DNA of 64,000 nucleotides from Nodosilinea sp. FACHB-131 (GTDB lineage: Bacteria; Cyanobacteriota; Cyanobacteriia; Phormidesmidales; Phormidesmidaceae). Shown here piece by piece: positions 1 through 64,000 of the stretch. Made by a program: the position numbers and the translations under genes. The stretch lies in contig NZ_JACJOF010000027.1 of assembly GCF_014695395.1 (NCBI RefSeq), forward strand, positions 558,001-622,000, written 5' to 3'. How positions within the stretch are numbered: position 1 is the first letter of the stretch; each line of letters starts with the position of its first letter. The notes under the pieces were generated by a model. The model saw only the letters and a list, made by a program, of their open reading frames with translations, did no database searches and had not been told where the DNA came from.

Positions 1-210
1 ATCAATGATTTGAATAAAGCCGATCGGGCGATCGCCAAGCTCAGCAATGAGCTGCTCGCGCCAGGTGGGGGTGCGGGCTAGCTCTACCTCCCAACCCCAG
101 TCGTCGTTGGGGTCGGCAGCGATCACCTGGGGCTGCTCATCCCAGTGGCGAAGTAGGCCTAGGTCGCTTAAGGTAGCGGGCCGCAGGGTAATGGTGCTTG
201 ACTCAGGCAT
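1..210 (-). CDS. GNAT family N-acetyltransferase, N-terminal part only
   Basis: The reading frame starts at an ATG at 210 and runs off the left edge, so only the first 70 residues are present. The protein begins MPESSTITLRPATLSDL, followed by LRHWDEQPQV and an acidic DPNDDWGW stretch, then GDRPIGFIQI. This is the beta1-alpha1-alpha2 start of the GNAT fold, of the kind found in RimJ/RimL and aminoglycoside 6'-N-acetyltransferase-like proteins. The acetyl-CoA binding motif lies outside the window, so the substrate cannot be judged. It heads a minus-strand run of accessory genes. Confidence 0.75.
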   Translation of the reverse strand, partial: MPESSTITLRPATLSDLGLLRHWDEQPQVIAADPNDDWGWEVELARTPTWREQLIAELGDRPIGFIQIID

Positions 211-339
211 GGTTGTTACCTGCTGATTCAACGTTGGCTAGCCGCCCAACTAATATAGTTTTTGTGTACTAATCTGTCGAGAGGCGAAATGAATCTTCAA
301 GGGTGTCAGTTTAGGCAGGCGTGAAATTGCCTGATCTTT

Positions 340-891
340 TTATCGGCTTGGAACCTGGTAGTGCAGTTCCACGAAGTTGTGACCGTAGGTTTTGGCTGAC
401 AGCAGCTTTAGGGGTGGATCGATCCGCAGCGGAAACAGGGGAGCGCCGCCGCCTAGGGTGACCGAGGCAATCTGAACAACCATTTCATCGAGTAGGCCAG
501 CATCGTAGAACTGGCCCGCCAGATCGCCGCCGCCGACAATCCACACATTTTTGTCGCCAGCGGCGACCGCCATCTCCTGGTGAAAGGGCTTGACATCGCC
601 ACTGACAAAACGAACGTCGGCATTCTCAATTGTTGGCAGCTGGCGCGAGGTGAAGACCCAGGCCGGTACTTTGTAGGGCCAGGGTTGGGGGGTCTCTGCC
701 TCAGCAGAAAAATCGTGGTCATAGATCCACTGGTAAGTGGTGGAGCCCATGGCGATCGCACCTACCCCCGCCAAAAAATCGTCAAATGTGTTCGGCTCTA
801 GCTCACCGAACTGAAATAGCCAGTCGAGGGAATTATTGGGGTCGGCAATGAAACCATCTAAGCTAGTAGCCGTGTAGTAAATGGTGGCCAT
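340..891 (-). CDS. Dihydrofolate reductase / RibD C-terminal family protein
   Basis: A 183-residue protein with the compact fold of the RibD C-terminal and bacterial DHFR-like family. It opens with MATIYYTATSLDGFIAD, the typical first strand with an SLDG motif. It then has GAIAMGSTTYQW and a glycine-rich VGGGDLAGQF segment near residue 120 that forms the NADPH site in this family, and ends with LLDEMVVQIASVTLGGG. Proteins of this type reduce pterin- or flavin-precursor-like substrates with NADPH, but the actual substrate of the stand-alone members is usually unknown. Such genes often sit with ArsR, SRPBCC and DUF1428 genes, which are found about 1.2 kb away here. The length is full for the family. 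Confidence 0.88.
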   Translation of the reverse strand: MATIYYTATSLDGFIADPNNSLDWLFQFGELEPNTFDDFLAGVGAIAMGSTTYQWIYDHDFSAEAETPQPWPYKVPAWVFTSRQLPTIENADVRFVSGDVKPFHQEMAVAAGDKNVWIVGGGDLAGQFYDAGLLDEMVVQIASVTLGGGAPLFPLRIDPPLKLLSAKTYGHNFVELHYQVPSR

Positions 892-945
892 ATCAGATCT
901 GCTTGCTCCCGGTATGGAGTCAGGTTTTCGGCGGTCTGGACTACG

Positions 946-1806
946 CTACAAAAGATTTAGGCTCTCAAAGCAGCGGCGGGTCAGCTCAAGCCTGGCTGGG
1001 GCATCGGCATCACGGCGAATGTCGATGTTGGTGGCAAACAGGTAGACGTTGTCCCCCCGTTCGAGATAGCCGACGTACCAACCAATTTGCGGTTGATCGG
1101 CCTCTCCCAAGCCAGCCCAGCCGGTTTTGGTGCGCAGCGTATAGTCGGGGGTGCGCTCGGCGATCATAATGTCTTTGACCGTAGCTATTGTCGCCTCTGA
1201 AAAAGGCAATTCGTTGCGGTGCAGGCGTTGCAAGAACTCAATCTGCTGCTGGGGTGTAATGCGTAGGTCGCCCTCTAGCCAGAAGCTGTCGATCGCATCG
1301 GGGCTACCAATGGTTTGGTTGCCATAGCCTGCCTCATTGACCCACTGCTGCATGCGATCGTGCCCCACCCGCCGCGCTAGCACCTGGTAAAACCAGACGG
1401 CGGACAGGTTAAACGCTGTTCGCATGTTTTGATCTCGATTCCAGGCGGGCACCATGCGCTCAACGCCATCCCAGGTCAAGATAGCCAGATCGTTGGCGAT
1501 TACTCCAGTTTCAAGCGCAATTAGCGAGTTGAGAATTTTGAAGGTAGAAGCGGGCAGAAAGGCTTGGCGATTGCGATCGCGATTGTGCTCATAGGTCACG
1601 TTCTGGTTCAGATCGTGGATGATGATCGCCCCTTCCACTCCCAGGGCTTGAAAGTGTTGAGCAAATTGAGCTTCTACACTGGCCGTTTGCTGAGCGATCG
1701 TCGGTGCGATCGGCTCCACGCTGGACTGAGCAGCGGCAGGCGGTAGCGGCATCGCAACCAAGCCGCTGACGGCTAACCCAAAGAACCATCGGTAGGCACG
1801 AGCCAC
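946..1806 (-). CDS. Class D (OXA-type) beta-lactamase
   Basis: A 286-residue secreted serine beta-lactamase. Residues 1-26 form a signal peptide ending in PAAAQ, so it should act in the periplasm. The class D motifs are all present: the nucleophile motif S87-T-F-K90 in PASTFKILNSLIALETG, SAV at 135-137, YGN at 161-163 and KTG at 227-229 followed by W. An SFWLEG stretch follows YGN, as in OXA enzymes. In the family the Lys of STFK is carboxylated and acts as general base in beta-lactam hydrolysis. Whether this enzyme hydrolyses useful drugs cannot be read from sequence; penicillin-sensing roles are also known for related proteins. A site matching the cyanobacterial LexA-box consensus lies 52 bp upstream. 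Confidence 0.93.
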   Translation of the reverse strand: MARAYRWFFGLAVSGLVAMPLPPAAAQSSVEPIAPTIAQQTASVEAQFAQHFQALGVEGAIIIHDLNQNVTYEHNRDRNRQAFLPASTFKILNSLIALETGVIANDLAILTWDGVERMVPAWNRDQNMRTAFNLSAVWFYQVLARRVGHDRMQQWVNEAGYGNQTIGSPDAIDSFWLEGDLRITPQQQIEFLQRLHRNELPFSEATIATVKDIMIAERTPDYTLRTKTGWAGLGEADQPQIGWYVGYLERGDNVYLFATNIDIRRDADAPARLELTRRCFESLNLL

Positions 1807-1857
1807 AATATCGATCTCCTAAAAGAGCAATTTTTGAACGCGGAGTTAACTTTACAC

Positions 1858-1871
1858 AGTACTCAAGTACT
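1858..1871. promoter_or_regulatory. LexA-like box upstream of the beta-lactamase
   Basis: The 14-mer AGTACTCAAGTACT has two GTAC half-sites four bases apart. It fits the published cyanobacterial LexA consensus RGTACNNNDGTWCB at every position. It lies 52 bp before the beta-lactamase start codon, where an operator would be expected. Binding by LexA is inference; another regulator could use the same inverted repeat. Confidence 0.4.
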
Positions 1872-2136
1872 TGTCCAGCTCACGAGATTTAAAGACAGCC
1901 AGCGCAATCAGGCAATGAGACAAATGAACTCAACGCCTAGGCTGATCACTTGCCCATTTGTGTTCAAGCCCGTTATATGAATGCCGGCGGACAATTAGCA
2001 GAACAACCTTAGTAGGAGCACAACAACGGCAATTGTCCACAGAATAAAGCCGACTAAACCCTAGAGGGGCACTGTCATAGCAAGACTGGGCATGATTTTT
2101 TCTAACGGATAAGGAGAGCGATCGCTCTAGCCCAAA
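1872..2136. other. Intergenic stretch without a supported gene
   Basis: No credible coding region is visible. On the minus strand at 1995-2060 a short frame reads GLVGFILWTIAVVVLLLRLF and then stops. It looks like the tail of a small membrane protein, but an in-frame TAG precedes it immediately, so it is at best a remnant. A 14-bp palindrome containing HIP1 (AGAGCGATCGCTCT) lies near 2115-2128. Confidence 0.4.
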
Positions 2137-2496
2137 CTACACCTCAACAATCATCTCAAAGCCGCCGTAGATCATGCGCTTGCCGTCGAAGGGCATTTCA
2201 GCCCCTGTTGCTTCAGGCTGCATGCGCGGATCGTCCATGACCTTCTGCATGCCTTCATCTCTGACTTGCCGTGAGGGCCAGATGATCCAAGAAAAACAAA
2301 CCGTCTCATCGTCCTGACGTTTGACGGCTAGGGGAAATGACGTCACTTCGCCCTCAGGAACGTCATCGACCCAGCACTCCACCAGTTTGGTGGCGCTGTG
2401 CTCTTTGAACACTTGAGCTGCGGTTTCTGCGTGCTGCTTATATAGAGCTTTATTAGCTGTAGGAACCGCTAAAACAAACCCATCAACATAGGTCAT
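2137..2496 (-). CDS. DUF1428 family protein (YbaA-like)
   Basis: A 119-residue protein starting MTYVDGFVLAVPTANK, the conserved opening of the DUF1428 family (E. coli YbaA). Further family signatures are VECWVDDVPEGEVTSFP near residue 41, VCFSWIIWPSR near 68 and the C-terminal MPFDGKRMIYGGFE. The fold is a dimeric alpha/beta barrel like that of antibiotic-biosynthesis monooxygenases, but no activity is established. It is the last gene of the ArsR-SRPBCC-DUF1428 set, 67 nt after the SRPBCC gene and on the same strand, so it is probably co-transcribed and controlled by the ArsR repressor. Confidence 0.92.
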   Translation of the reverse strand: MTYVDGFVLAVPTANKALYKQHAETAAQVFKEHSATKLVECWVDDVPEGEVTSFPLAVKRQDDETVCFSWIIWPSRQVRDEGMQKVMDDPRMQPEATGAEMPFDGKRMIYGGFEMIVEV

Positions 2497-2563
2497 GGTG
2501 CTCTCCTAATTACAATGGTTGAATTGATGGCTGCTTAGCCAAAAGATTTTCGTTTGCTGCCCA

Positions 2564-3064
2564 TTAAGCTGTAACGCCTGTCAAATGCTCGGCCAGGCAG
2601 TCGAGGGTAGAGTTCCAGCCGGCAACCACGCCCATTTCTTCGTGCTTGCGGCGCTCTTCGGCGGTGGGGTGCGAAATGTGGAGGGCGAGCTTGGTTTGGT
2701 CGCCTAAATCTTCAAATAAGATTGTTATCACCATGCCCTGGGGCAGGTCGATGTCGGTAATTTCTTCGTAACCCTCGCCAAACTCGTCGGTGGTGACGAT
2801 ACGTTCTGGAGGCACGACTTCACGAAACACGCCCTGGACGGGATACTCGGTGCCGTCGGGACCGACCATGACGTAGCGCGATTGGCCGCCGGGCCGGAGG
2901 TCCATTTCCTCAACGCGAGTGGTAAAACCCTCTGGCCCCCACCACTGGGCAATGTGAGCCGGATCGGTCCAGGCCTGCCACACCAGGTCGCGGGGGGCAT
3001 TGAACAAACGGGTAATGACAATTTCGCGGTCAGACTGAGGGGTGGATGTCGAAGCGTTAGCCAT
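2564..3064 (-). CDS. SRPBCC / AHSA1-type ligand-binding protein
   Basis: A 166-residue START-like protein of the activator-of-Hsp90 (AHSA1) C-terminal type. Typical elements are REIVITRLFNAPRDLVWQAWTDPAHIAQWWGPEGF near residues 14-48, RPGGQSRYVMVGPDG, and a late GWNSTLDCLAEHL helix. In bacteria this fold binds hydrophobic ligands in a deep pocket; no enzyme function can be assigned. Its start overlaps the end of the ArsR gene by 8 bases, so the two are translationally coupled. ArsR-SRPBCC pairs are a very common bacterial arrangement in which the repressor controls the binding protein. Confidence 0.92.
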   Translation of the reverse strand: MANASTSTPQSDREIVITRLFNAPRDLVWQAWTDPAHIAQWWGPEGFTTRVEEMDLRPGGQSRYVMVGPDGTEYPVQGVFREVVPPERIVTTDEFGEGYEEITDIDLPQGMVITILFEDLGDQTKLALHISHPTAEERRKHEEMGVVAGWNSTLDCLAEHLTGVTA

Positions 3065-3410
3065 TGGGGTTCTCCTGAGTTTGCGGTTCGGCTTGGAGCT
3101 TGGTCAGGTAGTCGTCTAGGCGATCGAGGTTCTCCTCCCAAAACTGACGGTATTGCCCGATCCAACTGGCGACATCTTGCAAAGGGTCGGCTTCTAGACG
3201 ACAGGGTCGCCATTGTGCCTCTTGGCTGCGGGTGATCAAGCCGGCGCGTTCTAGCACTTTGAGGTGCTTAGAGATAGCGGGTAGGCTCATTTGAAAGGGT
3301 TTAGCTAGCTCGGTGACCGAGGCTTCGCCCTGGGTGAGCCGCGCCAAAATGGCGCGCCGGGTGGGATCTGCTAGGGCTGCAAAGGTGACGCTCAGTGGGT
3401 CGGTGGGCAT
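3057..3410 (-). CDS. ArsR-family winged-helix transcriptional repressor
   Basis: A 117-residue regulator. The winged-helix domain spans about residues 5-85, with LADPTRRAILARLTQGEASVTELAKPFQMSLPAISKHLKVLERAGLI including the recognition helix around SLPAISKHLKVL. The metal-binding ELCVCDL motif of arsenic sensors is absent, so this is the SdpR-like, non-metal branch usually paired with SRPBCC proteins. The C-terminus (VASWIGQYRQFWEENLDRLDDYL) is the extra helix typical of that branch. Transcription very probably starts inside or just after the palindrome at 3420-3453, only about 10 bp before the ATG. This implies autoregulation and a very short or absent leader. Confidence 0.93.
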   Translation of the reverse strand: MPTDPLSVTFAALADPTRRAILARLTQGEASVTELAKPFQMSLPAISKHLKVLERAGLITRSQEAQWRPCRLEADPLQDVASWIGQYRQFWEENLDRLDDYLTKLQAEPQTQENPNG

Positions 3411-3419
3411 TCAGTTGTA

Positions 3420-3453
3420 TTTAACCGCGCAGTTAATTAACTGATAGGTTAAA
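3420..3453. promoter_or_regulatory. 34-bp nested palindrome, likely ArsR operator
   Basis: The inner core CAGTTAATTAACTG (3430-3443) is a perfect 14-bp palindrome. It is flanked symmetrically, after 3-bp spacers, by TTTAACC on the left and GGTTAAA on the right, which are perfect reverse complements. The whole element ends 10 bp before the ArsR start codon. Two concentric dyads fit cooperative binding of ArsR dimers over the promoter. The operator role is inference from position and symmetry. Confidence 0.65.
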
Positions 3454-3534
3454 TGTACTAAATAGAAGTGTCAACGGGGTGGTGGGGCGATCGCACAAAC
3501 TGTTACATCCCAAACGTTGCCGCTGCAAATAGAT

Positions 3535-3552
3535 GGTGGACAACCACCCTAC
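3535..3552 (-). repeat. Divergent copy of the GGTGGGCA palindrome family
   Basis: Read on the minus strand this is GTAGGGTGGTTGTCCACC, a degenerate form of the palindrome at 18541 and 29397. The stop codon of the DUF1772 gene (TAG) lies within its first bases. It may act as a 3' hairpin. Confidence 0.4.
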
Positions 3553-4034
3553 GGATTGAGAGAGATAGTGAGCAATGCCGCTGCCGCTAGGGCTGCTACG
3601 GTGCGAACGTGGTTCCACAGCGTCCAGTTGGTGAGGTACTTGACCCAGAGGGTTGCGCCCTCAGCACTATCTGGGCTGACGGCTGCCAAGGCATCGTTGA
3701 GCGGCACGTTGAAGGCGATGGTAACGAGAATGGTGCCGAGCAGGTAGAGTAGGCTGCCAATGAGCAGATACCTGGCGCTAGGTGGGTTGCCCTTGATCAG
3801 TGAGGTGATGACCAGCACCAAACAGCCTATTGCTGTGCCAAACAGCACACCCATAAACCAGGGATTGATCACGGTGATGTTGATCGACTGCATGGTGGCA
3901 ATGCCCTGGGCCGGTGGTTGCTGGCCTAGGGCTTGCATTACAAAGGTAGAAAAGGCAAAGAAGACTCCAGCAACTAGTCCACAACCGAGGGCAGTGCAGA
4001 GTTTGAGAGCGAATCCAGCATCAATAGGGGGCAT
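3549..4034 (-). CDS. DUF1772 (anthrone-oxygenase-like) membrane protein
   Basis: A 161-residue protein with four predicted membrane helices: about residues 9-33 (LCTALGCGLVAGVFFAFSTF), 60-78, 88-110 and 142-158. The PPIDAGFALKL start, the FFAFSTFVMQAL stretch, the INITVINPWFMGVLFGTA segment and the late LWNHVRTVAALAAAALL are all characteristic of DUF1772. Fungal relatives are anthrone oxygenases; the bacterial proteins have no proven function. It sits in an accessory stretch between a repressor operon and an azoreductase gene, in the same direction as both. Confidence 0.88.
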   Translation of the reverse strand: MPPIDAGFALKLCTALGCGLVAGVFFAFSTFVMQALGQQPPAQGIATMQSINITVINPWFMGVLFGTAIGCLVLVITSLIKGNPPSARYLLIGSLLYLLGTILVTIAFNVPLNDALAAVSPDSAEGATLWVKYLTNWTLWNHVRTVAALAAAALLTISLNP

Positions 4035-4121
4035 AGTGGCTCCTGATGGGAAATTGAGGGTGTGATGGTGACGAAAGCTCGATCTTTGAAATCACACCCG
4101 CTATTTGAGTCAAAGGCCTTA

Positions 4122-4754
4122 TCAGGCGGCAACCAGTTCTGCCACCTGGGCCTGGGCTGCTGCAATGGAGGCAGCTAAGCTTTCGCTGCTGTGCTCATCG
4201 TTTTCGACATGCACAAAGGTGATGTTGGTGATGCCAATGAACCCAAATGCCACCCGTAGGTACGGATCTTGGTGATTCATGTGGCCGTAACGCTCGCCGG
4301 GGCCAAAACCGGAGGCTCCCCGGGCGGTGATCACAAACATTTTTTTGCCGTGGAGCAGCGGTTTATAGGGGTCTTCGGCATCCTCAGGGTCGATGGCGAA
4401 GGTGCGGCTAGTGCGAACGATTTGGTCAATGTAGGCTTTGAAGGTGCTGGGCACGCTGAAGTTGTACATGGGTACACCGACGACTAGAGTATCGGCGGCG
4501 ATGAGTTCGTCGATCAGGCGATCGCTCACCCTGAGCGCCTCCCGTAGCTCCGGCGTGCGCTGCTCCTCTGGCGTATAGGCGGCAACAATCCAGGGTTCAT
4601 CCACATGGGGTACGGGCTGGCGACCGACATCGCGGTAGGTGACGGTGTCATGGGGATGAGTCTGTTGCCAGGCTTCGACAAATTCGCGGGTCATGCGGCG
4701 AGAGTGGGAGCGATCGTCCCGCGGACTAGAATCAATGTGCAGCAGATGTGCCAT
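4122..4754 (-). CDS. azoR: FMN-dependent NADH-azoreductase
   Basis: A 210-residue flavodoxin-like quinone/azo reductase. The FMN phosphate loop is DSSPRDDRSHSRRM near residues 8-21, and the isoalloxazine-contacting segment is VPMYNFSVPSTFKAYIDQIVRTSRTF near 94-118. The ARGASGFGPGERYGHMNHQDPYLR region closes the site. The family reduces quinones and azo compounds by two-electron transfer from NADH in the cytosol and mainly serves detoxification. The length is normal for AzoR. It is separated from the DUF1772 gene by only 87 nt and may share its transcript. Confidence 0.95.
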   Translation of the reverse strand: MAHLLHIDSSPRDDRSHSRRMTREFVEAWQQTHPHDTVTYRDVGRQPVPHVDEPWIVAAYTPEEQRTPELREALRVSDRLIDELIAADTLVVGVPMYNFSVPSTFKAYIDQIVRTSRTFAIDPEDAEDPYKPLLHGKKMFVITARGASGFGPGERYGHMNHQDPYLRVAFGFIGITNITFVHVENDEHSSESLAASIAAAQAQVAELVAA

Positions 4755-4853
4755 AGGGCCTCTCAGTCAGTACCCGTTTAGCCTAGGAAACCTCCCTGGC
4801 CTGGCGCTATCTCATTCTTGGGAGGCTGTCAAAATCTTGCGGCGAGCTGACAA

Positions 4854-5411
4854 TTAATCTAGCAATCGCCGTACGGATATCTCAACATCGGGAAACGAGA
4901 GCGGTGTCACCGTTCCCGTGGTCAGGATGATCTCCGATTGATACCTGCCGTCGAGTAAATCTCGCATCATTATCAACTCCATTTTTTGAAGATTGACAAT
5001 CCAATACTCAGCGATGCCTGCGGCAGCATAGGCCTTGGCCTTTGGGTCGGAGTCTTTTTTGAGGCTAGTGTTTGAGAACTCAATCAACCAAAAAACGTTT
5101 TCTGGGTAAGGGTGGTGCCTGAGATACTCCCGACCCAAAGGCTGTACCACAGCGATGTCGGGCTCAGGTTCTGACTGGGTAGCAGGGCTCGTCATTGGTT
5201 TGCCTTGCAGTACTTCAGCCCGATCGCCCAGCAATTGATCTAAGTATTTTGCACTGGTACGGCTGTAGTAGGCGTGGGGTTCTCCTTCGGGGGGCATTTC
5301 GATGATTTCTCCGTTCAAAAGCTCCACCCGGCGATCGCTGAGAATGCCCGCCGCAATCATCTGGTGGTAGTCCTCAAGAGTCCATTTTGCAAGTGCAACG
5401 TGAGGGGTCAT
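4854..5411 (-). CDS. Uma2 family (DUF820) restriction-endonuclease-fold protein
   Basis: A 185-residue member of the Uma2/DUF820 family, which is greatly expanded in cyanobacteria. It shows WTLEDYHQMIAAGILSDRRVELLNGEIIEMPPEG at the start. The PD-(D/E)xK core appears as PEPDIAVVQP near residue 100, then VFWLIEFSNTSLKKDSDPKAKAYAAAGIAEYWIVNL near 122-156, where E and K would contribute to the active site. Function is not established. A second, unrelated-looking Uma2 copy lies at 33593-34147. Confidence 0.93.
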   Translation of the reverse strand: MTPHVALAKWTLEDYHQMIAAGILSDRRVELLNGEIIEMPPEGEPHAYYSRTSAKYLDQLLGDRAEVLQGKPMTSPATQSEPEPDIAVVQPLGREYLRHHPYPENVFWLIEFSNTSLKKDSDPKAKAYAAAGIAEYWIVNLQKMELIMMRDLLDGRYQSEIILTTGTVTPLSFPDVEISVRRLLD

Positions 5412-5561
5412 CGCTATCTCTTGCCGCCATTCAGGGTGAGAGTTTGCCTATCGCTCCATTCTGCCAGATAGACTTGAGAGAGTTGGGCAGATTCCGGGAC
5501 GGATAGCTTCGCGAATTGTTTGGGCCTAGCTCAACCTAGCTCCAAGGTGGAGAATCTACCG

Positions 5562-6476
5562 ATGAATGCAGCTAAACCCGCTGATATCAGGGCTCGCCAC
5601 AACCAGCTAGTCACTGCTCAAACCGCGCTAGATTGCCTGCCGACGCTGTCGAGTCAAGCCTTGGGCTGGGAGCATATTCAGGTGGGGCAGTTTCAGCATC
5701 CGCCGGGGGAATGCCGCATCGCCTCGGACACGGAGCACATGGTCTGTCTGTCGTTGTCGGCCCGTCCAGTGCGATTTTTGCAGATTAAAGACGGCAAAAC
5801 CCATAGCAGCCTCTACGGTAAAGGCGATATTTCCCTTACTCCGGCTCAGACCGCGTTTTTTGCCCGTTGGCAGGACGACGACCACTACGTCGAGCTGCGG
5901 CTTAACTCTGGCTTTATGGCCACCGTCGCTCAAGAATCCCTGGGATTAAACCCCGATCGCATCGAGCTCATCCCCGAGTTTCGCCTACGGGATGGGCGGC
6001 TAGAGGCGATCGCCCTGATGCTGCTCGACGAACTCAACCAGGCCAACCCCGGCGGCAGGCTCTACGTCGAGTCGTTAACTAACCTGCTGGCGGTGCACTT
6101 GCTGCGGCAGTACGCCATAGCTAGACCACAATTGCCTATTCATCCCAGCGGTTTACTCCAGCGTCAGCTCTTGCCGGTGCTCGATCACATCCACGAAGCC
6201 TTGGATGCCGACCTAAAATTGGCTGATTTGGCGGCGATCGCAGGTCTCAGCCCCTTCCATTTCAGCCATCAGTTCAAGCAGGCGATGGGGGTTGCTCCCT
6301 ACCAGTACGTGCTGCAACAGCGAGTCGAGCGGGCCAAGCAGTTGTTGAAACAAACCAACCACTCTATTGTGGAAATCGCCCTGCTGTGTGGGTTCAACAG
6401 CCATAGCCACCTGAGCAAACAGTTTCGCCAGACCACCGGCACCACCCCCAGCGCCTACCGAGCGATCGTGCAGTGA
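5562..6476 (+). CDS. AraC-family transcriptional regulator
   Basis: About 304 residues from the ATG at 5562, which has a good AAGGTGGAG ribosome site 12 nt upstream; an in-frame TTG at 5520 would add 14 residues but lacks one. The C-terminal 100 residues carry two helix-turn-helix units: LKLADLAAIAGLSPFHFSHQFKQAMGVAPYQYVLQQRVERAKQLL, then HSIVEIALLCGFNSHSHLSKQFRQTTGTTPSAYR. The N-terminal 190 residues form a cupin-like sensing region of the type seen in XylS-like cyanobacterial regulators. The stop overlaps the GTG start of the next gene by 4 nt, so the glutaredoxin-like protein is translationally coupled to it. Confidence 0.93.
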   Translation: MNAAKPADIRARHNQLVTAQTALDCLPTLSSQALGWEHIQVGQFQHPPGECRIASDTEHMVCLSLSARPVRFLQIKDGKTHSSLYGKGDISLTPAQTAFFARWQDDDHYVELRLNSGFMATVAQESLGLNPDRIELIPEFRLRDGRLEAIALMLLDELNQANPGGRLYVESLTNLLAVHLLRQYAIARPQLPIHPSGLLQRQLLPVLDHIHEALDADLKLADLAAIAGLSPFHFSHQFKQAMGVAPYQYVLQQRVERAKQLLKQTNHSIVEIALLCGFNSHSHLSKQFRQTTGTTPSAYRAIVQ

Positions 6477-6787
6477 GCGTCCTTCCCGTGACTGACCCCG
6501 TGACCAAATTTGTGCTCTACAGCAAGCCCGGCTGCCACCTGTGCGAAGGGCTCGAAGAGAAACTCGTGGCCGCCGCCCACCTGCCCTTTGAGCTAGAGGT
6601 GCGCGACATCACCACTCGCGACGACTGGTTTCAGCGCTACCAGTACGAGATTCCGGTGCTGTGCCAAGTGATTCAGAAAGAATCGGGCCCCCAGGAAATT
6701 CCCCTGCCGCGCCTGTCGCCCCGGGCACCCCAGGCCAAGGTGGAGCAATTGATACAGACTTATATGGGCCAGAGTAAGGCAGAATAG
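6473..6787 (+). CDS. Glutaredoxin family protein (DUF836)
   Basis: A 104-residue thioredoxin-fold protein. Its KFVLYSKPGCHLCEGLEEKL motif carries the redox pair CxxC (C-H-L-C) near residues 21-24, and the cis-proline strand is YEIPVLCQVIQ near 58-68. This matches the small glutaredoxin-like DUF836 group rather than classic Grx, which has CPYC. The likely role is thiol-disulfide exchange in the cytosol; partner proteins are unknown. Translation starts at GTG, within the stop codon of the AraC gene (GTGA), and the gene is followed after 31 nt by murE. Confidence 0.88.
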   Translation: MSVLPVTDPVTKFVLYSKPGCHLCEGLEEKLVAAAHLPFELEVRDITTRDDWFQRYQYEIPVLCQVIQKESGPQEIPLPRLSPRAPQAKVEQLIQTYMGQSKAE

Positions 6788-6818
6788 GGCAACTTCAATG
6801 ATGTGAGGAGTTGCTGAC

Positions 6819-8327
6819 ATGAAGCTGCGCCAACTGCTTGAGGACCTGCCTGCCGGGCTGATTGTACCCGGGTTCACCCTGGCTACAGAAGCGGAAGATG
6901 CTGAAATCAAGGGCCTGTGCACCAATTCCCACGCCTGTCAGCCGGGGGATGTGTTCATTGGCATGCCAGGCACCCGGGTCGATGGCGGTGAATTTTGGCC
7001 CAGTGCCGTGGAAGCGGGGGCCGCAGCGGCGTTAGTCTCCACCCAGGCGCTAGCGACCCGTCCTGCAGAGGACGATGCCTGCGTGGTGCCCATGACCGAT
7101 ATGTCGGTGGCCTGTGCCGAAGTGGCGGCGCGGTTCTACAACTACCCGGCCCGACAGATGGGGCTAGTGGGGGTCACGGGCACCAACGGCAAAACGACAA
7201 CCACCCACCTGATCGAGCATTTGTTAAATGCAGCGGAGCAGCCCACAGCACTGCTGGGAACGCTCTACACTCGCTGGCCCGGGCACCAGAAAACCGCTCT
7301 CTACACGACTCCCTTTGCGGTAGAACTCCAAGCGGAACTGGCAACCGCGCGGGATGCCGGCTGTCGCTACGCGGTATTAGAAGTTAGCTCCCACGCCCTG
7401 GCTCAAAAGCGAGTATGGGGCTGTCCCTTTGAGGTGGCGGTCTTCACCAACCTGACCCAGGACCACCTCGACTATCACCGCGACATGGAGGATTACTTCC
7501 AGGCCAAGGCGCTGCTGTTTAGCGAGGCCTATCTGGCGGGTCGTGCGGTAGTGAATATCGATACGCCCTACGGCGATCGCCTTGTCTCCCAACTCCCAGC
7601 AGACCGGGTGTGGACCTACAGCACCCAGAATCCTGACGCCGACCTCTATACCGGCGATCTCACTTACCAGGCTAACGGCGTCACCGGAACCCTGAAGACC
7701 CCAGTGGGTACCGTGCCCTTCAGCTCACCGCTGGTGGGGCAGTTTAACCTAGAGAATTTGCTGGCGGCGGTGGGTGCGGCCCTGCACCTGGGCGTTTCCC
7801 TAGAAACAATCGCCGCCGCCCTGCCGGGCTTTGGCGGCGTGCCGGGACGCATGGAGCAGGTGAAGATTTCTGAGGCCCAGGACATCAGCGTGATTGTGGA
7901 CTATGCTCACACGCCGGACAGTTTGAAGAGTTCTCTCACGGCGGCGCGGCCCTTTGTGCCGGGGCGGCTGATCTGCGTGTTTGGCTGCGGCGGCGATCGC
8001 GATCGCACCAAGCGCCCTCAGATGGGTCGCATTGCCTACGAGCTGGCCGATGTGGTGGTCGTCACCTCCGACAACCCCCGCACCGAAGACCCCGAGCAGA
8101 TTCTGCGCGATGTGGTGGCGGGCATTCCGGCAACGCTAGGGGCAGATCAGGTGGTGGGCGATCGCGCTACCGCGATTCAGTCCGCTATTTCTATGGCCCA
8201 GCCCGGCGACGGCATCTTGATTGCCGGCAAGGGGCACGAAGACTACCAGATTCTCGGCACCGAAAAAATCCACTTTGACGATCGCGAACAGGCGCGCCAT
8301 TCTCTCGAAAAACGGTATTCGGGCTAA
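6819..8327 (+). CDS. murE: UDP-MurNAc-tripeptide synthetase MurE
   Basis: A 502-residue Mur ligase that adds the third stem-peptide residue to UDP-MurNAc-L-Ala-D-Glu in the cytosol, using ATP. The N-terminal UDP-binding domain spans about residues 1-100. The ATP loop GTNGKTTTTHLIEHLL is at 121-136, followed by the central domain with EVSSHALAQKRVWG and the FTNLTQDHLDYH carbamoyl-Lys region. The C-terminal domain carries SDNPRTEDPEQI, where the DNPR sequence selects meso-diaminopimelate over lysine. The ribosome site GAGGAG lies 8-13 nt before the ATG. The length is normal. A hairpin with a T-run follows. Confidence 0.97.
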   Translation: MKLRQLLEDLPAGLIVPGFTLATEAEDAEIKGLCTNSHACQPGDVFIGMPGTRVDGGEFWPSAVEAGAAAALVSTQALATRPAEDDACVVPMTDMSVACAEVAARFYNYPARQMGLVGVTGTNGKTTTTHLIEHLLNAAEQPTALLGTLYTRWPGHQKTALYTTPFAVELQAELATARDAGCRYAVLEVSSHALAQKRVWGCPFEVAVFTNLTQDHLDYHRDMEDYFQAKALLFSEAYLAGRAVVNIDTPYGDRLVSQLPADRVWTYSTQNPDADLYTGDLTYQANGVTGTLKTPVGTVPFSSPLVGQFNLENLLAAVGAALHLGVSLETIAAALPGFGGVPGRMEQVKISEAQDISVIVDYAHTPDSLKSSLTAARPFVPGRLICVFGCGGDRDRTKRPQMGRIAYELADVVVVTSDNPRTEDPEQILRDVVAGIPATLGADQVVGDRATAIQSAISMAQPGDGILIAGKGHEDYQILGTEKIHFDDREQARHSLEKRYSG

Positions 8328-8343
8328 CAATTTAAGGTCAACG

Positions 8344-8387
8344 TGGCGGTGTTATGTGAATACACGCAACATTCTCACCGCCATTTT
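8344..8387 (+). terminator. Possible murE terminator hairpin
   Basis: TGGCGGTG at 8344-8351 pairs perfectly with CACCGCCA at 8376-8383 and is followed by TTTT. The 24-nt loop is long for a factor-independent terminator, but part of it (TGTT/AACA) can extend the stem. Confidence 0.45.
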
Positions 8388-8471
8388 CAGTGGTTAAAGA
8401 TACCCTAATAGGTGTTAGTGCTGCTCTGATTTTGGGTAGGCGCTAGCCTGGCCCCGGCCCGTTGGAGCACT

Positions 8472-9977
8472 ATGCAGTCTTACCAAGAACAAGAGGTGTC
8501 GCTGCACCGGCTTCTACAGCTTACTGCGGCAGCCCCAGACTATGTCCAGGTAAAACCCAAGGGGTTCAAGGCAATTCTACAATCGACTGTAGAGTTCCTC
8601 GAAGCCCACGACATTCAGGCCCACCTGCTGGTCAAGCTGCCGGTGGGCGATCCCTGGAATGAGGATGTGCTGCGCTACGGCCAGGGGCTGGAGCTGCCCC
8701 ATCGGGTGCTGCGGTTTGCGCGCCCTGATGCAGAACCTTCGCCTAGCTTGGGCAACGAAATCGTGGTGCCTTTGCCGGAGAGCCACACCTGGCGAGGCGA
8801 CTACTTTGTGGTGGTGCAGTCTGAGTCCTTTGCGGCCATGCTGATTGCCCACCGGCTGCAGCCACTGTCGGCTACGCCCACAGCACAAAGTCAGCGACTG
8901 ACCGCGGATGACCAACGCGACCCAGAGGATGACGATGAGGCCTCGCCGCCCCTAGGAGAAGCGACGGCGGCGCGATCGTCGTATTTGTCAGTGTGCTGTT
9001 CCATTAATCCTGACCTGGTGGCGACCGTGGTAAGTGCCATTCGCCGCCAGATTGAGCAAGGGGTCACCGCCGATGCCGGGCTTGATCTGGCTGCCCTGAC
9101 CCAGCAGTGGCCCCAGCTACGGCCTACTCACTCACTCACCCCAACCTACCTGACCCTGGTCGATCGCTGGCTCAACTGGCAGCTCAAGCGCCAGGAACAC
9201 CTGCGCCAGTCGGCCTCGACCTACCGCCGACAGGCGTTAAACATGTCGAGCCTGTCATCTCAAAACGAGGTGTTGATCAATACCCTGCGCCTCAAGGATG
9301 ATTTTCTCAATACAGTGGGCCAGGAACTGCGCACTCCCCTCACCACCATCAAAACTGCCCTGACTCTGCTCGATTCGCCCCACCTCAAGCCTCCCCAGCG
9401 GCAGCGGTATATGGAGATGATCAGCCATGAGTGCGATCGCCAGAGTGCGCTGATTAGCGGCGTACTCAACCTGTTGCAGATGGAGACCAGCGTTAGCCAG
9501 GCTCAGCTCGACCCGCTAAATTTGTCGGAAACCGTGCCGCCGGTGGTCAGCACCTACCAGCCCCTGGCCGCAGAAAAGGGCGTGATGCTGGCCTACACCA
9601 TCCCTAGCCAGGTGCCGCCGGTGCTTTGCCCCGACAGCTGGCTGCGACAGGTGATGATTCACCTGCTGAATAACAGTCTGAAATACACCCCCAGCGGTGG
9701 CCAGGTCTGGGTAACGGCTTCTAGCACCACAGACTACGCCGAGATTGAAGTGCGCGATACCGGTGCCGGCATTTCGGCCAGCGATCTGCCCCACATTTTT
9801 GAGCACTTCTATCGAGGCCGCAACCTGCCCCCTGCTGAAACCGAAGGGGCCGGTCTAGGGTTATCGATTGTGCAGCAGCTCCTCTTGTACTGCGGCGGCA
9901 ATATAGTAGCTCGCAGCCAGCCCGGTGAAGGGACGACGATGGTGGTGCGGCTGCCCATTCACCACAGGCGACCCTAG
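8472..9977 (+). CDS. Histidine-kinase-like sensor lacking the phospho-histidine
   Basis: A 501-residue soluble protein. Residues 1-150 resemble the DICT sensory domain of cyanobacterial kinases (LHRLLQLTAAAPDYVQVKPKGFKAIL...). A linker and a helical region follow, then a HisKA-like dimerisation helix. The H-box reads VGQELRTPLTTIKTALTLL, so the usual His of SHELRTPL is Gln 284 (codon CAG at 9321-9323). The ATPase domain looks complete: N box HLLNNSLKYTPSGG, G1 DTGAGIS, F box FEHFYRG and G2 GAGLGLSI. It could bind ATP but not autophosphorylate at the canonical site. It may be a pseudokinase, a partner for another kinase, or a phosphatase-type sensor. No response regulator gene is adjacent. Confidence 0.88.
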   Translation: MQSYQEQEVSLHRLLQLTAAAPDYVQVKPKGFKAILQSTVEFLEAHDIQAHLLVKLPVGDPWNEDVLRYGQGLELPHRVLRFARPDAEPSPSLGNEIVVPLPESHTWRGDYFVVVQSESFAAMLIAHRLQPLSATPTAQSQRLTADDQRDPEDDDEASPPLGEATAARSSYLSVCCSINPDLVATVVSAIRRQIEQGVTADAGLDLAALTQQWPQLRPTHSLTPTYLTLVDRWLNWQLKRQEHLRQSASTYRRQALNMSSLSSQNEVLINTLRLKDDFLNTVGQELRTPLTTIKTALTLLDSPHLKPPQRQRYMEMISHECDRQSALISGVLNLLQMETSVSQAQLDPLNLSETVPPVVSTYQPLAAEKGVMLAYTIPSQVPPVLCPDSWLRQVMIHLLNNSLKYTPSGGQVWVTASSTTDYAEIEVRDTGAGISASDLPHIFEHFYRGRNLPPAETEGAGLGLSIVQQLLLYCGGNIVARSQPGEGTTMVVRLPIHHRRP

Positions 9978-10010
9978 TCGTTAGAATGTGTGCTTTGAGC
10001 GGCGATTTCT

Positions 10011-10934
10011 TTGACCTTACCTAAACCTGGGTCGGCTGCCTCCAGCAATCGCTCCGATGACAGGACAGGGGCAATATATGCCCTGTTGGCCTACAGCACT
10101 TGGGGGCTGCTGCCCATCTATTGGAAGCTGTTGGGCGCTGCCTCTGCTGTGGAGGTGCTCAGCCACCGCATGATCTGGTCGGCGGTATTTTTAGTCGGCA
10201 TTTTGCTGGTGCAGCGGCGGCTGGGAGATTTGCAAACGCTCCTGCGATCGCCCCGCAAAGTGCTGGTGCTGCTGCTGACCGCCAGTCTGCTGACCTTTAA
10301 CTGGGGGCTATATATCTACGGGGTGAACAGCGATCGCGTCGTCGAAGCCAGCCTGGGCTACTACATCAACCCGCTGGTGACTGTGCTGCTAGGGTTTATC
10401 TTCCTCAAAGAGCGCCTGTACCGGGGGCAGCAGGTGGCCGTAGCGCTGGCGGTGGTGGGGGTAGGCTACTTCATCTGGCAGCTGGGCACCGTGCCGTGGA
10501 TTGCCCTAGCGCTGGCCATTTCCTTTGCGTTTTACGGCCTGTTGCGCAAAGTGGTGGCGGTGGCTCCGCTGGTGGGCCTGGCAGTCGAAACCCTGCTCAT
10601 TACCCCCCTGGTGCTGCTGTTTGTCAGCTGGCTCGCGGCCAGCGGTCAGGGGCACTTTGGGGAAAGCCTGCCGATTACCCTGCTGTTTGTCGGGGCTGGC
10701 GTGGCGACGTCGATGCCGCTGCTGTGGTTTAACAAAGCGGCCAAACGGCTGACCTTAGCAACCCTCGGCTTCTTTCAGTACCTGGCCCCGTCGCTATCGC
10801 TGCTGCTGGGGGTATTTGTCTACGGTGAGCCGTTCACCCCAGTTCACGTGGTCACCTTTGCCTGCATTTGGACGGCGCTGCTGCTGTATTCCGTTACAGC
10901 GCTGCGGGCTCGGGGGAGCGATCGCAGCGTGTGA
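10011..10934 (+). CDS. rarD: EamA-family transporter RarD
   Basis: A 307-residue inner-membrane protein with about ten helices. The diagnostic RarD start is present (GAIYALLAYSTWGLLPIYWKLL, then EVLSHRMIWSAVFL), followed by GLYIYGVNSDRVVEASLGYYINPLVTVLLGFIFLKERL, which is highly conserved in this branch. It belongs to the drug/metabolite transporter superfamily. RarD was named for chloramphenicol sensitivity but its substrate is not settled. The start is a TTG at 10011; no upstream ATG is in frame and the first internal ATG would delete two helices. Confidence 0.92.
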   Translation: MTLPKPGSAASSNRSDDRTGAIYALLAYSTWGLLPIYWKLLGAASAVEVLSHRMIWSAVFLVGILLVQRRLGDLQTLLRSPRKVLVLLLTASLLTFNWGLYIYGVNSDRVVEASLGYYINPLVTVLLGFIFLKERLYRGQQVAVALAVVGVGYFIWQLGTVPWIALALAISFAFYGLLRKVVAVAPLVGLAVETLLITPLVLLFVSWLAASGQGHFGESLPITLLFVGAGVATSMPLLWFNKAAKRLTLATLGFFQYLAPSLSLLLGVFVYGEPFTPVHVVTFACIWTALLLYSVTALRARGSDRSV

Positions 10935-10969
10935 CGGCAGCCTGCTAACAGTTGGTGCCCTGGCGCCAT

Positions 10970-11587
10970 CTAGGGACAGGGCACAGCGCTGGCATTGATC
11001 ACTTGGCCGTTAGCGCTGGTTTCTACTACCCAACCGGTGCTGCCATCAAAGATAGTCACCTCTACCCAGGTGTTACCATCGCCAGGGGCCCAACGCCGGG
11101 GCGGATTGGTAGATGCGTAGATTGTGTCTCCAGCATTGTAGTTGGCCAAGATAGCGGCATCGTTGGCAGTTGTGGCCCTCACCGCAAGCCGCACATTGGC
11201 TCGAAAGCAGGCTCGCACCGCAGGCGGTGGGCCGCCACAGGGGCCTAAAAATGAGGCACTAACCCAGCCCATAGGCTGCACCGACGACAGGCCGTTAAAG
11301 TTATTTTCTAAAAAGATCTGGGCACGGCCTTGGGCCAGAACCCCCGTTAAGAGCACTTGGGTACCTCCTGGCAGGGTGCCCAGGCGATTGGTGACTGGCC
11401 CCAGGCTGGTGTTGTCAAACACCTCAGCGGCCTGGTTGAGCTGGCGGCACTGGCGAATTAGACTTTGATTTTCTTGCAGGCCTTGAATGATAGCCCTGGG
11501 GGTTTGGGCCAAGGCGGTAGGGCTTAAGCTGCAAGCGATTGTCGCCGTCGCCAGCCCAACGGCCAGGGGTTTCAAGGGTTTTGTCAT
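10970..11587 (-). CDS. Secreted protein with two SH3-like repeats
   Basis: A 205-residue exported protein. Residues 1-27 form a signal peptide (ATATIACSLSPTALAQ). Two bacterial SH3-type segments follow: about 58-115 (LGTLPGGTQVLLTGVLAQGRAQIF...MGWVSASFL) and about 128-200 (NVRLAVRATTANDAAILANYNAGDTIYAST...WVEVTIFDGSTGWVVE). Cysteines at 47, 117, 127 and 204 could form disulfides. Such domains usually bind cell-wall peptides or glycans, so a periplasmic or cell-surface role is likely; nothing more specific is visible. It is convergent with rarD. Confidence 0.8.
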   Translation of the reverse strand: MTKPLKPLAVGLATATIACSLSPTALAQTPRAIIQGLQENQSLIRQCRQLNQAAEVFDNTSLGPVTNRLGTLPGGTQVLLTGVLAQGRAQIFLENNFNGLSSVQPMGWVSASFLGPCGGPPPAVRACFRANVRLAVRATTANDAAILANYNAGDTIYASTNPPRRWAPGDGNTWVEVTIFDGSTGWVVETSANGQVINASAVPCP

Positions 11588-11683
11588 CGCAGATCTCCTA
11601 TCCTCTCCTCAACGTAGATCCTGCTGCCCAGGCTAGGGTCAGCTTGGGATTGATAGTATCTCTAGAGGTGACCTGATGGGGCG

Positions 11684-12577
11684 CTAGCGCCAGTTTTCGC
11701 GGCGTAGCAGGGGGTTCATCAACTCATTCAGCCCCTCGCCCACTAGAGAAAGCCCCGTCACCATCAGGGTCAGAGCCAACCCAGGAAACAGCGCCGTCCA
11801 CCAGATGCCGGTGGGCAACGCATCAAGAGCTTGGCGCACGTCGGCTCCCCACTCGGGTATCTGTTCGGGCAGACCCAGCCCTAAAAACCCCAGACCCCCC
11901 AGCACCAAAATGGCGTCAGCGGCGTTGAGGGTAAACAGCACCGGCACGCTTTGAATTACGTTGAGAAACAGGTAGCGGGTCAGAACCGTCCAGGTCGAAG
12001 CCCCCATCGCCTGAGCGGCTTCGATAAACAGCTCAGTCTTGACGCTAACAGTGTGGTTGCGCACCACCCGATAATACTGAGGAATATAGGCAATGCTGAG
12101 GGCGATCGCCGCGTTTACCACCCCTCGGCCCACCACAAAAGCCAGGGTGACCGAGAGCAGCAGCCCCGGCAGGGTGTAGATCGTATCCATAAAGAACAGC
12201 AGAGCGCGATCGAGCCAGCCGCCCAGGTAACCACTGACCATGCCCAGGGGTACCCCAATCGCCACGCTCAGCAGCGTAGCCAGCAGCACCACCTGCCAGG
12301 CGGCGCGGGTGCCAAACAGCGTACGCGAAAACACGTCATAGCCCTGCCGCGTAGTGCCAAACCAGTGGGCACCGCCGGGGGGCTCATGGATGGGGTTTTG
12401 TAGGGCGGTGGTGGGGTCAAGCACCCAGCCCCAGCTCTGCATCAGCGGCGCTAGTAGGGCAATCAGAATAAACGCCAGGGTGATGGCTAAGCCCACCCCC
12501 ATCAGCACCATCGACACGTTGGCCGCTGGTTTGGCGGCTGGGTTGCGCAGCAGGGGCAATCGCGGAGTGGTAGCCAT
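11684..12577 (-). CDS. ABC transporter permease, DppC/OppC type
   Basis: About 297 residues from the ATG at 12577; a GTG at 12664 would add 29 poorly conserved residues. It has six membrane helices and the N-terminal OppC-N segment (ALQNPIHEPPGGAHWFGTTRQGYDVFSRTLFGTRAAW). The coupling EAA loop is FIEAAQAMGASTWTVLTRYLFLNV. It ends with GLSLVGEGLNELMNPLLR, as in peptide/nickel transporters. It would form half the membrane channel with a DppB-type partner, but no DppB, ATPase or binding-protein gene is next to it. Scattered ABC genes are usual in cyanobacteria. Confidence 0.92.
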   Translation of the reverse strand: MATTPRLPLLRNPAAKPAANVSMVLMGVGLAITLAFILIALLAPLMQSWGWVLDPTTALQNPIHEPPGGAHWFGTTRQGYDVFSRTLFGTRAAWQVVLLATLLSVAIGVPLGMVSGYLGGWLDRALLFFMDTIYTLPGLLLSVTLAFVVGRGVVNAAIALSIAYIPQYYRVVRNHTVSVKTELFIEAAQAMGASTWTVLTRYLFLNVIQSVPVLFTLNAADAILVLGGLGFLGLGLPEQIPEWGADVRQALDALPTGIWWTALFPGLALTLMVTGLSLVGEGLNELMNPLLRRENWR

Positions 12578-12712
12578 AGCAGCGCACCGGGCAGTAGTGA
12601 ATAGGCTCTTATTATGCCAGAGCCAGGGCCAAAGACCGGGACTGGGGGCGATCGCCCAGTCCACCCACCGGCCTTGTCATAATGAATTTAGTCGGCTTTA
12701 ACCTAAGCAGCC

Positions 12713-12790
12713 TAGGGTATGGGGTTCAGGGTATAGGGTTTAGGGCAGGCCTTGAACCCTATACCTTGAACCCTGAACCCCACTAACCCT
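12713..12790. repeat. Inverted heptanucleotide repeat element
   Basis: The left arm holds consecutive 7-mers (GGGTATG, GGGTTCA, GGGTATA, GGGTTTA). The right arm holds their complements (CCTTGAA, CCCTATA, CCTTGAA, CCCTGAA). The right arm has one extra unit, TTCAAGG when read in reverse, so the arms differ by exactly 7 nt. A related element lies at 16131-16206. Nothing else is seen in the 300 bp between the permease and fibrillin genes. Confidence 0.7.
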
Positions 12791-12878
12791 GTCCTTTGGC
12801 TTGGCAGACTATTAGTACCCGATCAAATATTTCGAGCAGGCGAGACCACGATTGCCCTACCTACTCTCTGGAGATCCC

Positions 12879-13463
12879 ATGACTGTCACTGATAGCGTCA
12901 CTGCCCTACCTACGCCCCAGGTTCTAGAGGTCGCCGCCTCTGGCGCAAAGCCTAGCGCTCAGCAGGTGACGGCCGCCCTGCTAGACGCCGAGCGGCAAAC
13001 CAAGGCAGAGCGGCGGCAGTTTTCCCCCGAGGCGCTGTTGGGCACTTGGCGGTTGCGGTTTACGGCTCCCAAAAAGCCCACCTACAAAGCGGGAAAACCG
13101 CAGGGAAGTGGGTTTTATGTGCCGGGGCTGGCGATTGCTACCATTGGCTTCAACCGAGACGACAATGACCAGCTAACTATTCAAAATCAGCTTCAGGTAG
13201 GGCCGGCCAAACTGCGGTTTACGGGGCCAGCCAAGTTTTTGCCCAAAAAAAACCTGCTGGCCTTTGATTTCGTTCGCCTTCAGGTGATGTTGGGTGGTTT
13301 GACGCTGATCAATTTACCCTTGCGCAGCAAAGCCGCTAAGGCAGGCGATTTTGCGGCTACTTCAGTCGCCAAGCTGCCGTTTTTCTCCTTCTTTGTGGCT
13401 GAGGAAGGTCATGTTGCTGCTCGGGGGCGCAGCGGTGGGCTGGCCCTATGGGTCAAAGAATAG
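12879..13463 (+). CDS. PAP/fibrillin (plastid-lipid-associated) family protein
   Basis: About 194 residues from the ATG at 12879, which has GGAG 5 nt upstream; the longer frame from TTG at 12852 is less likely. The family signatures are ALLGTWRLRFTAPKK near 49-63, GLAIATIGFNRDDND near 83, and a late LPFFSFFVAEEGHVAARGRSGGLALWVK segment. Fibrillins are lipocalin-like proteins attached to thylakoid lipids and plastoglobule-like bodies, linked to photoprotection. The protein lacks a signal peptide, so it is probably cytosolic or peripheral on thylakoids. The gene stands alone. Confidence 0.85.
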   Translation: MTVTDSVTALPTPQVLEVAASGAKPSAQQVTAALLDAERQTKAERRQFSPEALLGTWRLRFTAPKKPTYKAGKPQGSGFYVPGLAIATIGFNRDDNDQLTIQNQLQVGPAKLRFTGPAKFLPKKNLLAFDFVRLQVMLGGLTLINLPLRSKAAKAGDFAATSVAKLPFFSFFVAEEGHVAARGRSGGLALWVKE

Positions 13464-13519
13464 GGGGCAAAAAATAGGGGCAGGTTAACCCCGCCCCCAA
13501 GGGACATGTCTTAAGATCA

Positions 13520-13548
13520 GCAGAGGCCATCGGTGGGGATGCCTCTGC
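13520..13548. terminator. Hairpin between convergent genes
   Basis: GCAGAGG at 13520-13526 pairs with CCTCTGC at 13542-13548, and the inner CATC/GATG extends the stem with one bulged C. It lies between two converging coding regions. No T-run follows on either strand, so termination is only suggested by place. Confidence 0.4.
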
Positions 13549-13556
13549 AAAGCCGC

Positions 13557-13946
13557 TCAGGCTAGGGTTTCGGGGCAGTAGCCCAGGCCCATCACAAACT
13601 GACGGCGGAAGGCTTCGATCTCTTCGCGATCGGGCTTGCCGTGGGAGACGATCGCCACCTGGTAGCGGCGCATGACATCAATGGGCGATTGCCCAGTTTC
13701 TAAGCCCCAAAGCGCCATGCGAACTCGAATGCCGGGGTCGTAGGCTACCCCCAGTTCGTTCATGTAGGCGCGAAAGTCTTCGGCGTCAGGAACGCCAATG
13801 TTGTCGTTCATTTTGACGCGGATGACCCATCCATCGATCTGATGAATCACCGTCATAAACTCCAGAGGCAATCTCGGGGTGCCCAGCAGGTGTTCGACTA
13901 CACGGAGGGTCAAACTGGCATTGGCGAGATAGTAGGTGTATTCCAT
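13557..13946 (-). CDS. Conserved hypothetical protein, cyanobacterial type
   Basis: A 129-residue soluble protein that I do not recognise by name. It begins MEYTYYLANASLTLRVVEHLLG and has a central GWVIRVKMNDNIGVPDAEDFRAYMNELGVAYDPGIRVRMALWGLETG. It ends with GKPDREEIEAFRRQFVMGLGYCPETLA. The alternation of short strands and amphipathic helices, the lack of low-complexity sequence and the dense pattern of charged and aromatic residues indicate a folded and probably conserved protein. There is no membrane segment. It is monocistronic and convergent with the fibrillin gene. Confidence 0.75.
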   Translation of the reverse strand: MEYTYYLANASLTLRVVEHLLGTPRLPLEFMTVIHQIDGWVIRVKMNDNIGVPDAEDFRAYMNELGVAYDPGIRVRMALWGLETGQSPIDVMRRYQVAIVSHGKPDREEIEAFRRQFVMGLGYCPETLA

Positions 13947-14065
13947 CGTTGACCTTTAGGCAGGTGCTAGAGTTCTTATGTCCTTATTGTCCGGGATTGG
14001 CTCTCAGGTTGTTAGGGTTAAGTCCCCCTACTCGACCTGGGTGTATCCACCCAACCTGCTAGGCG

Positions 14066-15199
14066 ATGTGCAATATTTCAAAACTTGCCCCAGAGACGGA
14101 TCCAAGAGCCCAGAGCCCTTCTGCTGAGTATTCCCTGGCGGCCTACCAATATTCTCTTCCGCCAGAAAAAATTGCTCAGACTCCCGTCACGCCAAGGGAT
14201 TCGTCGCGTTTGCTGGTAGTCGATAGCCCCACTACCCATCGTCATCACCGCTTCCGCGACCTGCCTACGCTGCTGCAGCCGGGTGACTTGCTGGTCCTCA
14301 ACGACACCCGGGTGATCCCGGCCCGGCTACCTGGGTATAAACCCAGCGGTGCCCAGGTGGAGGTGTTTTTGCTGGAGGATCGGGGCGATAACCAGTGGCT
14401 GGCCCTAGTGCGCCCGGGTCGCCGACTCAAGCCAGGGGCTACAGTGCATTTTGGCCCCAACCCCAACCAGCCCCACCTGGTGGCTCAGGTGCTCGCTACC
14501 GACCCTGAGACCAACGGTCGCCTGCTGAAGTTTGAGCCCCAGGGAAGTGAGTCCCTATGGGCCCTGTTTGAGCGGCTGGGGGAAGTCCCCCTACCGCCCT
14601 ACATCACCGACAGAGCGGCTTCCCCCGACCAGTATCAGACAGTCTATGCTGAGGCCCCAGGGGCGGTGGCGGCTCCGACGGCGGGGCTGCACTTTACGCC
14701 AGAGCTGTTTGAGCGGTTAGAAGAGAGGGGGGTGGGGCGATCGCACATCACCCTCCACGTCGGTGTGGGCACCTTTCGCCCGGTGGAGGCCGACAATATT
14801 CTCGACCACAAGATGCACGCTGAATGGATTGATGTTTCGCCAGAAACCGTAGCGCAGATCAACGCTACTAAAGCCCGAGGTGGGCGAGTAATTGCTGTCG
14901 GTACAACGGTGGTGCGTGCCCTAGAAGGGGCTGCCCAAGGCGGCGAGCTACAACCCTACCAGGGCAAAGTAAACCTGTTTATTTACCCCGGTTACCAGTA
15001 CCGAGCGATCGATGGGCTGATTACCAATTTTCACTTGCCGGGCTCTAGTCTGCTGATGCTGGTCAGCGCGTTGATTGGCCGAGAGCGGTTGCTGGGGCTA
15101 TATGAAACCGCTATTCAACACGACTACCGGTTTTATTCCTTTGGCGATGCCATGCTAATTTTGCCTGAGGCCGTCCAGGGTGAAAACATCGAGCGATAG
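14066..15199 (+). CDS. queA: tRNA preQ1(34) S-adenosylmethionine ribosyltransferase-isomerase QueA
   Basis: A 377-residue enzyme that transfers and isomerises the ribosyl part of S-adenosylmethionine onto preQ1 at the wobble base of Asp, Asn, His and Tyr tRNAs, giving epoxyqueuosine. Conserved blocks are [26 protein letters not shown] (28-53), [59 protein letters not shown], and the C-terminal [22 protein letters not shown]. The N-terminus carries about 22 extra residues before the family's usual start. No nearer ATG exists in frame, so the start at 14066 is kept. Confidence 0.97.
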
Positions 15200-15283
15200 A
15201 GGGTGGGTTGGTCTGGCGATCGCGCTCCGGTACTCTACCTGGGTAGCAACCCTGCCTGTTCTTCGGCAAAGGCTGATCGAACG

Positions 15284-16120
15284 ATGTCGTCTGCTCGTCA
15301 CAATCTATCTAGCGCGTCCGTGCCTCTGGCCTACCGGCAGTGGGGAGATGGCGAACCACTGATGCTGCTCCACGGGCTAGCTGACCACGGGTTGGTGTGG
15401 CAGAGCCTGGCTGAAACCTTAGGGCCGCGCTATCGCTGTCTGGCCCCTGACCTGCGCGGTCATGGCGACAGCGGCAAGCCCGACGATGTCGTCGCTTACG
15501 ATGCGCTTGAACTGGTTGACGATCTAGAAGCGCTGGCGATCGCCTGTCACGCTGATCGAATCACCGTTGTGGCCCATTCGTGGGCCGCCAAACTGGCCTT
15601 GCTGTGGTCCAAGCGCCAGCCCCAGCGCGTTCGCCGTCTGGTGTTGGTAGATCCGTTTTTTGTGAATCAGTTGCCGAGATGGCTGCAACCCACGTTGCCG
15701 CTGTTCTATCGCACCCTGCCCTTTTTGAAGGTGATGGGGCCGTTTGAGAGCTATGAGGCGGCAGAATCCGTCGCCCGCAGCCTGAAGCAGTACCGGGGCT
15801 GGAGCCCCCTGCAAGCCGCCGCGTTTCGATCCGGCATGGAGCAGAAGCCCGATGGCCGCTGGGGGAGCAAGTTTGCGATCGCCGCCCGCAACGGCGTGTT
15901 TCGCGACACGCTGCATCGGGCCGGGCTCACCGCAGAGCTGGCGGTGCCAACCCTGCTGCTGCTGCCCCAAGCTGGGCTCAACCGTGCGGACTGGCAGCTC
16001 AAACCCTACCGCACCCACTTGCCCAACCTAAAAATTCAGACCATCCCCGGTAACCACTGGCCCCACCTGGTGGAACCTGAGGCGTTTAATCAAAGCGTGG
16101 CCGGTTACTTGGAGGGGTGA
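15284..16120 (+). CDS. Alpha/beta hydrolase
   Basis: About 278 residues from the ATG at 15284; a GTG at 15203 just after queA is in frame but gives an unlikely leader. The fold is clear: LMLLHGLADHGLVWQSLAETLG (oxyanion HG motif), DLRGHGDSGKPDD, and the nucleophile elbow VVAHSWAAKLAL. The elbow reads H-S-W-A rather than the usual GxSxG. The terminal GNHWPHLVEPEAF holds the catalytic His. Substrate unknown. It follows queA by about 84 nt and may be read through from it. Confidence 0.88.
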   Translation: MSSARHNLSSASVPLAYRQWGDGEPLMLLHGLADHGLVWQSLAETLGPRYRCLAPDLRGHGDSGKPDDVVAYDALELVDDLEALAIACHADRITVVAHSWAAKLALLWSKRQPQRVRRLVLVDPFFVNQLPRWLQPTLPLFYRTLPFLKVMGPFESYEAAESVARSLKQYRGWSPLQAAAFRSGMEQKPDGRWGSKFAIAARNGVFRDTLHRAGLTAELAVPTLLLLPQAGLNRADWQLKPYRTHLPNLKIQTIPGNHWPHLVEPEAFNQSVAGYLEG

Positions 16121-16130
16121 CTGGGGAGAA

Positions 16131-16206
16131 GGGGTATCAGGTGAAGGGTTCAAGGTTTTAGGTAGTGTTCCGAACCCTGTACCCTACACCTTGAACCCTG
16201 AACCGT
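16131..16206. repeat. Inverted heptanucleotide repeat element, second copy
   Basis: It shares CCTTGAACCCTGAACC with the element at 12713-12790 and again has 7-nt units in both orientations (AGGGTTCAAGG on the left, CCTTGAACCCTGAACC on the right). It lies between the convergent ends of the hydrolase and pentapeptide genes, where it could act as a hairpin in either transcript. Confidence 0.65.
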
Positions 16207-16225
16207 TGTTCTATCCCATCACAAA

Positions 16226-17341
16226 TTAATCGTGAATGGATCCATCGGGCATGATCGCCCCAGTAAGAATGGCGCCGGTGAGCTTGACCATGGTACGGCC
16301 CCCCACGGCTACCTTCGCGCCGCTGAGGTCAGCCCCGCTGAGATCGGCCCCGCTAAAGTCAGCCCCAATCAGGTCGGCTTCGCGTAGGTTGGCGTGGCTG
16401 AGGTCGGCCTGGAGCAGGTTGGCGCGAAACAGTTTGGCCTTGCTGAGGTTGGCCCGGTTGAGGTTGACCTTGTGCAAAAAGGCGTCGCTGAGGTCGGCCC
16501 CGCTGAGGTTAGCCTCGCTGAGGTTCCGTCCCCCAAAGTCTTTTTCGCGCAGGTTGGCCCCGCTCATGTCGGTGCCGCTGAGGTCGGGGTTTTGGCGCGA
16601 TCGGGCGGCTCCGCTGCGAGTGTGGGCGTTGTAGCTGTTGTAGGAGTCGTTGGGGGGTTTGGAGCTAGCCTGGCTGCTGGGGGGGGAGCTAGATGCTTTG
16701 CCGTTGGTACTGGCCTGACTCTGGGTGCCCGAACTGCCCTTGGCGCTGGCAGCCTTATCGCCCCCTACCCCTGCCGCTGCATCGCGCCGCTCACGGTAGG
16801 TTTGCGACTGGCTGGTGCTAGAGCTTGAAGAGGGGCCGCTGCTCGATGTGCCCGAGCCCGAGGATGGGTTGCCGTCGCTCTGGCTGGCCCCGTAGTAGCT
16901 GCCGCCGTAGGTGCTGCGCTGGTAGCGGTAGTAACGATTGTGGGAGGCCGAGCGCTGCTCCTCTTCGCTGTCGTCATCTTGGGACTTGGCGCTACCATAG
17001 CCCTTGCTGTTATAGCCGTTGCTATAGGTCGAGCGATAGTCGCCGTTGCCGTAGCCGCTTGCGGTCGAGGGGCGATAGCTGCTGCTGCTGGCGGTGCCGT
17101 AGCGACTGCTGGCTGAGCTGGCGCTGCTGCGACTATTGCGGTTGTGCGATCGCAGCAAATCTCGGGCGTGGTTCAGCGCTTTGATCTTGTCTTGGGCTTT
17201 TTGATACAGTCGCTCGTTGTCTTGGGGAATGCGATCGGGGTGCCAGACGAACACTAGATCTTTATACGCCTGGTTGACTTCCTCAATAGAGGCACCGGGC
17301 TCTAGCTCCAAAATTCTATAGGCGTTGTCCAGCTCTCGCAT
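16226..17341 (-). CDS. J-domain protein with serine-rich linker and pentapeptide repeats
   Basis: A 371-residue three-part protein. Residues 1-65 form a J domain (NAYRILELEPGASIEEVNQAYKDLVFVWHPDRIP) with the HPD motif needed to stimulate DnaK. Residues 66-250 are low-complexity, rich in Ser, Tyr, Gly and Asn, and probably disordered. Residues about 255-345 are pentapeptide repeats of the A(D/N)LxX type (SGADLSDAFL, NRANLSKAKL, LQADLSHANL, SGADLSGADL), which fold into a right-handed beta helix. The combination suggests a co-chaperone that recruits Hsp70 through a beta-helix scaffold. This fusion type occurs in cyanobacteria, but the client is unknown. Confidence 0.9.
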   Translation of the reverse strand: MRELDNAYRILELEPGASIEEVNQAYKDLVFVWHPDRIPQDNERLYQKAQDKIKALNHARDLLRSHNRNSRSSASSASSRYGTASSSSYRPSTASGYGNGDYRSTYSNGYNSKGYGSAKSQDDDSEEEQRSASHNRYYRYQRSTYGGSYYGASQSDGNPSSGSGTSSSGPSSSSSTSQSQTYRERRDAAAGVGGDKAASAKGSSGTQSQASTNGKASSSPPSSQASSKPPNDSYNSYNAHTRSGAARSRQNPDLSGTDMSGANLREKDFGGRNLSEANLSGADLSDAFLHKVNLNRANLSKAKLFRANLLQADLSHANLREADLIGADFSGADLSGADLSGAKVAVGGRTMVKLTGAILTGAIMPDGSIHD

Positions 17342-17596
17342 GTAGAGACAATCTCGCGCTTAGGGTGTCAAGGCCGGTGCTCAACTCATAACATTTTAGG
17401 CGGGTTCCCCCCCTAGCGTAAGATCTGGGCCGTTATCTACTGGTTTGCTTAACGGCTTTGACCCTAAATCCCTTGATTCTTCGACAGAATTTGGGGGATC
17501 GGCGCAGCTTAATATACATACATTAAGTTCAGTGCGTCTTCCAGCATGTTGCTTTCAGCATGTTCTAGGCGGCTGGTTAGCAGGAAGGAGAGGGCA

Positions 17597-18529
17597 ATGC
17601 GTGTACTGGTCATAGGTGGCACCCGATTTATTGGGGTGTATCTAACCAAACTATTGATTGAGCAGGGCCACGAGGTGGTGCTGTTTAACCGGGGCAACCA
17701 TCCCGCGCCGGTGGAGGGGGTGCCGACCATTGTGGGCGATCGCACCGACCCCAACAGCCTCAAAACCCAGCTAGCGGGCGAAACCTTCGACGCCATCTTC
17801 GACAACAACGGGCGCGAGCTGAGCGATACCCAGCCGCTGGTTGAGCTGTTTGGCGACAAGCTCCAGCACTTTGTTTACGTCAGCTCCGCTGGGGTATACC
17901 TCAAATCTGACCAAATGCCCCACATCGAAGGCGATGCGGTGGATCCAAAGAGCCGCCACAAAGGCAAGTTTGAAACCGAGGCCTACCTGGAAGCTCAGGG
18001 GGTGCCTTTTACCTCGGTGCGCCCGGTCTACATTTATGGCCCGCAGAACTACAACCCGCTAGAGGCCTGGTTCTTTGATCGGGTAGTGCGCGATCGCCCC
18101 ATCCCCATCCCCGGCAACGGCATGCACCTCACCCAGCTGGGCCATGTGCAAGACCTGGCCGCCGCAATGGCAGCGGTGCTGGGGAACGAGACGGCGATCG
18201 GCCAAATCTACAATATCTCCGGCGAAAAAGCCGTCACCTTCAACGGCCTAGCTCGCGCCTGCGCGGCGGCAGCGGGTAAGGATCCTGATAGCCTCAAAAT
18301 TGTTCACTACGACCCCAAGGCCTTTGATTTTGGTAAAGCCAAAGCTTTCCCTATGCGGGTGCAGCACTTCTTTACCGCCATCGATAAGGCTCAGGCAGAA
18401 TTGAGCTGGGCACCAACTTACGATCTGGTGACCGGGCTCAGAGATTCGTTCCAAAACGACTATCTTGCTTCTGGCGCAGACAAAGCCGCGATCGATTTTG
18501 CCCTTGATGACAAAATTTTAGCGGCCTAA
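17597..18529 (+). CDS. CSP41-like NAD-dependent epimerase/dehydratase (atypical SDR)
   Basis: About 310 residues from the ATG at 17597, preceded by the strong ribosome site AGGAAGGAGAGG. The Rossmann glycine motif is GGTRFIGVYLTKLL at residues 7-20, followed by VVLFNRGNHP and GDRTDP. The region is close to the chloroplast stem-loop-binding protein CSP41 and its cyanobacterial relatives, such as RPVYIYGPQNYNPLEAWFFDRVVRDRPIPIPGNGMHLTQLGHVQDLA. The plant protein binds and cleaves RNA and associates with ribosomes and RNA polymerase. A catalytic YxxxK is not evident, consistent with a non-classical SDR. The longer frame from 17546 is not supported by a ribosome site. Confidence 0.92.
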   Translation: MRVLVIGGTRFIGVYLTKLLIEQGHEVVLFNRGNHPAPVEGVPTIVGDRTDPNSLKTQLAGETFDAIFDNNGRELSDTQPLVELFGDKLQHFVYVSSAGVYLKSDQMPHIEGDAVDPKSRHKGKFETEAYLEAQGVPFTSVRPVYIYGPQNYNPLEAWFFDRVVRDRPIPIPGNGMHLTQLGHVQDLAAAMAAVLGNETAIGQIYNISGEKAVTFNGLARACAAAAGKDPDSLKIVHYDPKAFDFGKAKAFPMRVQHFFTAIDKAQAELSWAPTYDLVTGLRDSFQNDYLASGADKAAIDFALDDKILAA

Positions 18530-18540
18530 AAAACTTCTAG

Positions 18541-18561
18541 GTAGGGTGGGCACTGCCCACC
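18541..18561. repeat. GGTGGGCA-C-TGCCCACC palindrome
   Basis: Perfect 8-bp arms (18545-18552 and 18554-18561) around one central C, preceded by GTAG. The identical 21-mer recurs at 29397-29417. It follows the SDR stop codon by 12 nt and would form a 3' hairpin in its transcript. Confidence 0.7.
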
Positions 18562-18608
18562 TTCGAACGAGAAAACAACTCACAGCTTTCTGGCAAAAGA
18601 GCTTGCTC

Positions 18609-18628
18609 TAGGGTGAGCATTGCCTACC
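18609..18628. repeat. Degenerate copy of the same palindrome
   Basis: TAGGGTGAGCATTGCCTACC differs from the copy 68 bp upstream at a few symmetric positions. Two tandem copies in one spacer suggest local duplication. Confidence 0.55.
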
Positions 18629-18873
18629 TTTGGTCTAGCGATAATCGCGGGATAGCTATCTCACGTGCTACGACCGTCAGCTAACGATCGCATTGAAGCC
18701 TGTGTCTCAGTTGCTTTCCATAGGTCATCCTTTAATCACCTAACTTTCCCAGACCGTGATCTCTTGACTACAATGGAAAGATTGGGAAGATTTTCCCATT
18801 GATGATCTGGGCGTCTAGCAATGTGTGGCTTCCAGGTCTGCTGAACCATTCATCTGCCTAAAAGGCCCAAGCT
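18629..18873. other. Upstream region of der, no gene seen
   Basis: No credible coding frame. A small inverted repeat (TGGGAA and TTCCCA, near 18784-18799) lies about 80 bp before the der start and may be part of its promoter or leader. Confidence 0.3.
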
Positions 18874-20235
18874 ATGCCACTGCCTGTTGTTGCGGTTATC
18901 GGACGCCCAAATGTGGGCAAATCTACTTTGGTGAACCGCCTGGCCGGGGCTCAAGACGCCATTGTCTACGATCAGCCCGGGGTGACGCGCGATCGCACCT
19001 ACCAGCCCGCCTTTTGGCGCGATCGCGACTACCTGGTGGTCGATACTGGCGGCTTGGTGTTTGACGACGACACCGAATTTTTGCCCTACATTCGCGAACA
19101 GGCCCAGCTAGCCCTCACCGAGGCCAGTGCGGCGGTATTTGTAGTTGACGGTAAAGTTGGCCCCACCGAGTCAGATCGCGAAATCGCTAGCTGGCTTAGG
19201 CAGCAGTCGGTGCCGGTGCTGCTGGCAGTCAACAAGTGCGAGTCGCTGGACCACGGCCTAGTGCAGGCGGCGCAGTTTTGGGAACTGGGGCTGGGTGAGC
19301 CCTACCCCGTCTCTGGCATCCACGGCAACGGCACGGGGGAACTGCTGGACGCCCTGGTAGAGTTCCTCCCCGAAACCGTTGAAGAAACCGCCGAAGAGGA
19401 GATCAAAGTCGCCATTGTGGGACGGCCCAACGTGGGCAAGTCGAGCCTGCTAAATGCCTTTGTAGGTGAAACTCGCGCCATTGTTAGTCCAATTTCGGGA
19501 ACGACTCGCGATGCGATCGACATGCAGGTGCAGCACGGCGACAAGACCTATCGCCTAATCGACACGGCAGGAATTCGCAAGAAAAAAAGCGTGGAGTATG
19601 GGCCAGAGTTCTTTGGCATCAACCGCGCCTTCAAAGCCATTCGCCGGGCCGACGTGGTGCTGCTGGTGATCGACGCCCTCGACGGCGTTACCGAGCAAGA
19701 TCAGAAGCTAGCGGGCCGCATCGAAGAAGACGGTCGCGCCTGCATTATCGTTGTCAACAAGTGGGATGCGGTAGAAAAAGATAGCCACACTATCTACGAT
19801 TTCGACCACCAAATCTCCGCCCGACTGAACTTTCTTGACTGGGCCAAGCGCATCTTTGTCAGCGCCAAGACTGGCCAGCGGGTGCCCAAAATTCTAGAGC
19901 TAGTCGATCATGCAGTTGAGCAGCACCGTCGTCGGGTCAGCACCTCAGTCGTCAATGAAGTGCTGGAAGATGCGGTTAAGTGGCACACGCCGCCCACTAC
20001 CCGCCAGGGTCGCCAGGGCCGCATCTACTACGGCACTCAGGTCACCGTGCGTCCGCCCTCCTTCACGCTGTTTGTGAATGATCCCCACCTACTGAAGGAC
20101 AACTACCGTCGCTATGTAGAGCGACAGTTTCGTGAAAACCTGGGCTTTGAGGGCACACCCATTCGCATCTTCTGGCGGGGCAAGGCCATGCGCGATCTAG
20201 AGCGCAACAACCCCAACCGAGCGACGAAAGTGTAG
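18874..20235 (+). CDS. der: Ribosome biogenesis GTPase Der (EngA)
   Basis: A 453-residue protein with two tandem GTPase domains and a C-terminal KH-like domain, needed for maturation of the 50S subunit. The first P-loop GRPNVGKST is at residues 10-18, with the DTGG switch and NKCE as G4. The second P-loop is near 183-191 (again GRPNVGKSS), with DTAGI and NKWD. The KH-like domain covers about 350-440 ([16 protein letters not shown]...[43 protein letters not shown]). All motifs are intact and the length is normal. Confidence 0.97.
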
Positions 20236-20288
20236 GGTAACTGCTGCGTTAAGCTGGAATTAAATTTAACCAGTGCTGCTCTCCTGTC

Positions 20289-20492
20289 ATGGTTTCACCA
20301 GAATTGATCTCTAGCTTGAGAGAACTTAGCCGCCCAGACAAGTTCTACATCATGCAGCTTTTAATTGCGGAATTAGCTCAGCAGGAAACTGAGCTGATTA
20401 AGCCTGGACAGGCTTACCCGGTATGGTCACCCTATGGTGCTTATGAGGCAGCAGATGCGATGTTAAAAGCACTACAGTCACCTAAAGCCTAA
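20289..20492 (+). CDS. Small protein upstream of a retropepsin-like gene
   Basis: A 67-residue protein: MVSPELISSLRELSRPDKFYIMQLLIAELAQQE, then a KPGQAYPVWSPYGAYEAADAMLKAL tail. The first half predicts one long amphipathic helix with the SPELISSLRELSRPDKFYIMQ pattern common to small antitoxin-like proteins in cyanobacteria. The second half is aromatic and proline-rich. It lies 4 nt before the next gene in the same direction, so the two form a tight pair. The function is unknown. An antitoxin or partner role is inference from size and pairing. Confidence 0.75.
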   Translation: MVSPELISSLRELSRPDKFYIMQLLIAELAQQETELIKPGQAYPVWSPYGAYEAADAMLKALQSPKA

Positions 20493-20496
20493 GACC

Positions 20497-20925
20497 ATGC
20501 GTGATGCTGAGCGGTATCCATTTCTTTCTGGTGATTTGGCACTAGGTGAAGCTAGTTTTTGTCCGTATCTACCATTTACTTTGACCCATCAAGAAAAAAC
20601 CATTGCAGCCTCTGCTCTGTTAGATACTGGGGCGAGTGTAAACGTGCTGCCCTATTTGCTAGGGGTCGAACTGGGATACAACTGGGAGCAACAAACAACA
20701 GCCCTGAGTCTGACAGGAAACTTAGCTCAGTACGAAGCGCGGGTTGTTCTCTCTCAAGCCACTATTGGTCTGTTTGAGCCTGTGCGACTAGTCTTTGCGT
20801 GGACACAGGCTGCAAATATACCTCTCATTTTGGGGCAGGTAAATTTTTTCATGGAGTTTGATGTTTGCTTCTACCGATCACAGCTGGAGTTTGCGGTTAG
20901 CCCAAAGGCTTCTGCCTCTGGATAG
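20497..20925 (+). CDS. Retropepsin-like aspartic protease domain protein
   Basis: A 142-residue protein. It contains SALLDTGASVNVLPYLLGVELGY near residues 43-65, a textbook aspartic-protease D-T-G-A-S loop followed by a hydrophobic strand. It also has the second-half signature NIPLILGQVNFFMEFDVCFYR near 107-128, as in retroviral-type single-lobe proteases that act as dimers. There is no signal peptide. The gene is paired with the 67-residue gene upstream. Such two-gene units are recurrent in cyanobacteria; substrates are not known. Confidence 0.85.
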   Translation: MRDAERYPFLSGDLALGEASFCPYLPFTLTHQEKTIAASALLDTGASVNVLPYLLGVELGYNWEQQTTALSLTGNLAQYEARVVLSQATIGLFEPVRLVFAWTQAANIPLILGQVNFFMEFDVCFYRSQLEFAVSPKASASG

Positions 20926-21042
20926 CTTGATTGCTTTTGTCAGTCACCTAATGTTGGCTTGCGAATAGAGTTGTAGGATGCGCTAAACCCTTCGGCTTCT
21001 AATTGTTGATCTGGAATCTTTTGTCTCATTTAACCTGACTCG

Positions 21043-21957
21043 ATGGATCTTCTTCGCTCTTTACCCATTGGCCTGTATCTGGAGCAGCCGGTAACCTGGC
21101 TGCACCGGCTTGACCCCAGGGTCAAAATGGCCTGGCTGATGAGCATTTTGGTGACGCCGATTTTGGCAAATGCCTACTGGCGGTTTGGGCTGGTGGCGTT
21201 GCTGGTGCTGCTGACTCTGGCGGCGCTGATTCCGCTGCGGGTGTGGCGACAGCAAATGGGCTGGCTGGTGGTGCTCAGCGGCATCGTGATGTTGTTGACC
21301 TTTGTCATGCCCGATGGGCTGCAGGTGGCGCAGACGCCTCGGCTACCCACTCCAGCCGACATGGTCACCCTAGAGAATCCGCCGGAGGTGCTGCCCGAGC
21401 TGCCGCAGCCCACGTCCTACCGCTATGTGGTGTTTGACTGGGGGCCGATTAATGTAACGCGGCGATCGCTCGATTTGGGCATTCGTATTGGCACCCTGCT
21501 GTTTACGCTGATCTACGGCACTAACCTCTACCTGCTCACCACCGCGCCCGAAGAAATTACCGTGGCCCTGGAGGCGCTGATGGCCCCGCTGCGCTGGTTT
21601 CGCCTGCCGGTGACCGAGATTGCCCTGACGGTGACACTCTCCCTGCGGTTCATTCCCCTGGTGCTGGAGGAGGTGCAGAATTTGGTGCGATCGGTGCAGA
21701 CCCGCGCCATCAACTGGAAGAAACTGGGCTTTCGCGGCTCGGCCCAAGTGTGGCTAGCGGTGATGGAGCGCCTGCTGCAAAACCTGCTGCTGCGGGCCGA
21801 GCAAATCGCGGCAGCGATGGAGGTGCGCGGTTTCACCAGCCCCAATGAGCACCGGGTGCGCTGGTATCAGCTGTTGCTCAGGTCGTGGGACTGGTTTGCC
21901 CTGGGGCTGTTGGTCGTGTTTTGGTGGGCGCGCTGGGTATGGGGAGGCGAGATTTGA
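21043..21957 (+). CDS. ecfT: Energy-coupling factor transporter transmembrane protein EcfT
   Basis: A 304-residue membrane protein of the CbiQ/EcfT family, the scaffold linking vitamin-binding S components to the two ABC ATPases. It starts SLPIGLYLEQPVTWLHRLDPRVKMAWL, where LHRLDPRxK is a family hallmark. Five to six helices are visible. The C-terminal coupling region contains SLRFIPLVLEEVQNLVRSVQTRAINWKK and AAAMEVRGF, with the A-x-x-x-R-G signature that contacts the ATPases. About 60 extra periplasmic residues (VMPDGLQVAQ...YRYVVFDWGP) sit between helices, as in cyanobacterial members. No ATPase or S gene is adjacent. The stop overlaps the next gene by 19 nt. Confidence 0.93.
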   Translation: MDLLRSLPIGLYLEQPVTWLHRLDPRVKMAWLMSILVTPILANAYWRFGLVALLVLLTLAALIPLRVWRQQMGWLVVLSGIVMLLTFVMPDGLQVAQTPRLPTPADMVTLENPPEVLPELPQPTSYRYVVFDWGPINVTRRSLDLGIRIGTLLFTLIYGTNLYLLTTAPEEITVALEALMAPLRWFRLPVTEIALTVTLSLRFIPLVLEEVQNLVRSVQTRAINWKKLGFRGSAQVWLAVMERLLQNLLLRAEQIAAAMEVRGFTSPNEHRVRWYQLLLRSWDWFALGLLVVFWWARWVWGGEI

Positions 21958-23411
21958 CCTGGTGGGTGCGATCGCAGTCCCTCAGGCACCGCACCGGCAG
22001 TGATATTTTCCAGGCCCTCTACGGCGATCTGTTGCGGCAGCCCCCCAGCCCCTCCACCCTGGTAGCCCTGCTAGAGAGTCCCTACCCCTTACCAGCTGTC
22101 GCCCGGCCCCACGCTGCCCAGGGGCGCTACTCGATCTGTGCTGGGCCGCCTCGCCAGGTAAAGGGACTGCCACAGATATGGACTCCGTTGGTGGGGAGTA
22201 TTTTGCCCATATTAAGAGAGCGGTTGGCCGAGGGCGATCGGCTGACGCTCCTTGGAGACGAGGCTGAGACCGCTGAGCAAACCCTGCCCTTTACCGGCGG
22301 TTGGTTGGGCTGGCTCGGCTACGACTTAGCCTGGGAAATCGAGCGCTTACCCAGCCTAAAAACCGATTCTCTCCCTTTTCCGGTGGCACTTTGGTACGAG
22401 CCAAAGACCTTTGCCCTGCTCGACCATCAGACCCAGCGGCTGTGGCTGTTTGCCCCCTCCTCCGCAGAGCTAGATACTATGGAGAAGCAGCTGGAGCTGC
22501 CTACTGTAGATGAGGCCTGCTTTGCCCTACCAGAGGGCGATCCCCGCCCTGTGACCCTGGGTATGGCGGCGGCAGAGTACCAGCAAGCTGTGCTTCAGGC
22601 AAAGCAGCATATTCAGGCGGGGGACGTATTTCAGGTCAATCTTTCCCTTCGCTTTTCAACGGTTACTACGACCCACAGCTGGGCGCTATACCGCCAGCTG
22701 CACCGCATCAACCCGTCGCCCTTTGCCTGCTACTGGCGTACCCCCTGGGGCGATGTTATTAGCTGTTCGCCCGAACGGTTGGTGAAACTACAGGATGGCA
22801 TTGCCCAGACTCGTCCCATTGCCGGTACCCGACCGCGGGGATCAACGCCAGAACAGGATGCAGAGCTGGCCAAAACCTTGCTCAGCAACCCCAAAGAGCG
22901 GGCCGAGCACATCATGCTGGTGGATCTGGAACGCAACGATCTAGGCCGGGTGTGTCGGTGGGGCACCGTGCAGGTGAATGAGCTGCTGACCGTGGAATAC
23001 TACAGCCATGTGATGCACCTAGTCAGCAACGTAGTGGGGGAACTAGGGTGCGATCCCCGCGCTGGTGAGTCTCACCAATACACCGCCATTGACCTCATCA
23101 AGGCTACTTTCCCTGGCGGTACCATCACCGGCTGTCCTAAGGTACGCTGCATGGAAATTATCGAAGACCTAGAGCCTGTCCGTCGCAGCTTATTCTACGG
23201 CTCCTGTGGCTATCTCGATCGCCGTGGCCACCTCGACCTAAACATTTTGATTCGCACGCTGTTGGTTGGGCATACTGATAGCTCAACGACCGCGTCTACC
23301 GTGTGGGGGCAGGTTGGGGCTGGCATCGTCGCCGACAGCGATCCGGCCAAAGAGTGGCAAGAATCTCTGCAAAAAGCCAGGGCGCAACTGCTGGCATTGG
23401 GGTTGGGGTAA
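21939..23411 (+). CDS. Chorismate-binding enzyme, anthranilate synthase component I / PabB family
   Basis: About 490 residues from the ATG at 21939, inside the end of ecfT. The N-terminal half includes PFTGGWLGWLGYDLAWEIERLP. The chorismate-binding half has HIQAGDVFQVNLSLRF, CSPERLVKL, PIAGTRPRG, ERAEHIMLVDLERNDLGRVC and FPGGTITGCPKVRCMEIIEDLEP, with the metal- and substrate-binding residues intact. The motif PIAGT, rather than PIKGT, points to anthranilate synthase chemistry by the usual rule. However, cyanobacterial folate-pathway paralogues can look alike, so TrpE and PabB roles are not separated here. No glutamine amidotransferase gene is adjacent. Confidence 0.88.
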   Translation: MGRRDLTWWVRSQSLRHRTGSDIFQALYGDLLRQPPSPSTLVALLESPYPLPAVARPHAAQGRYSICAGPPRQVKGLPQIWTPLVGSILPILRERLAEGDRLTLLGDEAETAEQTLPFTGGWLGWLGYDLAWEIERLPSLKTDSLPFPVALWYEPKTFALLDHQTQRLWLFAPSSAELDTMEKQLELPTVDEACFALPEGDPRPVTLGMAAAEYQQAVLQAKQHIQAGDVFQVNLSLRFSTVTTTHSWALYRQLHRINPSPFACYWRTPWGDVISCSPERLVKLQDGIAQTRPIAGTRPRGSTPEQDAELAKTLLSNPKERAEHIMLVDLERNDLGRVCRWGTVQVNELLTVEYYSHVMHLVSNVVGELGCDPRAGESHQYTAIDLIKATFPGGTITGCPKVRCMEIIEDLEPVRRSLFYGSCGYLDRRGHLDLNILIRTLLVGHTDSSTTASTVWGQVGAGIVADSDPAKEWQESLQKARAQLLALGLG

Positions 23412-23548
23412 CTCCGCCATTCCCGTAAATAACGGTTGATCTGCTTGAGAATGCATGCAGACAGCGCACCAGGTTCTAGAATGCATGTGGCGAATTGAAC
23501 AGACACGACTATCGTCCTGCCGTAAGGAAGAGCCTCTCTCATACCTGA

Positions 23549-23821
23549 ATGAGCACAGAAACCTATCTAAATCACCCCAATTTTGGCCTGCTCTTTAGAG
23601 TGTGTATAGTAGACGACGGTCAAGAGCTGTATGCCACACTCTATGCCCAGCGGCTGTTTTTTTTAGTCACTAATTCTCCCACTGAGGGATTAGTGTTTCA
23701 ACCCCTAGGCCGGAGCAACGCTCGCATGATGCTGGAAAGCCGCCTGCGGATTTTGCGGCGGGCAGGCCAGCAGGCCGAGTTCGATCGCCTCCAGCACACC
23801 TACAAGCAAACCTTTCAATGA
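23549..23821 (+). CDS. pipX: PII-interacting protein PipX
   Basis: A 90-residue cyanobacterial regulator that binds PII (GlnB) when 2-oxoglutarate is low and NtcA when it is high, acting as NtcA co-activator. The Tudor-like domain covers residues 4-55 (ETYLNHPNFGLLFRVCIVDDGQELYATLYAQRLFFLV), with the Tyr and Leu side chains used for PII and NtcA contact. Two C-terminal helices follow (GRSNARMMLESRLRILRRAGQQAEFDRLQHTY). The length is typical. Its stop codon overlaps the ATG of pipY (ATGA), giving the well-known pipX-pipY unit. Two inexact repeats around AGAATGCATG lie upstream, at about 23449 and 23479. Confidence 0.97.
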   Translation: MSTETYLNHPNFGLLFRVCIVDDGQELYATLYAQRLFFLVTNSPTEGLVFQPLGRSNARMMLESRLRILRRAGQQAEFDRLQHTYKQTFQ

Positions 23822-24513
23822 CCGCTGCCCCCGGTGCCCTGCCTGAGCAATTCGATCGGATTCGGCAAAGCATTCCCCCCACGGTAACCCTAATTGCGGT
23901 CACCAAGTTTTTGCCGGTAGAAACAATTCGCTCTGCCTACGACAGAGGCATACGCCATTTTGGCGAGAGCCGGGTGCAGGAGGCGATCGCTAAACAAGCC
24001 GACCTCAGCGACCTGCCCGACATCACCTGGCACCTGATCGGTCACCTGCAGACCAACAAAGCCCGCAAAGCCGTCGAACACTTCGACTGGATTCACTCGG
24101 TAGACAGTCTGAAGTTAGCCCAGCGGCTCGACCAGGCGGCTCACGAACTGGGGAAAGTGCCCCAGTGTTGCCTTCAGGTGAAGCTGGTGCCCGACCCGCC
24201 CAAGGCTGGCCTTGAGGCCGCCGAATTGCATGAGCTGCTGCCCCAGTTTGACCAGCTAGCTCACCTTAAAATTCGTGGGCTGATGACCATCCCCCCCCAA
24301 GGGTCGAGCACAGCTACGGCACGAGAGGTGTTTGCGGGGGCTAAATCCCTAGCTAACACTATCAATCAAACCAGCTTTGACCGGTTGCAGATCGACCAGC
24401 TTTCCATGGGCATGTCAGGGGACTATGGCACTGCGATCGCCTGTGGAGCCACCATGGTGCGACTGGGCACCATACTGTTTGGCTCTCGACCGCCATCTCC
24501 CCAACTCAGCTAA
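23818..24513 (+). CDS. pipY: PLP-binding homeostasis protein PipY (YggS/PLPBP family)
   Basis: A 231-residue single-domain PLP protein of the YggS family, which controls vitamin B6 pools rather than catalysing a known reaction. The PLP lysine is K30 in TLIAVTKFLP. Other family blocks are RHFGESRVQEAIAK, WHLIGHLQTNKARKAV, and the phosphate-binding LSMGMSGDYGTAIACGATMVRLGTILFG near the C-terminus. It is translationally coupled to pipX and followed, after a 520-bp spacer, by sepF and proC. This is the ylmE-ylmF-proC order found in many bacteria. Confidence 0.97.
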   Translation: MTAAPGALPEQFDRIRQSIPPTVTLIAVTKFLPVETIRSAYDRGIRHFGESRVQEAIAKQADLSDLPDITWHLIGHLQTNKARKAVEHFDWIHSVDSLKLAQRLDQAAHELGKVPQCCLQVKLVPDPPKAGLEAAELHELLPQFDQLAHLKIRGLMTIPPQGSSTATAREVFAGAKSLANTINQTSFDRLQIDQLSMGMSGDYGTAIACGATMVRLGTILFGSRPPSPQLS

Positions 24514-25035
24514 GACAGGATCCGGCCATTTTCGCCCTAGGTTTCTAACTTGAACCGGGAGCAGAGACGACGGCGGGGCAACGGGTTGGGGCGATCGCTA
24601 ACACCCCTGGTAGGAGTTATTCTTCTAAGCAGAAATTTACGTTCTGACGCAAAACCAAAACACGATTAGAAAAAACTTTAACTAATTGTGAATTGACTCT
24701 TCCTTTTTTTGATTTCGTGTATACTGTTGACTCAATATTCTGCGTACAGGATATTAACCCAAACCCTAAGCCTGCCCTAGCTCAGGGAGAAGCGTCACCC
24801 CACGGTGTTGTTCTATCCACTGAGTTTTTAGACTAGGTTTAGGCGGTCAGCAGCCCTCCTAGAGAGGCTGACTACCCCATAACCCCAGGCTAACCCCATT
24901 AATTTTCACAACAGCCGTTGCAAATGGAAAAATGGCGCTATCATGGCCCTCGGATAACCGGAGCATGATGTGCCCCATTGGTCGAAGGCCGCGGGGTTGG
25001 TCTACCAGAGTGATAGTCATCGTGGAGTGTAAGTT
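24514..25035. promoter_or_regulatory. AT-rich upstream region of sepF with candidate promoters
   Basis: No gene is seen in 520 bp. The block 24650-24760 is notably AT-rich for this genome. One candidate promoter pairs TTGACT (24727-24732) with ATATTA (24751-24756) at 18 bp. A second -10-like TATACT (24720-24725) has a TTGACT 21 bp upstream, which is too far for a standard spacing. The remaining 280 bp before sepF would be an unusually long leader. Confidence 0.4.
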
Positions 25036-25638
25036 GTGAGCAACATGTTTTCTAAACTGCGGGACTTCGTTGGCCTCAACGACCCAGCAGATTACGACTA
25101 CGAATATGAAGAAATGGATGGAGAGGAGTACCAGAACCTCTACCAAGAAGAGAACACCCAGCCCATTGTGCAGCAGCCCCAGCCCGAAGAAATTCGCCGG
25201 AGCCGCCCCCGCCGCGAACGAATGATGCCCACTGATGCAGGAATGACCCCAATGGCCAGCAACGTAATTGGTATGCCCGGTGCCATGAACGGCACATCCG
25301 AAGTGGTGGTGATGGAACCCCGCTCTTTTGAGGAAATGCCCCAGGCCATTCAGGCGCTGCGGGAGCGGAAGTCAGTTGTCCTCAACCTCACCATTATGGA
25401 TCCTGACCAGGCTCAGCGCGCCGTTGACTTCGTGGCAGGCGGCACCTATGCCATCGACGGGCACCAAGAGCGCATTGGCGAAAGCATCTTCCTGTTTACT
25501 CCCAACTGCGTGCAGGTAAGCACCCCCACCGAGTACGAAGAAGAAGTCTTCATGGGTCAGACCCAGGGTATGCCCATGCCCGGCCAAATGCCTCCCGCTC
25601 CCGCTTGGGGTGCCGAGGCTATGGCTCGCATGGCCTAG
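25036..25638 (+). CDS. sepF: Cell division protein SepF
   Basis: A 200-residue FtsZ-binding membrane-associated protein (YlmF, Cdv2). The N-terminal amphipathic helix [11 protein letters not shown] anchors it to the membrane. A disordered acidic and Pro/Gln-rich linker (25-85) follows, then the SepF core about 95-170: [53 protein letters not shown]...[12 protein letters not shown]. In cyanobacteria, which lack FtsA, SepF tethers FtsZ filaments to the membrane. The GTG at 25036 is preferred over the ATG at 25045 because the GGAG site is 8 nt before it. Confidence 0.95.
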
Positions 25639-25756
25639 CGTTATCCACGCTTACTGACACACGACTATCACAGCCCCTGGTCTAGTGCCGGGGGCTACCT
25701 TAGGTTATTGTCTTCACTAGCGATCATGATTGGTTGAGTCGTCGGTGAGGATTGAC

Positions 25757-26569
25757 ATGCCTGAGGCAAAATTTGGGGTTATCGGCGGCGGGATGATGGG
25801 AGAAGCTCTCATTGCCCGCCTTCTTGATCAAGGGATTTTTGAGCCTGGCGCAGTAGTGGTGAGCGACCCCCAGGCAGCGCGGCGAGAGGTCTTGCACCAC
25901 ACCTACGGCGTGCAGACTACCGCAGAGAACCAAGTCGTAATCGATGCGGCTGAGACCGTCTTGCTGGCGATTAAGCCCCAGATGCTGACGGCGGTGGCGG
26001 CGAGTCTGGAGACCCCAGAGCGATCGCAACCACCCCTGCTACTGTCGATCTTGGCCGGGGTGCCCCTGGCCCGACTAGAAAAAGAATTTTTGGGCTGGGC
26101 GGTAGTGCGAGCGATGCCAAATACTCCCGCTACCGTGGGGGCCGGGGTGACAGCCTTGGCCGCTGGGGAGACCGTGAGTGCTGCCCAGCGAGAACAAGCG
26201 CGTACTATTTTTGCCAGTGTGGGCACCGTGGTGGAGGTGCCAGAAGTGCAGATGGATGCGGTGACGGCGCTCTCAGGTTCTGGGCCAGGCTACATTGCGC
26301 TGGTGGTAGAGGCCCTGGCCGACGGCGGCGTGGCGGTGGGACTGCCTCGGGCCACGGCATTGGAGCTGGCGATCGCCACTGTACGCGGCACCGGTGAGCT
26401 GCTGCACCAGGGCGACCTCCATCCCGCTGTGCTCAAAGATCGCGTCACGAGCCCCGGCGGCACAACCATTGCAGGAATTGCGGCCCTAGAGGCAGGTGGG
26501 CTGCGATCGGCCCTGATCGAAGCGGTGCGATCGGCTTATCTTCGTTCTAAAGAGCTGGGGCAGTCTTGA
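25757..26569 (+). CDS. proC: Pyrroline-5-carboxylate reductase
   Basis: About 270 residues from the ATG at 25757, preceded by GTGAGG. It reduces pyrroline-5-carboxylate to proline with NADPH in the cytosol. The N-terminal Rossmann motif is GVIGGGMMGEALIARLL, and VLLAIKPQ and VVRAMPNTPATVGAGVTAL follow. The C-terminal dimerisation domain has the signature AVTALSGSGPGYIALVVEALADGGVAVGLPR and DRVTSPGGTTIAGIAALE. Length and motifs are complete. The frame extends upstream to 25730 without a better start. Confidence 0.96.
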   Translation: MPEAKFGVIGGGMMGEALIARLLDQGIFEPGAVVVSDPQAARREVLHHTYGVQTTAENQVVIDAAETVLLAIKPQMLTAVAASLETPERSQPPLLLSILAGVPLARLEKEFLGWAVVRAMPNTPATVGAGVTALAAGETVSAAQREQARTIFASVGTVVEVPEVQMDAVTALSGSGPGYIALVVEALADGGVAVGLPRATALELAIATVRGTGELLHQGDLHPAVLKDRVTSPGGTTIAGIAALEAGGLRSALIEAVRSAYLRSKELGQS

Positions 26570-26627
26570 ACAAGCTTCAGGCGATGCAAGCATACAATTG
26601 AAGTGTTTGGGAGTGTATATAGCCACG

Positions 26628-26864
26628 ATGCCCACGTTACTTCGCGTTGGTCCCTACCGCTTCTTCTGTTATGCGGGCGATCGCGATGAGCCAGCCCACG
26701 TTCATATTGAGCGCGACAGTAGTGAGGCCAAGTTTTGGCTGACTCCAGTGAGGCTTCAGTTCAACAAGGGGTTTTCGTCTAACGAGATAAACCGCCTTCA
26801 AACGTTGACCGAGGACAATCAGCAGCAGTTATTGGAGGCTTGGCATGACTTCTTCAATGGTTGA
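26628..26864 (+). CDS. DUF4160 protein
   Basis: A 78-residue protein starting at the ATG at 26628 (MPTLLRVGPYRFFCYAGDRDEPAHVHIERDSSEAKFWL). This is the full DUF4160 signature: the GDRxEPxHVHV-type segment and later VRLQFNKGFSSNEINRLQTLTEDNQQQLLEAWHDFF. The last 20 nt overlap the DUF2442 gene. DUF4160 and DUF2442 genes very often occur as such overlapping pairs and have been suggested to be toxin-antitoxin-like modules, but activity has not been shown to my knowledge. Confidence 0.92.
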   Translation: MPTLLRVGPYRFFCYAGDRDEPAHVHIERDSSEAKFWLTPVRLQFNKGFSSNEINRLQTLTEDNQQQLLEAWHDFFNG

Positions 26865-27171
26865 AATCCTCAACATCCCTGAAATTCAGCAGGTTTCTAT
26901 CTCTGCCGACCTGCTCACGGTTGATCTATCTGATGGGCGTGTTATCGCTGTACCGCTGGCCTGGTATCCTCGACTGCTCCACGGCACCTCGGCAGAACGT
27001 GACAACTGGCAACTGACCGGTAGTCAAGCAGGCATCCACTGGCCAGAACTTGATGAAGACATTAGCTTGAAGAATATTTTGCTGGGGCAACCTTCGGCAG
27101 AAAGCCAAACCTCGCTGCAACGGTGGCTCGAAAACCGAACTCCTCAAGCACGAAGCTCGCAGCACGCCTAG
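26845..27171 (+). CDS. DUF2442 protein
   Basis: A 108-residue protein with the DUF2442 signature LTVDLSDGRVIAVPLAWYPRLLHGTSAERDNWQLTGSQAGIHWPELDEDISLKNILLG. The C-terminal 20 residues are variable. The start ATG overlaps the DUF4160 gene by 20 nt; an internal ATG at 26857 is also possible. DUF2442 proteins resemble the NE0471 N-terminal domain and often accompany DUF4160 or helix-turn-helix genes. The pair probably works together, possibly as an antitoxin or adaptor. Confidence 0.92.
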   Translation: MTSSMVEILNIPEIQQVSISADLLTVDLSDGRVIAVPLAWYPRLLHGTSAERDNWQLTGSQAGIHWPELDEDISLKNILLGQPSAESQTSLQRWLENRTPQARSSQHA

Positions 27172-27248
27172 TGCTGAAGTGTGGCTGAGGAAAGAGTATT
27201 CTTGCCACGAACGCTAAACGCTCAGCAATGCACTATCTCGGAGATTTT

Positions 27249-28529
27249 CTATGAACCCATTGCCACTTCATTGACGGTCTGCAGGGCGCGGAGCGGGCTG
27301 ATCCCAGCTCGAGCGGCAACCTGCTCCGCCAAATACTCCGCATCGCGGGCAATGCCGGAGAACCGGGCAGAGCCCCAAGTGTAGAGCCACGGCAGGCCAA
27401 GGAAATATAGCCCCGGCACGGTAGTAACTCCTCGGCGGTGGCCAGGATAGCCTTGACCGTTAAACACGGGTAGCTCGATCCAGCGAAAGTCGAGACCGTA
27501 GCCGATGCACCAAATCACCGAGGTGATGTTGGCTTCCCGATAGTCGATTTGGGTATCAACAATCTCCGGTTCCCACACCGGCTGATAGGGCGGGTCTATG
27601 GGCGCGTCAATGCCGTTCTTCTCAAGGTAGGTGTCGATGGTGCGCTTGATGCTTTCGGCCACGGCATCGGCTTTGTCGAGATTTTCCTTCAGGTCGTCGC
27701 TGAAGGTGAGCTGGGTGCCCTGAATATCTGTAAGCCGCCCATGCAGCCCCATGCCCTGCAAGGCAAAGTGGCGCAGATCAATTTCGCGCCCGCCGCCGCG
27801 TCCGGTGACGTAATGGTTGGTCTTGTGGCGCACGGTCTCTTTTTGCGGGTGGTCGTCAATGGCTAGGTCGTAGTAGCCCATTTGGTCGAGCCATTCCACC
27901 ACGTCTTTGCCTCGGTAGCGGCGGGGCGATCGCGGCGCACTCCCTACGCATAGATGCACTTTCCGGCCCGCCAGGTGCAGGTCTTCGGCAATTTGACAGC
28001 CCGACTGCCCAGTGCCCACTACCAGTACCGCTCCCTCCGGCAAAGACTCAGGGTTGCGATATTCTGCCGAGTGCAGTTGCACAAGGTCGGGAGCCAGCCG
28101 CTCGGCCAAACGGGGAATTTTTGGGGTGTGGTAGCCGCCCGTGGCCACCACCACTTGACTGGCGGTAAAGATGCCCTGGTTGGTTACCACCTCAAAGCCG
28201 CCGCTCTCGGGCTGGCGCACCCGTTCTACCTTGACTCCGGTTTTGAGCGGTAGGTCAAAGTGGTTGGCGTAGCGCTCGATATACTCCACGATCGCATCGC
28301 GACCCATAAACCCCTCTGGGTCGTCGCCGGGGTAGGGGAATCCAGGCAGCTGGCACTGCCAGTTGGGCGTGACCAGGCAAAACGAATCCCACCGCTTAGT
28401 GCGCCAGGAGTGGGCGACCTGGTGCTGTTCAAAAATGATGTGGTCAATGCCTAGGCGACTGAGGCAGTAGCTAATCGACAGCCCGGCCTGGCCGCCGCCA
28501 ATCACAATTACGCCGTAGTGCATAGTCAT
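27249..28529 (-). CDS. MSMEG_0569-family flavin-dependent oxidoreductase (Nit1C cluster)
   Basis: A 426-residue flavoprotein monooxygenase-like enzyme. The FAD loop is VIVIGGGQAGLSISYCLSRLG (residues 7-27) and WRTKRWDSFCLVTPNWQCQLPGFPYPG follows, typical of the branch. The NADPH loop is AVLVVGTGQSGCQIAEDL near 165-183, and CIGYGLDF near the end matches the ATG-like FAD motif. It is the divergent gene of a Nit1C-type nitrilase cluster, found across bacteria with the genes at 28898-35322. The substrate is unknown. A canonical NtcA-type promoter lies 73-86 bp upstream. Confidence 0.93.
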   Translation of the reverse strand: MTMHYGVIVIGGGQAGLSISYCLSRLGIDHIIFEQHQVAHSWRTKRWDSFCLVTPNWQCQLPGFPYPGDDPEGFMGRDAIVEYIERYANHFDLPLKTGVKVERVRQPESGGFEVVTNQGIFTASQVVVATGGYHTPKIPRLAERLAPDLVQLHSAEYRNPESLPEGAVLVVGTGQSGCQIAEDLHLAGRKVHLCVGSAPRSPRRYRGKDVVEWLDQMGYYDLAIDDHPQKETVRHKTNHYVTGRGGGREIDLRHFALQGMGLHGRLTDIQGTQLTFSDDLKENLDKADAVAESIKRTIDTYLEKNGIDAPIDPPYQPVWEPEIVDTQIDYREANITSVIWCIGYGLDFRWIELPVFNGQGYPGHRRGVTTVPGLYFLGLPWLYTWGSARFSGIARDAEYLAEQVAARAGISPLRALQTVNEVAMGS

Positions 28530-28573
28530 ACCTTAGGTTCTGCAAGTGGTGTGGGATGGTCGTTCTTTTTCGT

Positions 28574-28615
28574 ACCCTAGGCCGTTGCTCAGGGGATGCT
28601 TGTAACCCCAGCTAC
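28574..28615 (-). promoter_or_regulatory. NtcA-type promoter for the flavoprotein gene
   Basis: Read on the minus strand, GTAGCTGGGGTTAC (GTA-N8-TAC) occupies 28615-28602. It is followed after exactly 22 nt by the -10 element TAGGGT (28579-28574). This is the published class II NtcA-activated architecture, GTAN8TAC-N22-TAN3T. The predicted transcript would start about 38 nt before the ATG at 28529. Confidence 0.7.
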
Positions 28616-28797
28616 CAAAAGTCTTGATCTAGCGCTAGTGGCAGGGAGGGTAGGTGCGATCGCCCTGCTCTGCCCTCGTTTAGCGTAAATTTGACCCGCC
28701 TACCTATCGAAAGTGATAGGGGTATTCCTGTGACTGGAACCCCGAACTAGCGATTTCTATCCGTGCCCCTGTTGATTAGGTCAGACCACCAAAGTTT

Positions 28798-28839
28798 GTA
28801 GTTGCTGATACGGGAGCTTCAAGCGATCGCCCGTAAGGT
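28798..28839 (+). promoter_or_regulatory. NtcA-type promoter for the nitrilase operon
   Basis: GTAGTTGCTGATAC (GTA-N8-TAC) at 28798-28811 is followed after exactly 22 nt by TAAGGT at 28834-28839, matching TAN3T. The operon's first ATG is at 28898, leaving a leader of about 50 nt. The same arrangement exists in the opposite direction 180 bp away, so both arms of the cluster look nitrogen-controlled. Confidence 0.75.
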
Positions 28840-28897
28840 GCTGAGACATGCAGCCAGACATGCCGCGCTGCCAGCAACTTTGCAAGGAACTGAATCT

Positions 28898-29380
28898 ATG
28901 CCTGAAGTAACTTTGCCAGCCCACCAGGCTGGGGATTTTTTGGTTGATTACGAAGAGAAAGTATTTCCCGATGTGCAGGCCGAACCCGGCGAAAAAGCCC
29001 TGATCACCTTCCACACGGTAGCCTTTGAAGGATCCATCGGCTTGGTGAACCTGCTCCAGGCCACGCGCCTAATTCGCAAGGGCTTTGATACCTCGGTACT
29101 GCTCTACGGCCCTGGGGTCACTCTCGGGGTGCAGCGGGGTTTTCCCAAGCTCAACGATGAAGCCTTTCCCGGTCACCTGGCCATGAACAACCAACTCGTC
29201 AAGGTGATGGAACTGGGCGGTAAGGTCTACGCCTGCCGCTTTGCCCTCCAGGCCCTCTACGGCCACGGTGAGCCTTCTCTGATCCCCGGCATCCGCCCCA
29301 TCAACCCCCTCGATGTGCTCGACCTCGTGCTCATGCACCGCAAAGAAGGAGCCTTCATTCTCGACACCTGGACCATGTAG
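28898..29380 (+). CDS. MSMEG_0572 / Sll0783 family nitrogen-starvation response protein
   Basis: A 160-residue protein from the ATG at 28898, with AAGGA 9 nt upstream. It has [75 protein letters not shown] and [57 protein letters not shown], a DsrE-like alpha/beta pattern. The Synechocystis relative Sll0783 is induced by nitrogen starvation and needed for normal polyhydroxybutyrate accumulation. In Nit1C clusters this gene precedes the nitrilase. Its biochemical role is not known. Confidence 0.93.
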
Positions 29381-29396
29381 AGACTCGTCAGCCTGC

Positions 29397-29417
29397 GTAG
29401 GGTGGGCACTGCCCACC
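29397..29417. repeat. GGTGGGCA-C-TGCCCACC palindrome, identical second copy
   Basis: The same 21 bases as at 18541-18561. It sits inside the nitrilase operon, 16 nt after the Sll0783-like stop and 23 nt before the nitrilase ATG. It could form a hairpin that lowers read-through or stabilises the upstream message. Confidence 0.7.
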
Positions 29418-29440
29418 ACACCCCTCCTCCCCCACCGCCC

Positions 29441-30487
29441 ATGGATTACACCAAAACTATTCGAGCCGCCGCCGCGCAGATCAGCCCTGTGCTGTTTAGC
29501 TGCGACGGCACCACCGAGAAGGTGCTGGAAACGATCGCCCAGGCTGCCCAGGCCGGGGTGAAGCTAATTGTCTTTCCAGAAACCTTTATCCCCTACTACC
29601 CCTACTTCTCATTTGTGCAGCCGCCGGTGCTCATTGGTAAAGAGCACATGCGGCTGTACGAAGAGGCCGTGGTAGTGCCGGGGCCGGTGACCGATGCGGT
29701 GGGCCGGGCGGCGCGATCCTACGGCATGGTGGTGGTACTGGGGGTGAACGAGCGGGAGGCCGGTTCGATCTACAACACCCAGCTGATCTTTGACGCTGAC
29801 GGCACCCTGGTACTGAAGCGGCGCAAAATCACCCCCACTTACCATGAACGCATGGTCTGGGGCCAGGGGGATGGGGCCGGGCTGCGGGTGGTAGAAACGG
29901 CGGTGGGGCGTGTCGGAGCACTGGCCTGCTGGGAGCACTACAATCCCCTCGCCCGCTATGCGCTGATGACCCAGCATGAGCAGATCCACTGCGGTCAGTT
30001 TCCGGGGTCGATGGTGGGGCAGATTTTTGGTGACCAAATGGAGGTCACCATGCGCCACCACGCCTTGGAGTCAGGCTGCTTTGTGGTCAATGCCACCGGC
30101 TGGCTCACGCCAGAGCAAAAGCAGCAAATTACCGCTGATGAGGGGATGCACCGCGTGCTGTCGGGGGGATGCTACACCGCCATCATTAGCCCTGAGGGGG
30201 TACCTCTGACGGAGCCGATTACTGAGGGGGAGGGGTTGGCGATCGCCGATCTCGACTTCTCCCTAATTACCAAGCGCAAGCGCATGATGGACTCGGTGGG
30301 CCACTACGCCCGCCCCGACCTGCTGCGCCTGCGGTTGAATGCCGAACCCTGGTCGGTGATAGAAACGACTGCGCAAGCGGCACAGGTTTCCTCCAGCGTG
30401 AACGGAGCCTCGCCGACTGCCCCAGCATTGGCAGATGAAGCAGCCGTTGGTCTACCCCCCAACAGCCTTGGTCTGCCAACCGCCTAG
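29441..30487 (+). CDS. Nit6803-family nitrilase
   Basis: A 348-residue carbon-nitrogen hydrolase from the ATG at 29441. The catalytic triad is complete: E47 in [14 protein letters not shown]129 in [13 protein letters not shown] and C163 in [12 protein letters not shown]. All three are offset by six from Nit6803 of Synechocystis (E53, K135, C169). Such enzymes hydrolyse nitriles to acid plus ammonia and form helical oligomers. The C-terminal 40 residues are Ala/Pro/Ser-rich and variable. Relatives in proteobacterial Nit1C clusters are needed for growth on cyanide as nitrogen source. A role in scavenging nitrile or cyanide nitrogen fits the NtcA-type promoter. Confidence 0.95.
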
Positions 30488-30587
30488 GTCAAAGTTTTCG
30501 TAGCTCAATAGGTATGTGTATGCTCGCTAGCCAGTCGTTAGCGGCAGTGATTGACGCAGGTTTTTATCGGGTATTGAATATCAGGCC

Positions 30588-31676
30588 ATGAACAAGCAGC
30601 GGTTGATTACAGAGTTACAAACCCACGGGCTGCGGCTGGTGGAATCTGCCCCTGGAGCAGCGGGGCGGCGAGGCGGGGCAGGCCCCTCTGACCACCGCGC
30701 CATCACCATCGACGGTACTACCGTCATGGTGCCGGTCTACAACGATAGCGCCGCCCACTCTCCCTACACCCTCAGAGCTACCGCCGCCAGCCCCTTGCAT
30801 ATAGAGGCCTCGGGAGAAGCCATCACCCCCATCGACGTGCCCAATGCCCCCAGATTCTACGGTCTGACCACCGCCGATGGTATTCCCTACTCGAAGATCG
30901 CCCTCCTCCACGGGCGCGATGTGTTGGCTACCACGGTGCAGCAGACCTGCATGCGCTATCGCGACCCGGCTACGGCCTGCCAATTCTGCGCCATCGAAAA
31001 GTCCCTAGACGCGGGTCGCACCATTGCCCGCAAAACGCCGCAACAGCTGGCGGAGGTAGCCGAAGCCGCCGTGCGGCTAGACGGGGTCACCAACATGATC
31101 ATGACGACGGGAACGCCGAATACGAGCGATCGCGGGGCTGCCTACCTAACCGAATGTGCCACCGCCATTCGCCAGCGGGTACCCAACCTGCCCATTCAGG
31201 CCCAGTGCGAACCGCCCGATGATTTTATTTGGTTTGAGCGCATGAAGGCGGCAGGCGTCGACAGCCTGGGCATGCACCTTGAAGCGGTGGATCCTAACGT
31301 GCGAGCCAGAATTATGCCCGGCAAGGCAGAGGTTCCCCTCACCGTCTACTTTGCGGCCTTTGCAGCCGCGGTGAACGTGTTTGGTTGGGGCCAGGTGAGT
31401 ACCTACCTGCTGGCGGGCCTGGGCGACAGCTTAGAAACCCTGGTGGAAGCGAGCGATCGCCTCATCCAGCTTGGCGTGTACCCCTTCGTAGTGCCCTTTG
31501 TGCCCATTGGTGAAACGCCGCTGGCCCACCATCCTGCCCCCAGCAGCGAGTTCATGTTCACGCTCTACCAACGGGTGGGGGCGCTGCTGAAGCAGTCGGG
31601 CATGGCCTCGGCAGATATGAAGGCAGGCTGCGCTAAATGCGGCGCTTGTTCGGCTCTGTCTACCTTTGAGGGTTAA
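30588..31676 (+). CDS. MSMEG_0568-family radical SAM protein (Nit1C cluster)
   Basis: A 362-residue radical SAM enzyme. The presumed iron-sulfur cysteines are C121, C131 and C134 in TCMRYRDPATACQFC, a C-x9-C-x2-C spacing rather than the usual C-x3-C-x2-C. A TIM-barrel follows (VTNMIMTTGTPNTSDRG, SLGMHLEAVDPNVRARIMPGKAEV, GWGQVSTYLLAGLGDS). A second cysteine triplet C348-x2-C351-x2-C354 lies at the C-terminus and could hold another cluster. The enzyme is specific to nitrilase clusters and its reaction is unknown. Its stop codon overlaps the ATG of the next gene. Confidence 0.93.
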   Translation: MNKQRLITELQTHGLRLVESAPGAAGRRGGAGPSDHRAITIDGTTVMVPVYNDSAAHSPYTLRATAASPLHIEASGEAITPIDVPNAPRFYGLTTADGIPYSKIALLHGRDVLATTVQQTCMRYRDPATACQFCAIEKSLDAGRTIARKTPQQLAEVAEAAVRLDGVTNMIMTTGTPNTSDRGAAYLTECATAIRQRVPNLPIQAQCEPPDDFIWFERMKAAGVDSLGMHLEAVDPNVRARIMPGKAEVPLTVYFAAFAAAVNVFGWGQVSTYLLAGLGDSLETLVEASDRLIQLGVYPFVVPFVPIGETPLAHHPAPSSEFMFTLYQRVGALLKQSGMASADMKAGCAKCGACSALSTFEG

Positions 31677-32197
31677 TGACTATGGCTCTCCATCGCTATA
31701 GCTTTGAACTAGCGACGTCGCCCTACGATCTAGAAGGCTATTTTGCCCTGCGTCAGGCCATTTTCTGCGAAGAACAGGGGCTATTTGACCACGATGACGC
31801 CGACAGCTTGGATGGCGTCGCCTACCCCATCGTCGCCATTGACCACGAAGCCCTCCCAGAAAACCGCGTCGTAGGCGTGGTGCGCATTTACGAAAAATCG
31901 CCCCGGCTCTGGTACGGCGGACGCCTGGGGGTTCATCCCAACTATCGCCGGGTAGGGCGCATCGGCAAAGGACTGATTCACAAAGCGGTGACGACGGCCA
32001 ATACCTGGGGCTGCGATCGCTTCCTTGCCACCGTGCAAGAGCAAAACGTCCGCTTCTTTCAGCGCCTCCACTGGGACTCGCTGGAGGAGATGGTGCTGTG
32101 CGATCGCAACCACCACCTGATGGAAGCCGATCTGGCCCACTATCCCCCCGGTGACGAGGTGCGGCCTGGGTTGGCGGGGCTGCTGCAAGTGTCTTGA
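31676..32197 (+). CDS. MSMEG_0567 / Sll0786 family N-acetyltransferase (Nit1C cluster)
   Basis: A 173-residue GNAT protein. It has FELATSPYDLEGYFALRQAIFCEEQGLFDHDDAD near the start and the acetyl-CoA region VVGVVRIYEKSPRLWYGGRLGVHPNYRRVGRIGKGLIHKAV around 61-102. GCDRFLATVQEQNVRFFQRLHWDSLEEM closes the fold. In some bacteria this domain is fused to the AIR-synthase-like protein encoded next; here they are separate. The ATG shares a base with the radical SAM stop (TAATG). The acceptor is unknown. Confidence 0.92.
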   Translation: MTMALHRYSFELATSPYDLEGYFALRQAIFCEEQGLFDHDDADSLDGVAYPIVAIDHEALPENRVVGVVRIYEKSPRLWYGGRLGVHPNYRRVGRIGKGLIHKAVTTANTWGCDRFLATVQEQNVRFFQRLHWDSLEEMVLCDRNHHLMEADLAHYPPGDEVRPGLAGLLQVS

Positions 32198-32526
32198 GGA
32201 GTGGATGTGTAGGGGGTGAGGGGTGGATGGGTAGGGGGTGGATGGGTGAAGGGGCGATAGAGCTATGGGGTGATGAAGGGGTGAGGCGAGAATGGTTGCT
32301 ACCTCGGGGTCTAGATCGCCGCCCATCAGCTCGCAAAACATAGGTTTAAACCGATGAGCAGCCAATCCTTTCCATGGGGTGAAGGGCGGCAGAACGCCCT
32401 TCGAGACAGGGGCCTGGGCCAGCGAAATGGCCCCAGCAGTAGATCTGGCTCTCTCACCACTCGCCTTCGCTAGCCATACATTCCATGCATCACCAGGTAA
32501 CCTCTCCAAGCACCCCTCAATCATTT
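32198..32526. repeat. G-rich tandem repeat and hairpin block inside the nitrilase operon
   Basis: The first part (32213-32281) holds GGGTGGATGGGT twice in tandem plus further GGG and GGGG runs, enough for a G-quadruplex on the plus strand. The second part holds the hairpin GAAGGGCG/CGCCCTTC (32381-32402, 6-nt loop) and an imperfect one at 32414-32436. No gene is supported. A minus-strand frame crosses it but is entirely open by chance on the other side of the GNAT gene. The block separates two genes that are otherwise adjacent or fused in this cluster family. Confidence 0.55.
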
Positions 32527-33543
32527 ATGTCAGACGAGCTAAAGCTATCTGAACTGGCTGCCGAACTGCGGCGATCGCTCGGCATCCTCCACAAACAAGA
32601 CATTCAAACAGCGGCGGATCGCCTGGGCACCTACGTGCGTTCCACCACCCAGCAACCCATTCTGCTAGGAGATGACTGCGCCGCCATCCCCGACGGCGAG
32701 GGCTACCTGCTGCTAGCCGCGGAGGGCATGTGGCCTACCCTGGTGGAGACTGATCCCTGGTTTGCCGGGTGGTGCGCCGTAATGGTCAACGTCAGCGACA
32801 TCTACGCCATGGGGGGCCGCCCGATCGCCGTAGTCGATACCATCTGGAGCCCATCCGCCGCATCAGTGGATCCCCTATGGCAGGGCATGGTGGCAGCATC
32901 TCAAGCCTTCAACGTGCCGATTGTGGGTGGGCATACCAGCTGCCATAGCCCCTACGCGGCTCTATCAGTCGCCATTCTAGGCAGGGCCCAGCGCCTGATC
33001 ACCAGCTTCAGCGCTCAACCGGGGGATGTGCTGCTCCACATTACCGATATGCAGGGGCACATGCACCCCCAGTACCCGTTTTGGAATGCGGCGACAGATT
33101 GTGAGCGCGATCGCCTACAAGCCAACCTAAATCTACTGCCTACCCTGGCCGAATCGAGCCTCTGCGACACCGGCAAAGACATCAGCATGGGCGGCATTGT
33201 GGGCACCACACTGATGCTGCTGGAGACATCAAACTGTGGGGCGGTGCTGGATTTAGGGGCGATCGCCCCACCCCCTCAAGTAGACTTGCTGCCCTGGCTG
33301 CTCAGCTTCCCCAGCTACGGCTACCTGCTCAGCGTCCGTCCCGAAGCTGTAGCGCAAATACAGCCCCAGTTCCACAGCCGAGGGCTGGTGTGTGAACCCG
33401 TGGGCAGAATTACTGATGGGCAAACCCTCACCCTTCGGCTTGGCAATGCTGCCCTCTGCTTTTGGAACTTCGCTACCGAATCTCTTACTGGATTTAGCCG
33501 GGGTGAACAGCTCAGAAAAAACTATGACTCACGATCTGCATAA
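32527..33543 (+). CDS. MSMEG_0567 / Sll0787 family AIR-synthase-like protein (Nit1C cluster)
   Basis: About 338 residues from the ATG at 32527. It belongs to the PurM/ThiL ATP-binding superfamily: LLGDDCAAIPDGEGYLLLAAEGMWPTLVETDPWFAGWCAVMVNVSDIYAMGGRPIAVVDTIW holds the conserved D-D and nucleotide-binding Asp residues. FNVPIVGGHTSCHSPYAALSVAILGRA and DTGKDISMGGIVGTTLMLLETS are the metal-binding strands. These enzymes phosphorylate a substrate at the expense of ATP. The substrate here is unknown, but the gene is restricted to nitrilase clusters. The longer frame from 32485 starts inside repeat DNA and is unlikely. Confidence 0.92.
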   Translation: MSDELKLSELAAELRRSLGILHKQDIQTAADRLGTYVRSTTQQPILLGDDCAAIPDGEGYLLLAAEGMWPTLVETDPWFAGWCAVMVNVSDIYAMGGRPIAVVDTIWSPSAASVDPLWQGMVAASQAFNVPIVGGHTSCHSPYAALSVAILGRAQRLITSFSAQPGDVLLHITDMQGHMHPQYPFWNAATDCERDRLQANLNLLPTLAESSLCDTGKDISMGGIVGTTLMLLETSNCGAVLDLGAIAPPPQVDLLPWLLSFPSYGYLLSVRPEAVAQIQPQFHSRGLVCEPVGRITDGQTLTLRLGNAALCFWNFATESLTGFSRGEQLRKNYDSRSA

Positions 33544-33592
33544 TTTATAACAGAGAGTATCGCTGGTTCTTACCGTTGCGAGGGCGCTGCCT

Positions 33593-34147
33593 ATGACTAT
33601 TGCCACACAATTACTTACCCTCGATGAGTTTCTAGAACTCCCTGAAACCAAGCCCGCCTCAGAGTTTATCAATGGCAAAATCATTCAAAAACCCATGCCC
33701 CAGGGAGAGCATAGCCGATTGCAAGGTAAACTCAGCACCGCCATTAATGCGGTGACTGAGACAGCTCAAACAGCTTATGCATTCCCAGAATTACGCTGCT
33801 CATTTGGAGGAGCATCGATCGTTCCAGACATCGCAGTTGTTCGCTGGCAAAGAATTCCTCGCCAAGCGTCTGGTCGTATCCTAAATCGTTTCCCCATTCA
33901 TCCCGATTGGTCTATTGAAATCCTATCGCCCGAGCAGAGGCAATCCCGAGTACTGAGCAACCTACTCCACTGTGCTCAGCATGGCACTGAGCTAGGTTGG
34001 CTAATTGATCCAGCCGATGAGACCGTTCTGATTGTTTGGCCCGACCAACGGGTGCAGTTCTTTGAAGGAGAGGCGCTGCTGCCTGTGATTGAAGGAGTTG
34101 AGCTATCGCTCACGGTTGCTCAGATCTTTGGCTGGTTAGTCCTTTGA
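33593..34147 (+). CDS. Uma2 family (DUF820) protein inserted in the nitrilase cluster
   Basis: A 184-residue Uma2 protein with LTLDEFLELPETKPASEFINGKIIQKPMPQGEHSRLQGKLSTAIN at the start. Its core has ELRCSFGGASIVPDIAVVRWQRIP, WSIEILSPEQRQSRVLSNLLHCAQHGTELGWLIDP and TVLIVWPDQRVQFF; the D, E and possibly Q/R residues stand at the PD-(D/E)xK positions. It is not a normal member of the nitrilase cluster. Its stop TGA shares a base with the ATG of the glycosyltransferase gene, so the two are translationally coupled. Confidence 0.92.
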   Translation: MTIATQLLTLDEFLELPETKPASEFINGKIIQKPMPQGEHSRLQGKLSTAINAVTETAQTAYAFPELRCSFGGASIVPDIAVVRWQRIPRQASGRILNRFPIHPDWSIEILSPEQRQSRVLSNLLHCAQHGTELGWLIDPADETVLIVWPDQRVQFFEGEALLPVIEGVELSLTVAQIFGWLVL

Positions 34148-35322
34148 TGGTTTCTCCCCTCAGTGTTGCTCTACTTACCTACTCCACCAAGCTAAGGGGT
34201 AGTGTTGTGCATACCTTAGAGTTGGCGACAGCATTAACAGAGTTAGGGCATCAAGTTTGCGTTTACGCCCTTGATAAAGATGGTCAAGGCTTTGAGCGAG
34301 CGGTGCCAGCCAAAGTCCAGCTAGTACCTGCCGCGTCACCCCCGGCTAGCCTGTCTCCTGACCAGGCCACTGACGCGCTGATTCGTCAGCGCATTCAAGA
34401 ATTTGTCGATTACTTTATAGCCCATCCCGAAGCCTGTCACGACATCTACCACGCCCAGGACTGTATTGGGGCCAACGCTTTGGTGCAGCTGCGGCAGCAA
34501 GGCCGAGTGCCCAACGTGGTGCGTACCGTTCACCACATCGAAGACTACCCCAGCATTTATCTCCAGCAGTGCCAAGATAAGTCAATTCGCGACCCAGACC
34601 TCTGCCTGTGCGTGAGCGATCGCTGGCACCAAGCCCTCCGCAACGAGTACGGCATCGAATCCCCCAGAGTGCTCAATGGCGTCGACTTACGACGATTCTC
34701 CTCAACCCTCTCAGGCCAAGAAGACGCCCTTAAAGCTCGCTACCGTCTCACGGGCTCCCCCATTTATCTCACGGTGGGCGGCATTGAACCGCGTAAGAAT
34801 TCTCTGCGCTTGTTAGAGGCTTTTGCCCAAGTGCTGACTACCTATCCCCAGGCTCAGTTAGTTATTGCCGGTGGAGCTACCCTGTTTGACTACGAACCCT
34901 ACCGGCAAGGATTTCTCGCGCTAGCCGAAAGCCTGGCGCAGCAGCACGGGCCACTGATCGGTAAGTCAGTAATTTTGCCGGGAGTAATTGCTGATGATGA
35001 GCTGCCTGCTCTGTATCGCACCGCCAATGTGTTTTGCTTTCCCTCGACTAAAGAAGGCTGGGGGTTGGTGGTGTTAGAGGCGATCGCCTCAGGCTTACCC
35101 GTTATTACCGCTGACCAGCCCCCCTTTACCGAATTTCTCAGCTCAAAGCAGGCTCTATTAGTCAATCCTGACTCGCCCTCGGCTATTGCCGCAGCTATGC
35201 TTGCGGTGCTCGACTCCAAGGCGGCTGATCAGCTCGTCCAGCATAGTCAGGCGGTGCTACCCAACTACACCTGGAATAAATCGGCCAGTCTGCACGTTAC
35301 CCACTATCAAACCTTGATATAG
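34147..35322 (+). CDS. MSMEG_0565-family glycosyltransferase (Nit1C cluster)
   Basis: A 391-residue GT4-type GT-B enzyme starting at the ATG at 34147. The N-terminal domain has LTYSTKLRGSVVHTLELATALTELGHQVCVYALD and HDIYHAQDCIGANALVQL...VRTVHHIEDY. The nucleotide-sugar-binding domain has YLTVGGIEPRKNSLRLLEAFAQVL and the E-x7-E signature region FCFPSTKEGWGLVVLEAIASGLPVITADQPPFTEFL. The family co-occurs with nitrilase clusters, which suggests a glycosylated product or intermediate; the sugar and acceptor are unknown. It ends the cluster. Confidence 0.93.
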   Translation: MVSPLSVALLTYSTKLRGSVVHTLELATALTELGHQVCVYALDKDGQGFERAVPAKVQLVPAASPPASLSPDQATDALIRQRIQEFVDYFIAHPEACHDIYHAQDCIGANALVQLRQQGRVPNVVRTVHHIEDYPSIYLQQCQDKSIRDPDLCLCVSDRWHQALRNEYGIESPRVLNGVDLRRFSSTLSGQEDALKARYRLTGSPIYLTVGGIEPRKNSLRLLEAFAQVLTTYPQAQLVIAGGATLFDYEPYRQGFLALAESLAQQHGPLIGKSVILPGVIADDELPALYRTANVFCFPSTKEGWGLVVLEAIASGLPVITADQPPFTEFLSSKQALLVNPDSPSAIAAAMLAVLDSKAADQLVQHSQAVLPNYTWNKSASLHVTHYQTLI

Positions 35323-35490
35323 CGGCAGATTTGGCGTTCAAACCTCGTTCAGCAGAGAGAATTCTGACTACCATAGATGCAGGATAGCCGCTACAGAGTC
35401 GAGCACGGCTGCCGGTCAAATTTATAAAAACGCGTTTTTGGAACCTGACTGGGTTCCCAATCATCTGTTCACCTCAAGAGGGTCGTCTGA

Positions 35491-36108
35491 GTGGCTGCTG
35501 CCATGGTCAATGCCGTTTCTACCCCTGCCCCTGCCGATGCGCTGCCCCTAGTCGATGCCCCACTCGATGAGGTGCAGCTCAGTTTGCCCGTCGATGAGCC
35601 CGCCCCAGAGCCATTGACTATTCCTCCAGCGACGCTAGCTCTGGCAGCCCAAGACGTGCGTATGGTGCTGCGCGAGCAAAATGAGCAAAGCCAAATCTTG
35701 ACCACCAAGCTCAATATTTTGTTTGTGGCCAACGGGGCGCTGCTCACTAGCCTCAGCATTTCGCGGCTGCTGGTGAGCGGCAGCGTGTTTAGCATCGCCG
35801 AAATCATTGGGTTTTTGGCTAGCTTCTCGCTGCTGATGGGTGCGTTTTTGCCCCGCCAGGTAGCCGTTACTCCCAATCTAGAAGATCGTAAATTTTTAGA
35901 AACCTATCTGGCCTTGCCTGAGCAAGATTACCAGCTACAAATGCTGGTAAACCTGTCTGAAACCTACAATGCCAACAAGCAGCGGCTTGAAGATACTTCG
36001 CAAAGCCTTAAATATGCGGCCTACACCATCTGGAGCACAACTGTTATCATGCTGGTACATATCCTGGTAATTTACGTGGCTACCGGGTCATCTTCTGGGT
36101 TAATCTAG
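35491..36108 (+). CDS. Unknown 3-TM membrane protein with PycTM-like layout
   Basis: A 205-residue protein starting at GTG 35491, with AGAGGG about 9 nt upstream. Residues 1-55 are Pro/Ala-rich and probably disordered. Then come a helix (LREQNEQSQILTTK) and a two-helix membrane hairpin: LNILFVANGALLTSLSISRLL, then SIAEIIGFLASFSLLMGAF. A cytoplasmic helical stretch (NLEDRKFLETYLALPEQDYQLQMLVNLSETYNANKQRLEDTSQSLKYA) follows, and a last membrane helix TTVIMLVHILVIYVATG. I do not recognise a named family. The order 2 TM, helix, 1 TM resembles membrane effectors of cyclic-nucleotide defence systems, but no cyclase gene is nearby. Confidence 0.7.
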   Translation: MAAAMVNAVSTPAPADALPLVDAPLDEVQLSLPVDEPAPEPLTIPPATLALAAQDVRMVLREQNEQSQILTTKLNILFVANGALLTSLSISRLLVSGSVFSIAEIIGFLASFSLLMGAFLPRQVAVTPNLEDRKFLETYLALPEQDYQLQMLVNLSETYNANKQRLEDTSQSLKYAAYTIWSTTVIMLVHILVIYVATGSSSGLI

Positions 36109-36178
36109 CGCCAGTCTAGAGACTCTGGCTAGAAGCTCTGGCTCTAACGTTTTTGACCGCATTTAGCGGGAAACCAGT

Positions 36179-36517
36179 ATGAGTGATGGACAGCAAGAAA
36201 CGACTCTAGAGCGGCGCGTAGCGTTGCCAGATCCAGATGTGAGCAACATTACCGTGCTCACCGAGAGTTTGCCCAACGAGCCCGTGCTGCCCTGGCACCA
36301 CTTTGACTCTCCCTGGCTCGATCGTGACACCGAAGTGCCCCCTGAGGAAAGTGAAGCTGAAGCCACCTCAGAAGCCAGCCCTGATTCTGAACCCACCGAG
36401 CAGCTGACCCTAGAGTTAGAGGTGCCAGTGAGTTCCTTAGATCCGGTGGGTTCCTTGGACTCGGTGGATTCCTTAGACAACGTATCTGGTGATGTAACCA
36501 CAGAATCTGCTGCCTAG
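36179..36517 (+). CDS. Small acidic protein with a C-terminal SLDxV repeat
   Basis: A 112-residue, strongly acidic, low-complexity protein: MSDGQQETTLERRVALPDPDVSNITVLTE, a WHHFDSPWLDRD patch, then a run of E, S, T and P. The end carries three 6-residue repeats (SLDPVG, SLDSVD, SLDNVS) encoded by 18-bp tandem repeats near 36431-36484. The frame follows the membrane protein by 70 nt in the same direction. The opposite strand is also open here, so coding is likely but not certain. Probably disordered; function unknown. Confidence 0.5.
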   Translation: MSDGQQETTLERRVALPDPDVSNITVLTESLPNEPVLPWHHFDSPWLDRDTEVPPEESEAEATSEASPDSEPTEQLTLELEVPVSSLDPVGSLDSVDSLDNVSGDVTTESAA

Positions 36518-36638
36518 AATGAGTTTTGGCGGCGCGGCTTGTAAGCAGAAGCGATCGCCGCAGGATTTCAACAGCACTAGGCCAGACCGATCGCGCTAAA
36601 GACGTAATGGATGCGATCGCCAGTTTTTTGCATCGGAA

Positions 36639-37121
36639 TTAGGCCAATGAACCTGAGCCGCCGAGCTGGTCCATATCCATATCGAGCTGGGGCTTTTCGT
36701 TATAGGTAATCCAGTGCAAATTTAGGGTTGTGAGAATATCGACCAGCTGATCAAAATCTGCCGGTTTGACAATGTAGGCATTGGCCCCTAAATCATAGAT
36801 GTGATTGATATCAGCAAACTCCCTGGATGACGTCAGCACAACCACAGGTAAGCGGCGAAAATGGGGATGTTGCCGAATCCACGACAGCACCTCTGCCCCC
36901 GACCGGCGCGGCAGTTTGAGATCGAGCAGTACGAGCACAGGTAGCGGGTAAGCTGCGCGATCGCCGTAGGGGGCGTCTCCAGAGAGGTAACCTACGGCGG
37001 CATCGCCGTCACTCACCACCTGTAGCGGCGTGATGATTCCAGCCTTGCGAGCAGCCCGCTGCACCAGAAAAACATCCTTTGGATTATCCTCGACCAGGAG
37101 TATGGTGTGTTCCGTGTTCAT
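36639..37121 (-). CDS. Rcp1-like CheY-type response regulator
   Basis: A 160-residue single receiver domain from the ATG at 37121. The acidic pocket is E11-D12, the phospho-acceptor D67 lies in LVLLDLKLPRRSG, and the switch residues are T/S in VVLTSSRE and K in YIVKPADF. A short acidic tail follows. It resembles the small regulators paired with cyanobacterial phytochrome-type kinases. Its ATG overlaps the stop of the upstream kinase (ATGA), so it is the third gene of a coupled kinase-kinase-regulator operon. Confidence 0.94.
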   Translation of the reverse strand: MNTEHTILLVEDNPKDVFLVQRAARKAGIITPLQVVSDGDAAVGYLSGDAPYGDRAAYPLPVLVLLDLKLPRRSGAEVLSWIRQHPHFRRLPVVVLTSSREFADINHIYDLGANAYIVKPADFDQLVDILTTLNLHWITYNEKPQLDMDMDQLGGSGSLA

Positions 37122-38629
37122 CTCGCGACACCTTTGGCGCTCGGCAACTCCACCCAAAACCGGCTCCCTTGCCCCGGCTGAGATTCAACCCCCACCTGCC
37201 CTCCCATACGCTCCACTCCCTTGCGAACAATTGCTAGGCCAACCCCAGTACCTGGATATTCGGCCTCACCGTGCAGACGGGTAAAGGGGCTAAAAATTTC
37301 CTGCTGTCGATCTAGTTCAATACCTATCCCATTGTCTTCTACGTATAGTCGCACGGTAGAGGGTTCCCCGGCCCGCTCTTCAGCCCATACTCGCACCTGG
37401 GGCTGCACACCATCGGCGACAAATTTAATCGCGTTCGAGAGTAGGTTGATCACGACCTGCATGAGAATGAGGCGATTGGCCTGAACAATGGGTAACGGTT
37501 CGTCAATAGAAACGTGAGCCTGCTGGTGCTGAATGTTTGATTTGAGCTGGGTCACGACTTCGGCTAACACAGACGAGATGGTGACCGGCTCTAGCTGGAT
37601 CTCAGCGCGCCTTAAATGGCTATAGGTTAAGAGGTCAGTAATTAAAGTATTTAGGTGTTGGGCATTGGCCCCAATGCGCTGCAAAATTTCTAAAGAATTG
37701 GCGTCCAGCGTTTCACTCAGGTCTTCTCGCAAAATTTGAGCAAACCCCTGAATGGCTCGCAGGGGAGCCTGTAGATCGTGGGAAATAGAATATGTAAACT
37801 CCTCAAGATCTTGATTCACCGCTTCCAGCTCGGCAGTGCGTTCCTGCACTCGGGTTTCTAAGGTGGCATTGAGTTCCTGAAGGGCCACTTCGGCTTGTTT
37901 GCGGCTGGTAATGTCTTCGAGCAGCCCATCGACAACAGTAATCCCTTCAACGGTGTTTAGGGTGGTGGTCAACAGCGCCCAAAACTGGGTACCATCGCTT
38001 TTTTGCAGGTTCACCTCTCGCTCTTGCTGCTGGGGTGACGATTCATCCATTAGCTGCCTGTAGCAGTCGCGCATATCGAGCCAGTCTGCGGCATTGACTT
38101 GAGCCGGAGACTGTGCGCCCAGTAGCTCTAGAAAAGCGCGGTTTGCTTCAATCAATGTGCCGTCTGCATCAAACCTAAAAATGCCGATCTTGACCTGATT
38201 TAGCAACCGCTGCAAGCGAATTTCTACTAGAGCTGCCTGTTGCTGCCTTTCCCGTCGCTCTAGGGCAATCCGCACGGCGATGGGTACACGAATGTAGCGA
38301 TTTGGCTCTTTGATGATGTAGTCATCGAGGCCTAGCTTCATGGCTTCGACGGCGACTTCCTCGGTGCCCGTGTTGGTAAACATCACCACTGGGCAGTTGG
38401 GATACCGCTGTTTCACCATTTCTAAAATGTCTAGCCCGGTCGTCCAGCGCAACTGGAAGTCAGTGATCACAGCAGCAAAGTCACCGATCGCGATCGCCCG
38501 ATTTAATTCCCCAGAACTGGTGATTTCTTGAACATCTAGCGCATCAAATTCCCGCTGCAATTCCCGTAGAACCAGGGCGCGATCGCTGCGGTTGTCATCG
38601 ATCAGAAGAATGCGGAGGGGTGAGGTCAT
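37118..38629 (-). CDS. Receiver-PAS-histidine kinase
   Basis: A 503-residue cytosolic hybrid protein. Residues 1-125 form a receiver domain (ILLIDDN, phospho-site D57 in AVITDFQLRWTTG, and an IIKEP lysine). A PAS domain follows (about 140-255, KIGIFRFDADGTLIEANRAFLELLG) and a coiled coil. The kinase core has the phospho-His near 285 in SISHDLQAPLRAIQGFAQ, then N box NLLSNAIKFV, G1 VEDNGIGI, F FTRLHG and G2 GTGVGLAIVRKGVERMGG. These are phytochrome-kinase-like features. The start lies inside the end of the upstream kinase gene. Confidence 0.95.
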   Translation of the reverse strand: MTSPLRILLIDDNRSDRALVLRELQREFDALDVQEITSSGELNRAIAIGDFAAVITDFQLRWTTGLDILEMVKQRYPNCPVVMFTNTGTEEVAVEAMKLGLDDYIIKEPNRYIRVPIAVRIALERRERQQQAALVEIRLQRLLNQVKIGIFRFDADGTLIEANRAFLELLGAQSPAQVNAADWLDMRDCYRQLMDESSPQQQEREVNLQKSDGTQFWALLTTTLNTVEGITVVDGLLEDITSRKQAEVALQELNATLETRVQERTAELEAVNQDLEEFTYSISHDLQAPLRAIQGFAQILREDLSETLDANSLEILQRIGANAQHLNTLITDLLTYSHLRRAEIQLEPVTISSVLAEVVTQLKSNIQHQQAHVSIDEPLPIVQANRLILMQVVINLLSNAIKFVADGVQPQVRVWAEERAGEPSTVRLYVEDNGIGIELDRQQEIFSPFTRLHGEAEYPGTGVGLAIVRKGVERMGGQVGVESQPGQGSRFWVELPSAKGVAR

Positions 38630-41054
38630 GGGTTTCTTCGTTCAGAGCGAGAACAACACCGGGCAGTGCAATCCAAAACCGGCTCCCATGACCCAGTTGC
38701 GATTCCACTCCGGCTTGTCCACCCATCCGCTCTAGCCCTTTGCGCACAATGGCTAACCCAATGCCTGTACCAGGGTAGCTTTCGGCACCGTGCAGGCGTT
38801 CAAAGACGCGGAATATGCGCTCCTGGTGTTCAGGGCCAATGCCGATACCGTTGTCTACAATCCACAACCGTATCCAGCGGACATCATCTTGATACGTTTC
38901 TTCGGCAAAAATATCTATCTGGGGTTGGGTAGTGGGTGCCACAAACTTGATCGCGTTGCCGACTAGGTTAATGACGGCTTGAATCAGGGTTGAACGATGG
39001 GCCATAACTGAGGGCAAGGCCGCCGCAACGTTAATCTGAGCCTGCTTTTCCTCCATTTGAGCCGTTGACTGCTTCAAAGCTTCCTCTACGACTTCATTTA
39101 AATTGGTGGGCTGTAGATTGATTTGCGTACGCGTTAGGCGACTGTAGTCTAGCAAGTCACTGATCAGCCCATTCATCTGCACCGCATCGTCAATGATGGA
39201 GTCAACGTAGCTTTTGCAAAAATCTTCGATCTGGTCGCCACAGTCTTCTAACAGCGCTTGGGCAAAACCCTGCATAGTGCGCAGCGGTGCCCGCAGATCA
39301 TGGGAGACCGAATAGGTAAAGGCCTCTAGTTCCTGGTTGGTTTCGGCCAGTTGGGCGGTACGTTCTCTAACGCGCTGCTCTAGGGTGTCATTTAGTTGTT
39401 GGAGGGCGTCTTCGGCCTGCTTGCGATCGCTGATGTCTTCTACAACAGCAATGAAGTAATCGGGCTCTCTGGTGGGTTTTCGCACTAGAGATACCGTCAA
39501 GTTAATCCAGACCAGGGAATGGTCTTTGCGGATATAGCGTTTCTCCATGGAGTAGGTTTGAATCTCGTCGGCCAACATCTGGTGAAAGTAAGCAACATCA
39601 ATATCCAAGTCCTCTGCATAGGTGATGTCTTGAAACGTGCGTTGCAGCAATTCATCACGGGTATAGCCAACAATCTGACATAGCTTTTGATTGACCCGCA
39701 GCCAGCGACCGTCTGAGTTGACATGGGCAATGCCAACGGCGGCTTGGTTAAACGTAGAGCGAAACAACTGCTCCTGCTCGCGTAGCTCCGTCTCGGCCTG
39801 CAATCGCTCCTGGAGTTCGTGCTGGAGCTGTTGATTGGTAGCCTGAAGCCGCCAGCGCAGGCGAGACTGTTGCAGCGCGATCGCCAGCTGATTGGCTACC
39901 TCAATGACAATTTCCTGGGCTTCTTCATTAAAGGCCGCAGGTTCCACCGATGACAGGTTGAGTTCTCCGACTAGGGTGTTGTTTACCAGTAGGGGCACAC
40001 ACAGACAGCTCAAAAAGCCGTGCGATCGCAATCGCACCAGTACAGGTGGACAAGAATCGGCGGTGGGCAGGTTTTGAATGTAGCGAACCCCGTGCAGCAG
40101 GCTCTGTTCTGGGGCAAAGTCAGCCATGGCTAAACGGGTGCCCACAGGCATCGTCAGGTCCCCAGTCTGCCTAATTCCGGCTAGTACTTGCGCGGTTTCA
40201 GCTTCTAAATCGAATACGGCCACCAGCGCTTCTTGGTAGGGAACAACTTGACCCATTTGAATGAGGGCATTGTCAATCAGAGGTTTGTCCAGCTCCGTGG
40301 CCAAAATCGCTCGGTCGATGTCATGCAGAGCTGCCAGTCGCTGGGCGCTGCGCTGGAGTGAAATAGCCGATTGTTCGGATTCCTGGGTGCGGGCTTGGGC
40401 GGTTTGCAAGGCCCCTTCATAAACCCGCGATACCTGTAAAATTTGGCGATAGATAAAATAGGCCAGAACAACCCCGATGCCGATGGCCAAAAGCCCACTG
40501 GTCACAATTACCGATTGAGTCGCGGCTTGAGCCCTCTGGCTACGCTGATCTCGTAGTTGCTCCTCTGTGGCCACAAAAGTCGCGATCTGCTGTCGCATCT
40601 GATCCACAAGCTGTTTTCGGCCTCTAAGGTCGCTCAAAGATTCCAGTTCGCCCCGTTGCCTGCGGGCAATGGCCGGTAAAACCTGTTGTTCCCACTGCTG
40701 AAATGCGGCCGTCAGCTCAACAATGCGTTGGGCCTGACTTGGATTGTCTGCAACCAGAGTTTTCAACTCCTCCAAGCTAGGTTCAATCAGCGCATCGGCT
40801 TGCTCGTAGGGTTCCAAAAACTCAGGCTCTCCGGTCAGCAGGTAGCCGCGAAAGCCAGTCTCCATATCCAGCACCAGCTTTTGAGCTGAGTTGGCCTGCG
40901 CAATCACCTGCCCTGTGCGGTCTACCGACTCTAGGGCAGACAACAATCGAGTGATTTGCCAGATGGAGATCCCCGACAGCAGCAGCGGTAGGACAACGGG
41001 TAGGGCGATCGCAAGGGTTAGCCGCTGGCGAAAACGGATGTGGGGAATGGCCAA
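38595..41054 (-). CDS. CHASE3-GAF-PAS sensor histidine kinase
   Basis: An 819-residue membrane-bound sensor. A first membrane helix (residues 12-33) precedes a CHASE3 extracytoplasmic domain (VLDMETGFRGYLLTGEPEFLEPYEQA). A second helix (about 183-203, IVTSGLLAIGIGVVLAYFI), a GAF domain (about 240-400), a PAS/PAC domain (about 430-550, GIAHVNSDGRWLRVNQKLCQIVGYT) and the kinase follow. The phospho-His is near 586 in SVSHDLRAPLRTMQGFAQALLED, and the ATPase boxes NLVGNAIKFV, IVDNGIGIG and GTGIGLAIVRKGLERMGG are intact. It overlaps the next kinase gene by 35 nt. The signal is unknown. Confidence 0.95.
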   Translation of the reverse strand: MAIPHIRFRQRLTLAIALPVVLPLLLSGISIWQITRLLSALESVDRTGQVIAQANSAQKLVLDMETGFRGYLLTGEPEFLEPYEQADALIEPSLEELKTLVADNPSQAQRIVELTAAFQQWEQQVLPAIARRQRGELESLSDLRGRKQLVDQMRQQIATFVATEEQLRDQRSQRAQAATQSVIVTSGLLAIGIGVVLAYFIYRQILQVSRVYEGALQTAQARTQESEQSAISLQRSAQRLAALHDIDRAILATELDKPLIDNALIQMGQVVPYQEALVAVFDLEAETAQVLAGIRQTGDLTMPVGTRLAMADFAPEQSLLHGVRYIQNLPTADSCPPVLVRLRSHGFLSCLCVPLLVNNTLVGELNLSSVEPAAFNEEAQEIVIEVANQLAIALQQSRLRWRLQATNQQLQHELQERLQAETELREQEQLFRSTFNQAAVGIAHVNSDGRWLRVNQKLCQIVGYTRDELLQRTFQDITYAEDLDIDVAYFHQMLADEIQTYSMEKRYIRKDHSLVWINLTVSLVRKPTREPDYFIAVVEDISDRKQAEDALQQLNDTLEQRVRERTAQLAETNQELEAFTYSVSHDLRAPLRTMQGFAQALLEDCGDQIEDFCKSYVDSIIDDAVQMNGLISDLLDYSRLTRTQINLQPTNLNEVVEEALKQSTAQMEEKQAQINVAAALPSVMAHRSTLIQAVINLVGNAIKFVAPTTQPQIDIFAEETYQDDVRWIRLWIVDNGIGIGPEHQERIFRVFERLHGAESYPGTGIGLAIVRKGLERMGGQAGVESQLGHGSRFWIALPGVVLALNEETHDLTPPHSSDR

Positions 41055-41151
41055 GATCGTGCCTTTACGCTACTCCTGCCTTTCATACCTGATCGGCTCT
41101 CCCCATGGCTTCCGCCTAGGGACGGTTTTGAGGTAGCGTCACCGGCCAGGG

Positions 41152-42597
41152 TCAGAATCGAATATCGGGGCCAATCAGGTCGGAAAGCTTTTCTACGCCG
41201 TAGAGCAGCATGGCAATGCGCTCTAGACCCAGCCCCCAGGCGACGGTGGCTTTTTCGCCGCAGCCCAGAGGCTCCAGCATTTCTTGACGAAACAGGCCCG
41301 AGTTGCCCACTTCGATGTAGCGATCGCTCAGGGGATGGTAGGCAAACACCTCCAGCGACGGCTCCGTATAGGGGTTATAGGTGGGCTTAAACTTGAGATC
41401 CTTAAAGCCCAAGCGCTCGTAGAAATAGGTCAGGTAGCCCATCAAGGTGCGCACGCTGAGCAATTCGCCCACCACTACGCCTTCGATCTGGTGGAACTCG
41501 GCTAGGTGGGTGCGATCGACGGTTTCGTTGCGGAAGACGCGATCGATGGAGAAGTATTTGCCGTCTTTGCCCTGAAGCTGATGCAGGCGGCGGGCGGTAG
41601 AGGTCGTGGTGTGGGCCCGCAGAATGGCGCGACTGGCTTCGTCTTCGGTCCACTGGCCGCCGTAGTTGGCTTCGTGCACCTGTTTGACGCGCTGCACTAG
41701 GGCTGGGTCGTCGGGCAGGGGCAGGGTCTGGGGGTTGGCTAGGTAAAACGTGTCCTGCACTTCGCGGGCTGGGTGGTCTTGGGGGGTGAAGAGAGCGTCA
41801 AAGTTCCAAAAGGCCGACTCCACCATATAGCCCGACATCTCGTCAAAGCCCATGTTCAAAAAGATGTCGCGAATGCGCTGAATGCACTGGGTGAGAATAG
41901 TAGGCCGTCCGTAGGCAACGTTGGGCACCTCGGCGTGAATGTCGTAGGGCTTGAGGTCAGCCTGCCGCCACTGGCCCGACAAAATTAGCTCACTGGTCAA
42001 AGTCGTTACCACATCCCCCAGATCCAGGGTTTGCAGGGCCGGGAGCACGGTGAGGCTATAGTCTGTCTCGACTCGACTGACAATGTAGCCCTGCTGCTGG
42101 AGCCACTCCAGAGAGGACGACGCACTGGCACCTAAAACCTGGCCCGCCGCGATCGCCTCAAATACCCCCTGCCGCTGCTGGTAGGCCCCCAGCACCGACG
42201 ACTTCAGCACGGCCACAGTCCCTTCCCCGTCGCCGTCGAGCAAATCGACGGCCTGCTCGCGCCGCAGGGCACCGTAGTTGAGGCTAAAGGCAGGGCCAAG
42301 CTCAGCCTGGAGCAGAGCGCGATCGCGCTGACCCTGCAACAGCCTATCCGCTAGCGGGAACCCCGGCAGCACGCCGGCTAAATCTTCTCCCTTAGCCGTC
42401 AGCGCCCAGGTCTGCTGGGTATGCTCTTGCCACTGCACATAGCCATTGAGAGCACCGCTGAGCAAAAAGCCATTGATAAAGTTGAAGTCAAACCCGGCTT
42501 GGGCACAGAGCGATCGCAGACTCGCCACCGTTTGCTGCCGCTGCAACAGGTCGATAAACTGCCGCTGTTTGCCAGTGAGCTGAAGCAGGTCGAGCAT
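41152..42597 (-). CDS. pheS: Phenylalanine--tRNA ligase alpha subunit, archaeal/eukaryotic type
   Basis: About 481 residues from the ATG at 42597. The N-terminal 220 residues are winged-helix-like, with LTAKGEDLAGVLPGFPLADRLL as in long PheS proteins. The class II catalytic part matches archaeal and eukaryotic subunits: ESAFWNFDALFTPQDHPAREVQDTFYL, ILRAHTTTSTARRL, KYFSIDRVFRNETVDRTHLAEFHQIEG (motif 2), FKPTYNPYTEPSLEVF, VEVGNSGLFRQEML and WGLGLERIAMLLYGV (motif 3). Ordinary cyanobacterial PheS is about 330 residues and differs in all these blocks. No pheT lies nearby. The gene was probably acquired by transfer; whether it replaces or duplicates the bacterial enzyme cannot be told from this window. 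Confidence 0.9.
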   Translation of the reverse strand: MLDLLQLTGKQRQFIDLLQRQQTVASLRSLCAQAGFDFNFINGFLLSGALNGYVQWQEHTQQTWALTAKGEDLAGVLPGFPLADRLLQGQRDRALLQAELGPAFSLNYGALRREQAVDLLDGDGEGTVAVLKSSVLGAYQQRQGVFEAIAAGQVLGASASSSLEWLQQQGYIVSRVETDYSLTVLPALQTLDLGDVVTTLTSELILSGQWRQADLKPYDIHAEVPNVAYGRPTILTQCIQRIRDIFLNMGFDEMSGYMVESAFWNFDALFTPQDHPAREVQDTFYLANPQTLPLPDDPALVQRVKQVHEANYGGQWTEDEASRAILRAHTTTSTARRLHQLQGKDGKYFSIDRVFRNETVDRTHLAEFHQIEGVVVGELLSVRTLMGYLTYFYERLGFKDLKFKPTYNPYTEPSLEVFAYHPLSDRYIEVGNSGLFRQEMLEPLGCGEKATVAWGLGLERIAMLLYGVEKLSDLIGPDIRF

Positions 42598-42706
42598 AGC
42601 CAAGGTTTGGAAAATCTCTATCAGCCTATCAATCTTCCCCCATTCCCAAGGGCCAAGATTGATGAAAAGATAACACCAGTGCCCGGATTCAAGAGATTTT
42701 TCCCCT

Positions 42707-43159
42707 ATGTCTGACGAGCCCACTCTGCCCTCCGGCCCTGGTTTCGGCCTTACATTTCTGTATTACTTTTCTGGCACTGCTCTGGTTACAGCCCTGCTGG
42801 CGGTCAAGTCCCTCGGCATCGGCTTAGACACTGGCCTGCCTAACCTATATGGCACCCTATTTGGCACTGTGGGCGGTCTCCTGGGTGCTTTCGTCAATCG
42901 CAGCACTACGTTGACCCTGCCGATCAACAGCCGCAAAACCTTCAAGCGGGAGCTAGATGCCGCCCTGATTGAAATGGGCTATACCGAAGATAGTGAGGCC
43001 AACCTAGAGGGCATTCTGGTCTACCGCCGTTCCTTGGTGCGCCAGCTTCTCTCCGGTCGCGTGTATGTGCTGCTGAGCGAAAAGCAGGCTCAAATCAGCA
43101 GCCGGGCCGTGCACATGGGCAGCATCAAAAAACGCCTCGCAGCCAGCGGTATACGATAG
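42707..43159 (+). CDS. Conserved cyanobacterial membrane protein of unknown function
   Basis: A 150-residue protein with two N-terminal membrane helices: GFGLTFLYYFSGTALVTALLAVKSL (about 11-35) and LYGTLFGTVGGLLGAFVNRS (about 46-65). A soluble alpha/beta tail follows (FKRELDAALIEMGYTEDSEANLEGILVYRRSLVRQLLSGRVYVLLSEKQAQISSRAVHMGSIKKRL). The layout resembles cyanobacterial proteins annotated only as hypothetical. It is divergent from pheS with 109 bp between. Confidence 0.75.
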   Translation: MSDEPTLPSGPGFGLTFLYYFSGTALVTALLAVKSLGIGLDTGLPNLYGTLFGTVGGLLGAFVNRSTTLTLPINSRKTFKRELDAALIEMGYTEDSEANLEGILVYRRSLVRQLLSGRVYVLLSEKQAQISSRAVHMGSIKKRLAASGIR

Positions 43160-43168
43160 AAGAGCGGT

Positions 43169-43217
43169 AAAAGTTTTGAATTCTTCCAACACAGCTCAAA
43201 CTCAAAACTCAAAACTA
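43169..43217. repeat. Inverted CTCAAAA heptamer repeat
   Basis: AAAAGTTTTGAA near 43169-43180 faces CTCAAACTCAAAACTCAAAACT at 43196-43217 in inverted orientation. The right side contains CTCAAAA in tandem, again a 7-nt period. It is the third locus of this kind in the window. Confidence 0.55.
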
Positions 43218-43260
43218 AGCACTCACAACTCCCCCACCACCTCCTTCCCCCACTCCCTCA

Positions 43261-43527
43261 ATGCCCCGCAAGCAAAAGTATCCCCACCTGCTCGGCTCAA
43301 AATGGACGGCCTGTCAAAAGACCGAAGGCTGGCGACATTTTCAGGTGACTAACCGCAAGCAGGATGGCCAGTGGGTGTTTGCAGAGCTGGTGGCCTCCTG
43401 TGACCCCACGGTGAGGCTGTGGGTCAATGCCAAACAACTCAAAAATCGAGTCCTCTGGCAGCCGGGGTGGCAACCTCTCAACCCGTCAGCTCCCGCGGCT
43501 GAGGAAGACTTATTTTGGTTAAACTAA
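43261..43527 (+). CDS. TIGR02450 family Trp-rich protein
   Basis: An 88-residue small soluble protein with five tryptophans in the conserved places: HLLGSKWTACQKTEGWRHFQVTNRKQDGQWVFAELVASCDPTVRLWVNAKQLKNRVLWQPGWQPL. This matches the small Trp-rich family common to cyanobacteria and marine bacteria. Function is not known. The gene is preceded by pyrimidine-rich DNA and has no clear ribosome site; the ATG at 43261 is the only reasonable start. Confidence 0.9.
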   Translation: MPRKQKYPHLLGSKWTACQKTEGWRHFQVTNRKQDGQWVFAELVASCDPTVRLWVNAKQLKNRVLWQPGWQPLNPSAPAAEEDLFWLN

Positions 43528-43630
43528 AGGTTAAAAGGTGCTGACATTTGAGTTTTCGATCTGGCGAAGCACGCAGACCTGAAACGCGTTAAAGTCAGTA
43601 CAGGCAAAGGTTCGCCAGAGGACAGCAGCT

Positions 43631-43957
43631 ATGTGGCACGTGGTTTACATTATTGCGTTTGCGGTTCTGGCGATTATGGCGATCGCAAACCTGGTCAGAA
43701 ACTTGATTCTGCTCGGCGGCAACGCCCGCAATCCCCAGTCACCTAGAACTTATAGCGGCCAGCAGAACGCTTCAGGCGATCGGCCTATGCCCCATCCTGA
43801 ACTGCTTGATCAAGACGGACAGGTGATCCGCGAGCCGCTGCTAGTGATGCGGTCTATCTCGGTTAAAGATGCCCGTGAGCAGCTCGACGCCCTCTACAAC
43901 GGCAACGGTAGCGCCCTCGATGAGCCAGAAGATAGCGGCTCAGAGCCTGACCTCTAA
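43631..43957 (+). CDS. DUF2973 protein
   Basis: A 108-residue protein with one N-terminal membrane helix (VVYIIAFAVLAIMAIANLVRNLILL). A flexible segment follows, then the conserved motif HPELLDQDGQVIREPLLVMRSISVKDAREQLDALYNG. This is the DUF2973 signature, found only in cyanobacteria and plastid relatives. The tail is acidic. It has no assigned function. A strong terminator follows 32 nt after its stop. Confidence 0.88.
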   Translation: MWHVVYIIAFAVLAIMAIANLVRNLILLGGNARNPQSPRTYSGQQNASGDRPMPHPELLDQDGQVIREPLLVMRSISVKDAREQLDALYNGNGSALDEPEDSGSEPDL

Positions 43958-43989
43958 CGCCACTCTTTAAGCAGCACTCCTGAAGCTAG

Positions 43990-44026
43990 AAGGCTGAGTT
44001 CTCTCGAAAGGGAACTCAGCCTTTTT
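43990..44026 (+). terminator. Factor-independent terminator
   Basis: AAGGCTGAGTTC (43990-44001) pairs perfectly with GAACTCAGCCTT (44012-44023). Three more pairs, one of them T-G, extend the stem to a CGAA tetraloop at 44005-44008. A run of five T starts within the right arm. It also works in reverse because the left arm begins with AA only, so the main direction is plus. Confidence 0.9.
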
Positions 44027-44070
44027 GATACCTGCCTGCTTTTGCTTGGGAGGCTAGGATGAGCACTGCT

Positions 44071-44577
44071 CTAAAGGCGGCAGCGATCAGAACCCGACTC
44101 AGAACTAGGGTCGCTTGCTGGGCTGCTGCAACCTTGAGCCAGGCGGGCTTCACGCTCAGCTAAAATCGTTTTGAGGCTGGGCCTGCCAGTAACCGCTAGG
44201 CGCCAGTTGGCCCATAGACCGTAGACCCAATCGACCAGCGGGCCAAGCAAGGGCCAGCGAGTAGGCGCGTAAATCCAGCCAATGCCTAGAACGTCATATA
44301 CCTGGCGAAACACGTCCACGTTTTGGATCACGGTGCCATCGGCCTTGACGGCATGGATGCGGCCCATGGCCGTGGCAAAATCGACGCCGCCGTTGTCCTC
44401 AGGGCGGTAGTCATCAGCCGCAATGTCGGTAAAGGCGATCAGGCCACGCCCGTTGTCTTGCTTACGCAGAAAATTGACTTCCCGCAAGCATAGGGGACAG
44501 TCGCCATCATAGAGCAGCTTAATTTTCCAAGCGATCGCATGGGGTGCTTGGGCAGAAGATGCAGCGGCAGTCGTCAT
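44071..44577 (-). CDS. DCC family thiol-disulfide oxidoreductase-like protein (DUF393)
   Basis: About 168 residues from the ATG at 44577. The name-giving motif YDGDCPLCLREVNFLRKQD near residues 22-40 has D-x-x-C-x-x-C, as in thioredoxin-like redox centres. ALGRI-like and PLVDWVYGLWANWR segments follow, typical of DUF393. The tail (GCSSPASDPSSESGSDRCRL) is low in complexity. A redox role is inferred from the motif; no substrate is known. A longer frame from 44625 lacks a ribosome site. Confidence 0.9.
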   Translation of the reverse strand: MTTAAASSAQAPHAIAWKIKLLYDGDCPLCLREVNFLRKQDNGRGLIAFTDIAADDYRPEDNGGVDFATAMGRIHAVKADGTVIQNVDVFRQVYDVLGIGWIYAPTRWPLLGPLVDWVYGLWANWRLAVTGRPSLKTILAEREARLAQGCSSPASDPSSESGSDRCRL

Positions 44578-44702
44578 AGAAATTTGGGGCCAAGACAGTG
44601 CAAAGAGAGAATTATCCCTACACATATCTTAACAACCTCGACCTCGGTCTGCGGCAAGGGCCGTTAAATTTGGTGCTTGTTGACTGGCTAAACGCCCCTA
44701 AT

Positions 44703-45629
44703 CTAAAGCACCCGAGCTTTTAACAGGGTACTAGGCAGGGTGAGTAACTTGCGCAGAGAGGGCACGTAGGCACGCTGGCTAAACACGTCGTAGCCATTTT
44801 TTTCAATCACGTCCAAGATTTGGCGGTAGAGGGCCAGGGCACACCACACCGGCCAGCGGGCGTCTTCACTCAGCAGCCCAATGCCGCTCTCTGCTTCGGC
44901 ATAAAACCGACGGGCGCGATCGATCTGAAAGGCCATGAGGGCCCGCCAGCGATCGTCCACAACACCAGCGACCAGGTCAGCCTCGGTGTAGTCAAAGGCA
45001 GCTAAATCTTTCAGAGGTAGGTAAATGCGGCCTCGGCGGGCGTCCTCGCCTACGTCACGCAGAATGTTGGTGAGCTGGTTGGCAATGCCCAGGGCGATCG
45101 CCTGGGGAGTGGGGTCGAGCTGCTGTTGCTGGCTCCAGGGGGCGGTTTGCAGTTGGGTATCCACGCCCATCACGGTAGTCGACATCAGCCCTACGGTGCC
45201 GGCCACACGATAGCAGTACAGCTCTAGGTCTTCGAAGGTGTCGTAGCGATTGCGGTGCAAATCCATCCGCTGGCCCGCGATCATGTCGCGAAAAGGCTGG
45301 ATATCAAGGGGAAACTGCTCCAGGGTATCCACCAGGGCGACGTCTTCGTCATCCACTGGGCAGCCGGCAAAGATTGACTCTAGCTGCGACTCCCACCGAT
45401 CCAACGTCTTCTCGCTGGTGAACTGCGCCTGGGGCCCGTCCACGAGTTCATCGGTGCGGCGGCACCAGACGTAAATAGCCCAGATGGCACGCCGCTTGGC
45501 GGGAGCCATCAACATGGTGCCGGTGTAAAACGTCTTGGAATACTTCGCCGTGACGCGTCGGCACACCTCGTAGGCATCCTCAACGGAGGATAGCGATTGG
45601 ATGGGGGGAGAATCCGTCAGTTGCAGCAT
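44703..45629 (-). CDS. crtB: 15-cis-phytoene synthase
   Basis: About 308 residues from the ATG at 45629. It condenses two geranylgeranyl diphosphates to phytoene, the first step of carotenoid synthesis, at the thylakoid or plasma membrane. The two Asp-rich sites are RRTDELVDGPQ (DELVD) and NILRDVGEDARRGRIYLP (DxxxD). YCYRVAGTVGLMSTTVMG and DRARRFYAEAESGI are further family blocks. In many cyanobacteria crtB follows crtP (phytoene desaturase); here no crtP is upstream and the gene has its own 450-bp upstream region. Confidence 0.96.
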   Translation of the reverse strand: MLQLTDSPPIQSLSSVEDAYEVCRRVTAKYSKTFYTGTMLMAPAKRRAIWAIYVWCRRTDELVDGPQAQFTSEKTLDRWESQLESIFAGCPVDDEDVALVDTLEQFPLDIQPFRDMIAGQRMDLHRNRYDTFEDLELYCYRVAGTVGLMSTTVMGVDTQLQTAPWSQQQQLDPTPQAIALGIANQLTNILRDVGEDARRGRIYLPLKDLAAFDYTEADLVAGVVDDRWRALMAFQIDRARRFYAEAESGIGLLSEDARWPVWCALALYRQILDVIEKNGYDVFSQRAYVPSLRKLLTLPSTLLKARVL

Positions 45630-46082
45630 TAATGACCCAAACCTGGAGAATATAAATCTCAAACCGACTACAGGCAATTCTGCTTAACCTAGCCTCTCAC
45701 AACTGCACCCAACTTTGGCAAAACAGTTGAAATCGGCCCATTCTCCGAAGCAACTCTGCCTCTGCCGTTCCTAAAGATTATATGTTGCAATCCGTAACAT
45801 TTGCCCGCAAATTCCAATGCGTGCTCTCCGTTCCCAGTATCTTCAGGGCTGACTACCCATTTGAAGGCCATCCAGATAAGATAATAGACTGCGTATTAAA
45901 CTGCTTGATGCCAAGCCCCCGCTGTGGGTTCTCTTCGCTCCACCATGGGCTGCGCCTCGCGAAGCGATTTCTGAGGGAATTGCAGGGCAGCAAGCAGCAC
46001 CGTGGGGGAAGGCGCTCTATCGGCTACCCGTTAACGGTCCCCTTTGTCTGTCTAGTTCTGTCGATTGTTGGGAGCCTTGCCC
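45630..46082. other. Divergent crtB-glyA spacer, no gene supported
   Basis: It holds ATTTGC-CC-GCAAAT, a 14-bp inverted repeat near 45799-45812, and a TGTT/AACA pair just before it. Either could be an operator for one of the two genes. An open frame at 45782-46096 lacks codon bias and homology-like features and is not called. No riboswitch fold was recognised. Confidence 0.35.
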
Positions 46083-47366
46083 GTGCCTCAAACTAACTTT
46101 GATTTTCTGCAAGAGTCCGATCCGCTGCTGGCCAGCATTATTCAACGCGAGCTGCAGCGCCAGCGCGACCACCTAGAGCTAATCGCCAGCGAGAACTTTA
46201 CCTCGTCTGCGGTGCTAGCGGCCCAGGGGTCGGTATTGACCAACAAGTATGCCGAGGGGCTGCCCGGCAAGCGCTACTACGGCGGCTGCGCCTTTGTCGA
46301 TGAGGCTGAGCAGCTGGCGATCGATCGCGCCAAAGAACTCTTCGGTGCCGCCCACGCCAACGTGCAGCCCCACTCTGGAGCCCAGGCCAACTTTGCCGTG
46401 TTTCTCGCCCTCCTCCAGCCCGGCGACACCATTTTGGGCATGGACCTCTCCCACGGCGGGCACCTCACCCACGGTTCGCCTGTGAATGTGTCGGGCAAGT
46501 GGTTTAAAGTCGTTCAGTACGGCGTCAGCCGCGAGAGTGAACAGCTTGATTTCGACCAAATTCGCGCGCTGGCGTTGGAGCACCGGCCCAAGCTGATCAT
46601 CTGCGGCTATTCGGCGTACCCCCGCGTCATCGATTTTGAGAAGTTTCGCGCGATCGCAGACGAAGTCGGTGCCTACCTGATGGCCGACATTGCCCACATC
46701 GCCGGTCTGGTGGCTGCTGGTTATCACCCCAACCCCCTGCCCCACTGTGACGTGGTGACCACTACCACCCACAAAACCCTGCGCGGCCCTCGCGGCGGCC
46801 TGATTCTGACCCGCGATGCCGAACTGGGTAAAAAGTTTGACAAGGCGGTGTTCCCCGGCAGCCAGGGTGGCCCCCTGGAGCACGTGATTGCTGCTAAGGC
46901 CGTAGCCTTTGGCGAAGCCCTCAAGCCTGAGTTTCGTGCCTATGCGGCTCAGGTGATCGCCAATGCTCAGCGCATGGCTGCTCAGCTCCAGCAGCGAGGC
47001 ATCAAGGTGGTGTCTGACGGTACCGACAACCACCTGGTGCTAGTCGATCTGCGCTCCATTGGCATGACCGGCAAGCGGGCTGACCAGCTGGTGAGTGAGG
47101 TCAACATCACGGCCAACAAAAACACCGTGCCCTACGACCCCGAGTCGCCCTTTGTCACCAGCGGCTTGCGCTTGGGCTCTCCGGCCATGACCACCCGCGG
47201 CATGGGCGAGACTGAGTTCACCGAGATCGCTAACATCATCGCCGATCGCCTGCTCAGCCCCGAGGATGCGGCGATCGCTGAGCACTGCAAGCGTCGGGTG
47301 GCGGCCTTATGCGATCGCTTCCCCCTCTATGCCCACCTGGGCGGGCTAGTTCCGGCCCTGGTGTAA
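46083..47366 (+). CDS. glyA: Serine hydroxymethyltransferase
   Basis: A 427-residue PLP enzyme that interconverts serine and glycine with tetrahydrofolate; in cyanobacteria it also serves photorespiratory glycine. The start is GTG 46083, with GGGAG 8 nt upstream. Conserved blocks are [57 protein letters not shown], and [14 protein letters not shown] with the PLP lysine at 231. [11 protein letters not shown] and [14 protein letters not shown] follow. All residues expected for activity are present. Confidence 0.97.
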
Positions 47367-47414
47367 GGGTGTAATACCCTCTCGGGCAAGCCTTTGACCC
47401 CGTAGTTAGGCGTT

Positions 47415-47484
47415 AACTCCATGCAAAACCGCAGAAAGTTAGGGTTACCCCTTAATGATCTGTCATAATTGCATGGAGTTTTTG
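47415..47484 (+). terminator. Long-loop 12-bp inverted repeat with T-run after glyA
   Basis: AACTCCATGCAA (47415-47426) and TTGCATGGAGTT (47469-47480) are perfect reverse complements 42 nt apart, and the right arm runs into TTTTT. It may be the glyA terminator, but the big loop is unusual. The surrounding 315-bp spacer contains no gene. Confidence 0.5.
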
Positions 47485-47681
47485 CTTATTTGACAAGACT
47501 CGGCCTATCCTATGGACTGTTTCGGGCCAAAATCTTTGGTCTGGTCGGCCTTGGTCAGGGCAGTCCCTAGGGCTACCCGAGGTAATTAGCGATGGCCAAA
47601 GAACTAGTTTGCTGGGGTTAGGCCTGGGCTAGGGAGGTGGCTAGCCAGGAGAGAGTTTCTCCAACCATAGAGGGGAGTGAG

Positions 47682-48740
47682 ATGCCGTTTTATCTGTATC
47701 ACGTGTTGGCCTTTGGTATCTCCGCCGCGGTGGTGCTGGGCACGACACCAATCGTGCGCCGCATCGGCCTTAAAAGTGGACGAGTCGATCAGCCCGGCGA
47801 ACGCAAGGTACACGACAAGCCCATGGTGCGGTTGGGCGGAGTGTCAATTTTTGTTGGTACGCTGCTAGCCCTGCTGGTCGTATGGTCCATGGGCGGCTTT
47901 ATTGATGCTGCCGGAGCCCATTTAGCTCCACCTCAAGAGTTTCAGATCTGGGGGGTTACCCTTGGCGGGCTGGCCTTTTTTCTAATTGGTCTCACCGACG
48001 ACCTGTTTGGCCTATCGCCCCTCAGTCGCCTGTTTATGCAGGCGGTGGTCGCCACTATGGCTTGGTACGTGGGCGTGAGCATCGACTTTCTCACTATTCC
48101 CTTCTACGGGCTCACCCAGCTACCCGACTTCATTAGCTTGCCAGTAACCATTCTGTGGCTAGTGGGCATGGCCAATGCCATCAACTGGATCGACGGCCTC
48201 GATGGCCTGGCCGCAGGGGTATCCGGCATCGCCGCAGTCGTTATGCTGGTGGTGAGTCTTTACATGAATCAGCCAGCGGCGGCGCTGATTGCTGCTGCTC
48301 TAGCCGGCGGAGCCCTAGGCTTTTTGCGCTACAACTTCAACCCAGCCAAAATTTTCATGGGAGATGGGGGCGCCTACTTTATGGGCTTTACCCTGGCCGG
48401 AGTTGGCGTTATCGGCTTGGTCAAAACGGTGACTACCGCTGCTGTACTGCTGCCGTACCTAATTCTGGCAGTGCCGATTCTCGATATGTCGGCCGTGATC
48501 CTCGATCGCCTGCGAGCGGGCAAATCCCCCTTCGTGGCCGACAAGCGCCATCTGCACCACCGGCTGCTTCAGGCGGGGTTGTCTCACCGGGTTACGGTGC
48601 TCTTCATCTACGTGCTGACGCTGTGGGCGGGCAGTTTAGCCCTGGCGTTTGCGGGCATGCCCAGCGGCTTGGTCTACGCCCTAGCCGCTACAGCGCTACT
48701 CAGCTACACCGGCTGGCGGCTGCGGCAGCGCACTCGCTGA
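47682..48740 (+). CDS. WecA/TagO-like undecaprenyl-phosphate sugar-phosphate transferase
   Basis: About 352 residues from the ATG at 47682, with AGGGGAGTGAG just upstream. It is an integral membrane enzyme of the MraY/WecA superfamily with about eleven helices. Catalytic Asp motifs are visible: LIGLTDDLFGL near 97-107, NAINWIDGLDGLAAG near 163-177 and KIFMGDGGAYFMGF near 223-236. DKRHLHHRLLQAGLSH is the C-terminal loop with the HxHH motif, which is typical of WecA/TagO rather than MraY. It would start synthesis of a surface polysaccharide by loading GlcNAc- or GalNAc-1-phosphate onto undecaprenyl phosphate. Confidence 0.92.
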   Translation: MPFYLYHVLAFGISAAVVLGTTPIVRRIGLKSGRVDQPGERKVHDKPMVRLGGVSIFVGTLLALLVVWSMGGFIDAAGAHLAPPQEFQIWGVTLGGLAFFLIGLTDDLFGLSPLSRLFMQAVVATMAWYVGVSIDFLTIPFYGLTQLPDFISLPVTILWLVGMANAINWIDGLDGLAAGVSGIAAVVMLVVSLYMNQPAAALIAAALAGGALGFLRYNFNPAKIFMGDGGAYFMGFTLAGVGVIGLVKTVTTAAVLLPYLILAVPILDMSAVILDRLRAGKSPFVADKRHLHHRLLQAGLSHRVTVLFIYVLTLWAGSLALAFAGMPSGLVYALAATALLSYTGWRLRQRTR

Positions 48741-50444
48741 GGGGCCGTAGGGGTATTGGTAGGCCTGCCGCAAATTGCTGGCGCGATAGACGTGAATAGT
48801 TTCGGTCACTTCGCCGCCGCGCATGAGCGGCACCGTGCCTAGCGGCTCAATACTGTCGAAGAGGGGCCGATAGCCCGCTACAATCTCGTCGTCTTGGGCA
48901 AAGCGGTTCAACGTCATATAGAGTCCATCTTGACCAACCCAGTCCTGGGGGTTAAACCAGTAGGCAAATCCGCGCGCGTCTTGGCTAAAGGCTGTCACCG
49001 GCAAATCGACTAGGGGGTGAATAGCCATGGCAAAGTAGCCCCCTAGGTAGTATTCGTTGGTAAAGACAAACCCCACTTCATCTAGGGCCGCTCGAATTTC
49101 GGGGATATTGGCAAACCGCCGCTTGAGCTGGCTAGTGTCGATCAGTTCTGTAGAGCCATCCTGCTCGACGGGCACGAGTCCACCAAACAGGGCGTAGGTG
49201 CTCGGTTTTTGTAAAACGCCGAGCTTTAGGTGCAGCAGTGCCACCATGGAAAGCGAGCCTAAAAACAGCCCCGAACCCCACAGCCAGCGGCGAATGAGGC
49301 GGGGGCGATCGCGTTGCCAAACCAATGCCTGAGCGGCCAGCAAAATGACGATGCCCCAGTAACCGGGGGCGGGCCAGGCGGGCAAAATCTGCTGCTTGCC
49401 CCCCAACAGGGTAAATAGCAGCATGATTGGCAGCGATAGCCACAGCACTAGCCCCTGTTTGTAGTGCTCTTGGACTTCGCCGTCGTCTATGTTGGAAAAA
49501 CGCCAGAACAGTGCCTGCTTGGCACCCCGTCGCGCCGCCACCCACCACAGCGGAAAGCCAAACAGCGGAAACAGGTAAACAATTGACAGTAACCAGTAGC
49601 CCACCATTTGCCCTAAACTAAACCCGCTGCTTTCAGTGCCCCCGTCAAACCGCATGCCCAGCTGAAAGCGAAAGGAGATCCAGTCGTTCTGACTATTCCA
49701 GTACCACAGGGGGAAGAGGGTGAGAACGAAGACGCCTAAAGCAAGCAGCGTCCAGGGCGATCGCAGCGCCGCGCGGTAGGGCCGATAGGTGGCACAAAAC
49801 CCAACTAGACTGACGCCCAGCACAAAGCCGTGATACTTACTTAATCCCGCTAGAGCCACCGTCAGCCCCAGCAGCACAATGCGCCAGGTGGGCACATAGA
49901 TCGGTTTGATTGCTTTGGAGTCTCCCAGTTGATTGCTGTAGGGAAAAAATTCCCAGGCGGCGACTAGCAGCGTAGCGCTCCAAAACAAAATCAGCCCGTT
50001 GTCGGGGGAGGTGAGAATGCCAAAGCCGATGGTAAACAGCGGTATCAGCGTGGCAATAGCCAGGGTCATCTGCCCCACTGCCGCCGAAAACAGCCGCGTT
50101 GCCGCTAAGTACAGCAGCCCCAAGCTGAGGCAGTAGAGCACCAGCGCCCCCAGGCGAATGGTGAAAGGTGAAATGACTCCTGTGAGCCACCAGCCTATCC
50201 CGGTCGTGAGGGCCACCATAGGTGGATGGTCGAAATAGCTCAGGCTCAGATAGCGGCTGTAAAGATAGTAGTAGGCTTCGTCAAACCCTGGAAACAGCCA
50301 GAGCGCCACGATAGTGCGGTAGAGTAGGCCCCCTAACACTAGGGCTAGCAGCCCGGTGGCCCAACCTGGTTTGCGATCGCCCCCTAGGGCGGGTTTTGAA
50401 CCATCGCCCCCGGCGGGTCTATCCCCCTCGCTCCAACCTGCCAT
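48696..50444 (-). CDS. Glycosyltransferase family 39-type membrane protein (ArnT-like)
   Basis: About 582 residues from the ATG at 50444, with GGGGAGG upstream. It is a polytopic GT-C enzyme with about ten to twelve helices. The first loop carries the signature FDEAYYYLYSRYLSLSYFDHPPMVAL, where D-E and D-H-P-P are the catalytic and metal-linked residues of ArnT/PMT-like enzymes. The C-terminal 150 residues form a soluble domain (DGSTELIDTSQLKRRFANIPEIRAALDEVGFVF...). It uses polyprenyl-phosphate sugars to modify a lipid or protein outside the membrane. It converges on the WecA-like gene with a 45-bp overlap. Confidence 0.9.
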   Translation of the reverse strand: MAGWSEGDRPAGGDGSKPALGGDRKPGWATGLLALVLGGLLYRTIVALWLFPGFDEAYYYLYSRYLSLSYFDHPPMVALTTGIGWWLTGVISPFTIRLGALVLYCLSLGLLYLAATRLFSAAVGQMTLAIATLIPLFTIGFGILTSPDNGLILFWSATLLVAAWEFFPYSNQLGDSKAIKPIYVPTWRIVLLGLTVALAGLSKYHGFVLGVSLVGFCATYRPYRAALRSPWTLLALGVFVLTLFPLWYWNSQNDWISFRFQLGMRFDGGTESSGFSLGQMVGYWLLSIVYLFPLFGFPLWWVAARRGAKQALFWRFSNIDDGEVQEHYKQGLVLWLSLPIMLLFTLLGGKQQILPAWPAPGYWGIVILLAAQALVWQRDRPRLIRRWLWGSGLFLGSLSMVALLHLKLGVLQKPSTYALFGGLVPVEQDGSTELIDTSQLKRRFANIPEIRAALDEVGFVFTNEYYLGGYFAMAIHPLVDLPVTAFSQDARGFAYWFNPQDWVGQDGLYMTLNRFAQDDEIVAGYRPLFDSIEPLGTVPLMRGGEVTETIHVYRASNLRQAYQYPYGPSASALPQPPAGVAE

Positions 50445-50600
50445 CGGGTAGCCTCCCCTAAACAACCAATGCGCGACATAATTTTAGGGACTTTGCCAAT
50501 CAGCCAAATGGGCTTTTCCTGGCTTCCCTGCAATGGCCATAATGACACTATTGCGCCTCGGCCATCCCATCTCCGGCCCATTTCGCCCCCAGGACGTTCT

Positions 50601-51923
50601 ATGACCCCAAGCTCAGCGTTTCAGCCCTCCGAGACAGACTTGCCCTCTGGCACCAAAAGTGCAGAAATTATCTGCGTGGGTACTGAGCTGCTGCTGGGGG
50701 ACATTCTCAATGGCAACGCCCAGTTTCTGGCTAAAGAGCTGGCCACTCTAGGCATTGCCCACTACTACCAAACCGTTGTGGGCGACAACCCGGCCCGCAT
50801 TCAGCAGGCAGTGACTACTGCGGCCGAGCGGTTTGCGAAGCCTTCGGGTACAGAATCCCAGCTTCTACTGTTTACTGGCGGTCTGGGCCCTACCCCCGAT
50901 GACCTCACCATAGAGACGTTGGCTGACCTGTTTGGTGCCCCCCTCATTGAGCACCCTGACCTGCTGGCAGATATTGAGGCCAAATTTACCGCCCGGGGCC
51001 GAACTATGCCCCTCAGCAACCGCAAACAGGCGCTGCTGCCCGAGGGGGCGATGGTGCTCCCCAACCCCCAAGGCACTGCCCCGGGCATTATCTGGTCACC
51101 CCGACCTGGCCTCACCCTAATGACCTTTCCCGGCGTGCCGCGAGAAATGCAGGCGATGTGGAAAGAAACTGCCGTGCCCTATCTGCGCACCCAGGGCTGG
51201 GTGACGACCACCATTGTCAGCCGCATGCTGCGGTTTTGGGGCATTAGTGAATCGGCTCTGGCGGAGCGGGTCGCGGCTTACCTCAGCCAAGGCAACCCGA
51301 CGGTCGCCCCCTACGCCAGCAAAGGCGAAGCCAAGCTGCGCATTAGCGCGCGGGCCGACTCCACCGCTGCGGCCCTGGCCAAAATTGAGCCGGTCGAAGC
51401 TGGCATTCGGGCGCTAGTCGGCGCCGACTGCTACGGTGCCGATGACGATACTCTGGCCTCGGTGGTTGGCCAACTACTGCGGTTGCGGCAGCAAACCGTA
51501 GCCGTGGCCGAGTCTTGTACGGGCGGTGGCTTAGGGCAGCTCTTGACCGACATTGCCGGCAGCTCTGCCTACTTCTATGGCGGCGTTATTGCCTACGACA
51601 ACCGGGTTAAAGTTAATCTTTTGAAGGTGAATGCCGCTGTTTTAGATGAGCAGGGAGCGGTGAGTGCGATCGTGGCGGAGCAGATGGCTTTAGGTGCCAA
51701 GGCGCTGCTGCACACCGATTGGGCCTTGAGCATTACTGGCATTGCCGGACCAGACGGGGGCAGCGAGACTAAACCTGTAGGCTTGGTTTATATTGGCCTG
51801 GCTACTCCCGAGGGCAATGTGTTGACGTATAAACACGAGTTTACTGGCTACCGGGGGCGCGACTGGGTACGCCAGCTCAGCGCCCTCTCTGCCCTCGATG
51901 CTCTACGACGCAACCTGCTGTAA
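50601..51923 (+). CDS. cinA: CinA-like competence/damage-inducible protein
   Basis: About 440 residues from the ATG at 50601. The N-terminal MoCF/COG1058 domain has SAEIICVGTELLLGDILNGNAQFLAKELATLGI and LLLFTGGLGPTPDDLTIETLADLFG. The C-terminal amidase domain has VAVAESCTGGGLGQLLTDIAGSSAYFYGGVIAYDN and ALSITGIAGPDGGSETKPVGLVYIGLA. Family members act in pyridine-nucleotide recycling (NMN amidase, ADP-ribose pyrophosphatase); cyanobacterial CinA has also been linked to natural transformation. The frame extends to 50469 but without support. Confidence 0.94.
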   Translation: MTPSSAFQPSETDLPSGTKSAEIICVGTELLLGDILNGNAQFLAKELATLGIAHYYQTVVGDNPARIQQAVTTAAERFAKPSGTESQLLLFTGGLGPTPDDLTIETLADLFGAPLIEHPDLLADIEAKFTARGRTMPLSNRKQALLPEGAMVLPNPQGTAPGIIWSPRPGLTLMTFPGVPREMQAMWKETAVPYLRTQGWVTTTIVSRMLRFWGISESALAERVAAYLSQGNPTVAPYASKGEAKLRISARADSTAAALAKIEPVEAGIRALVGADCYGADDDTLASVVGQLLRLRQQTVAVAESCTGGGLGQLLTDIAGSSAYFYGGVIAYDNRVKVNLLKVNAAVLDEQGAVSAIVAEQMALGAKALLHTDWALSITGIAGPDGGSETKPVGLVYIGLATPEGNVLTYKHEFTGYRGRDWVRQLSALSALDALRRNLL

Positions 51924-52052
51924 CTGTTAGGTTGATCATTTGCTTCAAATGGCTATTATGTAATTATGGATGAATGCAGCCCCCATCTGGCCTAGAGCTG
52001 GTTTTAGGTAAGAGCAACCAGGGTGGCATGTGCCAGTAAGGAGTTTGCCCTA

Positions 52053-52184
52053 ATGGATTACATCGAAAAGGCTCTCGAAAAACTGAGCGATTGGGTTGAT
52101 AGAGTCATTGAAGCTCTATTTGGCCCTGAGCATCAGGCAGAACCTGACTTGATTCCTATTCCGGTAGAAGAACCCCGCCGTTAG
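52053..52184 (+). CDS. 43-residue small protein with amphipathic helix
   Basis: An ATG at 52053 opens a 43-codon frame ending TAG at 52184. The sequence starts MDYIEKALEKLSDWVDRVIE, continues ALFGPEHQAEPDLI and ends PIPVEEPRR. An AAGGAG site (52038-52043) precedes it by about 9 nt. The first 23 residues predict a clean amphipathic helix with a Leu/Val/Ile face, suited to peripheral membrane binding. A GPE hinge and an acidic, proline-rich tail follow. It lies alone in the 420-bp gap between cinA and aroQ. Function unknown; the coding call rests on the ribosome site, helix pattern and length. Confidence 0.65.
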   Translation: MDYIEKALEKLSDWVDRVIEALFGPEHQAEPDLIPIPVEEPRR

Positions 52185-52342
52185 GGGTGCTCTTGAAAGA
52201 TTTTAACTAGAGTCTAGCGATGCTGTCGCTTGATATTGTTCTTGAGTGCAGCACTTGATACTTAGCTCGCTGTGCTTGTGTAGAGAATAAGCAAGCACCT
52301 GGTGTTGCTAGCGTAAATGCTAATACTAAAGGGCAACGATCA

Positions 52343-52804
52343 TTGCTAAGGGTTCAAGTTGTTCATGGCCCAAATCTCAACATGCTGGGCTTGCGAGAAC
52401 CCGAGATCTATGGTCGGCAAACCCTAGCTACCATCGAAGCGTCCTTAGAGTCTGAAGCGACAGCCCTGGGCGTTTCACTGGATTGCTTTCAATCCAATAG
52501 CGAAGGGGCGCTTGTGGACTGCATCCAGGCGGCCTTTGGGCAAAAAGACGGCATTTTGATTAATCCTGGGGCTTACACCCACACTAGCGTGGCCCTTCGA
52601 GACGCGATCGCAGCCGTTGGCCTTCCCACCGTCGAGGTGCATCTCAGCAACATTCACCAGCGCGAAGCCTTTCGCCATCACTCGTATATCGCTGCAGTGG
52701 CTGTGGGGCAAATCTGTGGCTTTGGCGCTGACAGCTACCGTCTGGGGTTGCACGCGCTGGTGAAACATCTCAAAGACCGGCATCAACTGTCCGCAGATTC
52801 CTAG
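52343..52804 (+). CDS. aroQ: Type II 3-dehydroquinate dehydratase
   Basis: A 153-residue dodecameric flavodoxin-like enzyme of the shikimate pathway. It begins with [21 protein letters not shown], which holds the catalytic Tyr of the lid loop. [36 protein letters not shown] and [21 protein letters not shown] with the active-site His follow. It dehydrates 3-dehydroquinate to 3-dehydroshikimate. The start is TTG 52343, with AAAGGG upstream; no ATG is available. It is followed after 41 nt by miaE. Confidence 0.96.
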
Positions 52805-52845
52805 TGGTTTAGACTAGGACCTGCCTGAACCCTTCCCAAAGTTGT

Positions 52846-53436
52846 ATGGCCACCGCCACGATTAAATTTTTAGAAACGCCAACCTCTCAGGCCTGGGTTG
52901 AGCAAGCCCTGGCTAACCTGGACGTGATTTTGCTCGATCACGCCCAGTGCGAGCGCAAGGCGGCGGGGGTGGCCATGAGCCTGATCAACCGCTATCCATC
53001 AGATGCTGAGTTAGTCAAAGCGCTAACCGCGATCGCCCAGGAAGAATTAGCCCACTTCGCCCAGGTCAACCAGTGGCTGGAGCGCCGCAGTGTTCCCTTT
53101 GGCCCCTTGCCGCCACCCCCCTATGGAGCCGCTCTGCGACAGCAGGTGCGAGGTGACGAACCCCATCGTCAGCTTGACGTGTTGCTGGTGTCGGCTCTGA
53201 TCGAAGCTCGCAGCCACGAGCGGTTAGGGTTGTTGGGCCAGCACTGCCCCGATCTAGAATTAGCCCAGTTCTACCGCAGTCTCATGGCTTCAGAAGCTCG
53301 CCACTACGGAGCTTACTGGGTATTGGCTACCGGCCGCTTCCCCCGCGCCGAGGTAGAAGGGCGGCTAGCTGAATTAGCCGCTGCCGAAAGCGAGATTTTA
53401 GCTCGCCTTCACCCCCAGCCCCGCATTCATAGCTAG
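52846..53436 (+). CDS. miaE: tRNA-(ms2io6A) hydroxylase MiaE
   Basis: A 196-residue ferritin-like di-iron enzyme that hydroxylates the isopentenyl side chain of ms2i6A at tRNA position 37. The iron ligands sit in DHAQCERKAAGVAMSLI (E), AQEELAHFAQVNQWLERRSVPF (E-x2-H) and ALIEARSHERLGLLGQHCPD (E-x2-S-H), then YRSLMASEARHYGAYW (E-x2-H). The helix order matches MiaE fully. Two short genes of the same direction surround it, and the GNAT gene begins 9 nt later. Confidence 0.94.
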   Translation: MATATIKFLETPTSQAWVEQALANLDVILLDHAQCERKAAGVAMSLINRYPSDAELVKALTAIAQEELAHFAQVNQWLERRSVPFGPLPPPPYGAALRQQVRGDEPHRQLDVLLVSALIEARSHERLGLLGQHCPDLELAQFYRSLMASEARHYGAYWVLATGRFPRAEVEGRLAELAAAESEILARLHPQPRIHS

Positions 53437-53445
53437 AGAAGTTCG

Positions 53446-53964
53446 ATGCCGCTAGAACACCGCAGCACCTTTGGTCCTTACCTAATTCGCAGCTGGCAGC
53501 CAAACGATCGCGCCGCCGCCGTTGCCATTATTGGCGAGGTGCTGCAGGAATATCGCCTCACCTGTGAACCGACCGATAGCGATCGCGATGCCCTAGAAGT
53601 AGAAGACTGCTACTGGAAGACGGGCGGCGAATTTTGGGTAGTAGAGCTTGACCGCGGGCTGGTCGGTACCGCTGGCTATCGTCCTACCCAACGTGGGGAT
53701 GGCGCAGTGGAGCTGCGCAAGATGTATCTGCTGCCTCAGGCACGGGGGCAAGGGCTGGGGCGCTACCTGCTCAGCACGCTAGAATCTGCTATTCAGCAGC
53801 GCGGTTTCACCGAGATTTGGCTAGAAACCGCCTCGGTGCTCAAGGAGGCGGTGAGGTTGTACGAAGCCAGCGGTTATGAAGCTGCCACTGGGGTTGAGAC
53901 GGCTCGATGCGATCGCGTCTACCGTAAGCGCCTGCCCTCTCTGGCCCACTATCCCGTCCTATAG
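53446..53964 (+). CDS. GNAT family N-acetyltransferase
   Basis: A 172-residue GNAT protein. The region GLVGTAGYRPTQRGDGAVELRKMYLLPQARGQGLGRYLLSTLESAIQQRGFTEIWLETASVLKEAVRLYEASGY (about 71-145) has the acetyl-CoA loop R-G-Q-G-L-G and all central strands. The N-terminus (YLIRSWQPNDRAAAVAIIGEVLQEY) is the usual substrate-side helix pair. It resembles small-molecule acetyltransferases of the YhbS/ElaA type. Substrate unknown. It may be co-transcribed with miaE. Confidence 0.92.
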   Translation: MPLEHRSTFGPYLIRSWQPNDRAAAVAIIGEVLQEYRLTCEPTDSDRDALEVEDCYWKTGGEFWVVELDRGLVGTAGYRPTQRGDGAVELRKMYLLPQARGQGLGRYLLSTLESAIQQRGFTEIWLETASVLKEAVRLYEASGYEAATGVETARCDRVYRKRLPSLAHYPVL

Positions 53965-54041
53965 AAACGCGAGTCTGGGCCTTAATGGCCAGAAATTAGC
54001 TATAATCGCCACATTAATCCTGGAATACTGGCTAAGCTGTT

Positions 54042-54593
54042 TTGATTGCCATCTATCCCGGCAGTTTTGACCCCATTACTTTGGGCCATTTAGACATCAT
54101 TACCCGCGGCAGTCGATTGTTTGAGCGGGTGATTGTGCTGGTGTCTAGCAACCCCAACAAGGTGCCCATGTTTTCTACCGACGAGCGCATTGGGCAAATT
54201 GAGCGATCGGTAAGTCATCTCAACAATATTGACATTGACCATTACGATGGTCTCACCATCAACTATGCCAGGCAGCGCCATGCCCAGGTGTTGCTGCGGG
54301 GGTTGCGAGTGCTCTCCGATTTCGAAAAAGAGCTGCAAATGGCGCATACTAATAAGACCCTGGCCGATGATATTGAGACTCTTTTTCTGTCAACCTCTAC
54401 AGAGTACAGCTTTCTTAGCAGCAGCCTGGTCAAAGAAATTGCCCGCTTTGGCGGCCCCATCGACCACCTTGTTCCCCACCATGTAGCGCGAGACATTTAC
54501 CAATGCTACGCCCAGAACCCTCCCGCCTCAACGCCCAGCCCCGCACCGCCCAGTCCCGCAGTGCCGGTGCCCAAACCAATGGATTGTCTGTAG
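54042..54593 (+). CDS. coaD: Phosphopantetheine adenylyltransferase
   Basis: A 183-residue enzyme of coenzyme A synthesis. It begins [31 protein letters not shown], with the nucleotidyltransferase T-L-G-H motif, then [25 protein letters not shown] and [19 protein letters not shown]. It transfers AMP from ATP to phosphopantetheine. The enzyme is normally about 160 residues. The last 24 here ([19 protein letters not shown]...) form a proline-rich tail that overlaps the next gene in another frame. The start is TTG 54042. Confidence 0.96.
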
Positions 54594-55327
54594 AGGCGAC
54601 GGAAACAAACTCGGGCCTGCCCAACCCTGGAGACATCGACATTCAACAGGAGCTGAATAAGCTTGAAGAGCTGATTTTGGCCAGTCCTCGGGTGCCCTTT
54701 AGTGGTCGTACCCTGGTCGATGAGGATCAGCTGCTTGACCAACTCGACGCTATTCGCCTTAACCTGCCGCCGGCCTTTCGCCAAGCGGTGCAAATTTTGC
54801 AGCAGCGCAACAGCTTGCTGGCCGAATCTGAGCGCTACGCCCAAGAACTGATCGCTGCTGCTGAGCAGCAGGCGGCCCAAATACTCGATGAACTTGGCAT
54901 TGTCCGCCAGGCTGAGCAAATGGCCCAGCAGCTCAAAGCCCAGGCCCAGCAGGATTGTGACAGCTTGCGTACCCAGGTGATGGGTGACATTGAGCAAATG
55001 CAGATTCAAGCCCAGCGTGAGTGGGAGTCCCTGCGCCAAAAGGCCCTAGACGAGCAAGACATGATTCAGCAGGAGGCCGATGGCTACGCTGATCAGGTGC
55101 TCTCTAGCGTAGAGCAGCAGCTCTCGCAGATGTTGCGGATCATTCAAAACGGGCGTAGCCACCTTCAACCGGTGAAAGAAGCCCCCGCACCTGCTCCAAC
55201 CCAACGACCTAAATCGAGTAAGGGTGCGTCGCCCAGTGCGGTGCTATCCGACCCCCGTGCCGATGCGGGAAGCGATCGCCTTTCAAATCGCCCTCGCCCA
55301 CCGCAAAAGCCTGCCGCTGACCCATGA
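54503..55327 (+). CDS. DivIVA-like coiled-coil protein
   Basis: A protein of up to 274 residues. The central part about 80-215 is a long coiled coil ([84 protein letters not shown]), as in DivIVA or the b subunit of ATP synthases. The C-terminus is Pro/Ser-rich. The ATG at 54503 lies 91 nt inside coaD; a TTG at 54584 would give a start near the end of coaD and remove 27 poorly ordered residues. I cannot decide between them. The function is unknown; a scaffold role at the cell pole or division site is conjecture. Confidence 0.8.
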
Positions 55328-55950
55328 TCAGCTATCTCAAAGGGGTGCTGGCCGATATTCAAAAGCCCGGTAACCACAAAATTATCGTCACCTTAGACGT
55401 CAATCAGGTGGGCTATGACATGCAGGTGCCGGCCCGCCAGCTGTCGCAGCTGCCGCCCCTAGGAGAGGTGGTGCAGCTCTTTAGCCATCTCTACTTTCGC
55501 GAAGATCAGGCGGTATTGTTTGGCTTTGGCCAGCGCCAGGAGCGCGACCTGTTTCGGCTGCTCATTAGCGTTAGCGGCATTGGTCCCCAGATGGCTCTGG
55601 CCCTGATCGACACCCTAGGCGAGGTTGAGCTGACCCAGGCGGTCGTTAGTGGTAACACCCGTCTACTGTCGCGTACCCCAGGGGTAGGCAACAAAACCGC
55701 CGAACGGCTGGTGCTAGAGCTTAAAACCAAGCTGCAAGACTGGCAAACTCAGTCGGGGGTGGGCCTGGTGCCTGATGCTGGACCAGTACCAACCCTCTAT
55801 GAAGAGGTTGAAGCAACCCTTAGCGCCCTGGGCTATAGCCAGAGCGAGATTCTCAAGGCACTTCAAGCAGTAGGGCGTAGCTCTACTTTGCAAAAGACAG
55901 CGGATCCAGAAAGCTGGGTGCGCGAGGCGATCGCATGGCTCAGCCAGTAA
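55324..55950 (+). CDS. ruvA: Holliday junction branch-migration protein RuvA
   Basis: A 208-residue DNA-binding protein that forms tetramers on Holliday junctions and loads the RuvB motor. Domain I (1-63) is an OB fold. Domain II holds helix-hairpin-helix motifs LLISVSGIGPQMALALIDTLG and LLSRTPGVGNKTAERLVLELKTKL. Domain III (about 150-208) carries ATLSALGYSQSEILKALQAV, which binds RuvB. The ATG overlaps the stop of the coiled-coil gene by 4 nt. All three domains are intact. Confidence 0.96.
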   Translation: MISYLKGVLADIQKPGNHKIIVTLDVNQVGYDMQVPARQLSQLPPLGEVVQLFSHLYFREDQAVLFGFGQRQERDLFRLLISVSGIGPQMALALIDTLGEVELTQAVVSGNTRLLSRTPGVGNKTAERLVLELKTKLQDWQTQSGVGLVPDAGPVPTLYEEVEATLSALGYSQSEILKALQAVGRSSTLQKTADPESWVREAIAWLSQ

Positions 55951-56042
55951 TCCTCCGCTGAGACAAGATGGGTGCAGCAGCCCCTATGCTATAGTGAAAA
56001 ATCCTGGCTCAAAATTATTCTTCTAGAGAAGCTGTCTGTCCC

Positions 56043-56312
56043 ATGACTCTGTTGCAAGCGCGTAAGCAGGAACTTATTTCCGACTATCAGGTGCACGAAA
56101 CTGACACCGGCTCTGCCGATCTGCAGATTGCTATGCTCACCGAGCGCATCAATCAGCTGAGCTCTCACCTGCAAAAGAACAAGAAAGACTACTCGTCTCG
56201 CCGTGGCCTGCTCAAAATGATTGGTCACCGCAAGCGCCTAATGGCCTACCTGCAAAAGCAAGACTCCGAGCGCTATCGGGCGTTGATCCAAAAGCTTGGT
56301 ATTCGCGGCTAG
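56043..56312 (+). CDS. rpsO: 30S ribosomal protein S15
   Basis: An 89-residue ribosomal protein, the normal length. The four-helix pattern is complete with TGSADLQIAMLTERINQLSSHLQKNKKDYSSRRGLLKMIGHRKRLMAYLQKQD, where the HxxR and the S-R-R-G-L stretch contact 16S rRNA. S15 is a primary binder of the central domain of 16S rRNA. It precedes the PAM68 gene with about 175 bp between. Confidence 0.98.
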   Translation: MTLLQARKQELISDYQVHETDTGSADLQIAMLTERINQLSSHLQKNKKDYSSRRGLLKMIGHRKRLMAYLQKQDSERYRALIQKLGIRG

Positions 56313-56418
56313 GTTTTCCGCCAAAGCCAGATCAGCTGAGTGGGTTGAGTCGAACTCAGCAAGGTTCTCCGGTAGGTAGCCTGAACTTAGTACTGCGATC
56401 GCATTGTGCAACCTGTGC

Positions 56419-56457
56419 CTTTGGGCTAGAAACGTTGGGCTAGCACCGCTAGCCCAA
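56419..56457 (+). promoter_or_regulatory. Switchable double hairpin before the PAM68 gene
   Basis: TTGGGCTAGC (56435-56444) pairs with GCTAGCCCAA (56448-56457) around a 3-nt loop. A further copy, CTTTGGGCTAG at 56419-56429, could pair with the same right arm instead. The right arm ends 30 nt before the PAM68 ATG. It may terminate rpsO transcripts or control PAM68 translation. There is no T-run. Confidence 0.45.
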
Positions 56458-56487
56458 AGCTAATTCTTGTTGTTGTCGCGTAGCGCT

Positions 56488-57009
56488 ATGGCCTCTGAGT
56501 CTTCCCGAAAGCGGCTGCCCTTTGAGCCAGGCAGGAGTGGTAGCAAGCCTGCCGATGAGGTGCCAAAGGCTGCTAAGCCAGCTCCTAAAAAGAAATCAGC
56601 CAAAAAGCCAGCCACCGTAAATACGACTGCTGTAGCTAAGCCAGTTGTTTCTAGTAAAAAGACAGCTAAAGCTAAGCGGGCAGACCGTGCAACCACCTCT
56701 ATTCCTCAGGAGGTGAGCGATCGCATGCTGCGCCGCATGTTGGTCTTTTCCGGTGTCCCCACGGGACTAGGAATACTGACCTTTTTCGTCAGCTACTACC
56801 TGGTGGTAAATCAAGTAGTAGAGTTGCCCTCTTACTTTGTACTGTTAGTGACCTTGGGCTGCTTTGGCTTGGGGGTAGTAGGCCTTACCTACGGCGTGCT
56901 GTCAGCGTCTTGGGATGAAGAACGTCCCGGCACCCGGTTGGGCTTAGACGAGTTTCAAGTTAACTTTGGCCGTGTAACCGGTGCCTGGGGTAACAAGTCA
57001 GAGCCCTAG
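56488..57009 (+). CDS. PAM68 family protein (photosystem II assembly)
   Basis: About 173 residues from the ATG at 56488. The N-terminal 75 residues are Lys/Ala/Pro-rich and basic. Then comes IPQEVSDRMLRRMLVFSGVPTGLGILTFFVSYYLVV, a second membrane helix (SYFVLLVTLGCFGLGVVGLTYGVLSASWDEERPGTRLGLDEFQVNFGRVTGAW) and the conserved tail. This is the DUF3464/PAM68 signature. In plants and Synechocystis the protein helps assemble photosystem II and its CP47 subunit in the thylakoid. A nearby rpsO is usual. Confidence 0.93.
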   Translation: MASESSRKRLPFEPGRSGSKPADEVPKAAKPAPKKKSAKKPATVNTTAVAKPVVSSKKTAKAKRADRATTSIPQEVSDRMLRRMLVFSGVPTGLGILTFFVSYYLVVNQVVELPSYFVLLVTLGCFGLGVVGLTYGVLSASWDEERPGTRLGLDEFQVNFGRVTGAWGNKSEP

Positions 57010-57175
57010 GGCCAAGACTGGACGTCCACTTAACTCCTGATGTTCGGCGATGTAACCGCTTAGATACTCAGTGACGACTGTCCAGAATGGCGGAGCCTAG
57101 GCCCACTTAATATTTTCTGCGGTTTTTGTTCTTTGAGTTGTGTCTTTTGCTTAGCTCCTGACTTTTTGGTTAGGG

Positions 57176-58405
57176 CTACGCCTCATCGTCTGGGTAAGTA
57201 GACGACTTCATAATCTGATCAATCTGCTCTTCCATCATCTTGAGCAGCTGACTCAGGGCCTCTAGCGTCCGCGCTGAGGGAGGCTCAATCGTCAGCGATT
57301 GGCGAGCCCGCTGACGAATCTCAAAAATACGTTTTTGCAGGGTTTGAGCAACCCCGAGGGCATCCTCTCCCATCTGTTTGATTTGCTGCTGCTGATAAAA
57401 CTTGAGGGCGGCCCCCCGCAGGACTTGAAGGGTGGCTTCTTCGCCGTGGGCACCCGACATCAGACGCAGGCGCAGCAGCACGCGTTCGCCTTTGTACAGC
57501 CGCTCAATGTCGGCCTGTTTGGGCTGGGCAGTTGGTAGCAGGGGCAGGTGCGTCAGCCGCTTGAGTTCGTTGATGACGCTTTGAACCTGGTCGAGGCTCA
57601 GGTTTTTGAGAGCGGCTTGAACCACGCCGTCTCTGCTCCAGAGCACCTGGCCATTGGCGGAGCGGCGTTCTAGATACAGACGCCCAATGCCCTCGGTTAG
57701 CACCTGATAAAGCAGCGCCTGGGTGAGCTTGGGGGGTGGTAAGCGATGGAGTTGGTTGAGCGGCACCTGGCTAAGAATCGGGTCAAGCGTGAGGGCCAAG
57801 GGTTGAGACTCTAGCTCAATTCCTGGAGGTTGGGGTAGGGGTGGAGCAGGCGGCAGGTCAGGGGTTGGGCGATCGCTCTGCGGTTCTTGCAGGCTATCAA
57901 CAACTGGGGTGGGGCGATCGCTCTGCGGTTCTTCTGAGCTGTCAACAGTTGGGGTGGGGCGATCGCTGCTCAGATCCTCTGGGCTGTCAACAATAAACGT
58001 GAGAAACTCATCGCCCTGGTTTTGCGCCTGGGGCAGTGCCTCAACCTGCGGCTGGGGCTTAGCCTTTTGCCGAGAGGCGTGACTTAGATACTTAGAGAGC
58101 ATTTTGCGCTGCCAGTCAGAGGCCACGGGCCACGACACCACAGAGCAGTGAATGAAGGAGACTTGCTTGCGGGCATATTCCGTAGCAACGGTGTCCGATG
58201 GGTTGACCATGCCGAGGTGCAAGCAACTCGACTCCACAGAGAGAGGAATGATCTCGTGGTAGAGGCAGGCTTCAAAGGGCAAAATGCTGTCGATTAGAGA
58301 GAGCATTTGGTCCACATTGAGGCGGCTATCAATAGCCGCATTGCCGCTTTGCACGTCAAGGGCAGAAAGGTCGTTGGATGAAGAGTGGGTGTCGGGCTCC
58401 GGCAT
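57176..58405 (-). CDS. PilB/GspE-like protein without the ATPase motor
   Basis: A 409-residue protein. Residues about 30-115 resemble the N-terminal MshEN/GspE-N domain of type IV pilus ATPases (DSILPFEACLYHEIIPLSVESSCLHLGMVNPSDTVATEYARKQVSF). Residues 120-205 are a linker with three near-identical repeats ending SDRPTP. Residues about 215-345 resemble the segment before the ATPase core (LTQALLYQVLTEGIGRLYLERRSANGQVLWSRDGVV...RVLLRLRLMSGAHGEEATLQVLRG). The Walker A and B boxes are missing. It could be a regulatory partner of pilus assembly. No other pil gene is nearby. Confidence 0.75.
   Translation of the reverse strand: MPEPDTHSSSNDLSALDVQSGNAAIDSRLNVDQMLSLIDSILPFEACLYHEIIPLSVESSCLHLGMVNPSDTVATEYARKQVSFIHCSVVSWPVASDWQRKMLSKYLSHASRQKAKPQPQVEALPQAQNQGDEFLTFIVDSPEDLSSDRPTPTVDSSEEPQSDRPTPVVDSLQEPQSDRPTPDLPPAPPLPQPPGIELESQPLALTLDPILSQVPLNQLHRLPPPKLTQALLYQVLTEGIGRLYLERRSANGQVLWSRDGVVQAALKNLSLDQVQSVINELKRLTHLPLLPTAQPKQADIERLYKGERVLLRLRLMSGAHGEEATLQVLRGAALKFYQQQQIKQMGEDALGVAQTLQKRIFEIRQRARQSLTIEPPSARTLEALSQLLKMMEEQIDQIMKSSTYPDDEA
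57857..58010. repeat. HIP1-containing tandem repeat inside the PilB-like gene
   Basis: Units of about 54 bp, each with GGGGCGATCGCT, repeat two to three times and encode VDSxEEPQSDRPTP-like units. The repeat keeps the reading frame. It coincides with the proline-rich linker, where length changes are likely tolerated. Confidence 0.7.
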
Positions 58406-58793
58406 GGGCCTGGCAAGTTAACGATCAGGATTTCCCTATGCTAGGCGCGGGGCAAGACGCGAAGGTGAATTCTTAAGCTCAGCCCATTAATCTTTATGAG
58501 AGACTTTACTATTTTGCTAGATTTGCGGTCGGTTGCCCAGGCCGTTAAAGAACCGGCAGCGATGAAAAGGGTTTTTCCAAGGACTAAAACGCTACTAGAA
58601 AGAATTGTCCCGATGTTGTGGTCGGTGCTGTTTTTGTCAACCACTGAAAGCTGGCTGATTTGCTCGCGATCGCCATTTTTGTGGCGATCGCACTTTCCGC
58701 CGATAACTCTCTGTCGACAACCCATGAAACGCTGAGGTTGTTCTCTCTGAATTTGGCTCTGCTTCTGTAAGTTACCTCAAGATAACTCAGGGA
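58406..58793. other. Spacer with an HIP1-built hairpin, no gene supported
   Basis: GCGATCGCCA (58666-58675) and TGGCGATCGC (58682-58691) form a perfect 10-bp hairpin with a T5G loop. Two overlapping open frames, one on each strand (58441-58725 and 58496-58735), look like chance frames and are not called. The spacer probably contains the promoter of the PilB-like gene and the 3' end of the secreted-protein gene. Confidence 0.4.
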
Positions 58794-60851
58794 TTAATAA
58801 GTTGAGGTGCCTTCCCGAGCCGCATCGGGGGTAATGGCCTGGTCTGGCTCTGCATTGGGTGGGGCGATCGCCTCCCTTAAAGGCTCTACATTCTCAGGAG
58901 AACTCCCCAGCGACAGATCCTCTGGGCTGACCTGTTCAAACCCCAAGGGCTTTTCTGGCTCAGAGGTGATCGTCTCGTCATCAGAAACAGAGGCCTCTAA
59001 TGGCAAGACCTCTGGGGCACCCATAGGTGGTTCAAAGGCATCTATGACGGAGTCTGGGACCTCCAGTTCAGCCTCTGGAGTCGCAACCTCGCTCACGGGA
59101 GACTCAGGGGCTTCCTGTGGCGCTGCCTCTAACTGCCAATCGGGTTCTGCAACGGTAGCCTGAGGCATGTAGACCGTGCTGTCGGGAAATGCTCCAGGCA
59201 CAGGAGATGTAGTGGTAATTGGGACAACGGTTTGGCTACCTTCTTTTGCATCTGCCCAGGATGGAGGGGCGATCGCAGCTGGCTCGGCTACTGTTTCTGC
59301 TGTTGGTGCAGCGGCAGCTGGCGTCAAATCTATTACGGGTTCTTGCTCGCCACTCTCGGTGGGCGCTGCTGTTGCTGAGGCGGGTAATACCTCACCGACG
59401 GAGAGTGCACTATTGTCATTGGCGACCGGTGCTGGCGGTGGAACTGTGGCAGCCTCGTCAGCTTCTAAGACGGCATTTGCGGTAGCAGGAGCATCGCCCC
59501 GGTTAAACAACACGTTAGCGAGGGAGGCTGTCTGCGGTGAGGTGCCTGCTCCTGGTGGGAACGCCGCTTGGGAGAAGCGTTCGACGGTAACCTGCCAGAG
59601 CGCTGCCAACGGATCGACGTCACTGGCTTCAGCTGGGTTTGGTGCAGCGGCGATCGCCTCGTTATCTGCTGGTTCAACCTGGGCAACGGGGTCACTAGGA
59701 GAGGTCCACATTTGCAGTACCTCGTCCACAGGCTCCGTCTCAGGGTGGTCTAGCGCCACTAGGGTTTCCGGCTCGGGGGCAGGTATCAGTGCCCAGGTCT
59801 GGGAACGAAGGTCAGGATTTTGGGCCTCATAGGCGGCGATCGCCTGGGCTACGGCATTGGCCCGGCGCTGCTGGTCACGGCGAATGCCAACTTCGGTATT
59901 GCCCAACCCAGGGGCATTCCAGCGTCCGGTATTAGGGTTGATATAGGAACGGGTACGAGCTACCAAAATGGCCTCAGACCCTTCATATCCATTAGCCTTA
60001 GCCTCAGCGAGACGCTCAATATAACCCACCCGTCCGATGGCAGCTAGGGGCGATTGGTTGGCTAGGTCTAGCCCGTTGAGGGTTTCCTCAAGGGTGAGGT
60101 TAAGGCCGTGCTGGAGGGCTCTTTGGCGCAGCACATCCCCTTGATTTTGAAGTCGGGCCAACTGTTTTTGGTCGGCTTCTTCAGGAGTTTGAGCCCCGTG
60201 CTGGTAGGAAAACGTGCCCATGTTCCACACGCGGTTGCCGGGGTCGGTGTGGCCAAAATAAGCCGGATTAATCGCCCCGTTAGGGGTGCGGGTACCCTCG
60301 GCGCTGCCCACTGCCCTGGCCACTAGAGAATCTGAGTTATTTTCAAATAACCCCAGCAGCGGGTTAGGTGTGGCTTTGGGCTCAGCCAATTTGGCTTGGG
60401 CCATGGCCACCGCCGCCGATGGTTCCAACCCAAAATCGAGGGCTAGCCGCTGCGTTTCCTTGGGTGGTTCAACCTGGGGCTCTGGGGCGACTGGTTCAGG
60501 CGCTACGGCCACCATCACCGGAGCTATAGACAGCGGTGGAGCCGGTGGCAGCAGCGCAGTGGCCGATGTGCTCTCATTCAGCGCTACGGCTACCCCGCGC
60601 CGATATACCCCCGCCGGTAGCTGCTGGGGGGAGTGGTAGCGCATCGGTGGATTGGCTGCCTGGGCCGGAATGGGCAGGGGCTGGTCGGCGTTGTCTACCG
60701 CTGGTGCGATCGCATCGGCAATCGGCGGCGGCTCTACCCACTGAGGTGGCGACAGCTCAAAGCTAAGAATGCCGTCGTCGGCCCGCACCGCTGTCGGGCA
60801 AAGTAATGTCAACAGAGCACTAGCGGCTAGAAGAGTGGGATGGAGCTTCAT
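58794..60851 (-). CDS. Large secreted protein with a conserved lysozyme-like-looking domain
   Basis: A 685-residue exported protein. Residues 1-24 form a signal peptide (LLAASALLTLLCPTAVRA). Residues 25-170 are Pro/Ala-rich. The domain about 175-335 is folded and well conserved in character: SLVARAVGSAEGTRTPNGAINPAYFGHTDPGNRVWNMGTFSYQHGAQTPEEADQKQL, then NLTLEETLNGLDLANQSPLAAIGRVGYIERLAEAKANGYEGSEAILVARTRSYINPNTGRW. The GSAEG-TRT-GHTDPG pattern recalls muramidase-like folds. The last 340 residues are acidic, Ala/Pro/Glu-rich and likely disordered. Periplasmic; exact function unknown. Confidence 0.78.
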   Translation of the reverse strand: MKLHPTLLAASALLTLLCPTAVRADDGILSFELSPPQWVEPPPIADAIAPAVDNADQPLPIPAQAANPPMRYHSPQQLPAGVYRRGVAVALNESTSATALLPPAPPLSIAPVMVAVAPEPVAPEPQVEPPKETQRLALDFGLEPSAAVAMAQAKLAEPKATPNPLLGLFENNSDSLVARAVGSAEGTRTPNGAINPAYFGHTDPGNRVWNMGTFSYQHGAQTPEEADQKQLARLQNQGDVLRQRALQHGLNLTLEETLNGLDLANQSPLAAIGRVGYIERLAEAKANGYEGSEAILVARTRSYINPNTGRWNAPGLGNTEVGIRRDQQRRANAVAQAIAAYEAQNPDLRSQTWALIPAPEPETLVALDHPETEPVDEVLQMWTSPSDPVAQVEPADNEAIAAAPNPAEASDVDPLAALWQVTVERFSQAAFPPGAGTSPQTASLANVLFNRGDAPATANAVLEADEAATVPPPAPVANDNSALSVGEVLPASATAAPTESGEQEPVIDLTPAAAAPTAETVAEPAAIAPPSWADAKEGSQTVVPITTTSPVPGAFPDSTVYMPQATVAEPDWQLEAAPQEAPESPVSEVATPEAELEVPDSVIDAFEPPMGAPEVLPLEASVSDDETITSEPEKPLGFEQVSPEDLSLGSSPENVEPLREAIAPPNAEPDQAITPDAAREGTSTY

Positions 60852-60923
60852 GGGCAGAAGGGGGTAAATTGCCGGGGCAGGCTTAGGGGAGTGAATTGGG
60901 GTTCTGAAACGGTGCGGCTGGGC

Positions 60924-61532
60924 TTAGAACGGTAAGCCTGGCGGTGGTCGATTGAGCGATCGCTCCAGCACGCGATCGGAGGGCTCGACCATAGCCCAGG
61001 AGCCATCGGGCTGCCGTCGCAGGGTGGCGAAATGAATGTAGCGCCCACGCCCCATAACGTCTCCGGCCTCAATGGGTCCCAAATGGGGGTGACTGACACC
61101 GCAGTAGCGAAACAGGTAGGCCGGTACCTCTGGACTAGAAAAGTAAATGCAATTGAATCCCTTAGCCGCCGGCTCTACCTGACCCGTAAAAGGAGCGCGC
61201 AGCCGAGCGCCCTGCAACCGGATCGAGATATCGCCCAGGCTGCCGGTTACTAACTGCCCCGCCACGCGATCGCCCGATTCGATCTCCCAAGCCTGCTTCA
61301 GCACGATCTGACGGGGCACTGTCGGCGTTAGCCTGCCGCAACCGCCCAGGCCAAGCAGCAGCACGCCTAACCCCAGGCTGAGAGCCAACCGACCGAGTCC
61401 GAGGGGTGGTGCACCCCAGCGTAAGTGCTGAAAAAACTGACCTCTTGCCCAGGAACCCAAAGGTCTCCAGCCAAACTGGCCGATCAGCAGGGCACTATTG
61501 AAACCGAAAGCGATAGCCAGCGTACTCGTCAT
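60924..61532 (-). CDS. Probable lipoprotein of unknown function
   Basis: Up to 202 residues from the ATG at 61532, which lies 38 nt inside the previous gene. An internal TTG at 61388 would start a peptide with a clear lipobox, VLLLGLGGCGRL, so the true product may be a 154-residue lipoprotein with its Cys near residue 65 of the longer frame. The mature part has GDRVAGQLVTGSLGDISIRLQGARLRAPFTGQVEPAAKGFNCIYFSSPEVPAYLFRYCGVSHPHLGPIEAGDVMGRGRYIHFATLRRQPDGSWAMVEPS. This is a beta-rich fold with two cysteines and a biotin/lipoyl or M23-like look. Third gene of the four-gene cluster. Confidence 0.7.
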   Translation of the reverse strand: MTSTLAIAFGFNSALLIGQFGWRPLGSWARGQFFQHLRWGAPPLGLGRLALSLGLGVLLLGLGGCGRLTPTVPRQIVLKQAWEIESGDRVAGQLVTGSLGDISIRLQGARLRAPFTGQVEPAAKGFNCIYFSSPEVPAYLFRYCGVSHPHLGPIEAGDVMGRGRYIHFATLRRQPDGSWAMVEPSDRVLERSLNRPPPGLPF

Positions 61533-61908
61533 TTTCGTACAAAATTACTAGCTGAACAGTCGGATCCCATGCCATCGGGTAGGCTTCGCGCTCTGAAACC
61601 ACCCCAGAGCGCACCTGGAGCTGAGGCAGGCTACAGTAGGGTTCGGCAACAATCTTGCGCACATTTTCTTTGGGGTCACGCTCGGGCACGACCAGCAGCT
61701 GAGCAAGCTGCTCACGGCTCAACTGGGCATTGCTCTGCACAATCTTTTCGCATCCCTCAGCGCTCTGGGTACCGGCGGCTTGCAACCAACCGCCCAGCTT
61801 CTGATCGTCAATGGCCAGTAGCCCAATGGCTAGCAAAATGGCCCCCGCAATAAAGGGCTTGGCGTTTGCCAAGGTGATTTTCTCCCCCTGGGGATGCATT
61901 GAAACCAT
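61495..61908 (-). CDS. Conserved hypothetical single-pass membrane protein
   Basis: A 137-residue protein with one N-terminal membrane helix (FIAGAILLAIGLLAIDD) and a soluble periplasmic part of about 100 residues. It includes EGCEKIVQSNAQLSREQLAQLLVVPERDPKENVRKIVAEPYCSLPQLQVRSGVVSEREAYPMAWDPTVQLVILYENDEYAGYRFRF. Two cysteines may be bridged. No named family recognised, but the regular structure looks conserved. It overlaps the next gene of the cluster by 38 nt, so the two are probably translated in a coupled way. Confidence 0.75.
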   Translation of the reverse strand: MVSMHPQGEKITLANAKPFIAGAILLAIGLLAIDDQKLGGWLQAAGTQSAEGCEKIVQSNAQLSREQLAQLLVVPERDPKENVRKIVAEPYCSLPQLQVRSGVVSEREAYPMAWDPTVQLVILYENDEYAGYRFRFQ

Positions 61909-61952
61909 CAGCTGCCTCCTTAAAACTCAGTGAAGAATAGAGCCGCACCGCG

Positions 61953-62972
61953 CTAGAGCTGGCCGCCCACAACCAGCCCTAAAACCAGCAAAAACACCCG
62001 AATGGCCGGGCCGAAGGCCAGTTTGGGGGCCAGGGTTGCTCGGTAGAGGGCGTAGGCTGTGATCGCGGTAATCGCAGCTACCGCCACTGACCAAAGGGCT
62101 GGAAAGGCGGCCAACAGGAGATTCAAGGCTAGCCGACCGATGACTCCACCCCCTAACCACAGCACCCCATCAACTACAGAGAGAGATGCTCCTCGCCTTG
62201 GCTGCTCTAAGAGGGAGCTAGACGTAACCGAGGGCTTGGCATGCTGAGGGGCAATCAAGCGCGCGATCGCCAAACCCGCATCCCAAACGGTGCGACTCAG
62301 GTGGGCAACCAGCTCAGAAGGCTCTTGCCCCAGGGCGACCAGGTCAGAGGTCAGGGCACCCCACTCGCTTCGACCGCGACGTTTAGAAGGGCCATAGGTG
62401 GTGCGCAGGTGTCCAGCCAGTTGGTTGATCTCAGTTGGAATTGGGTTGGCCCGAGGGCCAGGGGATGAGGTGGGGCTGATGGTACGGTAAGCCAGTACGA
62501 TATTGCCCTGGTGATCCATTTCTGCCGACGCTAAAACCGCCCGCTCAACATCGAGGTAGGGAGGCACCACCGGCTGCCCCTGGGTGTTAGCAATGGGATG
62601 AATGCGAGTCAAGCGAGCCCGGATTAGCTGCATTTCTGCGATCGCCCGTTCCTGCTCTGACGACAGCTGGTTAATCTTGTGCGCCATAGCGTTCAGGCGC
62701 TTGAGGTAGACTTCTGCAGGCGCTGATCCGGCGGGTAAGTTGGCCGCTAGATCGGCTCCCCCAGCCTGTTCAGATCGCCATTGCAGAGCATCAATAGCCG
62801 TAGAAAAATCTACGCTGGGGCGCGATCGCCCTCTAGGGACAGCCTGAGCTTCTCGCACCACGGTGCTCGGCAGCGATGGTTCACCGGCCCAGTCAACCTG
62901 CACGGTGGCATCACTTTGGCTCAGGGCGTTGACTGTATTAGTGAGTTTGGTTTGAATGCTTTGAAAATCCAT
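61953..62972 (-). CDS. Unknown cyanobacterial protein with C-terminal membrane helices
   Basis: A 339-residue protein. The N-terminal half is soluble and partly coiled (MDFQSIQTKLTNTVNALSQ..., YLKRLNAMAHKINQLSSEQERAIAEMQLIRARLTRIHPIANTQGQPVVPPYLDVERAVLASAEMDHQGNIVLAYR). A linker follows, then two or three hydrophobic helices from about residue 270 (VVDGVLWLGGGVIGRLALNLLLAAFPALWSVAVAAITAITAYALYRATL, then IRVFLLVLGLVVGG). It is the first gene of the minus-strand cluster that ends with the large secreted protein. Function unknown. Confidence 0.78.
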   Translation of the reverse strand: MDFQSIQTKLTNTVNALSQSDATVQVDWAGEPSLPSTVVREAQAVPRGRSRPSVDFSTAIDALQWRSEQAGGADLAANLPAGSAPAEVYLKRLNAMAHKINQLSSEQERAIAEMQLIRARLTRIHPIANTQGQPVVPPYLDVERAVLASAEMDHQGNIVLAYRTISPTSSPGPRANPIPTEINQLAGHLRTTYGPSKRRGRSEWGALTSDLVALGQEPSELVAHLSRTVWDAGLAIARLIAPQHAKPSVTSSSLLEQPRRGASLSVVDGVLWLGGGVIGRLALNLLLAAFPALWSVAVAAITAITAYALYRATLAPKLAFGPAIRVFLLVLGLVVGGQL

Positions 62973-63558
62973 TGCCTGATAACCGTGTGAAGATCAGCCA
63001 AAAACCATTAACCCTGCCCATCAACTCAAGCTGGCCGGTGTAGAGCGATCGTTTGCGATCGCCAAATCACCTGGCCCAAGGCAGTTCCGGCAGAATTTGG
63101 TACAAGTGTACCATGTCTCTGCGGAATGTGTACCAAGAAATGTACTATTATCTTCGGCTTCCAGGGAAGCTGGGTTAGGAGAGCTAGCAGCAGGCAAAAG
63201 TTGATGTGGCCTAAAGCGGCGGCAATGCTGAGCACCCTCTTAAAAACGGGTTTCGCTTCAAAAAGCAGCCAATATTGTGAAAATTATCCGAAGAAATGTC
63301 AGTAACCCGGTCAGACTCTGTAAATTGGGGTCAATCGGGTGACGATTTATCACAATTGCCTCTAGTGCTTAGCCTTGGCAATGTCGGCTGCGCTGGCTTG
63401 GGGCGCGGTGTTAGGCCTCAATGGGGCTGATCTTACGCTCAGGTAAGAGGCATTTTTTGGCGTCGCTGCCGTTGCAGTATAGATCCACAAAACCGCTCTA
63501 TTAGGGCACCCTGAGCTTGGTAATTTGCCTCTGCCCATCTACCCTATGAGTTGTTGCC
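62973..63558. other. 586-bp divergent spacer with regulatory motifs
   Basis: No gene is supported. It holds the LexA-like site at 63098-63113 and two further TGTAC motifs at about 63131 and 63144. The short peptide frame near 63379 (21 codons) lacks support. The A/T-richer part 63260-63350 could hold the promoter of the MlaE gene. Confidence 0.4.
63098..63113. promoter_or_regulatory. LexA-like palindrome upstream of the unknown envelope cluster
   Basis: TGGTACAAGTGTACCA has perfect 7-bp arms around AG. Its core GGTACAAGTGTACC fits the cyanobacterial LexA consensus RGTACNNNDGTWCB at all positions. It lies 126 bp before the first gene of the minus-strand cluster and 446 bp before the MlaE gene. 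Further TGTAC half-sites follow within 40 bp. Confidence 0.4.
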
Positions 63559-64000
63559 ATGGTTAAGGCCTACGACAAAACCCTGCGGCGTTCCCTTGCC
63601 CTCCCAAAGTTGACCAACTCGGGCTGTGGCCCCCGGCCTGAACCCCGACCGGCAATGACGGTGCAGGCAAAATCTTGTCCTTATCACATCGTGATGGCCT
63701 GCTTTTTGGGCGGACAGGTGTTCATGCGCATTCTGCGCGGTCGGGTCAATCGCCAGCGCACCCTAGAGCAAATGGTTGCGGCCGGACCATTGACCCTGAC
63801 TCCAGTGCTGCTGACCAATGTTTTTGCCGGCATGATTTTTACCGTTCAAACCGCGCGCGAGCTGGAGCGCTTTGGAGCAATGCACGCCCTGGGGGGAGCC
63901 TTTGCCATGGCTTTCTGCCGGGAACTGGCCCCCATCTTGACTGCGGCTATCATGGCTGGGCAGGTGGGCACGGCCTACGCTGCTGAAATTGGCTGCATGA
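63559..64000 (+). CDS. MlaE-family ABC transporter permease, N-terminal part
   Basis: The frame starts at the ATG at 63559 and runs off the right edge, giving 147 codons. From about residue 45 it matches the MlaE/YrbE family: VMACFLGGQVFMRILRGRVNRQRTLEQMVAAGPLTLTPVLLTNVFAGMIFTVQTARELERFGAMHALGGAFAMAFCRELAPILTAAIMAGQVGTAYAAEIG. The RELAPxLTA and GxVGxAxAAEIG motifs are diagnostic. This family moves phospholipids between membranes; the cyanobacterial and plastid relatives (TGD1) deal with lipid traffic to thylakoids or the outer membrane. An ATG at 63655 could be the true start. Confidence 0.9.
   Translation, partial: MVKAYDKTLRRSLALPKLTNSGCGPRPEPRPAMTVQAKSCPYHIVMACFLGGQVFMRILRGRVNRQRTLEQMVAAGPLTLTPVLLTNVFAGMIFTVQTARELERFGAMHALGGAFAMAFCRELAPILTAAIMAGQVGTAYAAEIGCM

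Follow-up and report, generated by a model that had tools for sequence, protein, structure and literature searches.

The 501-residue product of a gene in Nodosilinea sp. FACHB-131 carries Gln at the site where a histidine kinase carries its phosphoacceptor His, and belongs to a cyanobacterial family whose members are very probably pseudo-histidine kinases. Judged from the aligned sequences, Gln at this site is an old, selected trait of the family rather than a peculiarity of a single strain. The gene was studied in a stretch of 64,000 nucleotides, referred to here as the window. The features of the gene and its product are as follows.

8472..9977, + strand: gene of the putative DICT pseudo-histidine kinase, an open reading frame of 501 aa
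8496..8855, + strand: DICT sensory domain, residues 9-128 (PF10069, 51.2 bits against a cut-off of 23.8)
9294..9485, + strand: HisKA/DHp domain, residues 275-338 (PF00512, 42.9 bits)
9321..9323, + strand: codon CAG of Gln284, the residue in the phosphoacceptor position, within LKDDFLNTVGQELRTPL
9333..9335, + strand: Thr288 (position +4), where the phosphatase motif of HisKA proteins has its catalytic residue according to PMC3510030 and PMC5727384
9432..9434, + strand: Cys321 in DHp helix 2, a conserved cysteine (121 of the 125 distinct proteins that could be read at this position)
9639..9959, + strand: HATPase_c/CA domain, residues 390-496 (PF02518, 93 bits)

The Pfam scores of the DICT, HisKA and HATPase_c domains all exceeded their cut-offs, and DICT was found in place of a PAS domain, for which the protein gave no Pfam match at E<=0.01. 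When the protein was compared with a canonical HisKA kinase, the HATPase_c domain with its N, G1 and G2 residues was present, and the phosphoacceptor His of the H-box was replaced by Gln284. All residues that we take to be those of the N, G1, F and G2 boxes were found. The protein is probably soluble. Over the 106 rows of the family set, the mean identity was 73% for DHp, 69% for CA and 47% for the DICT domain. A short segment between DHp and CA, residues 360-370 (STYQPLAAEKG; window 9549-9581), was unusually conserved, with Y362, A366 and E368 each present in 104/104 rows of the family alignment; this segment is perhaps a family-specific contact surface.

The preliminary description of this gene had read Gln284 in place of the phospho-His and had proposed aligning homologues at that residue, with His in all close orthologues as the outcome that would speak against it. 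The alignment confirmed the reading. Relatives were fetched via peptide patterns that omitted the H-box; 39 loci matched in all, of which 22 were other kinases that matched over the kinase part only. The remaining 17 loci (L004-L020), which come from other assemblies and range from 96 to 40% identity, carried Gln at the site in every case. Because all 17 relatives share the residue, chance or a sequencing error at Gln284 is extremely improbable. The host genome encodes 96 HisKA domains, and 94 of them have His at the site; the two with Gln include the 501-residue protein. Among 35 outgroup kinases, 33 showed His and two a gap.

The site was then read across the family. Of the 178 genomes with a family member, 123 were read at this residue: 111 had Gln, 9 Arg, 2 His and 1 Glu. 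The first 103 of these genomes comprised the 30 best-scoring loci, 17 weak ones and others hand-picked for family spread, and 20 were added later. When the named assemblies were included and each distinct protein was counted once, 125 members could be read at the site, of which 113 had Gln, 9 Arg, 2 His and 1 Glu; one further protein, a row of the 106-row set, is a fragment that lacks the site and corresponds to the latter half of L020, a split gene. This family gene (L020/L131, Leptolyngbya sp. SIOISBB) is divided into two open frames. The two His proteins, L078 (G398) and L118 (G167), are single tips beside Gln sisters; they are natural reversions to His and could be active kinases. Arg was found in L132, L142, L145-L147, L153 and L155-L157, which belong to families f6 and f21.

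Family membership was defined as more than 200 bits to profile A1 together with the domain order DICT-HisKA-HATPase. The 501-residue protein scored 776.7 bits and has this order, which was also seen in L078, L177 and L171. Profile A1 was built from ten members and searched over 388 cyanobacterial-class genomes at a threshold of E<=1e-60; it was made from Gln rows only, which could disfavour His members only slightly. Matches were found in 178 of the 388 genomes, across many cyanobacterial families, with four candidates scored per genome, one match in 177 of the genomes and two in G594. In 27 chosen genomes up to 57 candidates were scored, and 17 of these genomes had one member each and 10 had none; the lowest-scoring member reached 230 bits and the best other kinase 184. 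A peptide pattern search gave matches in 8 of 386 genomes. The match in G125 (L044) corresponded to no such open frame and was taken as chance, and the family member of that genome lies elsewhere (L114). In FastTree analyses the family formed one clade containing 103/103 rows, with a support of 0.47 when 35 mixed outgroups were included and of 0.90 with cyanobacterial outgroups only. No account of the family was found in the open-licence literature among the matches listed, as judged by title and the start of the abstract.

The history of codon 284 was reconstructed by parsimony on the tree of 103 family rows, which does not include the 20 later additions. The two Gln codons were about equally common at the site (CAG 48, CAA 43). 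The changes comprised 24 silent CAA/CAG exchanges, two to His, two to Arg and one to Glu. Third-base changes that left A or G numbered 310 over 21 fourfold columns, and 188 of them (61%) went to C or T; according to this share, about 16 of 26 changes at codon 284 would be expected to give His, and two were seen (binomial P 2.4e-8, a guide only, because parsimony counts too few of the repeated changes and the tips share ancestry). Thus, the 24 silent changes against two to His, despite third-base changes that favour C or T, indicate that selection keeps Gln284. Other highly conserved Gln columns showed the same behaviour. On this codon record, selection is acting against His at the site.

The residues of the ATP site were complete. 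N401, D429, G431, G433, G459, G461 and G463 were present in 124/124 distinct proteins covering them (two of 126 do not cover them). Hence, the intact ATP-binding boxes of the preliminary description were borne out at residue level, with 93 bits for HATPase_c, and so was its DICT domain, with 51 bits in Pfam. Its view that the protein is a pseudokinase whose ATP-binding domain is intact is supported by the sequence comparison; the link to murE given below and the selection across the family had been missed. An AF2 model of residues 260-501 had a mean pLDDT of 87.2 and a pTM of 0.79, and its DHp formed two long helices. The fold matches of this model included the integrative model 9a5d of WalK (Z 25.4, 237 aligned, rmsd 3.5), the WalK/YycG crystal structure 4zki (Z 25.1, 226 aligned, rmsd 3.1), the complex of HK853 with RR468 in 6rgy (Z 23.8, 227 aligned, rmsd 7.0) and DivL 4q20 (Z 23.6, 224 aligned, rmsd 4.6), the last being the sixth row by fold, where rows within 1 Z are tied. 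Such likeness to known kinases is a likeness of fold and shows no function. A full-length AF2 model based on 17 close rows was of low quality (pLDDT 59.8, pTM 0.39), and for this reason no claim is made on the DICT fold.

The neighbourhood of the gene was compared over 77 loci, that is, the window, 16 loci of the close-relative set and 60 others. Two genes upstream in the window are of interest.

6488..6787, + strand: glutaredoxin-like protein with a CxxC motif, its start assigned by analogy with the GTG of relatives
6819..8327, + strand: murE (TIGR01085, 550 bits), upstream of the kinase-like gene with a gap of 144 bases

The glutaredoxin-like gene matched PF05768 with 73 bits on the open frame 6407-6787, and an EamA transporter gene lies downstream of the DICT gene. 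murE was found near the family gene in 42 of the 77 loci, always on the same strand (42/42), and the glutaredoxin-like gene accompanied it in 39 of the 77. Outside the close-relative set the linkage occurred in 26 of 60 loci (family handles f1, f3, f5, f7, f8, f15 and f44), and L177 (f56) and L178 (f55) showed the gene order of the window. In 38 of the 42 loci the gap from murE to the family gene, stop codon included, measured 65 to 400 bases, and it reached up to 1024 in the rest; with a range of 65 to 1024 bases, a single transcript is not proven. In 12 loci a PAPS-reductase-like gene cluster adjoins the murE unit, and the one member checked matched PF01507. Neither murE nor the glutaredoxin-like gene was seen within the flank in 35 of the 77 loci. 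The stretches read around the four Arg-type members L171-L174, of which two are short contigs, showed no murE either. No response regulator was a constant neighbour; one recurring cluster, with response regulators recognized by eye, was present in 5 of the 77 loci. The Arg-type member of G014 was considered as a candidate for slr0533 (Hik10) of Synechocystis, which we take to lie near murE. This identity was dropped because the 20 kb read at the G014 member showed no murE and because a figure legend of the review PMC3264485 lists Hik10 among kinases with transmembrane domains.

The linkage with murE and the glutaredoxin-like gene suggests that the output may bear on cell-wall precursor supply or on the redox/sulfur state. 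Besides Cys321, two other cysteines were conserved, namely C386 (91/104 rows) and C474 (86/104 rows). The preliminary description had suggested light or redox sensing. With these three residues and the glutaredoxin-like neighbour, redox sensing by the protein is at most a fair guess, and none of the findings points to light.

The phosphatase motif of HisKA proteins is E/DxxT/N (PMC5727384), and residues of this kind follow the acceptor site of the 501-residue protein as E285 and T288. In Gln proteins the +4 residue was Thr in 101/113 and Asn in 2/113 (103/113 together) and was neither in 10/113, whereas Thr was present in two of the nine Arg proteins and missing from the other seven; the proteins counted are related, and hence these figures are not an independent test. 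It is as if the Arg lineages had given up the phosphatase motif along with Gln, to go by these residues. E285 was kept in 100 of 105 family proteins. CrdS offers an experimental parallel. According to PMC3510030, replacing its His with Ala left most of the phosphatase activity, the half-life of the regulator being 2.6 min with the mutant, 0.7 with the wild type and 53.5 without CrdS, and N375A abolished the activity, while E372 was needed for kinase activity only. The same source reports that the phosphatase activity of PleC requires its His. The H371A form of CrdS resembles the DICT family in having a non-phosphorylatable site with the +1 Glu and the +4 T/N kept; it differs in being a laboratory mutant, whereas the state of the family is natural and conserved.

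In the proposed mechanism, the protein would dimerise through its DHp helices and bind ATP, and ATP and the DICT signal together would set its shape. It would be unable to place phosphate on itself. It would dock onto a response regulator phosphorylated by another kinase or by acetyl phosphate and would remove the phosphate through E285/T288; in lineages without T288 it would only bind and hold the regulator. Not every member can serve as a phosphatase, because ten of 113 Gln proteins lack T or N at +4 and seven of nine Arg proteins lack the Thr. On sequence grounds, the chances are judged to be about even that the protein, unable to phosphorylate itself, is an ATP-gated phosphatase or receptor for a response regulator. 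Counted for this reading are the prevalence of Gln and its codon record, the complete ATP-site residues, the +4 T/N of most Gln proteins, the CrdS parallel, the better conservation of DHp and CA than of DICT, the fold matches and the murE linkage. Counted against it are the T/N losses, the retention of E285, the need of PleC for His, the loci without murE and the absence of a constant regulator neighbour. A broader proposal would make the family an ancient branch, kept non-autophosphorylating, whose ATP-gated phosphatase or receptor couples the glutaredoxin/thiol state to peptidoglycan precursor synthesis as one unit with murE; this proposal is rather unlikely to hold.

An allosteric adaptor like DivL, in which the DHp-CA core would sense a phosphorylated regulator or pair with a canonical kinase and alter its activity, with no phosphatase action of its own, is possible, with the chances somewhat against it. 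DivL, with Tyr at the site, is described in PMC4211667 as having neither kinase nor phosphatase activity and as binding DivK~P. Moreover, DivL 4q20 was the seventh PDB sequence match as well as the sixth fold row, and the +4 Thr was lost from most Arg members (7/9), as would suit an adaptor. Against this, DivL binds ATP weakly according to PMC4211667, whereas the DICT family keeps every ATP-site residue read (a comparison of residues only), and T or N of the phosphatase motif is retained in most Gln members (103/113).

It is improbable that the protein is still a kinase, with the phosphate going to another residue in cis or with its CA domain phosphorylating a His-bearing partner in a heterodimer. 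The intact CA residues, the kinase-only residue E285 and the regain of His by two members would fit such a role, and the conservation of E285 may be a sign that some kinase-like chemistry remains. However, no well-conserved His was found in the transmitter over 106 rows (position 319 in 25, 397 in 38 and 400 in 49), and therefore a substitute acceptor in cis is unlikely; His127, in the DICT domain, was present in 66 of 106 rows. The selection against His at the site also argues against a kinase. A decaying relic or a sequencing error, to which the lost phosphoacceptor His, the further eroded look of the Arg lineages and the relative split into two frames (L020/L131) might point, is extremely improbable in view of Gln in all 17 close relatives from other assemblies, the invariant catalytic columns, the spread over many cyanobacterial families and the purifying selection on codon 284, which is the opposite of free drift.

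Three further genes with HisKA domains were noted. The second Gln-type HisKA protein of the host genome is encoded outside the window at L275:3824-5242 (-) on G000:C31; it is a GAF-HisKA protein with no HATPase_c match in Pfam, and its gene adjoins a same-strand response regulator gene (Response_reg and Trans_reg_C). It was matched in 28 of 59 class genomes, and the 25 loci read had Q in 21, H in 3 and R in 1. Within the window, a REC-PAS-HisKA-HATPase kinase gene (37118-38629, -) overlaps a CHASE3-GAF-PAS-HisKA-HATPase kinase gene (38595-41054, -), both with His at the site.

In both sequence and fold, the DHp-CA part was matched best by HisKA kinases of the WalK/VicK and PhoR/PnpS type. These kinases carry a phospho-His. 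All 25 listed of 79 NCBIfam matches were far under the curated cut-offs. Few pseudo-histidine kinases have, to our knowledge, a worked-out role. ChrS of Corynebacterium is reportedly a pseudokinase variant of a histidine kinase, and RocA is reported as a further pseudo-histidine kinase. Going by its title, the report on ChrS (PMC9491836) concerns one kinase in one species, whereas the DICT family is wide. DivL of Caulobacter is similar to the family in that its HisKA-HATPase core carries a residue other than His at the site. It differs in having Tyr there, which none of the 125 distinct family proteins has (all show Q, R, H or E), and in having PAS sensors in place of DICT; orthology is not established. 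As far as their residues and domains indicate, the family proteins are to be seen as working like the known pseudo-histidine kinases, above all DivL, yet they lack the Tyr and PAS that define DivL.

A His that is counter-selected beside complete ATP-site residues, in many cyanobacterial families, would mean that loss of autophosphorylation can be a purpose and not decay. In the DICT family, nature provides a test of whether the role of phosphatase or receptor alone is enough for a HisKA protein to persist. Furthermore, annotation and network models that count its members as kinases may give the wrong sign.
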